NCBI GenBank assembly: GCA_017547755.1
Contig: JAFYOX010000055.1
Coordinates: 1 to 34,783 of the forward strand
From: Clostridia bacterium
Lineage (GTDB): Bacteria; Bacillota; Clostridia; Oscillospirales; CAG-272
Direction: 5' to 3'
Length of the DNA stretch: 34,783 bases
Shown: positions 1 through 34,783 of the stretch, one piece after another
How the letters are laid out: every line of letters starts with the position of its first letter
Numbering within the stretch: the first letter of the stretch is position 1
Notes under the pieces: model-generated
Databases searched by the model: none
What the model saw: only the letters and a program-made list of their open reading frames with translations
Told to the model about the DNA's origin: nothing
Program-made: the position numbers and the translations under genes

Positions 1-27
1 ATCTTTTTAAATTTTTTTAAACGGGGC

Positions 28-63
28 GCGGGTTAAAATTTTTTTCAAAATTTTTACCCCCGC
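28..63. repeat. Dispersed hairpin element, copy 0 (edge of window)
   Basis: A GC-clamped hairpin with arms GCGGG and CCCGC closes over A/T-rich inner arms (AAAATTTTT type). It is preceded by a T-rich and G-rich lead like the other copies of the family. It lies 19 nt beyond the stop codon of the radical SAM gene on the minus strand and may act as its 3' end. The left part of the element is cut off by the window edge or diverged. It is the most diverged copy, so membership is less certain. Confidence 0.5.
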
Positions 64-82
64 AAAATTATATATTTAAATC

Positions 83-682
83 TTACTCCCCGAGTTCACG
101 GATGGCAAATCCTGCGCCGATGCCGGCAGCGATCTGTGCACAGCGGTCGACGTCTTCGTCGGTAAGGGTACCGCGGACGACGGTCAGAACCACTTTCGGA
201 ACATATTTGGAGATCTCTCTGGCGAATTTGAGGACGCCGGTGAAGGTGTCTTCGCCGAATTTGGGACGGCAGAGCTTGTCATAGGTGTCGGAGTCGGCGG
301 CGTTGAGACTGATGGAGACACAGTCCACAAGACCGCGGAAGGCGGGCGCGGTGTCTTCCTTCATGATGAGGGAAGCGTGCCCGTTGGTGCAGACGCGGAT
401 AGGGGTATCGGAACGTTCCCGGATGGCTTTGCAGACCGAGAGCATATCGTAGAAGCGGCAGGTGGGTTCGCCGAGCCCGCAGAAAACGATTTCCTGAAAC
501 ATATTCAGATTGTGGGACAGAACGTCGTTGAGGATCTCCTCAAAGGTCGGTTCGCGTTCCAGTCGAAGATCGGCGTATGCGCCTGCGCCCGCAGCTTCAC
601 GAACGCAGAATTCACATCGGTTTGTACAGCGATTCGTCAGATTCACGTACAAATTGTTTCTTATAACATAAGTTATAACCAT
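83..682 (-). CDS. TatD-linked radical SAM protein
   Basis: This 199-residue protein is a short radical SAM enzyme. Cys19, Cys23 and Cys26 form the CxxxCxxC motif that binds the [4Fe-4S] cluster which cleaves S-adenosylmethionine. A glycine-rich GLGEPT motif near residue 70 is the SAM-contacting GGEP-like strand. The protein is short for the superfamily and lacks an extra C-terminal cluster domain. Its place directly after tatD matches the clostridial family of TatD-associated radical SAM proteins, whose substrate is unknown to me. The start is supported by GGAGG seven bases upstream of ATG. It is transcribed with tatD and metG, with about 100 bp containing a repeat copy between tatD and this gene. 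It is not an anaerobic sulfatase maturase, which would be about twice as long with more cysteines. Confidence 0.85.
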   Translation of the reverse strand: MVITYVIRNNLYVNLTNRCTNRCEFCVREAAGAGAYADLRLEREPTFEEILNDVLSHNLNMFQEIVFCGLGEPTCRFYDMLSVCKAIRERSDTPIRVCTNGHASLIMKEDTAPAFRGLVDCVSISLNAADSDTYDKLCRPKFGEDTFTGVLKFAREISKYVPKVVLTVVRGTLTDEDVDRCAQIAAGIGAGFAIRELGE

Positions 683-704
683 GATTCCTCCGGCTCTCGG
701 TCGG

Positions 705-776
705 GGCTGGGGAACGTACCCCTTCCAAAAACCTTTTCAAATTGATGAAATGATAGAGATTGTGCGGATTTGCAGT
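705..776 (-). repeat. Dispersed element, copy 6 (minus orientation, hairpin truncated)
   Basis: Read on the minus strand, this stretch carries the family's leading segment: an AAATCCGCACAA block, about 20 nt, then a GAAAAGGTTTTTGGAAGGGG block. The long hairpin is replaced by a short GGGG/CCCC palindrome at 709-722. It lies between the tatD stop and the start of the radical SAM gene. Its orientation is opposite to copies 0-4, so the family cannot be simply a one-way terminator. Confidence 0.55.
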
Positions 777-780
777 TGGA

Positions 781-1575
781 TTACAGAGTGATGCCGAACA
801 GACGGCAGGTGTTGGCGACGGTGATCGCCGCCATGTCTTCGGGTGTTTTTTCACGGATGGCCGCGACGGCTTCCAGCGTGTAGTGCATGTAGCCGGAGTA
901 GTTCATCTTGCCGCGGTACGGAACCGGCGGAAGATACGGGCTGTCCGTTTCCACAAGAATACGGTCTTCCGGAACGATTGCCGCCGCCTCCTTCACTTTT
1001 GCCGCGTTTTTGTAGGTCACGGGGCCGGAGAAGGAGATGTACCATCCCTTGTCGCTGAGCTGACGTGCCACTTCCGCACTGCCGCTGTAGCTGTGCATGA
1101 CGCCGGTCACGTCCGGATAGCGTGCGAGCAGATCGAGCGTGTCGCCCATCGCGTCGCGGGTGTGGATGATGACGGGGAGCTTCAGTTCCCGTGCAAGTTC
1201 CATCTGCGCGGCAAAATATGCCGCCTGACAGTCCTTGTCGATCTCGTCGTAGTGATAATCGAGACCGATCTCACCGACGGCAACGACCTTTTTCTGTGCC
1301 GCAAGGGTACGGATGGTGTCGACGGCTTCGTTCAGCCGGTCCATGCCGAGCCGCTGTGCGTCGGACGGATGAACACCGACCGCCGCCCATACATGGGAAA
1401 ACTGTTCTGCAAGACGTACGGAATTTGCGGAGCTGTCGAGGTTTGCACCCACGTTCAGCACGCCGCAGATTCCTTCGTTGTATACGGTTTCCAGCGCACC
1501 GCGCGTACCGCCTTCGAATTCCTCTTCGAAGCGTTCGTCATCGTAATGCGCATGTGAGTCGAATAATCGGAGCAT
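781..1575 (-). CDS. tatD: TatD family metal-dependent hydrolase
   Basis: A 264-residue TatD-type DNase/hydrolase with a TIM-barrel fold. Metal ligands are visible as H8-x-H10 (DSHAH) and the Glu in GEIGLDYHY. Further ligands are the His of IIHTRDA, the His of VMHSYSG and the Asp of VETDSPYL. The length equals the family norm. TatD proteins are cytoplasmic 3'-5' DNases or general phosphoesterases. The start ATG overlaps the metG stop as ATGA, so the two are translationally coupled. The longer open frame that continues upstream is antisense or out-of-frame metG sequence and is not part of the gene. The metG-tatD pair is conserved across Bacillota (metS-yabD in B. subtilis). Confidence 0.95.
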   Translation of the reverse strand: MLRLFDSHAHYDDERFEEEFEGGTRGALETVYNEGICGVLNVGANLDSSANSVRLAEQFSHVWAAVGVHPSDAQRLGMDRLNEAVDTIRTLAAQKKVVAVGEIGLDYHYDEIDKDCQAAYFAAQMELARELKLPVIIHTRDAMGDTLDLLARYPDVTGVMHSYSGSAEVARQLSDKGWYISFSGPVTYKNAAKVKEAAAIVPEDRILVETDSPYLPPVPYRGKMNYSGYMHYTLEAVAAIREKTPEDMAAITVANTCRLFGITL

Positions 1576-3530
1576 CAGTGTACGCGTTCTCCGTTCGGGG
1601 TTTCGGGATCGAGGAAGATGACGCGGACGGTTTCGTCGCCGGAAGCGAGGATCATGCCGTTGGATTCGATGCCGCAGAGGACTGCCGGCTTGAGGTTGGA
1701 GACGACAATGATCTTCTTGCCGATGAGCTGTTCGGGCGTGTAGAACTTGGCGATTCCGGAAACGACGGTACGTTCTTCCCAGCCGATGTCGATGGTCAGC
1801 TTGAGGAGCTTCTTCGCCTTCGGAACCTTTTCGCATGCCTTGATTTCCGCGGTACGGAGATCAACGTTCATGAAATCGTCGATGCCGATCTGGACAACGC
1901 CTTCCGGCTTTTCAACGGCAGGCTTGTTTGCCTTTGCAGCCGCTTCTTCCGCAGCCTTGCGTGCCGCTTCGATTTCTTCCATGAACTTCGCTTCGTCGAT
2001 TCTCTGGAAGAGGGGAGTTGCTTCACCGACGGTCTTGCCGGATTCGAGCGCACCGAAGGTCAGCGCGGATTCATAGCCGCGGATGTCGGTGCCGATGCTT
2101 GCGAAGATCTTGTCCGCGGTCGCGGGGATCAGGCACTGGAGCATGACATTGCCGATGCGGATGGTTTCGAGGAGGTTATAAATAACGGTCTGCAGACGCG
2201 GCAGAGTTTCTTCGGACTTTGCGAGCGTCCACGGAGCGGTTTCGTCGATGTACTTGTTCGCACGGCGGAGCATTGCGAAAACATCCGCGCAGGCGTCCGC
2301 GATGTGCAGAGCGTCCATGTGGTCGGAGAATGCCTTCACGGATTCGAGAGCCGCAGCCTTGAGTTCCGCGTCGGTTCCTTCTTCCGCACCCGGTGCCGGG
2401 ATCACGCCGTCGAAGTACTTCTTGGTCATCGCAACGGTACGGCTGACGAGGTTGCCGAGGTTGTTGGCAAGGTCGGTGTTGTAGCGGGTAATGATCGCTT
2501 CATAGGAGATCGGACCGTCGGATGCGTAAGGCATTTCCGCGAGTGCGTAGTAACGGACGCCGTCCACGCCGAACTTCTTGGCGAGATCGTCTGCGTAAAC
2601 CACGTTGCCGCGGGACTTGGACATCTTGTCCGCGCCGAAGTTGAACCACGGATGACCGAAGATCTTCTTCGGAAGCGGGATTTCAAGGGACATTAAGAAG
2701 ATCGGCCAGTAGATGGAGTGGAATCTTACGATGTCCTTACCGATCATGTGAACGTCTGCCGGCCAGTACTTTCTGAACTTTTCGGACTGTTCTTCAAAAG
2801 TCTTGTCGGGATCATAGCCGATCGCGGTGATGTAGTTGGTCAGCGCATCGAGCCATACGTAGGTAACGTGCTTGGGGTCGAAATCAACCGGGATACCCCA
2901 CTTGAAGCTGGTTCTGGAAACGCAGAGATCCTGAAGACCGGGTTTTAAGAAGTTGTTGACCATTTCCTTGCGGCGGGATTCGGGTTCGATGAATTCCGGA
3001 TGGTCTTCGATGTGCTGCATGAGACGATCCGCGTACTTGCTCATCTTGAAGAAGTATGCTTCTTCGGTGGTGAGCTGAACGTCGCGTCCGCAGTCGGGAC
3101 ACTTGCCGTCCTTGAGCTGGGTTTCGGTGAAGAAGGATTCACAGGGAGTGCAGTACCAGCCTTCGTAGTGACCCTTGTAGATGTCGCCCTTGTCATACAT
3201 CTTCTTGAAGATCTTCTGAACAGCCGCTTCGTGATAGTCGTCGGTGGTGCGGATGAAGTGGTCGTAGTCCGCGTTCATGAGATCCCAGATACCCTTGATC
3301 TCGCCTGCAACGCCGTCAACGTACTGCTTCGGGGTGATGCCTGCATCAAGCGCCTTGTTTTCGATCTTCTGACCGTGTTCGTCGGTACCGGTGCAGAAGA
3401 ATACGTCATAACCGCGCGCCTTCTTGTAGCGTGCAACGGCGTCGGTCGCAATGATTTCGTAGGTGTTGCCGATATGCGGCTTGGTGGACGCATAGGCAAT
3501 CGCCGTAGTGATATAATACTTTTCAGCCAT
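1575..3530 (-). CDS. metG: Methionine--tRNA ligase
   Basis: A 651-residue class I methionyl-tRNA synthetase that charges tRNA-Met with methionine in the cytoplasm. The HIGH-type motif is KPHIGN (residues 17-22) and the KMSKS loop is at 302-306. A zinc knuckle is formed by C127-x2-C130 and C144-x2-C147. The C-terminal 110 residues, from about 540, are a Trbp111-like tRNA-binding OB-fold domain, followed after a Lys/Glu/Ala-rich helical linker (about 510-540). This is the long dimeric bacterial form. The ATG is preceded by AGGAG. The stop overlaps the tatD start. It is the first gene of the metG-tatD-radical SAM unit, and a copy of the dispersed element lies just upstream. Confidence 0.97.
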   Translation of the reverse strand: MAEKYYITTAIAYASTKPHIGNTYEIIATDAVARYKKARGYDVFFCTGTDEHGQKIENKALDAGITPKQYVDGVAGEIKGIWDLMNADYDHFIRTTDDYHEAAVQKIFKKMYDKGDIYKGHYEGWYCTPCESFFTETQLKDGKCPDCGRDVQLTTEEAYFFKMSKYADRLMQHIEDHPEFIEPESRRKEMVNNFLKPGLQDLCVSRTSFKWGIPVDFDPKHVTYVWLDALTNYITAIGYDPDKTFEEQSEKFRKYWPADVHMIGKDIVRFHSIYWPIFLMSLEIPLPKKIFGHPWFNFGADKMSKSRGNVVYADDLAKKFGVDGVRYYALAEMPYASDGPISYEAIITRYNTDLANNLGNLVSRTVAMTKKYFDGVIPAPGAEEGTDAELKAAALESVKAFSDHMDALHIADACADVFAMLRRANKYIDETAPWTLAKSEETLPRLQTVIYNLLETIRIGNVMLQCLIPATADKIFASIGTDIRGYESALTFGALESGKTVGEATPLFQRIDEAKFMEEIEAARKAAEEAAAKANKPAVEKPEGVVQIGIDDFMNVDLRTAEIKACEKVPKAKKLLKLTIDIGWEERTVVSGIAKFYTPEQLIGKKIIVVSNLKPAVLCGIESNGMILASGDETVRVIFLDPETPNGERVH

Positions 3531-3570
3531 GATATACTCCTGAATGGGAAAACTTTATTTAAATGTACAG

Positions 3571-3661
3571 AAAGTCTGCACAGACTTTGTCATCTGTAAT
3601 CGTCTGAAGTTTTTTGGAAAGGGTTCGGGAAAACCTTTTTCGAAAAAAAAGGTTTTCCCGA
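3571..3661 (+). repeat. Dispersed bipartite hairpin element, copy 1
   Basis: Hairpin A is the perfect inverted repeat AAAGTCTG/CAGACTTT (3571-3588). About 35 nt later hairpin B (3625-3661) has arms TCGGGAAAACC and GGTTTTCCCGA over a T/A inner stem. Between them is the conserved AAGTTTTTTGGAAAGGG block. Hairpin B ends 13 nt from the nagA stop codon. Compared with copies 2, 3 and 5, the stem sequence differs but stays paired. Confidence 0.8.
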
Positions 3662-3674
3662 GAAACTCAATTTC

Positions 3675-4826
3675 TCAAACTCTTACGCCGCCGGCGTAGA
3701 CTGCCTTGCGGACGGGGGATTCCTTGTTTTCGATGAGGACGAAGTCTGCGCGGAGACCGTTTGCGATCTTACCGCAGAGATTGCCGATACCGAGCATTGC
3801 CGCCGGGTTGGAGGTCGCGCAGGGAACGGTTTCTTCAAGCGTCTTGCCGGTGAACTTCATGTAGTTGCAGACGGCGGTGAAGAGGTCGAGGGTGGAACCT
3901 GCGAGCGCACCTTCGGAGTTGACCGCACGGCCGTTCTGAACGTATACGGGAAGACCTGCGATTGCATATTCACCGTCTTCGCAGCCGGCAGCTTCCATGG
4001 AGTCGGTCACAAGGATGAGCTTGTCTGCGGGCTTCAGACGGGATGCCATCGCGATCATCATCGGATGGGAGTGTTCACCGTCCACGATGAATTCGGAATA
4101 CGCGGAGTCGGTCAGAAGGGAAGCAACCATGTTGCCCGGTTCACGGTGGTGGATCGGACGCATTGCGTTGTAGGTGTGGGTGAACGAGGTAACGCCCCAT
4201 GCAACGGCGTTCATGGATTCTTCGTAGGTCGCGTCGCTGTGTACCATGCCGCAGGTCGCACCGAAGGACTTCGCGGTCTTGATGAAGGTTTCGCCGCCTT
4301 CCATTTCGGGTGCGCAGGAAACGTGGATCGGAAGGGGAAGCATCTTGCCGATAAATTCGGTCAGTTCTTCCGCATCCAGCGGGCAGAGAAGTTCGGTCGC
4401 ATGAGCACCGCGGCGCTTCGGATTGAGATAACGGCCTTCGAGGTGCGTGCCGGCGATGGTTGCCGTACCGGGTTCGACCGTACGGTTCCTGCCGATCGCT
4501 TCCATGGATGCGAGAAGGCTTTCCTTGGTGTCGGAGGCGAGAGTTGCCATGAGCGTGGTGGTGCCGGAAGCGGCATAGGACTTGCGGAGTGCGCGTACGC
4601 CGTCTTCGTCGGCGTAGTTGAAGTCACCCTTGGTGCGTCCGTGGCTGTGAACGTCCACGAGACCGGGGATCATATAAAGACCGGTGCAGTCCACAACTTC
4701 CGCATCTGCGGGAACGGACTTGCAGTCGGCGTCAGCGATGATGCCGTTTTCACAGAGAACGTCGGCACGGACAAATTCACGAAGGTCGGTATTGTAAACA
4801 AAACCGTTCTTAAAAACAGTATACAT
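3675..4826 (-). CDS. nagA: N-acetylglucosamine-6-phosphate deacetylase
   Basis: A 383-residue amidohydrolase-fold enzyme that removes the acetyl group from GlcNAc-6-phosphate, feeding amino-sugar catabolism or cell-wall recycling. The metal and substrate motifs are HSHG (residues 60-63), the family signature HLEGRYLNPKRRGAH around 128-142, VHSDAT, THTYNAM and TDSMEAAG. Length is typical. The usual EGPF is EGRY and the usual DGIHVHP is DGEHSHP, which are unusual substitutions and might mean a related substrate. A promoter is visible about 60-90 bp upstream of the ATG. No nagB lies nearby. It is one of three carbohydrate genes that separate rsmI from metG. Confidence 0.9.
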   Translation of the reverse strand: MYTVFKNGFVYNTDLREFVRADVLCENGIIADADCKSVPADAEVVDCTGLYMIPGLVDVHSHGRTKGDFNYADEDGVRALRKSYAASGTTTLMATLASDTKESLLASMEAIGRNRTVEPGTATIAGTHLEGRYLNPKRRGAHATELLCPLDAEELTEFIGKMLPLPIHVSCAPEMEGGETFIKTAKSFGATCGMVHSDATYEESMNAVAWGVTSFTHTYNAMRPIHHREPGNMVASLLTDSAYSEFIVDGEHSHPMMIAMASRLKPADKLILVTDSMEAAGCEDGEYAIAGLPVYVQNGRAVNSEGALAGSTLDLFTAVCNYMKFTGKTLEETVPCATSNPAAMLGIGNLCGKIANGLRADFVLIENKESPVRKAVYAGGVRV

Positions 4827-4885
4827 TCTGGCTCCTCACTTTCTTATTCTATCTGAAATCGGATTGGATTCTTTTGCATTATATT

Positions 4886-4914
4886 ATTATATCAGAAAAC
4901 GCTCATTTTTACAA
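4886..4914 (-). promoter_or_regulatory. Promoter of nagA
   Basis: On the minus strand a TTGTAA -35 box and a perfect TATAAT -10 box are 17 bp apart. The predicted start lies about 50 nt upstream of the nagA ATG. Confidence 0.65.
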
Positions 4915-4984
4915 GACGTTTCAGCAAAAAAGCCGCCGCACCGCCCGCCGGACCATAAAAAAAGAACCGACAAAGCCCATACAG

Positions 4985-5078
4985 AGAAAAAATCTGCAAA
5001 AACTTTATCAATTCATCTGTTTAAAAGTTTTTGAAAAGGGGTTCGGGGAAAAACTTTTTGAAAAAAGTTTTTCCCCGA
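4985..5078 (+). repeat. Dispersed hairpin element, copy 2
   Basis: The leading segment AAATCTGCAAAAACTTTATC is followed by the AAAAGTTTTTGAAAAGGGG block. Hairpin B (5043-5078) then has arms TCGGGGAAAAAC and GTTTTTCCCCGA. The element ends 13 nt from the sulfatase stop. Hairpin A is largely lost in this copy. The whole 4827-5091 gap holds only this element and the nagA promoter. Confidence 0.8.
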
Positions 5079-5091
5079 GAAACATTATTTG

Positions 5092-6450
5092 TTAAATTCC
5101 CAGACCGCACTGCCATTCGACCCAGCCGGAGGTGAAGGGATCGCCGCGGCGCTTGAGTTCCGCGATGAGGAGCTTGCCCATTTCCTTCATGATTTCCTTG
5201 TACTGCGGGTCGGAGGCGAGGTTGTGGAGTTCGCCCGGATCGTTCACGATGTCGTAGAATTCGTCGATGTCCGTGAGGTTCCAGATGTACTTGTACTGCG
5301 CGTTGCGGATGCCGCGCTGGGTGAACAGACCGAACTGCTGACCGTTCGAGGTGAAGACGGCGTAATCCGGCGTTTCCGTGCCGTCGAGGTAATCCGAAAC
5401 GGGACGGCCGTGACGCTTGCTTTCCGCTTCCAGACCGGTGATCTTTTCCACGGTCGGCGCGATATCGAGCGTGTTGCAGTTGAACTTTTCAACCACGCCC
5501 GTGCCGAGCGTCGGGTGACGGACGATCATCGGAACGTGTACGACGTCATCGTACAGGATGTAGTGCTTGTCCATCATGCCGTGGCTGCCGCAGGTGTCGC
5601 CGTGGTCCGCCGTGAGGATGATGAGCGTGTTGTCGTATTCGCCGGTCGCCTTCAGAGCGTCGATCACCTGACCGATCGCGGCGTCCGTCTGGGAGATCAT
5701 GCCGAAGTAGCGTGCCACGGTCGGTGCAAAGTCTTCCCATGTCTTGCCTTCGAGATGCCAGTTTTCGATCTGCTTCTTCTGGATGTACGGCTTGTTTTCG
5801 AACGTGTCGCCGAAACCCGGCCACGGCGTCATGTCTTCCGCCTTGTACATCGTATCAAACGGTGCGGACGGACGGCAGGGCAGGTGCGGGTCGGTGATGT
5901 CCACCCACAGATGCCAAGGTTCTGCGGCATTGTTCGCCTTGATGAAGTCGGCGGCGGACTTGCAGATGCGGTAGGTCTTGGTGTCTTCGAACGCGATCGG
6001 GTTGGTTTCGCCGAACCAGCCGTTCGTGTAGTTGATCGCGCCGTACTTTTCGCCGATCTCACGGCTCCATGCACCGCCGTCGAAGATGGTTTCGTAGCCG
6101 AAGGCGTTTTCATTGCCGTACGGAGATGCGTCCCAGTGACCTGCGAAGCCGCACTTCCAGCCGTGGTCATGCAGTTCGGATACCCAGGTGGGGGTCGCGG
6201 GATTTGCGCCGTTGGTCTTCACGAAATTGTAGTTGAACAGCGCGCCGATGGAGTCGGGCTGTACGCCGGTGAGCATCGACTGACGGGACGGTGCGCAGAC
6301 GGGCAGGGGAGAATAGGCGTTCCTGAAGAACAGGCCGTCGGCGGCGAGTGCGTCCATGACGGGGGTCTTCACCGGGTAGATCCCCGAGAAGCCGACCGAG
6401 TCGTAACGGAGCTGGTCGCACACGATGAGGAGTACATTGGGTTTTGACAT
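5092..6450 (-). CDS. Sulfatase, Cys-type (formylglycine-dependent)
   Basis: A 452-residue alkaline-phosphatase-superfamily sulfatase. The active-site signature CAPSRQSMLTG begins at Cys52, the residue oxidised to formylglycine in anaerobes by a radical SAM maturase. The N-terminal metal site VCDQ (residues 10-13) and the downstream TADHGD metal motif are intact. There is no signal peptide, so it probably acts in the cytoplasm on imported sulfated sugars. The exact substrate cannot be read from sequence. The start at ATG (MSKPNVLL) is chosen because homologous sulfatases begin at this strand. The frame extends 29 codons further upstream but that stretch is not sulfatase-like. A weak GAGGT site lies upstream. 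No maturase gene is present in the window. Confidence 0.9.
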   Translation of the reverse strand: MSKPNVLLIVCDQLRYDSVGFSGIYPVKTPVMDALAADGLFFRNAYSPLPVCAPSRQSMLTGVQPDSIGALFNYNFVKTNGANPATPTWVSELHDHGWKCGFAGHWDASPYGNENAFGYETIFDGGAWSREIGEKYGAINYTNGWFGETNPIAFEDTKTYRICKSAADFIKANNAAEPWHLWVDITDPHLPCRPSAPFDTMYKAEDMTPWPGFGDTFENKPYIQKKQIENWHLEGKTWEDFAPTVARYFGMISQTDAAIGQVIDALKATGEYDNTLIILTADHGDTCGSHGMMDKHYILYDDVVHVPMIVRHPTLGTGVVEKFNCNTLDIAPTVEKITGLEAESKRHGRPVSDYLDGTETPDYAVFTSNGQQFGLFTQRGIRNAQYKYIWNLTDIDEFYDIVNDPGELHNLASDPQYKEIMKEMGKLLIAELKRRGDPFTSGWVEWQCGLGI

Positions 6451-6503
6451 GGCGGTACCTCGTTTTATTTTATAAAATATAGAATACCAGGTTGTTTGTG
6501 TTC

Positions 6504-6616
6504 TTTGTGCAGCTGAGATTTCTGCAAATCTGCACAAAACTTTGTTCTTATTTTTGTTTAAAAGTTTTTTGAAGAGGGGTTCGGGGAGGAACTTTTTGCA
6601 AAAAGTTCCTCCCCGA
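6504..6616 (+). repeat. Dispersed bipartite hairpin element, copy 3
   Basis: Hairpin A (6504-6538) pairs TTTGTGC with GCACAAA and AGATTT with AAATCT. The conserved AAAAGTTTTTTGAAGAGGGG block follows. Hairpin B (6581-6616) has arms TCGGGGAGGAAC and GTTCCTCCCCGA. The G/G and C/C changes relative to copy 2 are compensatory. It ends 12 nt from the stop of the isomerase gene and lies just upstream of the sulfatase start. Confidence 0.85.
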
Positions 6617-6628
6617 GACCAATATTAT

Positions 6629-7549
6629 TTAAGAATTTTCAAGAATATAGCGAGCAGCGGCCATACCGGATTCGCTGCCGATCTTGCCGTCTTCCATGCC
6701 TTCGAATTCAACGGAAACGTATCCGTCGTAGCCTGCGTCACGGATGAAGCCGAGAGATGCCCATACATCGAGGTCACCCTGTGCGAGGATGGAGCCGCGG
6801 AGCATGTATTCGCCGGAATTGGAGGAGAACCAGCAGCCGGAGTCGCAGCGGAACAGACCGCCGTTGCCGGTCAGACGGTCAGCGCGGCGGATGTAGAAGT
6901 CCTTGAGGTGGACCATCTTTGCGTACGGAGCGCACTTCTTGACAGCAACCTTGGTGTCTTCGTCCACGCAGGTGAAGTTACCGGTGTCGAGAAGGAGACC
7001 GAAGTTGTCGCGGTCAACCGCTTCGATGAGACGGATCACGCGGTCGGAACCGTTTACGAAGAAGCCGTGGTTTTCAACGAGGGTGGTGATGCCGTACTGA
7101 GCCGCATAGTCAGCGAGTTCGCGGCAGGTTTCCACAGCGATCGGGAATTCGCGTTCGAATGCGGTGGGAGTGTTGGATTCGAGCGGACGGCGGAAAGAGG
7201 AGATGTCGTGACGCATACGTTCGAGACCGAGCTTTGCGGCAACATCGATGTGTCTCTTCAGACGTTCTACTTCCGCACGGCGTGCGTCAACGTCCATCTT
7301 GAGAAGGTCGCCGAGAACCGCATAGTCGGAGAGGGGAAGGTCGATTTCCCTGGAAAGAGCCTTGATGTCCGCGATGAGGGATTCGTTGAATTCGCCGGTC
7401 GCGTCATCGTGCAGGGTGAAGCCGAAGGGAACGAGTTCGATGTGTTCCGCACCCTTTTCCTTTGCGAAGCGCATAACGTCCAGAATGGACATGATGCCGT
7501 CGCAGATGTAGTTGTTCATGCTGTAGCTGGTAAGACCGATTTTCATCAT
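6629..7549 (-). CDS. Sugar phosphate isomerase/epimerase family protein
   Basis: A 306-residue TIM-barrel protein of the AP endonuclease 2-like family (xylose isomerase-like). It starts with the characteristic MMKIGLTSYSMN strand. Divalent-metal site candidates are the Glu of HIELVPFG, the Glu of TLVENHG, the Asp-His region LLLDTGNF and MVHLKDF, and the terminal Glu of VSVEFEG. These order as in sugar isomerases and epimerases. The substrate is not predictable. Two consecutive ATG codons start the frame and the ribosome binding site is poor. The gene lies between two copies of the dispersed hairpin element. It belongs with the sulfatase and nagA to the carbohydrate block. Confidence 0.8.
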   Translation of the reverse strand: MMKIGLTSYSMNNYICDGIMSILDVMRFAKEKGAEHIELVPFGFTLHDDATGEFNESLIADIKALSREIDLPLSDYAVLGDLLKMDVDARRAEVERLKRHIDVAAKLGLERMRHDISSFRRPLESNTPTAFEREFPIAVETCRELADYAAQYGITTLVENHGFFVNGSDRVIRLIEAVDRDNFGLLLDTGNFTCVDEDTKVAVKKCAPYAKMVHLKDFYIRRADRLTGNGGLFRCDSGCWFSSNSGEYMLRGSILAQGDLDVWASLGFIRDAGYDGYVSVEFEGMEDGKIGSESGMAAARYILENS

Positions 7550-7564
7550 GGTAAACAGATTCTA

Positions 7565-7620
7565 TCGGCGGAAACCGGAGTTTCCGCCGAACCCCTTTCA
7601 AAAAAACTTTATACTGGATG
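7565..7620 (-). repeat. Dispersed hairpin element, copy 5 (minus orientation)
   Basis: Read on the minus strand, the block AAAGTTTTTTTGAAAGGGG is followed by hairpin B (7565-7590) with arms TCGGCGGAAAC and GTTTCCGCCGA and a CCGG-type inner turn. The stem differs from copies 1-4 yet is perfectly paired. It is 15 nt upstream of the isomerase start codon, so in this orientation it would sit in the mRNA leader or at the end of an rsmI transcript. Confidence 0.75.
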
Positions 7621-7686
7621 GATTTTTTATATAAATTGCAGCTTTGATGGTTCAGCTGGAATTTTCGGTTGATCACACGCGGCGGT

Positions 7687-8568
7687 TCAGTCGCGGTTCA
7701 TGAGATTGTAGATCTCGTTTTTCGGGACGCCGCGCGTCTTGGCGACAGCCTTGACGGCATCCATTTTGGACATGCCGGATTCGATCAGCTGATTCACGTG
7801 TTCCACGGGATCGTCCGGATAGTCGGGCTTGATTTCCGCCTTTTTCGCACCGGAGATGACGAGCACATACTCGCCGCGCGGTTCTTTTTCCTTATAGATC
7901 TCGACCGCTTCCGCGATGGTGGTGCGGCAGACTTCCTCGTTGAGCTTCGTGATCTCGCGGCAGAGGGAGATTTCCCGGTCGCCGCCGAAATGATTCAGGA
8001 GATCGTCGAGGGTATTCCGCAGCTTGTGCGGCGCTTCGTAGAAGATCATCGTGCGCTGCTCGGATGCAAGTTCGGCAAGACGTTCCCGGCGTTCGCTTTT
8101 CGACGTGCTGAGGAAGCCTTCGAAGGTGAAGCGGCCGGTCGGAAGTCCGGAGAGCGTCAGCGCGGTGACGGCGGCACAGCATCCGGGGATGCTTGTGACC
8201 TTCACGCCGCGTTCGTGGCAGAGACGGACGATGTCCTCGCCGGGGTCGCTGATCGCGGGAGTTCCGGCGTCGGTGACAAGGGCGCAGGATTCACCGGCTT
8301 CGATGCGGTCAACGATGATCTCGCCGCGTTCGCGCTTGTTGTGCTCGAAATAGCTGATCATCGGCTTGGAAATGTCAAAACGGGAGAGCATCAGACCGGT
8401 ATTGCGGGTATCTTCGGCGGCGACAAAGTCGACTTCGGAAAGGACTTTCAGTGCGCGTTCGGAGATGTCCGCAAGGTTGCCGATGGGCGTTGCGACGAGG
8501 TAGAGGACCCCGCCTTCCACGGCATTTTTTTCAAATTGGGAGACGTTGCGTTTCTTGGGAAAGCTCAT
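7687..8568 (-). CDS. rsmI: 16S rRNA (cytidine(1402)-2'-O)-methyltransferase
   Basis: A 293-residue SPOUT-unrelated tetrapyrrole-methylase-fold enzyme that 2'-O-methylates C1402 of 16S rRNA. Diagnostic motifs are VATPIGNLADIS near the N-terminus, AAEDTRNT, TDAGTPAISDPG, and FYEAPHKL. The usual PGPSA motif reads PGCCAA here. The ATG giving MSFPKK is taken as start; an in-frame GTG four codons upstream is possible. It follows trmN6 by about 22 bp in the same direction, as yabC follows yabB in B. subtilis. The C-terminus carries the usual short helical YraL-type extension. Confidence 0.93.
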   Translation of the reverse strand: MSFPKKRNVSQFEKNAVEGGVLYLVATPIGNLADISERALKVLSEVDFVAAEDTRNTGLMLSRFDISKPMISYFEHNKRERGEIIVDRIEAGESCALVTDAGTPAISDPGEDIVRLCHERGVKVTSIPGCCAAVTALTLSGLPTGRFTFEGFLSTSKSERRERLAELASEQRTMIFYEAPHKLRNTLDDLLNHFGGDREISLCREITKLNEEVCRTTIAEAVEIYKEKEPRGEYVLVISGAKKAEIKPDYPDDPVEHVNQLIESGMSKMDAVKAVAKTRGVPKNEIYNLMNRD

Positions 8569-8590
8569 GGCAGACCCCACTTTATAGAAA

Positions 8591-9346
8591 TTAAAATAAG
8601 TGTTCGAGGGAAAAATCGTCGTAGACTTTCTGCATATCGTCCGTGTACGTCTGGCTTGCTTTATCGGTGTAGATGATCAGCGGACGTGCGAAAACCATGC
8701 CGGAGGAACCGCCTTTTTTGGCTTCCGTCAGGACGAGGCAGGGCTTGTCCGAGGCGGACGGATAGACGAAAACGGCGCGTTTCGGTTCCAGACCGTTTTC
8801 ACGCATGGCGCAGAGAAGATCGGCGAAGCGATCGGGACGATAGACGACGGTGAACGATCCGCCCCAGCGGAGAAGACGTTTCGCGGCGGCGCAGAAATCG
8901 GTGATGGTACCGTTTTCTTCGCGGCGCGCGATGTTCATTTCGGGTGCGGCATTGTTTCTGCCGCTGTCCGCTTTCATATAGGGGGGATTTGACATAACGG
9001 CGTGGACTTCGCCGCCGAAAGTGTTCTGGCTGAGATCGCGTACATCGGCACAGAGGGCGGTGACGCGGTCTTCGAGATGGTTGAGGGAGGCGTTGCGGCC
9101 GATGAGAGCGGCAAAATAGGGCTGGAGTTCGACGGCATGGACGTGCGCGAAGCGGTCACGGGATGCCGCGAGCAGGGAGACGACACCGGTGCCGCCGCCG
9201 AGCTCAACGCAGATCCCGCGCGGTACGGGACGCGAAAACGCGGCGAGAAGGTAGCTGTCGGTGCCGAAGGTCAGTCCGGTTCTGCACTGGATCAGCGAGA
9301 GGGACTCGTTGATTTTATCGAGCCGTTCGGTTTCGGGATTGAACAT
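8591..9346 (-). CDS. trmN6: tRNA1(Val) (adenine(37)-N6)-methyltransferase family protein
   Basis: A 251-residue Rossmann-fold methyltransferase. Motif I is ELGGGTGVVS (residues 48-57) and the amino-methylating NPPY motif is at 120-123. This places it in the YfiC/TrmN6 group, which N6-methylates A37 of a valine tRNA in E. coli. The same protein is YabB in Bacillota, where the substrate is inferred. ATG is preceded by AGAGGATC. It is encoded between the ferredoxin and rsmI, mirroring yabB-yabC. Confidence 0.9.
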   Translation of the reverse strand: MFNPETERLDKINESLSLIQCRTGLTFGTDSYLLAAFSRPVPRGICVELGGGTGVVSLLAASRDRFAHVHAVELQPYFAALIGRNASLNHLEDRVTALCADVRDLSQNTFGGEVHAVMSNPPYMKADSGRNNAAPEMNIARREENGTITDFCAAAKRLLRWGGSFTVVYRPDRFADLLCAMRENGLEPKRAVFVYPSASDKPCLVLTEAKKGGSSGMVFARPLIIYTDKASQTYTDDMQKVYDDFSLEHLF

Positions 9347-9466
9347 AGCGGTGATCCTCTTACGGAAAAATCGTACTGCCGGGAGCCGGCAAGATCAAAG
9401 GGGAGACGAGCGCGTCCCCCCTTCGATGATTGTTATAACTTGCCGTGTCTGTCCGGTACTGAATGA

Positions 9467-9637
9467 TTATTCAGCCTGGGGAGCGTCAACGGGACATACG
9501 CCCGCGCAAGCACCGCATTCGAGACATGCGTCAGCGTCGATAACGTACTTGCCGTCCTTTTCGGTAATGCATTCAACAGGACATTCTGCTGCACATGCGC
9601 CGCAGCCGATGCAGTCATCATTGATCTTGTATGCCAT
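9467..9637 (-). CDS. 2[4Fe-4S] ferredoxin, clostridial type
   Basis: A 56-residue protein of two repeated modules, CIGCGACAAECP (residues 9-20) and CLECGACAGVCP. Each supplies three cysteines to one cluster and the fourth to the partner. It is a low-potential electron carrier in the cytoplasm. The start is fixed by GGAGG nine bases before ATG. It occupies the position between ricT and trmN6 where B. subtilis has yabA. The neighbouring RicT belongs to a complex known to carry iron-sulfur clusters, so a functional link is conceivable but is only inferred from position. Confidence 0.95.
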   Translation of the reverse strand: MAYKINDDCIGCGACAAECPVECITEKDGKYVIDADACLECGACAGVCPVDAPQAE

Positions 9638-9744
9638 TGTGTACACCTCCGTGTTAAGATTAACCCTATTCTATCACAACTTTGGGATAAATGAAATAGG
9701 TTTTAGAAAAATTTTTTTGAAAAAACGAAATTTTTACGGGAAAT

Positions 9745-9763
9745 TTCCGGAAGGTCCGGAAAA
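9745..9763. terminator. Hairpin after ricT
   Basis: The inverted repeat TTTCCGGA/TCCGGAAA has a 3-nt loop and begins 8 nt past the ricT stop. The minus-strand run after it is A/T-rich but not a clean T tract, so it is a weak terminator or a stabilising 3' hairpin. Confidence 0.4.
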
Positions 9764-9770
9764 TCACTGC

Positions 9771-10622
9771 TCAGTTTCCGGATTCCCGTTTGCCGGTCTT
9801 CAGAACCGTGACGGTGTCGCGGTGGAACGGCTTGATGTTGTCGCCGATCTTGACCTTGATGTAGCCGGTGAGAGGGCTGATTTCGGTGACGGTACCGACA
9901 CCTTCGGCAGTCTTGACCGTGGAGTCCACCGGAGGCGTCCGTGCGATCTCCTCTTCATAGGTTTCGTGTTCGTAACGGAGGCAGCACATGAGACGTCCGC
10001 AGGTACCGGAAATTTTGGAGGAATTCAGAGAGAGATTCTGTTCCTTTGCCATTTTGATGGAGACCTGTACGAAGTCGGAGAGGAAGCTGGCGCAGCAGAA
10101 CGGACGTCCGCAGACACCAAGACCGCCGAGCATCTTCGCTTCGTCGCGGATACCGATCTGACGGAGTTCAATTCTGGTGCGGAAGACCGACGCGAGATCC
10201 TTGACGAGGTCGCGGAAGTCCACGCGGTTTTCGGAAGCGAAATAGAACAGGAGCTTGCTGTTGTCGAAGGTGTATTCCGCTTCGACGAGTTTCATATCGA
10301 GATTGTGTTCGGCGGTTTTCTTGTTCCAGATCTCGAAGGTCGCCGCTTCCAGACGCTTGTTGTCTTCGTAGTGCGCGCGGTCTTCTTCCGTTGCGATGCG
10401 CAGAACGGGACGCAGCGGAGGAACGATCTTGGAGGTCGGAACATGGCTGTTGCTGGATGCGGCAAAGCCGAATTCCATACCGCGTGCCGTTTCGACGATC
10501 ACGCAGTCGCCGGAGCGGACCTTGATGCCGTTCGGCGCGAAATAATAGACCTTTCCGGCGTCACGGAAGCGTACGCCGACGATTTCGGTCATATCCTTAT
10601 TGGATGTGGTTTCAGTATTCAT
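9771..10622 (-). CDS. ricT: PSP1/RicT regulatory iron-sulfur protein
   Basis: A 283-residue PSP1-domain protein homologous to B. subtilis RicT (YaaT). RicT is part of the RicA-RicF-RicT complex that binds [4Fe-4S] clusters and steers RNase Y-dependent mRNA processing, sporulation and competence. Six cysteines in two clusters (C171, C176, C177 and C208, C213, C214, within GVCGRPFCC and GTCGRLMCC) are the conserved ligands. The start follows a GGAG-like site, and the gene lies 42 bp after holB as in most Bacillota. No ricA or ricF is in view. Confidence 0.92.
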   Translation of the reverse strand: MNTETTSNKDMTEIVGVRFRDAGKVYYFAPNGIKVRSGDCVIVETARGMEFGFAASSNSHVPTSKIVPPLRPVLRIATEEDRAHYEDNKRLEAATFEIWNKKTAEHNLDMKLVEAEYTFDNSKLLFYFASENRVDFRDLVKDLASVFRTRIELRQIGIRDEAKMLGGLGVCGRPFCCASFLSDFVQVSIKMAKEQNLSLNSSKISGTCGRLMCCLRYEHETYEEEIARTPPVDSTVKTAEGVGTVTEISPLTGYIKVKIGDNIKPFHRDTVTVLKTGKRESGN

Positions 10623-10664
10623 TTATTATCTCCGTTTCGGTGGATGTAGATGGGAAATTCCGTA

Positions 10665-11666
10665 TCAGCCGCCGCATACCAGCGCGGTCAGCACCGTCTG
10701 CTGCGCACCGTTTGCTGCGATGTCGTTTTCCGCCTGCACCACGGCTTCGGAAAGCTCGAGCAGACGGCGGATAGAGACGCGGCGTGCATAGGAAGGGAGT
10801 TCGGTGAAGAAGAGAAGTTCGCCGCCCTTTTTGGATGCGAGAAGATCACGCAGGGCAAAGCGGACAAGGGTAAGCATGGTACGGGTCTTTTCGCGTTCCT
10901 TCGGGAGCGCGGTGTTCACGAAGACCAGCGTGTCGGTTTTTCTGCCGGTCAGGAGCAGGGATGTGAATTCCTCGGCCGTCCGGTAGAGGGAAAGCTCCGC
11001 TTCTCCGTTTTTCAGAAGATTCAGCGCGGAACCGAGCGCGCCGCCGCAGAGATGTGCCGCCGCGGAGATGCGTTCCTTCTGTGCCGGGGTGAGATCGTTG
11101 GAAGAAGAGAGGTATTCCGTCACGAATGCGGCGGAAAACAGTTCGGTTTTGATGGTCGGTGCACGGCTGCGGACCGTTTCGAGAAGTGCCGACGAATCCT
11201 CCGTCAGAAGGAGGAACATGACGTACGGCGGCGGTTCCTCGAGGGAAAGCAGAAGTGCGTTCTGTGCCTGCACCGTCATGCGGTGCGCGTTTTCGATGAT
11301 GTAGATTTTTTTGTCGCCGTCGTTCGGAGCCACGTAAAGGGTCTGCCGGATCTGACGGATCGCTTCCACGCCGATGGTGGCGTGATCGCCGTTCGAAATA
11401 CGGAGAACGTCCACGGAAAGACCTCCGGCGATTTTCCGGCAGGCGGGGCATTTCCCGCACGGCAGCGGATGGGAAGGATCACTGCGGTTTTCGCAGAGGA
11501 CCGCCTGCGCGATCAGGGTGGCGGCGGTACGCTTTCCCGAACCGGCGGGACCGTCGAGAATGTATGCGTGCGCACTTTTCCCCGAAGCAAAATCCGCCGA
11601 GAGCGTGTTTTTCAGTTTGTCGTTCCCGAGCAGAGCGGGGAAAATCTCCCGTGCAGACTGTGCCAT
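10665..11666 (-). CDS. holB: DNA polymerase III subunit delta'
   Basis: A 333-residue AAA+ clamp-loader subunit. It has a P-loop GPAGSGKRT (residues 39-47), a zinc module with C70-x2-C73-x2-C76 (CGKCPAC) plus an upstream Cys58, the Walker B-like strand IYIIENAHRM and the SLEEPP segment. The arginine-finger region reads SRAPT where SRC is usual. It loads the beta clamp at the replication fork. The start at MAQSAREIF is chosen because GGGAGG lies seven bases upstream; the frame continues a few codons further. It leads the holB-ricT-fdx-trmN6-rsmI unit under a strong promoter. Confidence 0.93.
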   Translation of the reverse strand: MAQSAREIFPALLGNDKLKNTLSADFASGKSAHAYILDGPAGSGKRTAATLIAQAVLCENRSDPSHPLPCGKCPACRKIAGGLSVDVLRISNGDHATIGVEAIRQIRQTLYVAPNDGDKKIYIIENAHRMTVQAQNALLLSLEEPPPYVMFLLLTEDSSALLETVRSRAPTIKTELFSAAFVTEYLSSSNDLTPAQKERISAAAHLCGGALGSALNLLKNGEAELSLYRTAEEFTSLLLTGRKTDTLVFVNTALPKEREKTRTMLTLVRFALRDLLASKKGGELLFFTELPSYARRVSIRRLLELSEAVVQAENDIAANGAQQTVLTALVCGG

Positions 11667-11700
11667 GGCATCCTCCCGAAATTTCAAAAAATCATTTTAT

Positions 11701-11730
11701 ATTATAGCATAAATCATGACGGTTTGTCAA
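11701..11730 (-). promoter_or_regulatory. Promoter of the holB operon
   Basis: On the minus strand a perfect TTGACA and a perfect TATAAT are separated by 18 bp. The predicted start site is about 25-30 nt before the holB ATG. This is one of the strongest-looking promoters in the window. Confidence 0.8.
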
Positions 11731-11746
11731 ATCTTAATGAAGAGAA

Positions 11747-11766
11747 AAAAACGCCGGACGGCGTTT
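11747..11766. terminator. Bidirectional terminator-like hairpin
   Basis: The arms AAAACGCC/GGCGTTTT have a 4-nt loop, with T runs on both sides (seven T on the minus strand, five on the plus). On the minus strand it would stop transcription coming through the opposite gene before it reaches the holB promoter. On the plus strand it abuts the AGGAGG of the next gene and could act as an attenuator. Confidence 0.65.
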
Positions 11767-11779
11767 TTCAGGAGGATTT

Positions 11780-12625
11780 ATGAAAGCTTTTCTTATCCGG
11801 CATCTGACTGCCCTGACAGTGACCGCCGCTGTACTTTTCCTTTCGGTCTGCTCGCTCTGTACGTTTATTTATATGGATTTCCGCGCTGACGATGCCGTTC
11901 TGCAGAAGCAGTCCTATCTGCAGGAAACCCTGTTCCGGACCAATGTCCGGCGTCTGGAAGCCGCGCTGAACGAGGAAAATACGATTTCGTCCTATCATTT
12001 TGCCCTGACCGCCGCCGAAAATGCCGCTGCCGCCGGGTACGGGGACGATGCGTCTTTCTTCCGGAAAATTTCCACCGGCATTGCCGACGGTGCGCAGAAC
12101 ATTTCCGAGATCGCTTCCGCCGTGAACGGTTATCTGGAAACCGGAGAGTTCCCCGAAGGATTCACCGTGCTCTATCATACGGAAGATGCGGCGGAAAACT
12201 TCATGGACAGCGAGCCCGCATCCGTTTCCGCGTTCCGTGCCCGTGCCGCGGAAGAATGTGCCGCGGAGGTCACCGGTGCGGACGGAATCCTCCGTCCGGC
12301 GGAAAAAACACGTCCGGGAGAATTTGTCTATACCTGCCGGAATGCCTATGCGGTCATTGATGCGCGTTCCGGGATGCCGGTGGAAGCGGGGGTGAGCCTG
12401 CGGCCCGGAGAAGTGCGTCTGACGGAAGCGGACTGCGTCGGATATGCGGAAGCCTTCCTTGACGATTATTTTCCGCCGGACATTGCCCGTGCCGCCAGAC
12501 TTGTTTCCGCCGTCCCCGATTTGCAGAGCGGAACGTTCGACCTCACCTACCGCAGCAATGAACGGGAGATCTTCCTTTCCGTCAAGCGCGATACCGGCAG
12601 GGTCGTCCGCCTGATCGCAAGATAA
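11780..12625 (+). CDS. Membrane-anchored protein, possible PepSY/YpeB-like
   Basis: A 281-residue protein with one N-terminal hydrophobic segment (about 9-33), then an extracytoplasmic region. The first half is Ala/Glu-rich and helical. The C-terminal 70 residues end in a pattern (IFLSVKRDTGRVVRLIA) reminiscent of PepSY domains, as in the spore germination protein YpeB, but it is much shorter than YpeB. I do not recognise the family securely. AGGAGG lies six bases before ATG. It is the only plus-strand gene among minus-strand neighbours and sits between the holB promoter and a large terminator. A role at the cell or spore envelope is a guess. Confidence 0.5.
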   Translation: MKAFLIRHLTALTVTAAVLFLSVCSLCTFIYMDFRADDAVLQKQSYLQETLFRTNVRRLEAALNEENTISSYHFALTAAENAAAAGYGDDASFFRKISTGIADGAQNISEIASAVNGYLETGEFPEGFTVLYHTEDAAENFMDSEPASVSAFRARAAEECAAEVTGADGILRPAEKTRPGEFVYTCRNAYAVIDARSGMPVEAGVSLRPGEVRLTEADCVGYAEAFLDDYFPPDIARAARLVSAVPDLQSGTFDLTYRSNEREIFLSVKRDTGRVVRLIAR

Positions 12626-12627
12626 TA

Positions 12628-12749
12628 CAAAAAGACAGGGTCAGCACAGATTTTTTTACTGAAAATCTGCACAAACCTTGTCTTTTTTCGTTTCAAGTGT
12701 TTTGGAAAGGGTTCGTGAAAACCTTTTTCGGGAAAAAAGGTTTTCCCGA
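12628..12749 (+). repeat. Dispersed bipartite hairpin element, copy 4, fused to a terminator
   Basis: The first part (12628-12690) is a long two-level hairpin: outer arms AAAAGACA/TGTCTTTT, inner arms CAGATTTT/AAAATCTG, followed by a T run. It is a credible terminator for the plus-strand gene just before it. Its right arm is the family's CTGCACAAACCTTGTC segment. Hairpin B (12713-12749) has arms TCGTGAAAACC and GGTTTTCCCGA with one mismatch and ends 14 nt from the stop of the minus-strand gene. Confidence 0.8.
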
Positions 12750-12763
12750 GAAACTTTATTTCT

Positions 12764-14737
12764 TTACTTCTTCCAGTTCTGCATCTTGCCGTAGTATTCG
12801 AGGAGCTTGATGAAGTGACCGCCGACAACGGTACGGTGCTGGAAGCCGCGCTGGTTGGAGGTGACGGTGAAGTACCAGTCGGTCATCGGTACGCGGGACA
12901 GCGTGCAGTTGTAGTTTTCCCACAGCGGTGCGACGTATTCTTCGAAGTCGGCACGGTCGTCCGCGAGGGTAGCCGTCCAGATGAGCCAGTCGGACTTGGT
13001 GTAGGTTTCACGGTTGTCAAGCGGCATGCCGTAGTGGTTGATGTGGCGCTTGTAGGAAGCGAATTCGGTCGCGGTAACGTGCTTCGGCATAACGTTCGTT
13101 CCGAAGAGCTTGTCCCATACGATGTTGTACTTCATGGACCAGGTACCCGGACGGTCGAATGCGAGACGGTAGCTGCCGTCGCCGTTTGCCGCACGGACTG
13201 CCCAGCCTTCTGCCATCTTCTTAGCCTTTTCGAGCATGACTTCGTAGTCTGCGTCACGGCCGAGCATCTTGTAGATGATGCCGAGACCTGCGATACCCAT
13301 GACAGCCTTGAGGGAGAGGTTGCAGTTGTGCGCGAGGTGACCTGCGAAGTCGTCGGTGCAGAGCTGGTTTTCCGGGTCGTCGCCGTGTGCTTCGAGGTAC
13401 TTGACCCATGCTTCGAGGAGGTCGAGATTGTCTTCCGCAAACTTGGTGTCGCCGGAAGCCATCGCAACGGCTGCCGCCATAACGAGCATATTGCCGCATT
13501 CTTCGACCGGCATCTGACCGTCGATGTGGTTGTTTGCGTAAACCTGACCGTGTACGAGCGGGAACTGACCGCAGTCATGCGGAGCGAAGTCGAAGATCCA
13601 GTCGTCGGTACGGGAGTACTTGTAGATCGGGCGCATCATGCCGCATACGAGTTCCGGATTGTAGAGCAGGAACATCGGGATGGACGGATAGCTTACGTCA
13701 ACGGTCGCAGCGCAGCCGTTGGAGAAGCATTCCTTGGAGATGAAGAGGACATTGCCTTCGGTGTCAACGGCAACCTTGTGTGCCGCGATTGCCTGGCGGT
13801 AGGAAAGTTCGCAGATTTCCGCGTACTTTTCGCCGCCCGCACGGGTCGCGTCGATGAAGAGACGGTCCGCGAATGCCTGGCACTTTGCACGTACGCAGTC
13901 ATAGTCCGCATATGCGTCGGTGATGGCTTCGAGGATGGTCTTGCCGTCCTTGTTCCAGTAGGAAGTCAGGTGATCGCCGAAGTATTCCATGGACTTGATG
14001 TCGTCGTACGCGAAGGTAATGAGCGTGCTGTAGTTGTTGCATTCGCTCAGCGGGATTTCAACGCACGCGAAGGTCATTTCTTCCTTGAAGCCTTCGGGAG
14101 CGGTTTCGTTGCGGCGGTTCGGAACAAAGGGTACGTTCACGGTTTCGGTGTACGCCTTGCCGCAGCAGGTGGGAACGGTGAGGTAGAAGTAACCCCAGTC
14201 GATGCGGATGTCGTCGCCGGAGCAGTGCAGAACCTTCTGGGAAACGGAACCGATCTTCGCTGCCTTGAAGGTATCGTTTTCGATGATTTCGCAGGAAACG
14301 TCTTCGTCACCGCGGTGATTGAGGCAGATTTCTTCGGAAACGGCGATCTTTACCTTAACGGAGTGGCATGCGCCGTCGGCGGACTTGGATTCCACCTTGA
14401 GATAGCTGACGGGACGGCTCATGAGCGCGAGGTCGTCCATCAGAAGGGGCGTGCTGAAGGTCAGGTTCAGGATCACGCCGGCACCTTCGAAGGTGTAGTA
14501 AGTTGCGAAGGTATCGCAGTCGATCCTGGTCTGGGTGAGCGCGGGGGTGTTGTCGTTGCGGTTCAGCTTGCCCATGAAGCGGTAAACGGTACCGTCGATT
14601 TCGGCGGTGCCGACGATGGTGTTGGGCTTGCCGGTCCAGTGAACGGTGGTGGTGTCGGTAAGACGGTCAGCCGGGGACCATACGGAGAAGTACGGGTCAA
14701 CGGTGATCAGCGGCACGGACGGGGGTCTGAGTCTCAT
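12764..14737 (-). CDS. GtaA-like protein (DUF4965/DUF5127/DUF1793), putative glycoside hydrolase
   Basis: A 657-residue protein matching the family named after fungal glutaminase A. It opens with the hallmark RPPSVPLITVDPYFSVWSP and HWTGKP segments. A beta-rich N-terminal region covers about residues 1-290. An alpha/alpha-barrel half contains YRQAIAAHK, then SNGCAATVDVSYPSIPMFLL, CGQFPLVHGQ, and the MPVEECGNM motif, which is typical of a catalytic Glu in (alpha/alpha)6 barrels. Bacterial members are often encoded among sugar-degrading enzymes, so a glycosidase role is more likely here than glutaminase. There is no signal peptide, so it is cytoplasmic. AAAGGAG precedes ATG. It is divergent in operon from nothing and probably follows its own promoter, which I could not identify clearly. 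Confidence 0.75.
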   Translation of the reverse strand: MRLRPPSVPLITVDPYFSVWSPADRLTDTTTVHWTGKPNTIVGTAEIDGTVYRFMGKLNRNDNTPALTQTRIDCDTFATYYTFEGAGVILNLTFSTPLLMDDLALMSRPVSYLKVESKSADGACHSVKVKIAVSEEICLNHRGDEDVSCEIIENDTFKAAKIGSVSQKVLHCSGDDIRIDWGYFYLTVPTCCGKAYTETVNVPFVPNRRNETAPEGFKEEMTFACVEIPLSECNNYSTLITFAYDDIKSMEYFGDHLTSYWNKDGKTILEAITDAYADYDCVRAKCQAFADRLFIDATRAGGEKYAEICELSYRQAIAAHKVAVDTEGNVLFISKECFSNGCAATVDVSYPSIPMFLLYNPELVCGMMRPIYKYSRTDDWIFDFAPHDCGQFPLVHGQVYANNHIDGQMPVEECGNMLVMAAAVAMASGDTKFAEDNLDLLEAWVKYLEAHGDDPENQLCTDDFAGHLAHNCNLSLKAVMGIAGLGIIYKMLGRDADYEVMLEKAKKMAEGWAVRAANGDGSYRLAFDRPGTWSMKYNIVWDKLFGTNVMPKHVTATEFASYKRHINHYGMPLDNRETYTKSDWLIWTATLADDRADFEEYVAPLWENYNCTLSRVPMTDWYFTVTSNQRGFQHRTVVGGHFIKLLEYYGKMQNWKK

Positions 14738-14859
14738 AGGATGTTTTCTCCTTTGAAGTAATTTTTTGTTGTATACAGGGTATCATAAATAAATAACAAA
14801 ATCAAGAGGGAATTTTTGATTTTTCGATAATTTTTGTGCGGAATATTGATATATCATCG

Positions 14860-14893
14860 AAAAAATCCGCACCCGTTCCGGTGCGGATTTTTT
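14860..14893. terminator. Bidirectional terminator after the fucosidase genes
   Basis: The arms AAAAAATCCGCACC and GGTGCGGATTTTTT form a strong stem just after the first fucosidase stop (minus strand). T runs are present on both strands. Confidence 0.9.
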
Positions 14894-14901
14894 AAGGCTG
14901 T

Positions 14902-15855
14902 TCAGCGTGCTTTTTTCAGGATTTCCACCGCCGGTGCGGGCAGACGTCCGAGATAGTCGGGGCCGATGTTGAGAAGGTAGTTGATCCCGCGGGAATTCAG
15001 ATGTTCGCGCAGCTCGCGTACCTTGTCCGCATCCTTCCAGTTGGTATCGAAATACTTGAATCCCCAGGTATCGTTGAGGGTCGCGGGGGTTTCGAACAGG
15101 CCGTCCTTCATGTATTCGTCGGGGATCTGGTTGTCGCCCCACGAACGGTAGTCACCCATACCGTTGCCGATGCGGGAGTTGACGAGGCAGTCCGGCTGGT
15201 AGTGCTTGATCATGTCGTACAGCTCCTTGCTCTGTTCCGGCGTGATGTCGAACGGAGTGTCGCACCAGATCAGGCAGAGATCGCCGTATTTCGTGAGGAT
15301 TTCCTTAAACTGCGTCTTGATCTTTCCTTCAAAACAGCGGGTAAAGTCTTTTTTGTCGTTGTCCGGATAGTCCCAGTCGTTCGTCCAGCTCATGCCGCAG
15401 GCGTTGGTGTGACCGCGGGTATATCCGCCGCCGTCGGGTTCGTGCCAGTCGAGTTCCTGCGAGTAGTACAGACCGAATTTCAGCCCGTGCTTGTAGCAGG
15501 ATTCCGCCAGTTCCGCGATGATGTCGCGGCCGAACGGGGTACCGCGGACGACGTTCCAGTCATCCCATGCGGAATCGAACAGCGCGAAGCCGTCGTGATG
15601 CTTGGACGTGACGACCATGTATTCCATGCCGGCTTCCTTGGCGGTCGTGACCCATTCGTCGGCGCTGAAGAGGATCGGGTTGAAGACCTTTGCAAGTTCG
15701 GCGTACTCAGCGCGCGGAATGCGGAAATAGGACTGCGCCCATTCGCCGATGCAGGGCATGCGCGCACCTTTCCATTCGCCTGCCGGAAGCGCGTACAGAC
15801 CGAAGTGGATCATCATCCCGTATTTTGCCTGTTTGAACCATTCGCGATTGTTCAT
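14902..15855 (-). CDS. Alpha-L-fucosidase, GH29 (second gene of pair)
   Basis: A 317-residue glycoside hydrolase family 29 catalytic barrel. It has HFG (17-19), KHHDGFALF (85-93) and the nucleophile strand CLIWCDT with Asp199. Retaining GH29 enzymes release L-fucose from glycans. There is no C-terminal beta-sandwich, so only the barrel is present. There is no signal peptide, so it probably acts inside the cell on imported fucosyl-oligosaccharides. AGGAGG lies 10 bases before ATG. It is 47 bp downstream of the second fucosidase on the same strand, with which it shares most of its first 130 residues. The strand has IWC where the usual sequence, and its paralogue, have IWF. Confidence 0.92.
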   Translation of the reverse strand: MNNREWFKQAKYGMMIHFGLYALPAGEWKGARMPCIGEWAQSYFRIPRAEYAELAKVFNPILFSADEWVTTAKEAGMEYMVVTSKHHDGFALFDSAWDDWNVVRGTPFGRDIIAELAESCYKHGLKFGLYYSQELDWHEPDGGGYTRGHTNACGMSWTNDWDYPDNDKKDFTRCFEGKIKTQFKEILTKYGDLCLIWCDTPFDITPEQSKELYDMIKHYQPDCLVNSRIGNGMGDYRSWGDNQIPDEYMKDGLFETPATLNDTWGFKYFDTNWKDADKVRELREHLNSRGINYLLNIGPDYLGRLPAPAVEILKKAR

Positions 15856-15902
15856 GAGGAAAACCTCCTTTGTGGAATTTTATCTGTCTGTGATTTTTTG
15901 GA

Positions 15903-16937
15903 TCACTGTTCGTTCTTTTCCAGTTCCGCCGCACCTCTGAGGATGTCCACGGAGAAGGACGGGATACGCCCGAGTGCGTCGGGACCGACGTTGAGCAGGT
16001 AGTTGATGCCCATATCGTTGAGGTGCTTCTTGTTCTTGTAGACCTTTTCGGCGTTCTTCCAGTTCTGATCGAAATACTTGAAGCCCCAGCTGTCGTTGAG
16101 GGTCGCCGCGGTTTCGTACAGACCGTAGGGAGAATACTTGAATCCGCCGAGATCGTTCATGTCGCCTTCCTTGGTTTCGGGCATCTTGTCCGGCAGCTTC
16201 GACGGGATTTCGTTGTCGCCGAGGGAAACGTAGTCGTATGCGCCGTTGCCGAGACGGGAGTTGATGAGACAGTCGGGCTGGTACTGCTTGACCATGTCAA
16301 AGAGTTCCAGGCTCTGTTCGGGAGTGATGGTGTGCGGCGTATCGAACCAGATCAGGCAGAGATCGCCGTACTTCGTGAGGATTTCCTTGACCTGCGGCTT
16401 GATCTTGCGTTCGAAGCAGCGGGAGAAGTCCTTGCCTTCCGCGGACTTGCCGAAGTCCCAGGAATTGTGCCACGACACACCGGAGCAGGGGGAGGGATTG
16501 GTGTATCCGCCGCCGTCGGGATCGTGCCAGTCGAGTTCCTGCGAGTAGTACAGACCGAACTTGAGACCGTGCTTGTAGCAGGATTCCGCGAGTTCGCCGA
16601 TGATGTCGCGGCCGAACGGGGTCGCGTCAACGACGTTGAAGGGATCCGCTTCGGATTTGAAGAGAGCGAAGCCGTCGTGGTGCTTGGAGGTGATGACAAA
16701 GTACTGCATGCCGCATTCCTTTGCCAGACCGATCCATTCGTCCGCATTGAAATAGGTGGGGTTGAAGTTCTTTGCGAGCGCGCTGTATTCCTTCGACGGA
16801 ATTGCGAAGTAGGACTGCGCCCATTCCGCATAGGAATTCGTACGGCGTCCGCGGTATTCGCCGCCGAGGAGAGAGTAGAGCCCGAAGTGGACCATCATGC
16901 CGTATTTTGCCTGTTTGAACCATTCTCTGTTGTTCAT
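15903..16937 (-). CDS. Alpha-L-fucosidase, GH29 (first gene of pair)
   Basis: A 344-residue GH29 barrel, paralogous to the downstream gene. It starts with the same MNNREWFKQAKYGMM segment, then HFG (17-19), KHHDGFALF (85-93) and CLIWFDT with the nucleophile at Asp199. It carries a roughly 25-residue insertion late in the barrel (around 255-280, DKMPETKEGDMNDLGGF) that the paralogue lacks, which lies where the substrate-leaving-group side usually is. It has no signal peptide. It is first in the operon behind a clear promoter. The pair may split linkage specificities (for example alpha-1,2 versus alpha-1,3/4), which is inference. Confidence 0.93.
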   Translation of the reverse strand: MNNREWFKQAKYGMMVHFGLYSLLGGEYRGRRTNSYAEWAQSYFAIPSKEYSALAKNFNPTYFNADEWIGLAKECGMQYFVITSKHHDGFALFKSEADPFNVVDATPFGRDIIGELAESCYKHGLKFGLYYSQELDWHDPDGGGYTNPSPCSGVSWHNSWDFGKSAEGKDFSRCFERKIKPQVKEILTKYGDLCLIWFDTPHTITPEQSLELFDMVKQYQPDCLINSRLGNGAYDYVSLGDNEIPSKLPDKMPETKEGDMNDLGGFKYSPYGLYETAATLNDSWGFKYFDQNWKNAEKVYKNKKHLNDMGINYLLNVGPDALGRIPSFSVDILRGAAELEKNEQ

Positions 16938-16970
16938 GGGGAAAGCCTCGATTCTGTGAGTTTTTCTTTT

Positions 16971-16999
16971 ATGATACCATAGAAATGCGGATTCGTCAA
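16971..16999 (-). promoter_or_regulatory. Promoter of the fucosidase operon
   Basis: On the minus strand TTGACG and TATCAT are 17 bp apart, upstream of the first fucosidase. The -35 box is one base from the arm of the terminator of the upstream gene. Confidence 0.65.
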
Positions 17000-17006
17000 T
17001 AAAAAA

Positions 17007-17031
17007 ATCCGCACCCCGGAGGGTACGGATT
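17007..17031 (-). terminator. Terminator of the beta-helix gene
   Basis: On the minus strand AATCCGTACCC pairs with GGGTGCGGATT across a 4-nt loop (one G-T pair), followed by a run of seven T. It starts 14 nt past the stop codon. Confidence 0.9.
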
Positions 17032-17044
17032 CTTTTGATCGGCG

Positions 17045-19009
17045 TCAGCCTTCGATTTCTTCGTAAATGACTTCGACGGTGATACTGGGAACGGTGACAA
17101 CGGTGTACTTTTCAACCGCGCCGACGCTCTTGCCGTTGACGAGGACGTCAGCGACATAGTAACCTTCTGCAGGAGTGAAGGTGAGAGTTCTGCGGCTGCC
17201 GATCGCGGACGGAAGAGTCTTGGTCTTGCCGTTTTCGGTCAGACGGATGCCGGTGAGATTGAGATTCGGAATGGGGGAGACGGTGTCTTCGGTTTCGGGG
17301 TCAGTGGGGTCATCTGCCGGCTTGTTGTAGGTGATTATAAGATGGTGAACCGCCTGACCGTCCGCATCCACAACGGTGTATATGGGATTTTCGAATTCTT
17401 CTGTGGATTCTCCGGCATTGGATTCGTCGGCGATTTCGGATGTCAGGGACAGCATCACCGGTATGGAGTCGGAGGAGTCTTCGTCTTCGTCATCAACGTA
17501 TTCGTCATCAACGATGACAATTTCCATATCTTCGGGCAGTTCGCACTCAATCAGCGTGATGCCGGTTTCGGAGCGCAGAGTGTAATATGCCGCGTCGATG
17601 GTGATATTGCTGCGGGTGATGATGATGTCCGGTGCAGTCAGTACAGTTTCATTCACAGGAAGGGGCTGGGAGTACCTTGAAGTGGTATAGATACCGTGAC
17701 AGTTACTGTTGATGGTTACGGTACTGTCAGTAATGTTAACTTTGCCATAGGCATAAATACCATTGTTTTCGGAAACAATGGTTACGGTACTGTTGGTGAT
17801 GGCAAGATCGCCGATATAGTTAGAATCAGAGTTGTAATTATAGACATAAATACCCGCACCGTAACAGCTATCGAGATTCACGGTACTGCCAGTGATGGAG
17901 ACAGTGCCGTACTTGACATAGATACCATCCTTTTCATTGGAAACGAGCTTCACGGTACTGCCGGCGATAGAGACAGTACTTCTATAGGTTTCGATACCGT
18001 AGTAGAAATTTGAAACGATATCTACGGTACTGTCGAAAATGTTAAGGCTACCCATGGAGATAAAAATTCCCTCGCCATAAGAAAGGATGTTTATGGTACT
18101 GTCGCTGATGGAGACATTGCTTTTAGAGGTCTCGATACCGGAGTAGAAGTCGGAAACGATATCTACGGTGCTGTTGGAGATGGTGAGATTACCCTTAGAG
18201 ACAAAGATCCCCTCGTAATAGGAATCGATGTTTACGGTACTGTTTGTGATGGTGACATCATTCTTAGAGTAAATACCATCATAGGCCGTGACAGCCACGG
18301 TACTGTTGGAGATAACGATACCGTTATAGGCAGAGATACCATCAGAAGCATTCAAAGACAGGGAGCTGTTTGTTGAACCAGAGATTTCTAAAAAATTTGT
18401 AACAATTCCTTTGGTATAATAAGAATTATAGAAGCCATTATTTTCTTCATAGAAATACGGAGATTTTGCACAAAGGCTGTTGTCACCTTCCAGAGCGATG
18501 GATAAAGCCGCGTCACTGTAAATCAGTGCATTATATTGATAGTATTCGAAATCCTCTACATAATACCGCTTTTCATAACAAAAACCCTCGCCCTCGTACT
18601 CAAAGTTGTTCAGCGTGAGAACGCCGTCCTTATAGTACGCATAGCCGGAAGCGGGAAGGGTGCCGGTGGAGTCCGTGAGACCGTCTGCAGTCCATTCGCC
18701 GTCCGAAAGTTCGGTTTCGCCGACGTAAACCGTGTCTGCGGGAGTAGAGGTGTCGTCTTCGGCACTCAGAGGTGCCGCATAGGACGTCATCAGCATGGGT
18801 GCCGCCTCTTCCGCGAAAGACATGGGAGAGAAACGGAGATTTTTTTCTTCTTTTTTCTGCTTTGCTTTTTCGTCCTTTGCTGCTTTTTCATGCACGACAG
18901 CATGATTTTTCTCCTTCGGCGCATCCGCAGCCGCAGAAAACGTCATAGCCGGTACCGCGAGCAGAGCCGCGAGAAGAACGGACAGATATTTTTTCGTTCC
19001 GTTTTTCAT
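17045..19009 (-). CDS. Secreted beta-helix repeat protein, carbohydrate-binding-domain type
   Basis: A 654-residue secreted protein. Residues 1-28 are a classical signal peptide (basic MKNGTKK, hydrophobic core, AAA cleavage region). A Lys/Glu-rich low-complexity stretch follows to about 60. From about 200 to 430 there are nine rungs of 22-24 residues with the pattern I-[ST]-x-S-T-V-x-[IL]-x-S ... G-I, as in right-handed parallel beta-helices. The N-terminal lead (VLTLNNFEYEG, ALIYSDAALSIALEGDNSL) resembles the clostridial carbohydrate-binding-domain family related to Cthe_2159. An acidic linker (VDDEYVDDEDEDSSDS) and two small C-terminal beta domains finish the protein. No LPXTG or SLH motif is seen. 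It likely binds polysaccharide outside the cell. The start at MKNGTKK is chosen over longer in-frame starts because it gives the signal peptide, with AGGAGG 12 bases upstream. Confidence 0.85.
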   Translation of the reverse strand: MKNGTKKYLSVLLAALLAVPAMTFSAAADAPKEKNHAVVHEKAAKDEKAKQKKEEKNLRFSPMSFAEEAAPMLMTSYAAPLSAEDDTSTPADTVYVGETELSDGEWTADGLTDSTGTLPASGYAYYKDGVLTLNNFEYEGEGFCYEKRYYVEDFEYYQYNALIYSDAALSIALEGDNSLCAKSPYFYEENNGFYNSYYTKGIVTNFLEISGSTNSSLSLNASDGISAYNGIVISNSTVAVTAYDGIYSKNDVTITNSTVNIDSYYEGIFVSKGNLTISNSTVDIVSDFYSGIETSKSNVSISDSTINILSYGEGIFISMGSLNIFDSTVDIVSNFYYGIETYRSTVSIAGSTVKLVSNEKDGIYVKYGTVSITGSTVNLDSCYGAGIYVYNYNSDSNYIGDLAITNSTVTIVSENNGIYAYGKVNITDSTVTINSNCHGIYTTSRYSQPLPVNETVLTAPDIIITRSNITIDAAYYTLRSETGITLIECELPEDMEIVIVDDEYVDDEDEDSSDSIPVMLSLTSEIADESNAGESTEEFENPIYTVVDADGQAVHHLIITYNKPADDPTDPETEDTVSPIPNLNLTGIRLTENGKTKTLPSAIGSRRTLTFTPAEGYYVADVLVNGKSVGAVEKYTVVTVPSITVEVIYEEIEG

Positions 19010-19054
19010 AAAAAACAGAAGCCTCCTTATTTGAAATACAGATATACATCCTGA

Positions 19055-19083
19055 ATAATAGCATATTTTTGGGAAAGTGTCAA
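19055..19083 (-). promoter_or_regulatory. Promoter of the beta-helix gene
   Basis: On the minus strand a perfect TTGACA and TATTAT are 17 bp apart, giving a leader of about 40 nt. Confidence 0.75.
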
Positions 19084-19114
19084 GAAAAATTGCAGGAAAA
19101 CGCAGGAATATCTC

Positions 19115-19143
19115 TTGCAGGGAACCCGCAGACATGATATAAT
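19115..19143 (+). promoter_or_regulatory. Promoter of the DUF3795-GNAT pair
   Basis: TTGCAG and a perfect TATAAT are 17 bp apart, 22 bp upstream of the ATG. It is divergent to the promoter of the beta-helix gene. Confidence 0.65.
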
Positions 19144-19164
19144 GGAAGAAAAAAGGCGGGCATT

Positions 19165-19485
19165 ATGGAACAGAATCTCTGCTTCTGCGGTCACGACTGC
19201 GCGCGGTGCGTGACATACCTTGCGACGGTGCAGGACGATGACGCTCTGCGGGAACGTTCCCGCGAATTTTATGGGAAATCCTTCGGCATCGACCTTCCGG
19301 CGGAAGAATTCCGCTGTCTGGGCGGACGTTCGGACGACGTGTTCCGGCTGTGCCGGGAATGTCCGTTTGCGGCGTGCTGCCGGAAGCGCAGTGTGGATTC
19401 CTGTGAGGAGTGTCCGGAATTTCCGTGCGCGATGCTTGCGGAGTATCGCAGAAAATATGTGAACAAAACCAATCAGATACCATAA
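19165..19485 (+). CDS. DUF3795 cysteine-rich protein
   Basis: A 106-residue protein with the DUF3795 arrangement: an N-terminal CGHDCARC cluster (8-15), a central CRECPFAACC and a C-terminal CEECPEFPC. These suggest zinc or iron-sulfur binding in the cytoplasm. Molecular function is unknown for the family. It is followed after 13 bp by a GNAT gene and shares its promoter. Spacing from the promoter leaves a very short leader with a weak AGGCGGG site. Confidence 0.85.
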   Translation: MEQNLCFCGHDCARCVTYLATVQDDDALRERSREFYGKSFGIDLPAEEFRCLGGRSDDVFRLCRECPFAACCRKRSVDSCEECPEFPCAMLAEYRRKYVNKTNQIP

Positions 19486-19498
19486 AACGGAGGACTTT

Positions 19499-20077
19499 AT
19501 GAAACAGCTTATGATGATTCACCGGATGGAAACCATCGACGATTATCCGGTGCCGGAAGGATGGACGATACGCAACTGGCGCGAAGGCGAAGTTGAGATC
19601 TGGACGCGCATCTGCGAAAACGGACTCTGCGGTCCGGACGACGGTACGTTTTCGTCGTGGAAGGGCGCGATCCTCGGACGCGAAGGGCTCGTTCCGGAAC
19701 GCGACGTCTTCTTCGTCTGCCGTGGTGACGGTCAGCCCGAAGCGACCCTGACGGCGTACGTACATCCGGACGGAGTCGGCGATATCCATATGGTGGCGGC
19801 AGCTCCGTCCATCCGCGGAAACAACGTCAACCGCATGATGCTCACCGTCGGCATGAAGAAGCTGGACGCCGAAATGACCCACCGTCCCCGCATCACCGAA
19901 CTGACGACGGACGACTGGCGCATTCCCGCCATCGTCGGATATCTCAAAGCAGGTTTCCAGCCGGTAAACTACGATGACGACATGATCGAACGCTGGACCA
20001 AACTCTGCAATGACCTGAACTTCCACGGCGTCGAAATGCTCACCGAGCAGGGCGAGGCGACGGGGATCATTCTGTAA
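19499..20077 (+). CDS. GNAT family N-acetyltransferase
   Basis: A 192-residue acetyltransferase-like protein. It shows the GNAT core: a strand rich in the order VFFVCRGDGQPEATLTAY, then IHMVAAAPSIRGNNVNRMML (the acetyl-CoA pyrophosphate loop region, atypical since Q/RxxGxG is replaced by SIRGNNV) and a C-terminal GYLKAGFQPV strand typical of GNAT enzymes. The substrate is unknown. GGAGGAC lies before ATG. It is the second gene of the pair with DUF3795 and ends in a strong terminator. Confidence 0.75.
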   Translation: MKQLMMIHRMETIDDYPVPEGWTIRNWREGEVEIWTRICENGLCGPDDGTFSSWKGAILGREGLVPERDVFFVCRGDGQPEATLTAYVHPDGVGDIHMVAAAPSIRGNNVNRMMLTVGMKKLDAEMTHRPRITELTTDDWRIPAIVGYLKAGFQPVNYDDDMIERWTKLCNDLNFHGVEMLTEQGEATGIIL

Positions 20078-20084
20078 AAAATGC

Positions 20085-20112
20085 AAAAAGGACGGATTTT
20101 CCGTCCTTTTTC
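20085..20112. terminator. Bidirectional terminator
   Basis: The arms AAAAAGGACGG/CCGTCCTTTTT have a short ATTTT loop and T runs on both strands. It lies between two convergent genes (GNAT on plus, XRE-TPR regulator on minus). Confidence 0.92.
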
Positions 20113-20116
20113 TGGC

Positions 20117-21280
20117 TTATTCTTTTGTTTTTCTCACCCATTCATCCCAGCGGGGGTCTGCCTGCATTTCCGCTTTGACTTCATGAAAATCCGGAACGCA
20201 CCACCACGGCCAGTCTTCCGGCAGTGTGGAGACGCATTTCAGGGAATATCCTTCCGGATTGACTTTGAGTGTCCGGAACAGCGGGGAAGTGTGGAAAGTT
20301 TCCGTGTCATCGCTGCACCGTTCGAAGGCTCTTGCATGATCGAGTGCCTTGTCCAGTGAGGCGAAGGCGGCATCATGCTCTCCGGCACGCCACCGGAATT
20401 CGGACAGATAGAGGTACATACGGGCAATCTGATAATGCAGCAGACCGTAATCCCCGTCCGGATAGGTGCATCGGAGCAAGCCGATAGCATTTTCAATGAT
20501 CCGGATGGCGTTTTCCGGAACCCTGCCGTGCGGCAATGAGATCAGGCACTGGATCATCTGTTCCGCGGCGGATGAAATCATGGTCCGGACAGCTTCCGCG
20601 AGACATTCTGCGCGCTGTCTGCCGTCATATGCGGATGCAAGCAGCAGCTCCCGGCAGTTCTGCAGACCGGGACAGGTTCCGGCAACGGCGGCACCTTTGT
20701 CATATTCACCGGTGTTGGCGTAAAGCTGGATCAGTTCCCGGACGGCCTGCTGCCGCATGGAACCGTCCGGCAGAGTTTCAAGCAGTTTTTCGTACAGTGC
20801 AATGGCTTCCTTCCATTCATCGTAGGTCCGATGGTGTTCGACCGCATAAACGTCGTATCCGTCCGCATCGGTGCAGTGATATTCGCCGTACCGGACATAG
20901 CCGGCGTTGTACAGGACGGAGGCAAGGCACAGCATGAGCGTCTGGTTTCCGGGAAATTCCGCCGCACTTTCGCGTGCAAGCTGAAGACATTCCGTCATGC
21001 AGACGTCTTTTCCGTTGTTGAGGCAGTTCATGGAGCGGATACGCTCGGCGAGTTCGTCGATCCTCTGACTGCGTTCGGTCTGATAGCCGAACAGTTCATC
21101 GATGGAAACACCGAAATAGTTTGCCATGGCCGGAAGAAGTTCCATATCCGGATAACAGATGCCGTTTTCCCAGCGCGAGACTGCCTGCGGAGTCACGCCG
21201 AGCGCCTGAGCAAGCTCGTCCTGTGTACTGCCGCGTTTGCGGCGGAGTTCGCGCATCTGTTCGCTCAGTTTGATTTGCAT
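20117..21280 (-). CDS. XRE family regulator with TPR-like C-terminus
   Basis: A 387-residue protein. Residues 5-65 are a helix-turn-helix of the Cro/CI type (TQDELAQALGVTPQAVSRWENG, then a DELFGY helix). The remaining 300 residues are amphipathic helical pairs of tetratricopeptide type. A sizeable class of clostridial orphan regulators has this layout, and some (RRNPP-like) bind short peptides. No signal-peptide gene is adjacent, so a peptide partner cannot be assigned. GGAGG lies before ATG. It stands alone with a terminator shared with the convergent gene. Confidence 0.85.
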   Translation of the reverse strand: MQIKLSEQMRELRRKRGSTQDELAQALGVTPQAVSRWENGICYPDMELLPAMANYFGVSIDELFGYQTERSQRIDELAERIRSMNCLNNGKDVCMTECLQLARESAAEFPGNQTLMLCLASVLYNAGYVRYGEYHCTDADGYDVYAVEHHRTYDEWKEAIALYEKLLETLPDGSMRQQAVRELIQLYANTGEYDKGAAVAGTCPGLQNCRELLLASAYDGRQRAECLAEAVRTMISSAAEQMIQCLISLPHGRVPENAIRIIENAIGLLRCTYPDGDYGLLHYQIARMYLYLSEFRWRAGEHDAAFASLDKALDHARAFERCSDDTETFHTSPLFRTLKVNPEGYSLKCVSTLPEDWPWWCVPDFHEVKAEMQADPRWDEWVRKTKE

Positions 21281-21398
21281 AGGGATCCCTCCTGATAAGA
21301 TTCACTGATATATCTGTATTGTAGCAAAAGGGGAGGGGAAAATCAATGATTCATCTGTTGTTAAGAAATCAACAGTTTGTTTGGTTTGCAGAAAACAA

Positions 21399-21429
21399 AA
21401 AAAGCGACTGTGTTTCCACAATCGCTTTA
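21399..21429 (-). terminator. Terminator of tRNA-Thr
   Basis: On the minus strand AAGCGATTGTG pairs with CACAGTCGCTT (one G-T pair) over a GAAA tetraloop, followed by a T run, directly after the tRNA. Confidence 0.92.
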
Positions 21430-21430
21430 A

Positions 21431-21501
21431 GCTGGTGGAGGGATTCGGACCCTCGACCTGCTGATTACGAATCAGCTGCTCTACCCCTGAGCCACACCAG
21501 C
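21431..21501 (-). tRNA. tRNA-Thr(CGT)
   Basis: A full cloverleaf is seen on the minus strand. The acceptor stem GCTGGTG/CACCAGC is 7 bp, the anticodon stem GCTGA/TCAGC encloses loop TTCGTAA (anticodon CGT, reading ACG), and the T stem GAGGG/CCCTC closes over TCCGAAT. CCA is not encoded. It has its own promoter and terminator. Confidence 0.97.
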
Positions 21502-21535
21502 ATTCTGAACCCGCCTGTGCGGATTCAGCTTTTTT

Positions 21536-21564
21536 ATTATACAACACGGAGTCCGGTTTGTCAA
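21536..21564 (-). promoter_or_regulatory. Promoter of tRNA-Thr
   Basis: On the minus strand a perfect TTGACA and a perfect TATAAT are 17 bp apart, about 35 bp before the tRNA. A small GAAtCCGC/GCGGGTTC hairpin lies in the short leader. Confidence 0.85.
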
Positions 21565-21595
21565 GATGTTTTTGACATTTTTTCTAACGGACCCT

Positions 21596-22771
21596 TTATT
21601 TATTTGCTTCGTACAGAAGAGCATCTGCCGCCGCGATGATCTCGGGAAGGGATGCGCCGGAAGCAAACTTTTCGTACAGAGCAAGTGCGGACGTACGGTA
21701 TTCGCCGTCGTTCACACCGGTGAGGGAGGCAAAAATTTCCGCCGCATCTCCGCCGTTTTCTGAGGCATACTTCGCCAGAGCGGACGCCGCGCCGACCGCG
21801 ATGTATCCCGGATGTCCGCCTGCTTCGATGACCGACAGCGCGCCGCCCGTCAGACGGTCGGAGTTCGCCAGCTTGCGCGGGATGTCCGCGCCGACACGTG
21901 CGCAGGTATCGCCGAGCGCGGTGTTGCCGAACCGGCGGATGAGGTCGTTCGTATGTTCGATCAGTTCGTCAAAGGGCATGGAGAAACGCTTCGCCAGCGC
22001 AACGGCACTTTCCGTCATCGCTTCGCGCACGATCACACGGATCTCCGGATCGGCGATCGCTTCGCTGATGTAGGTGTAACCCTTGTACATCCCGAGATAT
22101 GCGCAGACTGCGTGTCCCATGTTGTGGATGTACAGCTTCCGTTCGATGATGAAGCGGAACGGGGAGACGGGCAGGACGTTTTTGATCTCCGGCACTTCTC
22201 CCTTGAATGCGTCGCGGTCACAGGGAAGAACGCCGTATTCTTCCGCGCGGACGAGAAGAGGATCGATTTTGAGAAGCTCCGGATCCGGGATCGGTACCAT
22301 CCGTCCGACGGAGGTTTCGACGAGGCCGACGGAGGCGAGTTCGTCCGCAGTCAGTTCCGGTTCGAGAAGGGAATGGATGTACTTGTCCGCATCCATGAGA
22401 TTTTCGCAGATCAGGAGGTTGAACGGACGCTTGGTTTCGGCATAGCGGAGCTTGATGCCGCCGGCGAGGTTCGGGATGATGAATTTGATCGCCTTTGCGC
22501 CGACGCAGGTCACGCAGATGTCGCAGTCCGCGATGGCACGCTGTGCCGCGTCACGGTCGTTGCCGTTGACTGCGCGGACATTGGTGATCGTGAGTTTTTT
22601 CGCGCCGCCCGTACGGACGATTTCGAGCGGATATTCATGACGGGTATTCAGTTCCCCGACGATTTTTTCGGAAACATCGACAAAGCAGGTTTCAAACCCG
22701 GCTTCGGACATGATCTGTCCGATAAAGCCGCGTCCGATGTTGCCCGCGCCGATGATAACAGCCTGTTTCAT
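21596..22771 (-). CDS. mtlD: Mannitol-1-phosphate 5-dehydrogenase family protein
   Basis: A 391-residue long-chain polyol dehydrogenase. The N-terminal Rossmann motif IGAGNIGRGFIG (residues 6-17) and the SNR-type segment ICENLMDADKYI fit. The catalytic Lys/Asn/His part is ERKLYIHNMGHAVCAYLG, diagnostic of MtlD-type enzymes. They oxidise a hexitol phosphate to a ketose phosphate with NAD. Length is typical. The gene lies 21 bp downstream of a PfkB sugar kinase in one operon, with AAGGAG before ATG. No mannitol PTS is present, so the physiological substrate (mannitol-1-P or another polyol or hexuronate) is open. Confidence 0.88.
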   Translation of the reverse strand: MKQAVIIGAGNIGRGFIGQIMSEAGFETCFVDVSEKIVGELNTRHEYPLEIVRTGGAKKLTITNVRAVNGNDRDAAQRAIADCDICVTCVGAKAIKFIIPNLAGGIKLRYAETKRPFNLLICENLMDADKYIHSLLEPELTADELASVGLVETSVGRMVPIPDPELLKIDPLLVRAEEYGVLPCDRDAFKGEVPEIKNVLPVSPFRFIIERKLYIHNMGHAVCAYLGMYKGYTYISEAIADPEIRVIVREAMTESAVALAKRFSMPFDELIEHTNDLIRRFGNTALGDTCARVGADIPRKLANSDRLTGGALSVIEAGGHPGYIAVGAASALAKYASENGGDAAEIFASLTGVNDGEYRTSALALYEKFASGASLPEIIAAADALLYEANK

Positions 22772-22792
22772 AGGTGATTTCTCCTTGTTTTC

Positions 22793-23812
22793 TCAGAACG
22801 CCGCGCCGCTTTCGCTGACGCCGTAGATTTCCGCATATTTCAGGGCTTCTTCAACGGTGCCCATCGCTTCGGTGGCACCCGGTTCGGTGAGGGACATCGT
22901 TGCCGCGCAGTTGGCGAGAAGAAGTGCTTCGCCGAGATTCATGCCGCGGTGAGCCGCGGAGAGAACGCCTGCACAGAATGCGTCACTTGCGCCGACTTTG
23001 CCCTTGATGGCGTCCTTCGGCAGATTGATCTGTCCGCAGGAGTAGAGTTTTCCTGCCTTGTCCATGCCGAAACCGCCTTCGGGGCAGTGGATGACCGCCC
23101 ATTCGCCGACGCCGAGTTCGAACAGCGCGGACAGAGCCTTCGGGAGATTGTCATACAGAAGCGCGCCGTCTTCGCCGCGGAGCGGGATCCCGGTGCTTTC
23201 GGAGGTTTCGATTTCGTTGATGACACAGTAATCGGTGTACTTCAGGGACGGCGGAACGAGTTTGCGGAACCGTTCGCCGCTTTCGCTGACCACGTCAATG
23301 GAGGTCCTGATGCCGCGTTCCTTTGCGTGCGCGAGAAGACGCGCCATTTTTGTACCGTATTCGGCATCTTCTTCATCGAGTGCGTCGAGCAGAAGGATGT
23401 ATGCGATGTGCAGGATATCGCAGTCGACGTCGTTCCAGTCGAAGGAATCTTCGCAGAACGCCGCATTTGCGCCGCGGAAATGGAAGAACGTGCGTTCTCT
23501 GGTGAAATTGTCGCTCATGACGGCGGTGAAGGAGGTGGAGCCTCTGCGCGAGATGGCGGAAGTGTCGATCCCTTCCTCATTCAGACGGTCGAGGACGTAA
23601 TCGCCGTTTTCATCCGTACCGACCATCCCCACACCGGTGACCGTGACATCCGGCATCAGACGCTTGATGTCGATCCCGACGTTGGGAACCGAGCCGCCGA
23701 CCGTCTTGCCGATGTCCGTGATGGTCGTCAGCTTGCCGGGGGTCGGATAACCGCTGATCGGATACAGCAGGTCAAGCACGATATTTCCCGCAATACAGAT
23801 TTTGTTTTTCAT
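22793..23812 (-). CDS. PfkB family carbohydrate kinase
   Basis: A 339-residue ribokinase-fold kinase. N-terminal strand ICIAGNIVLDLLYPI is followed by the first PfkB signature region VGGSVPNVGIDIKRL (GG-N type). The catalytic signature near the C-terminus is GKVGASDAFCAGVL, in which the usual GAGD is GASD with Asp as base. The substrate is probably a sugar or nucleoside handled with the MtlD-like enzyme. The start MKNKICI is chosen over an upstream in-frame ATG because it matches the family and has CGGAG eight bases upstream. It is first in the operon with mtlD. Confidence 0.88.
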   Translation of the reverse strand: MKNKICIAGNIVLDLLYPISGYPTPGKLTTITDIGKTVGGSVPNVGIDIKRLMPDVTVTGVGMVGTDENGDYVLDRLNEEGIDTSAISRRGSTSFTAVMSDNFTRERTFFHFRGANAAFCEDSFDWNDVDCDILHIAYILLLDALDEEDAEYGTKMARLLAHAKERGIRTSIDVVSESGERFRKLVPPSLKYTDYCVINEIETSESTGIPLRGEDGALLYDNLPKALSALFELGVGEWAVIHCPEGGFGMDKAGKLYSCGQINLPKDAIKGKVGASDAFCAGVLSAAHRGMNLGEALLLANCAATMSLTEPGATEAMGTVEEALKYAEIYGVSESGAAF

Positions 23813-23816
23813 GATA

Positions 23817-23845
23817 TTGACTCCGTTCGTGATTTTCGATATAAT
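23817..23845 (+). promoter_or_regulatory. Promoter of the uracil-DNA glycosylase gene
   Basis: TTGACT and a perfect TATAAT are 17 bp apart, giving a leader of about 60 nt. Its -35 box lies just in front of the kinase start codon on the other strand. Confidence 0.6.
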
Positions 23846-23858
23846 GTATGGTAGATAA

Positions 23859-23887
23859 ATTATAGCATTGTCTTGCGGAATAGTCAA
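23859..23887 (-). promoter_or_regulatory. Promoter of the pfkB-mtlD operon
   Basis: On the minus strand TTGACT and a perfect TATAAT are 17 bp apart. The predicted start at about 23852 faces that of the opposite promoter. Confidence 0.7.
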
Positions 23888-23915
23888 TATTTTTGTGCGG
23901 ATTGAAGGAGAACCC

Positions 23916-24467
23916 ATGAACTGGAACGAATTGGAGAACGCCTGTCAGCAGTGCAGGGGCTGTGAACTTTGGAAGACGAGAACCAATCTGGTCTTCGGCT
24001 GCGGCAGCCGGGAAGCGGAGCTGATGTTTGTCGGCGAAGGTCCCGGAGAACGAGAAGACGCGACGGGAATCCCGTTCGTCGGTGCGGCGGGGATGCTGCT
24101 CGACCAGTATCTGGCGGCGGTCGGGATCGAGCGTGAGGACGTCTACATTGCCAACATTCTCAAGTGCCGTCCGCCGAACAACCGCGATCCGCTGCCCGAA
24201 GAAGGCGACGCCTGCATCGGTCATCTGCGCGGACAGGTGAAGCTCATCCGTCCGAAGATGATCGTCTGTCTCGGAAGGATCGCCGCCGCACGGCTGATCC
24301 ATCCGGATTATAAAATCACGAGAGAACACGGACAGATCGTCGTGAAGGGAAGCTTCGCCATGACGGCGGTATATCATCCGGCGGCGCTTCTGCGTGATGC
24401 CTCGAAAAAGGAAGATATGCTCCGCGATATGAAGAAGATCAAGGCATATCTCGACGGATTGAACTGA
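23916..24467 (+). CDS. Uracil-DNA glycosylase, family 4
   Basis: A 183-residue iron-sulfur uracil-DNA glycosylase that excises uracil from DNA. Motif 1 is GEGPGEREDATGIPFVG (about 40-56), and the C-terminal motif is VYHPAALLR. Cluster cysteines are C13, C16, C84 and C100, with the spacing usual for family 4. AAGGAG lies seven bases before ATG, which decides the start over a longer frame that runs into the promoter region. The gene is followed by a threonine aldolase-like gene with 50 bp between. Confidence 0.92.
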   Translation: MNWNELENACQQCRGCELWKTRTNLVFGCGSREAELMFVGEGPGEREDATGIPFVGAAGMLLDQYLAAVGIEREDVYIANILKCRPPNNRDPLPEEGDACIGHLRGQVKLIRPKMIVCLGRIAAARLIHPDYKITREHGQIVVKGSFAMTAVYHPAALLRDASKKEDMLRDMKKIKAYLDGLN

Positions 24468-24517
24468 AGAAATCTCTTTCCCGTAAACCATCATACTGTA
24501 AAGGAACATCATCGATT

Positions 24518-25543
24518 ATGATTTCATTTGAAAGCGATTATACGACCGGTGCGCACCCGAAGGTTCTGCAGCGGCTGATCGAAACCAATCTGGAACCTCT
24601 GAACGGCTACGGAGCCGATCCTTACTGTGAAAGCGCACGCCGGAAGATCCGGGAAGCCTGTGAATGTCCCGACGCCGATGTGCATTTTCTGGTCGGCGGC
24701 ACGCAGACCAATTCTACGGTGATCGCCGCACTTCTGCGGGATTACGAAGGGGTCGCTGCCGCGAAGACCGGACACGTCAGCCTGCACGAAGCGGGCGCGG
24801 TCGAATATACCGGACATAAAGTCCTCGAAATTCCGCAGGAAAACGGTAAAATTCAGGCAGATGTCCTTGCGGATTATCTTGCCGCATTCTACGCGGACGA
24901 GGCGCACGAACACATGGTGTTCCCCGGCATGGTCTACATCTCCCATCCGACCGAATACGGGACCCTTTATTCCAAAGCGGAACTCACGGCGATCGCGGAG
25001 ATCTGCCGGAAGTATGAACTTCCGCTGTTCCTGGACGGTGCGCGGCTCGGCTACGGCCTCATGAGCCGGCAGACCGATCTCACCCTGCCGGACATCGCGC
25101 GGCTCTGCGATGTTTTCTACATCGGCGGGACCAAAGTCGGCGCACTCTGCGGCGAAGCGGTTGTTTTCACAAAAAAGAATGCTCCGCGGCATTTTATGAC
25201 CATCACGAAGCAGCACGGCGCGCTTCTTGCGAAAGGACGTCTGCTCGGGATCCAGTTTGACGCGCTCTTTACGGACGGGCTGTACTTTGAGATCGGCCGT
25301 CACGCCATCGATATGGCGGAAAAACTGAAGCGGATGTTCGCGGAAAAGGGGTACGAATTCTTCATGGATTCCCCGACGAACCAGCAGTTCGTGATCCTGT
25401 CGAACGAAAAGTACGAAGAACTGAAGAGATCCGTCGTCATGACGTGGTGGGAACCGTACGGAGATGACGCGTCCGTTGTCCGTTTTGCGGCAAGCTGGTC
25501 GACCACGGAGGAAGACCTTGCCGCGCTCGAAAAACTGCTGTAA
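24518..25543 (+). CDS. Low-specificity threonine aldolase family protein
   Basis: A 341-residue fold-type I PLP enzyme. The PLP lysine is K206 in YIGGTKVGALCG, with the Asp of FLDGARLG (173) contacting the pyridine nitrogen. The N-terminal SDYTTGAHPKVL segment is like that of LtaE. These enzymes cleave threonine or allo-threonine to glycine and acetaldehyde, or are beta-eliminating relatives. A weak GGA site lies well upstream of ATG. It is probably transcribed with the flavodoxin-like gene 27 bp downstream. Confidence 0.87.
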   Translation: MISFESDYTTGAHPKVLQRLIETNLEPLNGYGADPYCESARRKIREACECPDADVHFLVGGTQTNSTVIAALLRDYEGVAAAKTGHVSLHEAGAVEYTGHKVLEIPQENGKIQADVLADYLAAFYADEAHEHMVFPGMVYISHPTEYGTLYSKAELTAIAEICRKYELPLFLDGARLGYGLMSRQTDLTLPDIARLCDVFYIGGTKVGALCGEAVVFTKKNAPRHFMTITKQHGALLAKGRLLGIQFDALFTDGLYFEIGRHAIDMAEKLKRMFAEKGYEFFMDSPTNQQFVILSNEKYEELKRSVVMTWWEPYGDDASVVRFAASWSTTEEDLAALEKLL

Positions 25544-25570
25544 TATACCCGAAAAGAGGAAATTTATATC

Positions 25571-26926
25571 ATGAGAATCTGTGTATTGTCCGGAAGCCCG
25601 AAAGGGAAGAACAGCATCACGTTCCAGACGGTGAAATATATTGCCATGAATCATCCGGAATGCGAGTTTGCGACGCTGCACGTCGGACAGAAGATCCGTT
25701 CGTACGAACGGGACATGACGGCCGCTCTGGAGACCATCCGCAAGGCGGACATCCTTCTGTTCTGCTATCCCGTCTATACCTTCCTTGCGCCGTCCCAGCT
25801 TCACCGCTTCATCGAACTGCTGAAGGGATCCGGCATCGATCTGTCCGGCAAGGGCGCCGCGCAGATCACGACGTCCAAGCATTTCTACGATACCACGGCG
25901 CATGCGTACATCCGTGAAAACTGTGCGGATCTGGGGCTTTCATGGCTCGGTACGCTTTCCGCCGACATGGACGATCTCACAAAGCCCGAAGGACAGAAGG
26001 CGGCGCGTGATTTCTGGGATCTCGTTCTCTGGCGCGCCGAAGAAGGCATTGCGGAGCCGGTATTCCTGCCGGAAAAACGTCCGGTACCCGCGTATACCCG
26101 TATCTACGACCTTTTTGACGATATGCCGAAGATGGACGGCAAGAAAGTGACGATCGTTGCCGACCTGCGGGAAGGGGACGACAGTCTTGCCGCGATGATC
26201 GACGATTTCCGGGCGCGTTTCCCGTACGAATCCCGTCTGGTGAATATCGCGGAATATCCCTTCTCGGGCGGATGTCTCGGCTGTTTCGGATGTGCCGCCG
26301 ACGGAAAGTGCATCTACAAGGACGGTTTTGATACCTTCCTGCGCGAAGAGATCCAGTCCGCGGACGCCATTGTATATGCATTCACGATCCGCGACCACTC
26401 CATGGGTGCGCGGATGAAGATGTACGACGACCGTCAGTTCTGCAACGGGCACCGCACCGTCACGATGGGAAGCCCCACGGCGTACCTCATTCACGGTGAC
26501 CTTGCGGCGGAAGCGAATCTGCGCACGGTCATCGATGGCCGCGCGGATGTCGGACGGAATTTCCTTGCGGGGATTGCCACGGACAGCGGAAATCTCGGCA
26601 CCGTGGCGGATTCGCTGGTGTACGCGCTTGAAAACAAAGTCAGCCTGCCGCAGACTTTCCTCGGTGTGGGCGGCATGAAGATTTTCCGCGACCTGATCTG
26701 GATCATGCAGGGCATGATGAAGGCGGATCACGAATTCTATCTGGAACACGGAATGTACGACTTCCCGCAGAAGGAAAAAGCGACGATCCTCAAGATGAAA
26801 GCGGTCGGCGCGATGATCTCGAACCCGAAGATCAAGTCGAAAATGGGCAGTAAAATGACCGAAGGCATGCTCATGCCGTATACGAAGGTTCTGAAGCAGT
26901 GCGCGAAGGAACTGGAGAAGAAATAA
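25571..26926 (+). CDS. Double flavodoxin-fold NAD(P)H-dependent oxidoreductase
   Basis: A 451-residue protein with two flavodoxin-like FMN reductase modules. The first (1 to about 185) has ICVLSGSPKGKNS, the FMN phosphate loop, and FCYPVYTFLAP. The second (about 190 to 370) starts at KVTIVADLREGDD and holds GGCLGCFGCAADGKCIYKD, a cysteine pattern seen in iron-sulfur flavoproteins. The second module's phosphate loop is degenerate (VADLREGDDS). A Lys/Met-rich helical tail ends the protein. An electron-transfer or quinone/metal reductase role is likely. GAGG lies before ATG. It ends near a new promoter for the next gene. Confidence 0.8.
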   Translation: MRICVLSGSPKGKNSITFQTVKYIAMNHPECEFATLHVGQKIRSYERDMTAALETIRKADILLFCYPVYTFLAPSQLHRFIELLKGSGIDLSGKGAAQITTSKHFYDTTAHAYIRENCADLGLSWLGTLSADMDDLTKPEGQKAARDFWDLVLWRAEEGIAEPVFLPEKRPVPAYTRIYDLFDDMPKMDGKKVTIVADLREGDDSLAAMIDDFRARFPYESRLVNIAEYPFSGGCLGCFGCAADGKCIYKDGFDTFLREEIQSADAIVYAFTIRDHSMGARMKMYDDRQFCNGHRTVTMGSPTAYLIHGDLAAEANLRTVIDGRADVGRNFLAGIATDSGNLGTVADSLVYALENKVSLPQTFLGVGGMKIFRDLIWIMQGMMKADHEFYLEHGMYDFPQKEKATILKMKAVGAMISNPKIKSKMGSKMTEGMLMPYTKVLKQCAKELEKK

Positions 26927-26961
26927 GGAAATATGAGACGAAACTCCGGGTATACATACAC

Positions 26962-26990
26962 TTGACAAACACGAAATAATGTGCTATAAT
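26962..26990 (+). promoter_or_regulatory. Consensus promoter of the orphan HTH gene
   Basis: A perfect TTGACA and a perfect TATAAT are 17 bp apart, 33 bp before the start codon. Confidence 0.88.
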
Positions 26991-27022
26991 CCACCCATAA
27001 AAAACGAAAAGGAGAGTGGATT

Positions 27023-27427
27023 ATGAACGAAAGCAGATCCGCAGACGGAGTGACTCTGCGGGAATTGTCGCAGCTGCGGGATCTTCAGCGGGAGATCCGG
27101 CTGGATACGGAGCGGCTGAACCGGCTGGACGTGACGCTGTATCCGTCGGTGCGGCTGAATCCGGATCGTGCGGCACTGGCTCCGTATGCGGCGGAGATCC
27201 GGGATGTGATCCGCGACAAGCGCGCACGCTGTCTGCGCGAACGTCTGCGCCTGGAGCGGTACATCGCGTCCGTGGATGACAGCCTTGTCCGGATGGCGAT
27301 GACGCTGCGGTTCCTTGACGGGATGCACTGGCGGGCGGTGGCGATGCGCATCGGCGGCGGAAATACGGAAGACAGCGTCAAGAAGATGGTCTACCGGTAC
27401 ATCCGGCAGCATGGAAAAAGTCTTTGA
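27023..27427 (+). CDS. Phage-type sigma-70 region 4-like HTH protein
   Basis: A 134-residue protein. The first 90 residues are charged and helical (probably coiled coil). The C-terminal 45 residues are a sigma region 4-like helix-turn-helix with the pattern RFLDGMHWRAVAMRIGGGNTEDSVKKMVYRYI. This is characteristic of phage late-gene activators and DUF1492/RinA-like proteins. GGAGAG lies before ATG. It sits outside the tRNA-Leu island, 800 bp left of attL, under a perfect promoter, with no phage genes adjacent. The family call is by shape, not by a search. Confidence 0.65.
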   Translation: MNESRSADGVTLRELSQLRDLQREIRLDTERLNRLDVTLYPSVRLNPDRAALAPYAAEIRDVIRDKRARCLRERLRLERYIASVDDSLVRMAMTLRFLDGMHWRAVAMRIGGGNTEDSVKKMVYRYIRQHGKSL

Positions 27428-27523
27428 TTTCTTATGCGGTCCCGGGATAACCGGAGAGGTTTGCCGCAGGTTTCCGAAACCTCTCACAGAACTGAGTTAC
27501 TGCAATACAGTTGGAGATAAAAA

Positions 27524-28177
27524 ATGAACAATCTTACGATCCGTCTTGAAACGGAAAAAGACTACAGAGAAGTCGAAAATCTGACCCGTGAGGCGTTCTG
27601 GAACGTCTATAAGCCGGGGGCAGACGAGCATTATTTTGTCCATATGATGCGTTCGCATCCCGATTTTATTCCCGAACTCGCTTTTGTTCTGGAAAAGGAC
27701 GGACGGATCATCGGCAATATCATGTACACGAAGGCGTGGCTTGAAGACGAAAACGGCGAACGGAAAGAAATTCTGACGTTCGGACCGCTCTGTGTCGCGC
27801 CGGAATATCAGCGTCAGAAGCTCGGAAAGCTCCTGATCGAACATTCCTTTGAAGCGGCACGGAAAATGGGTTACGACGTGAACATCAATTTCGGGAATCC
27901 CGGAAATTACGTCGGCAGAGGTTTCGTGAGCTGCAAAAAGAAGAATGTTTCGTTTGGCGTCCCGGGCAATTTCCCGACGGCGCTTCTTGTATGCGAACTC
28001 GTCCCGGGCGTACTGGACGGAAAGAATTGGATGTACATCGCATCCACCGCCGCGGACTGCTGTGACGATGCTGCCGCAGTCGAAGCGTTTGACGCATCCT
28101 TCCCGCCGAAGGAAAAGGCATGGCAGCCCAGCCAGGAGGAATTCTATATTTACAGCCATTCCTCCGTTGTCCGCTGA
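27524..28177 (+). CDS. GNAT family N-acetyltransferase
   Basis: A 217-residue acetyltransferase of the YhbS-like group. It starts with IRLETEKDYREVENLTREAFW. The acetyl-CoA binding motif is CVAPEYQRQKLGKLLIEHSF, and a YVGRGFVSC segment follows. The substrate is unknown. It has a TTGGAG site before ATG and a very strong terminator whose end touches the attL repeat of the island. It is the last host gene before the island. Confidence 0.87.
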   Translation: MNNLTIRLETEKDYREVENLTREAFWNVYKPGADEHYFVHMMRSHPDFIPELAFVLEKDGRIIGNIMYTKAWLEDENGERKEILTFGPLCVAPEYQRQKLGKLLIEHSFEAARKMGYDVNINFGNPGNYVGRGFVSCKKKNVSFGVPGNFPTALLVCELVPGVLDGKNWMYIASTAADCCDDAAAVEAFDASFPPKEKAWQPSQEEFYIYSHSSVVR

Positions 28178-28200
28178 CCTGCTGAATAGCAAAACAAAAA

Positions 28201-28234
28201 CCACGGTAATTCCTGTGAATTGCCGTGGTTTTTT
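28201..28234 (+). terminator. Terminator of the GNAT gene
   Basis: The arms CCACGGTAATTC/GAATTGCCGTGG (one G-T pair) are followed by six T. The T run ends exactly where the attL repeat begins. Confidence 0.93.
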
Positions 28235-28256
28235 CTGCGGGTAACAGGCTTGAACC
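28235..28256. repeat. attL: copy of the tRNA-Leu 3' end
   Basis: CTGCGGGTAACAGG then CTTGAACC reproduces, on the plus strand, the complement of the acceptor 3' strand and T arm of the tRNA-Leu at 34649-34727. One base (an A between the two blocks) is missing relative to the right copy. Finding a 3' tRNA fragment 6.4 kb from an intact tRNA with phage genes between is the classic product of site-specific integration. Confidence 0.8.
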
Positions 28257-28310
28257 CGAGGAGCGTATTTCATTCTCCTCAGATTCGCCTGTTTTCTTTT
28301 ATTTTCTCAC

Positions 28311-28568
28311 TTATTCATCATGTTCTTCGACAACGGGAATTGCTGGTTCAATTGTCTGTTCCGGTTCCGGTACAGGTTCAACGACTGGTTCCGGAACGAC
28401 CAGTGTTTCGATTACATCCGTTTCAGGAACATATAATTCCTCGATGGTATAGTAAATATCGTTGAATTCTTCCATCGTGAACAGTTCCGCGTCGATGAGC
28501 TGCCGTGCGAGCGGTTCATCGCTGCCGTTCGGATTTGCGGACAGTGCGGCATGGGAGATTCCTTTCAA
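28311..28568 (-). CDS. Small acidic Pro/Glu/Val-rich protein
   Basis: An 85-residue protein of unknown function. Its start TTG overlaps the repressor stop (TTGA), suggesting translational coupling, though no clear ribosome binding site is seen. The N-terminal 50 residues are a short helical region (ARQLIDAELFTMEEFNDIYY). The tail is a run of Val-Pro-Glu repeats (PEPVVEPVPEPEQ) ending in EEHDE, strongly acidic and probably disordered. It may be an accessory of the repressor, for example an acidic anti-repressor or DNA mimic, but this is a guess from gene order and charge. Confidence 0.6.
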   Translation of the reverse strand: MKGISHAALSANPNGSDEPLARQLIDAELFTMEEFNDIYYTIEELYVPETDVIETLVVPEPVVEPVPEPEQTIEPAIPVVEEHDE

Positions 28569-29188
28569 AACTTTGCGCGTAATTCAACGACTTTTCCGAT
28601 GATTATGACCGGAAGTTCCGCCACTTCCTGCTTGGAGTAAAACATCGGTTCGTAATCCGGATTGGTGGAAATCAGCATCAGACCCTGCGGGGTCTTTTTT
28701 ATTTTCTTGCAGGTTGCCGTGTCGCCGTTGACCTTGACGATCGCGGTCTCTCCGTTTTCGACATCGGGCTGCAGACGCACGATCACGATATCGCCGCTGC
28801 TGATCTTCGGCTCCATGCTGTCTCCGTGAATACGGAGCGCGAAGAAGTCTCCGCCGCGGGCCATATCTTCAGAGATTTCTTCCCAGTCGTCCGGATTTTC
28901 GCTGTCGAAGTTTTCGATGGTTTCAATCGGAAGACCGGCGGCGACTTCGCCGTATACGGGGATACGGATACCCTTCCGGCGGGGAGCGGAAACAGTTTTG
29001 TCGTCCCGGCCGAGAAGATAGTCAACGGAGACGTTGAAGTATTCGGCGAGCTTCAGCATGGTTTCGGTGTCTGGCTGACGTTTGCCGTTTTCCCATTGGT
29101 TGTAAGTATTAGCGGGAATACCGATCAAAGCTGCGAAATCTTTCTGAGAGATTCCTTGTTTTTGACGTAATTCTTTCAGACGTTTCAT
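28565..29188 (-). CDS. CI-type repressor with autocleaving S24 domain
   Basis: A 207-residue phage repressor. Residues 4-58 are a helix-turn-helix (ISQKDFAALIGIPANTYNQWENG). The C-terminal S24/LexA-like peptidase has the cleavage site Ala84-Gly85 (GEVAAG), nucleophile Ser124 (HGDSMEP) and general base Lys161 or Lys162 (TATCKKI). In LexA and lambda CI such domains self-cleave when RecA is activated by DNA damage, releasing the prophage. It is divergent from the late-gene unit across a six-operator region and followed by the small acidic gene. The start has GGAG seven bases before ATG. Confidence 0.93.
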   Translation of the reverse strand: MKRLKELRQKQGISQKDFAALIGIPANTYNQWENGKRQPDTETMLKLAEYFNVSVDYLLGRDDKTVSAPRRKGIRIPVYGEVAAGLPIETIENFDSENPDDWEEISEDMARGGDFFALRIHGDSMEPKISSGDIVIVRLQPDVENGETAIVKVNGDTATCKKIKKTPQGLMLISTNPDYEPMFYSKQEVAELPVIIIGKVVELRAKF

Positions 29189-29251
29189 TTCTATACTCCA
29201 TACTTGTGTGATTCACAGATTGAGGTTCACAAATTGTGAATTCTCGATTAT

Positions 29252-29280
29252 ATTATAAGTCACAAAATGTGATAATTCAA
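29252..29280 (-). promoter_or_regulatory. Leftward promoter of the repressor
   Basis: On the minus strand TTGAAT and a perfect TATAAT are 17 bp apart. The spacer holds the operator centred at 29266, so the repressor would regulate itself. Confidence 0.7.
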
Positions 29281-29318
29281 TATAATTCTCAAAAAGTGAA
29301 TAAATTTTTGATACCCAC

Positions 29319-29347
29319 TTGACAATTCTCAGTTTGTGAGTTATAAT
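29319..29347 (+). promoter_or_regulatory. Rightward promoter of the island's gene unit
   Basis: A perfect TTGACA and a perfect TATAAT are 17 bp apart. The spacer is exactly filled by the operator at 29326-29340, and another operator (29351-29365) lies at the start site. Confidence 0.88.
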
Positions 29348-29385
29348 AAATTCACGGATTGAGAATAACAGGAGGGGTTATCAAA

Positions 29386-29709
29386 ATGTTATTGAAAGAG
29401 AAGCGACAGGTGCGTGGAATTCCGCAGAATGACCTTGCCGTTCGGGTAGGAGTGAAGACGAAAGCGGTGAGAAGCTGGCGAAGTTTTATACCGACCTCGG
29501 TAAGGAAGAGGACGAAGTTCCGGTGTACAAGGCAACGGTCGGACTCGGCGGTGAATGCGGCGAAAATCAAGTACAGCAGGGTGAAGATCAAGGCGTCCGG
29601 ACGTCTGAAACCGGAGATGGTGAAGCAGGTCGAGTGGATACGGAAGCTGTTCAAACCGGCGGAGACGATTGAAGTGTTCGACTTCGCGGATATCGCAGAG
29701 GAGGAATAA
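29386..29709 (+). CDS. HTH-type small protein, possibly frame-disrupted (Cro position)
   Basis: A 107-residue open frame with GGAGGGG ten bases before ATG, at the position of a cro gene. Residues 1-32 read like a degenerate Cro/CI helix-turn-helix (MLLKEKRQVRGIPQNDLAVR...). The middle is low-complexity basic sequence, while the second frame over the same bases reads as protein (EKLAKFYTDLGKEEDEVPVYK). The C-terminus (KPEMVKQVEWIRKLFKP, then an acidic end) is again protein-like in the first frame. Two small compensating indels, or an old deletion, would explain this. It may be a real short protein, so it is listed as a low-confidence gene. Confidence 0.45.
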   Translation: MLLKEKRQVRGIPQNDLAVRVGVKTKAVRSWRSFIPTSVRKRTKFRCTRQRSDSAVNAAKIKYSRVKIKASGRLKPEMVKQVEWIRKLFKPAETIEVFDFADIAEEE

Positions 29710-29710
29710 T

Positions 29711-30064
29711 ATGGTCGGTTACAACGAAAGTATGCTGGTGAACGAGATCATCCGCAAATTGTATCCGTGGGTACATATGCAGCGTGCGAACGTGATCCGC
29801 GGCACGCATGACGGAAGAAGACTGAATACCGGACTGCCGAAGGGGTTTCCCGACCTCTTCGGCACTCTGCCCGCAGAGAAGAACCGTTACGGTGTGGCAG
29901 TGCCGGTGTTCATCGAATGCAAGCTGGGATACAACAAACCCTCGCCGGAACAGAAAAAGTTCATCGCGGACGAGCTGGCGAAAGGCTCGATTGCGGGGGT
30001 GTGCTATTCGGTCGAAGACGCACTTGCGCTGATCCGGCCGCATCTGAAGACTTCACGAATTTAA
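29711..30064 (+). CDS. VRR-NUC domain nuclease
   Basis: A 117-residue stand-alone VRR-NUC endonuclease of the PD-(D/E)XK fold. The catalytic Asp is in GFPDLFG and the E-x-K pair in VFIECKLGYNKPSPEQKKF. Phage members are thought to act in DNA recombination or replication as structure-specific nucleases, with a site for dimerisation. GAGGAGGAA lies before ATG, which follows the previous stop by one base. It is the first complete gene of the rightward unit. Confidence 0.92.
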   Translation: MVGYNESMLVNEIIRKLYPWVHMQRANVIRGTHDGRRLNTGLPKGFPDLFGTLPAEKNRYGVAVPVFIECKLGYNKPSPEQKKFIADELAKGSIAGVCYSVEDALALIRPHLKTSRI

Positions 30065-30079
30065 GATTGGAGAGAAACA

Positions 30080-31093
30080 ATGTCAAGACCGCGTAAAAAG
30101 GGCTTGACGTACTTTCCGAAGGATGTTGATTTTTATCAGGATGAGAAGGTCATCGACCTGCTGATGAAGTACGGTCCTCTTGGACTGGTTACGTTTGATG
30201 TTCTTCTCACCATGGTCTACCGCGAAGGCTACTATATCGAAATGTCACCCTCGAAAGCCGCGCTTCTTGTTGTGCGCACCGTTGGGGACAGTTGGTATAA
30301 ACGAAACGGTATGACTCCCATAAACTTTGCCGCTGAGATTATTCAGTACTGCGCCGAGATCGGACTTTTCAATGCGTCCCTTGTGAAGCAGAATGTTATT
30401 ACCTCAGTCGGAATCCAGCGTCGCTACGCCGCCGTGACGGTGCGAAACAAAGTTGATAAGTCAAAGTATTGGCTTCTTGAAAGCGAACCCGCACAGGAGG
30501 CCTTGGAAAGTGCGTCAAAAAACGGGGTTTCTGCGGAGAAAAAAGGAGTTTCTGCAACAGAAACTCCGATAAAATCCGCAAAAATGCCACAAAGAAAAGG
30601 AAATAAAAGAAGAGTAAATAAAACAAAATTAAAGAAGATGACTGCGCCGCCGAAACGGCGTCGTCTGACCTTCCGCTGCCGCGTCATCACCGAGAAAAAA
30701 AGCGAGATTATAAAGAGGGAATACGGACGGATTCTTCCGGGAATGCCGGATGCCGTAATAACATCGAAGCTGCTGCGGCATCTGGCAAAAGCGGATAAGG
30801 GGATTGGCATATACCGGAAGTTGTTTGAGACGGCGGCGAAGAGTACGTTTCTTACAACACCAAAAACGGGATGGCGGTGTGATCTGGAATGGCTGTGTGA
30901 CCCGGCGAATATGGAGAAGGTATTGGCGGGGAAGTACAGCGATTACGGAAAGCAGACACGGGAACCGGAGTCTGTACCGCTGGCGTCAAGTTTTGATGTG
31001 GATGATTTCTTTGCGGCGTCAATGGCACGTTCGGCGAAAACAACTGCGGCGGAGGATGACGATGATGTCCTGCCGTGGCTGAAAGGAGATTGA
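30080..31093 (+). CDS. Lin1244/Lin1753 (DUF4373) phage replication protein
   Basis: A 337-residue protein. Residues 5-90 (KKGLTYFPKDVDFYQDEKVIDLL, then FDVLLTMVYREGYYIE) form the winged-helix Lin1244/Lin1753 domain of phage DnaD-like replication proteins. A lysine-rich linker from about 150 to 220 is unusual and carries many A-runs. The C-terminal FETAAKSTFLTT, GWRCDLEWLCDP and LAGKYSDYG segments are typical of the family. It probably acts with a helicase loader at the phage origin, but no helicase or DnaC-like gene is present here. GGAGAG lies before ATG. Confidence 0.85.
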   Translation: MSRPRKKGLTYFPKDVDFYQDEKVIDLLMKYGPLGLVTFDVLLTMVYREGYYIEMSPSKAALLVVRTVGDSWYKRNGMTPINFAAEIIQYCAEIGLFNASLVKQNVITSVGIQRRYAAVTVRNKVDKSKYWLLESEPAQEALESASKNGVSAEKKGVSATETPIKSAKMPQRKGNKRRVNKTKLKKMTAPPKRRRLTFRCRVITEKKSEIIKREYGRILPGMPDAVITSKLLRHLAKADKGIGIYRKLFETAAKSTFLTTPKTGWRCDLEWLCDPANMEKVLAGKYSDYGKQTREPESVPLASSFDVDDFFAASMARSAKTTAAEDDDDVLPWLKGD

Positions 31094-31095
31094 GT

Positions 31096-31329
31096 ATGAA
31101 CTACCGGCTCTGGCAGATCGACGTCGACCGGAGCATCTACGAAATGACATACGAAGGGCAATGTCCGGAAGAAGGCAAAACCATTCCGGAGATTCTTGAG
31201 GAACTGTTCCTCCGGTTCAACCGGACGTATCTTCTGCCAGCTGAACACCGACGACGGGGAATATCCCATGATCGCGTCGGAGCTGTACAACAACAATGCC
31301 TATGTAAAAGTAGGTGTAACGAACGATAA
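31096..31329 (+). CDS. Small phage protein, 3' end probably disrupted
   Basis: A 77-residue open frame starting two bases after the previous stop, with GAAAGGAG before ATG. The first 48 residues (MNYRLWQIDVDRSIYEM ... LEELFLRFNRTYLLP) look like a genuine small early phage protein. The last 30 (AEHRRRG ... CKSRCNER) are a frame shifted from the next gene. The protein-like part ends at about 31240 and a different protein-like frame begins there, suggesting a deletion or frameshift. The function is unknown. Confidence 0.55.
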   Translation: MNYRLWQIDVDRSIYEMTYEGQCPEEGKTIPEILEELFLRFNRTYLLPAEHRRRGISHDRVGAVQQQCLCKSRCNER

Positions 31330-31519
31330 CGGATGGGCGCAGTTCGTGGATATATACGGTACATACGTACGATTTGCCAGACCCGGGAAAGAAGCCGGAA
31401 ACGACAATTATGGATTTGTCATTGATATGCCGGAGCAACGAATTATCCCATACGGAGGGAATGAGTGGTGGATCGGGGAGGGGATGAGCTTGTCCCAAAA
31501 GTCCCGTGACATGGATTAA
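31240..31519 (+). pseudogene. C-terminal remnant of a phage structural protein (likely)
   Basis: From about 31240 another frame reads QLNTDDGEYPMIASELYNNN, continuing through GWAQFVDIYGTYVRFARPG and GGNEWWIGEGMS to a stop at 31519. It has no convincing start or ribosome binding site (an ATG at 31268 follows only GGGGA). It lies directly before the fibre gene, where the tail or minor structural protein of a full prophage would end. I read it as the truncated 3' end of such a gene. It could be a short real gene from the ATG at 31268. Confidence 0.45.
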
Positions 31520-31575
31520 AATCACGAAACCTCTCCAAAAAAGTATGATCATACATCAGAAAGGAGCAAAAACAA

Positions 31576-32298
31576 TTGATATACGGAGAAATATTCCGAC
31601 AGCGTTTTACGCTGAAAAACGAACATGTCGTCGCGGACACCATCGACTATCTGGAAATGAGGTTTCATTTCCGCACGGATGACTGGGACGGGCTGACCAA
31701 GTGGGCACACTTCGCCAACGACGGCGGCACCGTCTGCGACATCCGCCTGACCGACAACTGCATCCGGAAGGAAGACCACCTCAACCTGTCCGCCGGAATG
31801 TGGAAGGTATACCTCCACGGGAACGAATTCCGCGACGGCAAGGTCATCCAGCGGATCACGACCGACGAGGCGGTGCTGTACGTCTCCCCCACCGGTATGC
31901 TTGAGGGGGAACCGTTTCCGGAGATGCCCGCATCCGAGACCGAGCGGATCAATGCGCGTTTGGATGAACTGGAAAAGGGCGGAATCGGAAAACCGGGAGA
32001 ACCCGGCGCGGACGGATTCAGCCCGTCGGCTTCGGTCGAGCAGACGGACGACGGCGCGGTCATCACGATCACAGACAAGGACGGTACGACGACAGCCACG
32101 GTCACCAACGGGAAAGACGGACAGCCCGGCGAAAAAGGTAACCCCGGTGCACCGGGCGCAGACGGTAAAGATTACATCCTTACCGAATCGGACAAATCCG
32201 AAATTGCCGGAATGGTGAAGAATCTGTTTTCCAGTGAAACATGGACGTTCACGCTTGCGGACGGCTCAACGGTAGAAAAGGCGGTGGCGTTGCTGTGA
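31576..32298 (+). CDS. Phage tail fibre/baseplate protein with collagen-like repeats
   Basis: A 240-residue protein. The first 110 residues (FRQRFTLKNEHVVADTIDYL, MRFHFRTDDWDGLTKWAHF) form a beta-rich domain common to Firmicutes phage fibre and baseplate proteins. Gly-x-Pro collagen-like triplets come twice (GKPGEPGADG and GQPGEKGNPGAPGADG), enclosing a short insert. The end (LTESDKSEIAGMVKNLF) is a C-terminal trimerisation-type segment. Start TTG is supported by AAAGGAG nine bases upstream. It would bind host surface sugars or link a fibre. It ends by overlapping the next start (TGATG). Confidence 0.85.
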   Translation: MIYGEIFRQRFTLKNEHVVADTIDYLEMRFHFRTDDWDGLTKWAHFANDGGTVCDIRLTDNCIRKEDHLNLSAGMWKVYLHGNEFRDGKVIQRITTDEAVLYVSPTGMLEGEPFPEMPASETERINARLDELEKGGIGKPGEPGADGFSPSASVEQTDDGAVITITDKDGTTTATVTNGKDGQPGEKGNPGAPGADGKDYILTESDKSEIAGMVKNLFSSETWTFTLADGSTVEKAVALL

Positions 32299-33020
32299 TG
32301 TTTGCGAATGTGCAGAAACTTGTGATTCCGGAAGGGGAAGTCGTAAAGATTTCGCATGGGACTACGGTGCTTTGGGAACGTCCGGGGCTGCCGCTTGCGT
32401 ATCAGCAGGTGGAATATATTCAGACGGACGGGAACCAGTACATTGACACGGGTGTGCTGGCGAGTGATTATCCGGATGGACTGGAGTATGTGTTTGAGGG
32501 GTACTGTACAGCGGAATCGGCATCAAGACGAATGTATATGTTTGGCTGTCTTTTCGGCGAGAAGCGTAGTGGTAACGCAGGTATTGAATCTACCCTTAAG
32601 GCTTCCCTGATATTTTTAGGAACGAGTGGAACCGGAAATATCCAAATTAATATCACAAAAAATGAACGATTTACACTATGGGCTAAAGGCACTTCAGAAT
32701 CACCTCCGGACTTTACTGCGTCATGGAACGGTGTGAAATACAATAATGTATCGTTTACATCGTATAGTTGTAATATGCCGTCCGCTAATATCTTCCTGTT
32801 GGCGTGCAATTTGAACGGCGGTTATACGTCCGGCTCTTCTATGCCGTATGTAGGTAAACTGTATAGCTTTACAATGGCAGACATGGACGGTATAGAAATC
32901 CGCAACTTTGTCCCGTGCTACCGGAAATCGGACGGTGTAATCGGTCTGTACGATACGGTCGGCAGTACGTTCTACACGAACAAAGGGACGGGCAGTTTCA
33001 CGAAAGGAGCAGATGTATGA
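32298..33020 (+). CDS. Phage fibre-associated lectin/adhesin-like protein
   Basis: A 240-residue protein whose start overlaps the fibre stop. A short N-terminal domain (FANVQKLVIPEGEVVKI) precedes a segment LAYQQVEYIQTDGNQYIDTGV, which begins a jelly-roll concanavalin-A-like (LamG-type) fold. Phage distal tail proteins have this domain and bind cell-surface glycans. A short closing segment IGLYDTVGSTFYTNKGTGSF is typical. The nucleotide composition is lower in GC than that of its neighbours. Binding target unknown. Confidence 0.75.
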   Translation: MFANVQKLVIPEGEVVKISHGTTVLWERPGLPLAYQQVEYIQTDGNQYIDTGVLASDYPDGLEYVFEGYCTAESASRRMYMFGCLFGEKRSGNAGIESTLKASLIFLGTSGTGNIQINITKNERFTLWAKGTSESPPDFTASWNGVKYNNVSFTSYSCNMPSANIFLLACNLNGGYTSGSSMPYVGKLYSFTMADMDGIEIRNFVPCYRKSDGVIGLYDTVGSTFYTNKGTGSFTKGADV

Positions 33021-33139
33021 TTGGATTTATCATAGGCATCATGGTCGGCGGATGTGTCGGCGTGGTGGTGATGTGCCTGTGCCGGGCTGCAAGTGATGCG
33101 GACAGGCAGATGGAGATGGAGAGCGAAGATGAACATTGA
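33017..33139 (+). CDS. Small phage membrane protein
   Basis: A 40-residue protein overlapping the previous stop (ATGA). It has one hydrophobic segment (IGFIIGIMVGGCVGVVVMCLC, 2-22) and a charged tail of 15 residues. AAAGGAG lies before ATG. This is a common type of small protein at the end of phage fibre genes and before the lysis genes. It may be a holin partner or have no lysis function. Confidence 0.65.
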   Translation: MIGFIIGIMVGGCVGVVVMCLCRAASDADRQMEMESEDEH

Positions 33140-33392
33140 CGTATCCGTCCTGATCGCGGTGATCGGATGTGCGCTGTCCGTGGGGACGTTCTTCATCGGG
33201 CGCACCACGGCGGCGAAGTCGTCCGGGCAGGAGTACGGCGTGATGCTGACGGACATCGGGTACATCAAATCCGGCGTGGACGACATGAAGAAGAAAATGG
33301 ATCAGTCGGACAAGCGGTACATCGAAATCGAGAAGCGCGTGACCGCACTGGAAGAAATTGCGAAGATTTATCACACGGGAGGAAAAGGATGA
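33129..33392 (+). CDS. Membrane/coiled-coil phage protein (XhlA-like)
   Basis: An 87-residue protein starting inside the previous gene. A transmembrane helix (VSVLIAVIGCALSVGTFFIG, about 5-24) precedes a coiled coil of heptads to residue 80 (MKKKMDQSDKRYIEIEKRVTALEEIA). This layout matches hemolysin XhlA-like phage accessory lysis proteins, which localise endolysin or holin in the membrane. AGCGAAG is the only upstream site, so coupling to the prior gene is likely. It overlaps the endolysin start by four bases. Confidence 0.7.
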   Translation: MNIDVSVLIAVIGCALSVGTFFIGRTTAAKSSGQEYGVMLTDIGYIKSGVDDMKKKMDQSDKRYIEIEKRVTALEEIAKIYHTGGKG

Positions 33393-33922
33393 TCTACAGT
33401 GGGAAATTCAAGGTAACGTCCCCGTTCGGTCCGCGCACGCTGAACGGTCAGCCGGACGATCACCGGGGCATCGACGTCGTCGGGATCACGGACAAGTACG
33501 TGTGCGCGGTTACTCACGGTCGTGTGGCGGCTTCTACGATCATCACGGACAAGACCGACCGGACATGGGAATGGGGCAATTACGTCCGCGTGGACGGCGA
33601 CGACGGGAGGCGGTATTATTACTGCCACCTGTCGAAGCGGCTGGTGACCGTCGGGAGGCGCGTGAAAGCAGGAGATTACCTCGGGATTGAAGGGAATACG
33701 GGGTATTCCTTCGGCACGCATTGCCACTTCGAAGTGCGTGACCGTGCGGGAAATTCGGTGAATCCGTCGACATTCCTCGGGATCCCGAACGCCTGCGGTA
33801 CCTACGGCGAGGACTGGCGCGGGGAGGTACAAAAAAAGTTCGGACTGTCCGACGGGACGATGAAGTATCTGGACAGGTACGAACACGCCGCCGCGCTGTT
33901 CCGGAAGCTGGGGCAGGCGTGA
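33389..33922 (+). CDS. M23 family peptidase, phage endolysin
   Basis: A 177-residue zinc endopeptidase of family M23 (LytM type) that cleaves peptidoglycan cross-bridges. Zinc ligands are H25 and D29 (HRGID), H80, and H111-x-H113 (THCHFE), all intact. The catalytic barrel fills residues 5-125. The C-terminal 50 residues (GLSDGTMKYLDRYEHAAALFRKLG) are a short helical part that may be a cell-wall binding or localisation element. It is a stand-alone endolysin with no signal peptide, so it needs a holin to reach the wall. The frame overlaps the next gene as TGATG. Confidence 0.9.
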   Translation: MIYSGKFKVTSPFGPRTLNGQPDDHRGIDVVGITDKYVCAVTHGRVAASTIITDKTDRTWEWGNYVRVDGDDGRRYYYCHLSKRLVTVGRRVKAGDYLGIEGNTGYSFGTHCHFEVRDRAGNSVNPSTFLGIPNACGTYGEDWRGEVQKKFGLSDGTMKYLDRYEHAAALFRKLGQA

Positions 33923-34173
33923 TGCGGTGGCTGAAGAAACTGCTGACGGTAGTGCTTGTGTACATTGCGGTGTATCTGCCGTTTGTGGTGCTGATGCAGG
34001 CGTTGACCGGGTATGACTTCACGGGAGCGTATGCGGCGGTGACGGGGGTCGGCGCGGTGGAGCTGATCGTCGGCGGCGCGATCAAGGTCGCGGAGGAAAG
34101 GGAAGAGAGAAAACGAAAGGAGCGTGAAGAACGTGAACGGAGTGAACTGGAAGCAGAAGCTGACGAGCCGTAA
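33922..34173 (+). CDS. Small two-helix membrane protein, holin candidate
   Basis: An 83-residue protein with two hydrophobic helices (about 7-27 and 36-56, LTVVLVYIAVYLPFVVLMQ and YAAVTGVGAVELIVGGAI). Then comes a highly charged C-terminal tail of Glu/Arg/Lys (EEREERKRKEREERERSE). Size, two spans and a basic/acidic tail fit a class II holin. It starts at the overlapping ATG of the endolysin stop. The next gene starts inside its end. Which of the two is the true holin cannot be told from sequence. Confidence 0.65.
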   Translation: MRWLKKLLTVVLVYIAVYLPFVVLMQALTGYDFTGAYAAVTGVGAVELIVGGAIKVAEEREERKRKEREERERSELEAEADEP

Positions 34174-34357
34174 GCTGTGGGCGGCGGTTGTCGGCGTGGT
34201 CGTAGGACTTGCGGCGGCGTTCGGGATCAGCGAGAATGAATACGCGCAGGTCGCGGGTGTGGTCGGGTCTGTGGTGTCCGTCGTGAGCTACATCTTCGGC
34301 GAAGCGTCCGTGGACGCGGCGAAGAAGGGGAACGGCGAAGCTGAAGTAGGACAGTAA
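34133..34357 (+). CDS. Phage holin family protein
   Basis: A 74-residue protein with the phi LC3-type holin layout: a short amphipathic N-terminus (NWKQKLTSRKLWAAV), a hydrophobic stretch (VVGVVVGLAAAFGI) and a second one (VAGVVGSVVSVVSYIFG), then a short polar end. Start GTG at 34133 is preferred because AAAGGAG lies ten bases upstream; a GTG at 34124 would leave one base. It overlaps the previous gene and closes the rightward unit before a hairpin. Confidence 0.75.
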   Translation: MNGVNWKQKLTSRKLWAAVVGVVVGLAAAFGISENEYAQVAGVVGSVVSVVSYIFGEASVDAAKKGNGEAEVGQ

Positions 34358-34378
34358 GTTACCGCAAGCGAAAAAGGG

Positions 34379-34410
34379 AACGCCCGTCTGACGTTGGTCA
34401 GGCGGGCGTT
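34379..34410. terminator. Long hairpin ending the rightward unit
   Basis: AACGCCCGTCTGAC pairs with GTCAGGCGGGCGTT (one mismatch-type pair) over a GTTG loop. The plus strand lacks a good T run, and the minus side has CCCTTTTT. It likely ends the late transcript and may be bidirectional. Confidence 0.7.
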
Positions 34411-34646
34411 AAAGTTTAGTATGTTGTTTCCATTATAAGTGTGCCGTAAACAAAAACTTTGCATAAATTCTTTGCACCGCGTGGTGCATTTCCGTTTGCA
34501 TTCGTGAACATTCACACAATTTGTGATTGTTGCTGAAAACAATTGAATATTTGGAATTTGTTCACAACAACTGAATTTTGTGAGGGGTTATGCATAATAT
34601 ATAGATCAAACTGTCTGAAACGCTCTTTTTCACGAAAAATAGAAAA
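34411..34646. other. Non-coding right arm of the island
   Basis: About 240 bp of A/T-rich sequence lies between the last holin hairpin and attR. It has no gene. It contains a 6-bp hairpin (GCACC..GGTGC, 34474-34487), the palindrome TCACACAATTTGTGA (34512-34526) with the same half-sites as the repressor operators but a five-base centre, and the short repeat TTGTTCACAACAA. These might be integration arm sites or an extra operator. Confidence 0.5.
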
Positions 34647-34669
34647 CTGCGGGTAACAGGACTTGAACC
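34647..34669. repeat. attR: 3' end of tRNA-Leu
   Basis: This repeats the attL sequence with one extra A and lies within the acceptor and T arm of the tRNA-Leu gene. The intact tRNA is on this side, so the island carried or kept the sequence needed to restore the gene. Confidence 0.8.
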
Positions 34670-34727
34670 TGCACGGTTGCCCAACGGATCCTAAATCCGT
34701 CGCGTCTGCCAGTTCCGCCATACCCGC
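34649..34727 (-). tRNA. tRNA-Leu(TAG)
   Basis: A type II cloverleaf on the minus strand. The acceptor is GCGGGTA/TACCCGC (7 bp), the anticodon stem ACGGA/TCCGT encloses loop TTTAGGA (anticodon TAG), there is a variable arm TGGGCAACCGT, and the T stem GCAGG/CCTGT closes over TTCAAGT. CCA is not encoded. It is the integration site of the island. Confidence 0.95.
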
Positions 34728-34735
34728 ATAAGATT

Positions 34736-34764
34736 ATTATACCACAGTCTGCACCGCTTGTCAA
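34736..34764 (-). promoter_or_regulatory. Promoter of tRNA-Leu
   Basis: On the minus strand a perfect TTGACA and a perfect TATAAT are 17 bp apart, 8 bp upstream of the tRNA's 5' end. Confidence 0.9.
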
Positions 34765-34783
34765 GAATTTACACGGGACAAAG

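Follow-up and report, generated by a model that had tools for sequence, protein, structure and literature searches.

A tRNA-Leu prophage remnant in a Clostridia bacterium, probably left as a CI-repressed lysis unit

We analysed a 34,783-nt contig of a Clostridia bacterium (JAFYOX010000055.1, contig C40 of its bin; this whole stretch is called the window here) and found a 6.4-kb island bounded by an intact tRNA-Leu(UAG) gene and an imperfect copy of the tRNA 3′ end. The island is probably the remnant of a temperate phage at tRNA-Leu, which lost its virion genes by deletion and was left as a CI-repressed lysis unit.

Results

A deleted prophage at tRNA-Leu

A 14-nt stretch at the 3′ end of tRNA-Leu, CTGCGGGTAACAGG, recurs exactly at positions 28235-28248, and beyond it the repeat resumes as CTTGAACC past a 1-nt indel. 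In total, the two att copies have diverged by one indel and one substitution. Of 2000 first-order Markov simulations run for this region, none contained the 14-mer. The direct repeat around 6.4 kb that a first-pass annotation had reported is thus real, though imperfect, and phage genes lie within these att-like repeats at a tRNA gene, as in a defective prophage. The repressor, operators, VRR-NUC, Lin1244-type, fibre, M23 and holin content that it listed was confirmed by family and operator searches (Table 1). Outside the island, a phage-type regulator shares 68.6% identity with the gene directly next to tRNA-Leu in another genome (G009; L043:12365-12775), and it was probably left behind by a prophage that occupied this site earlier.

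Table 1. Features of the island and its immediate surroundings in the window
Feature	Coordinates	Strand	Basis
Phage-type transcriptional regulator (phrog_36), outside island	27023..27427	+	PHROG match
Imperfect tRNA-Leu 3′-end copy, putative att remnant	28235..28258	+	Repeat comparison
85-codon ORF, probable gene fragment, adjoins CI	28311..28568	-	Homology to C48 protein
CI-type repressor, HTH_3 + Peptidase_S24, complete	28565..29188	-	Pfam + PHROG
Five CI-operator-like sites, consensus TTCACAAWWTGTGAA, at 29226, 29259, 29286, 29326 and 29351	29226..29365	.	Consensus search
Predicted promoter PR, TTGACA-17-TATAAT (12/12), operator overlaps	29319..29347	+	Consensus match only
Chimeric early ORF ('cro'), pseudogene	29385..29709	+	Alignment vs L048:8510-9277
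VRR-NUC protein	29711..30064	+	Pfam + PHROG; 61% to L048
Lin1244-type replication initiation protein (rep), full length	30080..31093	+	Lin1244_N + PHROG
Start of weakly YodL-like ORF (E 0.038), cut at virion-block deletion junction, position approximate	31096..31240	+	Pfam
Protein C-terminal fragment, far side of junction	31241..31519	+	Alignment
Fibre protein, collagen-like repeat	31576..32298	+	Pfam; L153 alignment
Second fibre-like protein	32298..33020	+	28% to L095
Small membrane protein (phrog_1863, function unknown)	33129..33392	+	PHROG + relatives
M23 endolysin	33389..33922	+	PHROG + Peptidase_M23
Second small membrane protein of lysis cassette	33922..34173	+	93% over 56 aa to L042 and L044
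Holin (phrog_297)	34124..34357	+	PHROG
Two weak CI-operator-like sites by tRNA end, 3 mismatches each	34513..34575	.	Consensus search
Exact 141-nt match to the beginning of contig C35; assembly branch point 4 nt beyond repeat	34643..34783	.	Sequence match
tRNA-Leu, anticodon TAG, intact	34647..34728	-	tRNA call

Family searches of the organism's own genome found no tyrosine integrase or serine recombinase on the window's contig, and no Phage_capsid or terminase (phrog_9, phrog_2) match there either; portal, tail-tube and helicase genes were absent when the island ORFs were read together with their family scans. The reported absence of these genes therefore stands, the fragment at 31241-31519 being without a family, and no overlooked integrase emerged in the region. 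At about 31.24 kb, the island lacks the virion block. Fibre DNA of the island is 86% identical over 524 nt to the viral contig L153, in which the head maturation protease, major head protein, major tail protein and tape measure are still present upstream of the fibre. The middle of the first fibre is about 0.9 kb shorter than in the L153 homologue, and the second fibre-like protein had no Pfam or PHROG match. Neither the YodL-like start nor the C-terminal fragment (31.1-31.5 kb) had relatives in viral_contigs, and the deletion junction is therefore placed only approximately. Alignments with L101 and L043 cover the rep from one end to the other; 29 of 50,697 phage records matched it, none over 80% of its length, the best with 40% identity over 56%.

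Scars were also found in the early region. The 'cro' ORF is made up of three pieces: a weak cro-like HTH start, whose HTH matches lie under the Pfam cut-offs, and residues 34-62 and 195-247 of a 255-aa early gene, the latter two in different frames. Alignment shows two losses, one running from cro into the 255-aa early gene and one in the middle part of the latter. An integrase would be expected next to CI, and its place is taken by the 85-codon ORF, which matches (60% over 70 aa) the middle of a 456-468 aa protein on contig C48 and weakly matches phrog_8255 (E 0.0087), a family of unknown function. Labelling this ORF as a piece of a surface-layer protein or as a 'host gene' was dropped, because a Pfam scan of the C48 homologue gave no match.

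Genes for particles and for excision are gone and deletion scars are present, as in a defective prophage. These features, read from the sequence, provide good support for a multiply deleted prophage rather than a satellite, and comparison with relatives indicates that the integrase and the whole head-and-tail block have gone. Of the readings offered by the first-pass annotation, that of a deleted prophage is upheld by the early-region scars and by L153, which keeps its virion genes beside the matching fibre DNA. Its view that the lysis and regulatory genes are undamaged, and that slow decay is thereby disfavoured, applies only to CI, VRR-NUC, rep and the lysis genes; it fails for the early region, with its chimeric 'cro' ORF, and for the fragment beside CI.

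A predicted CI-controlled lysis unit

The C-terminal half of CI matched LexA more weakly than the cut-off. CI-like operators were matched 14 times in the whole window, with palindromes scored on both strands, compared to 3.0 ± 2.5 expected, and none of 100 shuffles reached 14. All genes from PR to the holin share PR's direction. Promoters and terminators were called by consensus match; forward terminator-like matches between PR and the holin, at 30172, 31211, 32471 and 33175, were judged weak, and further forward promoter-like matches lie at 32443 and 33591. At the sequence level, the island thus has a LexA/CI-type repressor and operators over a promoter that reads into lysis genes, and we infer that its remainder is a CI/SOS-controlled lysis unit predicted to work without particles.

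Within the lysis cassette, the catalytic motifs HxxxD and HxH of the M23 endolysin are intact, and 599 of 50,697 phage records matched this endolysin, every one at less than 60% identity. The phrog_1863 protein is presumably XhlA-like. The second small membrane protein had weak PHROG matches of unknown function, and the PF04531 match of the holin was below its cut-off. As for the island being a defence system, PADLOC matched only CI, chiefly its HTH part, and this candidate was rejected.

In the history that we favour, a temperate tailed phage integrated at the 3′ end of tRNA-Leu(UAG), and several deletions removed the integrase, part of the early region and the head-and-tail block. The S24 repressor would keep PR shut; upon DNA damage, CI would cleave itself and PR would transcribe one co-oriented block with the genes for membrane proteins, M23 endolysin and holin at its end, and lysis would follow without particles. 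With normal phage late-gene control gone, lysis would be wired straight to the repressor. Such a unit may persist through an addiction effect, in which loss of CI alone would be lethal, or through controlled lysis of a few cells that helps kin by release of vesicles, DNA or enzymes, and both may act together.

Lysis loci in the genus

Using a survey seeded on M23, in which remnants without lysis genes, such as that of G009 at this tRNA, fall outside the count, we found 25 phage-type M23 loci in 25 genomes of the genus. Thirteen have host genes on both sides and no recognised virion genes, as judged by terminase and capsid searches plus the gene lists of an in-house caller, which had overlooked the holin of the window itself; six have virion genes, and six are undecidable, including G006:C7, where the contig ends at most 1.7 kb away on one side. 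A minimal form was found in G001, consisting of CI (HTH_3 + S24), back-to-back 12/12 promoters and operator-like repeats followed by lysis genes, flanked by a thioredoxin-like gene on one side and a GFO/IDH/MocA gene on the other. CI adjoins lysis genes at two loci only, those of the window and G001; when 32 named loci were searched with a small protein panel, only L105, the G001 locus, had CI within about 2 kb of M23.

The first-pass annotation had proposed looking for the same 6.4-kb island in relatives, and none of the 24 other genomes of the genus, with 12 candidates scored in each, had a match to the whole island. G007 and G009 carry partial remnants at the same tRNA, the former with a fibre start and lysis genes, the latter with rep and a regulator. 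As for a single integration behind the window and G007 cassettes, dS of M23 (0.93) is close to the value for the flavodoxin-like gene in the flank (1.04), but the two cassettes differ in gene content and right flank. The cassettes of G004, G014 and G017 were also considered as tRNA-Leu insertions, and the tRNA with its 3′ end facing them is tRNA-Gly(CCC).

Where M23 genes occupy shared host loci, dN/dS was 0.11-0.29 in five pairs from two sets (L062/L063; L067/L068/L070/L073), by a plain Nei-Gojobori count that left out the G005/G006 cassettes and in which dS was near saturation in several pairs. The endolysin at these two sets of loci is under purifying selection. In the second set, a Phage_holin_4_1 holin adjoins M23 (holin scanned in L067 only). 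For G023/G011, dS of the single host gene compared (0.34) is half that of M23 (0.68), and strict vertical descent is therefore not clean there. For the window M23, dN/dS was 0.16-0.25 in three pairs, one more being saturated, a figure that includes life as a phage before the deletions.

Discussion

In explosive cell lysis of Pseudomonas aeruginosa the lysis gene reportedly sits in a tailocin cluster, whereas no tail-tube or sheath gene was recognised in the window. As described for that system (PMC4834629), prophage-type lysis genes burst a subpopulation, which is proposed here by analogy. The window also resembles DLP12, a cryptic prophage of Escherichia coli K-12, as a defective prophage with surviving holin and endolysin genes (PMC7918800), but it has an M23 endolysin and small membrane proteins downstream of the prophage's own CI-controlled promoter. 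The DLP12 holin-endolysin operon is said in that account to serve the host, whereas a host role for the window cassette is hypothetical. Type 10 secretion cassettes, according to PMC10847048 and PMC12150058, share with it a chromosomal stand-alone holin and endolysin; unlike in these, no cargo toxin or exoenzyme was recognised beside the window cassette in the island family scans. A survey of incomplete prophages describes enrichment of integrases and loss of lysis and replication genes (PMC7744054). Like those prophages, the window lacks packaging genes and has tail-fibre genes, but it lacks an integrase and keeps rep and lysis genes. A defective prophage that keeps its lysis module is a known kind, and this variant is unusual compared with that one survey.

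The island could be an ordinary remnant in mid-deletion, in which CI and the lysis genes have not yet been hit or loss of CI alone would kill, a serious candidate that we lean slightly against. Its sole difference from the CI-repressed lysis unit favoured here is the reason for persistence. Neutral decay is consistent with the several scars already in the window, the differing partial remnants at this tRNA in G007 and G009, the older regulator relic at 27023-27427, and window-gene dN/dS values that span time before the deletions. It accords less well with the open frames kept by CI, VRR-NUC, rep, fibres, M23 and holin, with cassettes lacking recognised virion genes at 13/25 loci and purifying selection at shared host loci, and with the preferential loss of lysis genes from the surveyed incomplete prophages (PMC7744054). 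Recurrence and purifying selection across the genus argue instead for a domesticated lysis module, selected by the host for release of vesicles, DNA, enzymes or cargo in the manner of explosive lysis or type 10 secretion, with DLP12 (PMC7918800) and explosive lysis (PMC4834629) as precedents; we consider this somewhat unlikely. The window retains rep, VRR-NUC and the chimeric early ORF for no evident use, which fits a young remnant, family scans recognised no cargo gene in the island, and the sole candidate ortholog at the locus is the shorter G007 cassette. The first-pass suggestion of domestication finds support for the class in the genus and is plausible for the window copy.

A phage satellite that a helper packages in trans after excision, as had also been suggested, is very improbable, even though a separate contig of the bin (C87) carries virion genes of a different phage, terminase, portal and capsid among them. 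C40 has no integrase or recombinase, the att copies have diverged (one indel, one substitution), no packaging or interference gene was recognised, nothing matched the whole island in the 24 other genomes (12 candidates each), and rep and the lysis genes belong to ordinary phage families. The fragmented bin (117 contigs, 74.8% complete) and the presence of C87 in it would also suit an assembly collapse or chimera, in which the strain has a virion block lost at 31.24 kb during assembly. We judge this improbable: apart from the tRNA end and 103 nt that match C48, no part of the island is found elsewhere in the bin, and C87 proteins have no match in L044/L078-type phage and are 23-36% identical to those of L065. 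The overlap between C40 and C35 is exactly 141 nt long, probably the length of the final assembly word, in which case reads should support the junction; cassettes of this virion-less kind are also found independently in other genomes.

By itself, the window island is a defective prophage of modest interest. It is possible, though we think it unlikely, that members of this clostridial gut genus repeatedly turn prophages into particle-less, repressor-controlled cassettes running from CI through PR to lysis and maintained by selection for programmed lysis; the window would then be a young example that has not yet shed its other phage genes, and G001 would be a finished one. Should the wiring function as its sequence reads, the cell-bursting half of a phage is under a DNA-damage switch without the phage. 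This would offer a clean system for asking why lysis persists when no particle is made, a question open to comparative tests because similar cassettes recur in several species and the endolysin is under selection at shared loci.

Prophage remnants at a tRNA-Leu gene

The 3'-terminal 14 nt of the window's tRNA-Leu(UAG) recur exactly at the left end of the island, where a 1-nt indel follows and the match then resumes as CTTGAACC. The 14-mer arose in none of 2000 first-order Markov simulations of the region, and GC content is 51% in the island versus 55% in window 1-28234. The window comprises the entire contig C40 (34,783 b); the genome bin to which it belongs is fragmented, with 117 contigs totalling 3.05 Mb, and is 74.8% complete. 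The final 141 nt of C40 are identical to the first 141 nt of contig C35, and this common word begins 4 nt outside the tRNA-Leu repeat; no exact overlap of this kind was found at the opposite end of C40. Our reading is that the assembly graph branches at the att site, in which case tRNA-Leu would have other neighbouring sequences within the population sampled; a simple variant close by could also produce the overlap.

Features of the window and island
Feature	Position	Strand	Basis
phrog_36-type phage regulator	27023-27427		
Repeat of tRNA-Leu 3' end	28235-28248		exact, 14 nt
CI repressor, complete (HTH_3 + Peptidase_S24)		minus	family match
Sigma-70-type promoter	29319-29347		12/12 consensus match
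Putative cro ORF	29359-29709		
VRR-NUC protein		plus	family match
Lin1244-type replication initiation protein		plus	family match
Fibre-like proteins (n=2)		plus	second by similarity to one viral contig only
Small membrane proteins (n=2), M23 endolysin, holin		plus	family matches
Forward terminator-like matches (n=4)	30172, 31211, 32471, 33175		
tRNA-Leu(UAG)	34647-34728	minus	

In family searches of the whole bin, Phage_integrase matched at three places, Resolvase at one and Phage_capsid at one, none of them on C40; phrog_9 terminase had one match in the bin and none on C40, and phrog_2 terminase had none in the entire bin. The same bin holds an 11.7-kb contig of a different phage (C87, L077) with terminase, portal, capsid and a tape-measure-like gene; an M23 search found no phage-type M23 on it.

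The first-pass annotation had described the lysis and regulatory genes as looking undamaged. The putative cro ORF begins with a weak helix-turn-helix match and continues as two pieces, in different frames, of an early gene found in the related genome G004 (L048; residues 34-62 and 195-247 of 255 aa). The position expected for the integrase is taken by an 85-codon ORF that, over 70 residues, shares 60% identity with the central part of a 456-468 aa protein of contig C48; in a relative that has an integrase (G004:C36), the integrase gene lies between tRNA-Pro and the repressor side. At ~31.24 kb, a weakly YodL-like start is joined to the C-terminal part of an unidentified protein. Because of this chimeric ORF, fragment and junction, the description holds for CI, VRR-NUC, the replication initiation protein and the lysis genes but not for the early region. 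The fibre gene shares 86% DNA identity over 524 nt with that of the viral contig L153 and is ~0.9 kb shorter in its middle part; upstream of the L153 fibre, the head maturation protease, major head protein, major tail protein and tape measure genes are still present. The island is a prophage with multiple deletions.

A search of 25 genomes of the genus, the window's own included, gave some match in 24, many of them in the tRNA or GNAT gene only. G007 and G009 also carry partial remnants at this tRNA-Leu, again downstream of the flavodoxin-like gene (named by eye): G007 has only a 55-aa fibre start and lysis genes, and G009 only a replication initiation gene and a regulator that shares 69% identity with the phrog_36 regulator of the window. 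The window's regulator, left of the att copy between flavodoxin-like and GNAT genes, is probably a relic of an earlier insertion. Insertion at the tRNA-Leu site, followed by loss of genes, has occurred on more than one occasion.

Putative control of the lysis genes

The interval from CI to the chimeric ORF holds five operator-like palindromes; two further, weak sites are close to the tRNA end and another weak match is at 32652. Counted on both strands, there are 14 matches versus 3.0 ± 2.5 expected, and none of 100 shuffles reached 14. An operator-like site overlaps the sigma-70-type promoter, and from this promoter to 34357 every called gene has one orientation. The four terminator-like matches between promoter and holin were judged weak, since three fall inside intact genes and a clean T run is missing from all four. 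In G001, the repressor (HTH_3 + S24) directly adjoins the lysis genes: back-to-back 12/12 promoters with operator-like repeats between them are followed by a membrane protein, M23 and holin, and the cassette is flanked by a thioredoxin-like gene on one side and a GFO/IDH/MocA gene on the other. In the window, the arrangement suggests that CI controls lysis directly.

Lysis cassettes without recognised virion genes recur in the genus

Phage-type M23 loci, defined by E below 1e-26 (weaker matches, mostly longer frames, were excluded), numbered 25 in 21 of the 25 genomes. All were classified from gene lists and the positions of terminase and capsid matches, with host neighbours named by eye apart from a few scanned for families; the lists were produced with a home-made caller whose output for the window had a shortened CI and lacked the holin, so small genes may be absent from them. 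Thirteen loci lie among host genes without recognised virion genes, and six could not be classified because contig ends are close by.

Classification of the phage-type M23 loci
Class	Number	Loci (genome:contig)
Host-flanked	13	G000:C40, G007:C116, G009:C38, G001:C102, G014:C164, G002:C38, G012:C369, G010:C70, G005:C24, G004:C114, G015:C315, G011:C196, G016:C228
With virion genes	6	G007:C91, G016:C216, G008:C124, G021:C210, G018:C88, G022:C10
Not classifiable	6	G006:C7, G014:C61, G017:C185, G023:C405, G021:C119, G020:C56

HxxxD and HxH were kept, without a stop, in all 17 M23 genes checked (window, prophage L044 and 15 relatives). The tRNA-Gly/tRNA-Leu pair and host neighbours of the G004 cassette are found in G012 with the cassette absent; the pair is inverted relative to the host neighbours in L033 (G012) compared with L034 (G004, with the cassette). 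The particle-less lysis-cassette class recurs in the genus.

A compact cluster (~19 kb in G022) was also observed in four species, divided between two contigs in G008 and G021: G022:C10 (L051, L075), G018:C88 (L074, L136), G008:C64 + C124 (L137, L071) and G021:C249 + C210 (L138, L072). Besides a CI-like repressor and small genes, it contains genes for the terminase large subunit, a portal-like protein (by eye), a 287-aa major head protein and a short tape measure, tail genes, and genes for a holin-like protein and M23; no integrase or replication genes were seen in the gene lists. A MarR-like flank is common to G008 and G018 (by eye), and dN/dS was 0.05-0.15 for the major head protein (3 pairs) and 0.20-0.40 for terminase (6 pairs). 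The cluster could represent a gene transfer agent or a defective prophage retained over a long time.

Selection on the cassettes

Three-gene cassettes (small protein, M23, small protein) occupy the same host locus, with valS, sbcDC-like and glycosidase-like genes (by eye), in G014 (L062:9173-10297) and G002 (L063:8949-10195). Here M23 had a dN/dS of 0.11 at dS 0.94, adjoining host genes having dS 0.52-0.92, and the third gene a dN/dS of 0.24. Another chromosomal cassette, in G023, G015, G011 and G016 (L067, L068, L070, L073), consists of a ~350-aa variable protein (no Pfam match in L067), a holin assigned to Phage_holin_4_1 by a scan of L067, and M23; no virion genes were seen, and at least one flank is common to members (by eye). 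Its dN/dS was 0.16-0.29 for M23 (4 of 6 possible pairs computed), 0.29-0.34 for the holin (3 pairs) and 0.52 for the fast-evolving ~350-aa protein (1 pair). The single host gene compared (147 codons) had dS 0.34 versus 0.68 for M23 in the same pair, which counts against clean vertical descent; the cassette is possibly a holin-dependent release system. In the tRNA-Gly cassettes, M23 dN/dS was 0.10 and 0.18 (2 pairs; a third was saturated), and dS was higher for M23 (1.5) than for host neighbours (0.49 and 0.87), so these cassettes may stem from independent integrations.

M23 of the window had a dN/dS of 0.16-0.25 (3 pairs; the fourth, with G001, was saturated), a figure that includes life as a phage and is no sign of domestication by itself. 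Decay and domestication are close rivals as explanations of this copy. According to PMC7744054, incomplete prophages preferentially lose lysis, portal and terminase genes and are enriched in tail-fibre, transposase and integrase genes; the island has the reverse pattern for lysis genes and integrase. In PMC7918800, a defective prophage is described whose lysis module is regarded as domesticated, and a literature search combining prophage holins with rumen Oscillospiraceae found no paper. For the lysis-cassette class in the genus, two sets of cassettes that share a host locus show purifying selection. The remaining parts of the island would, judging from its sequence, form a CI/SOS-controlled lysis unit without particles.
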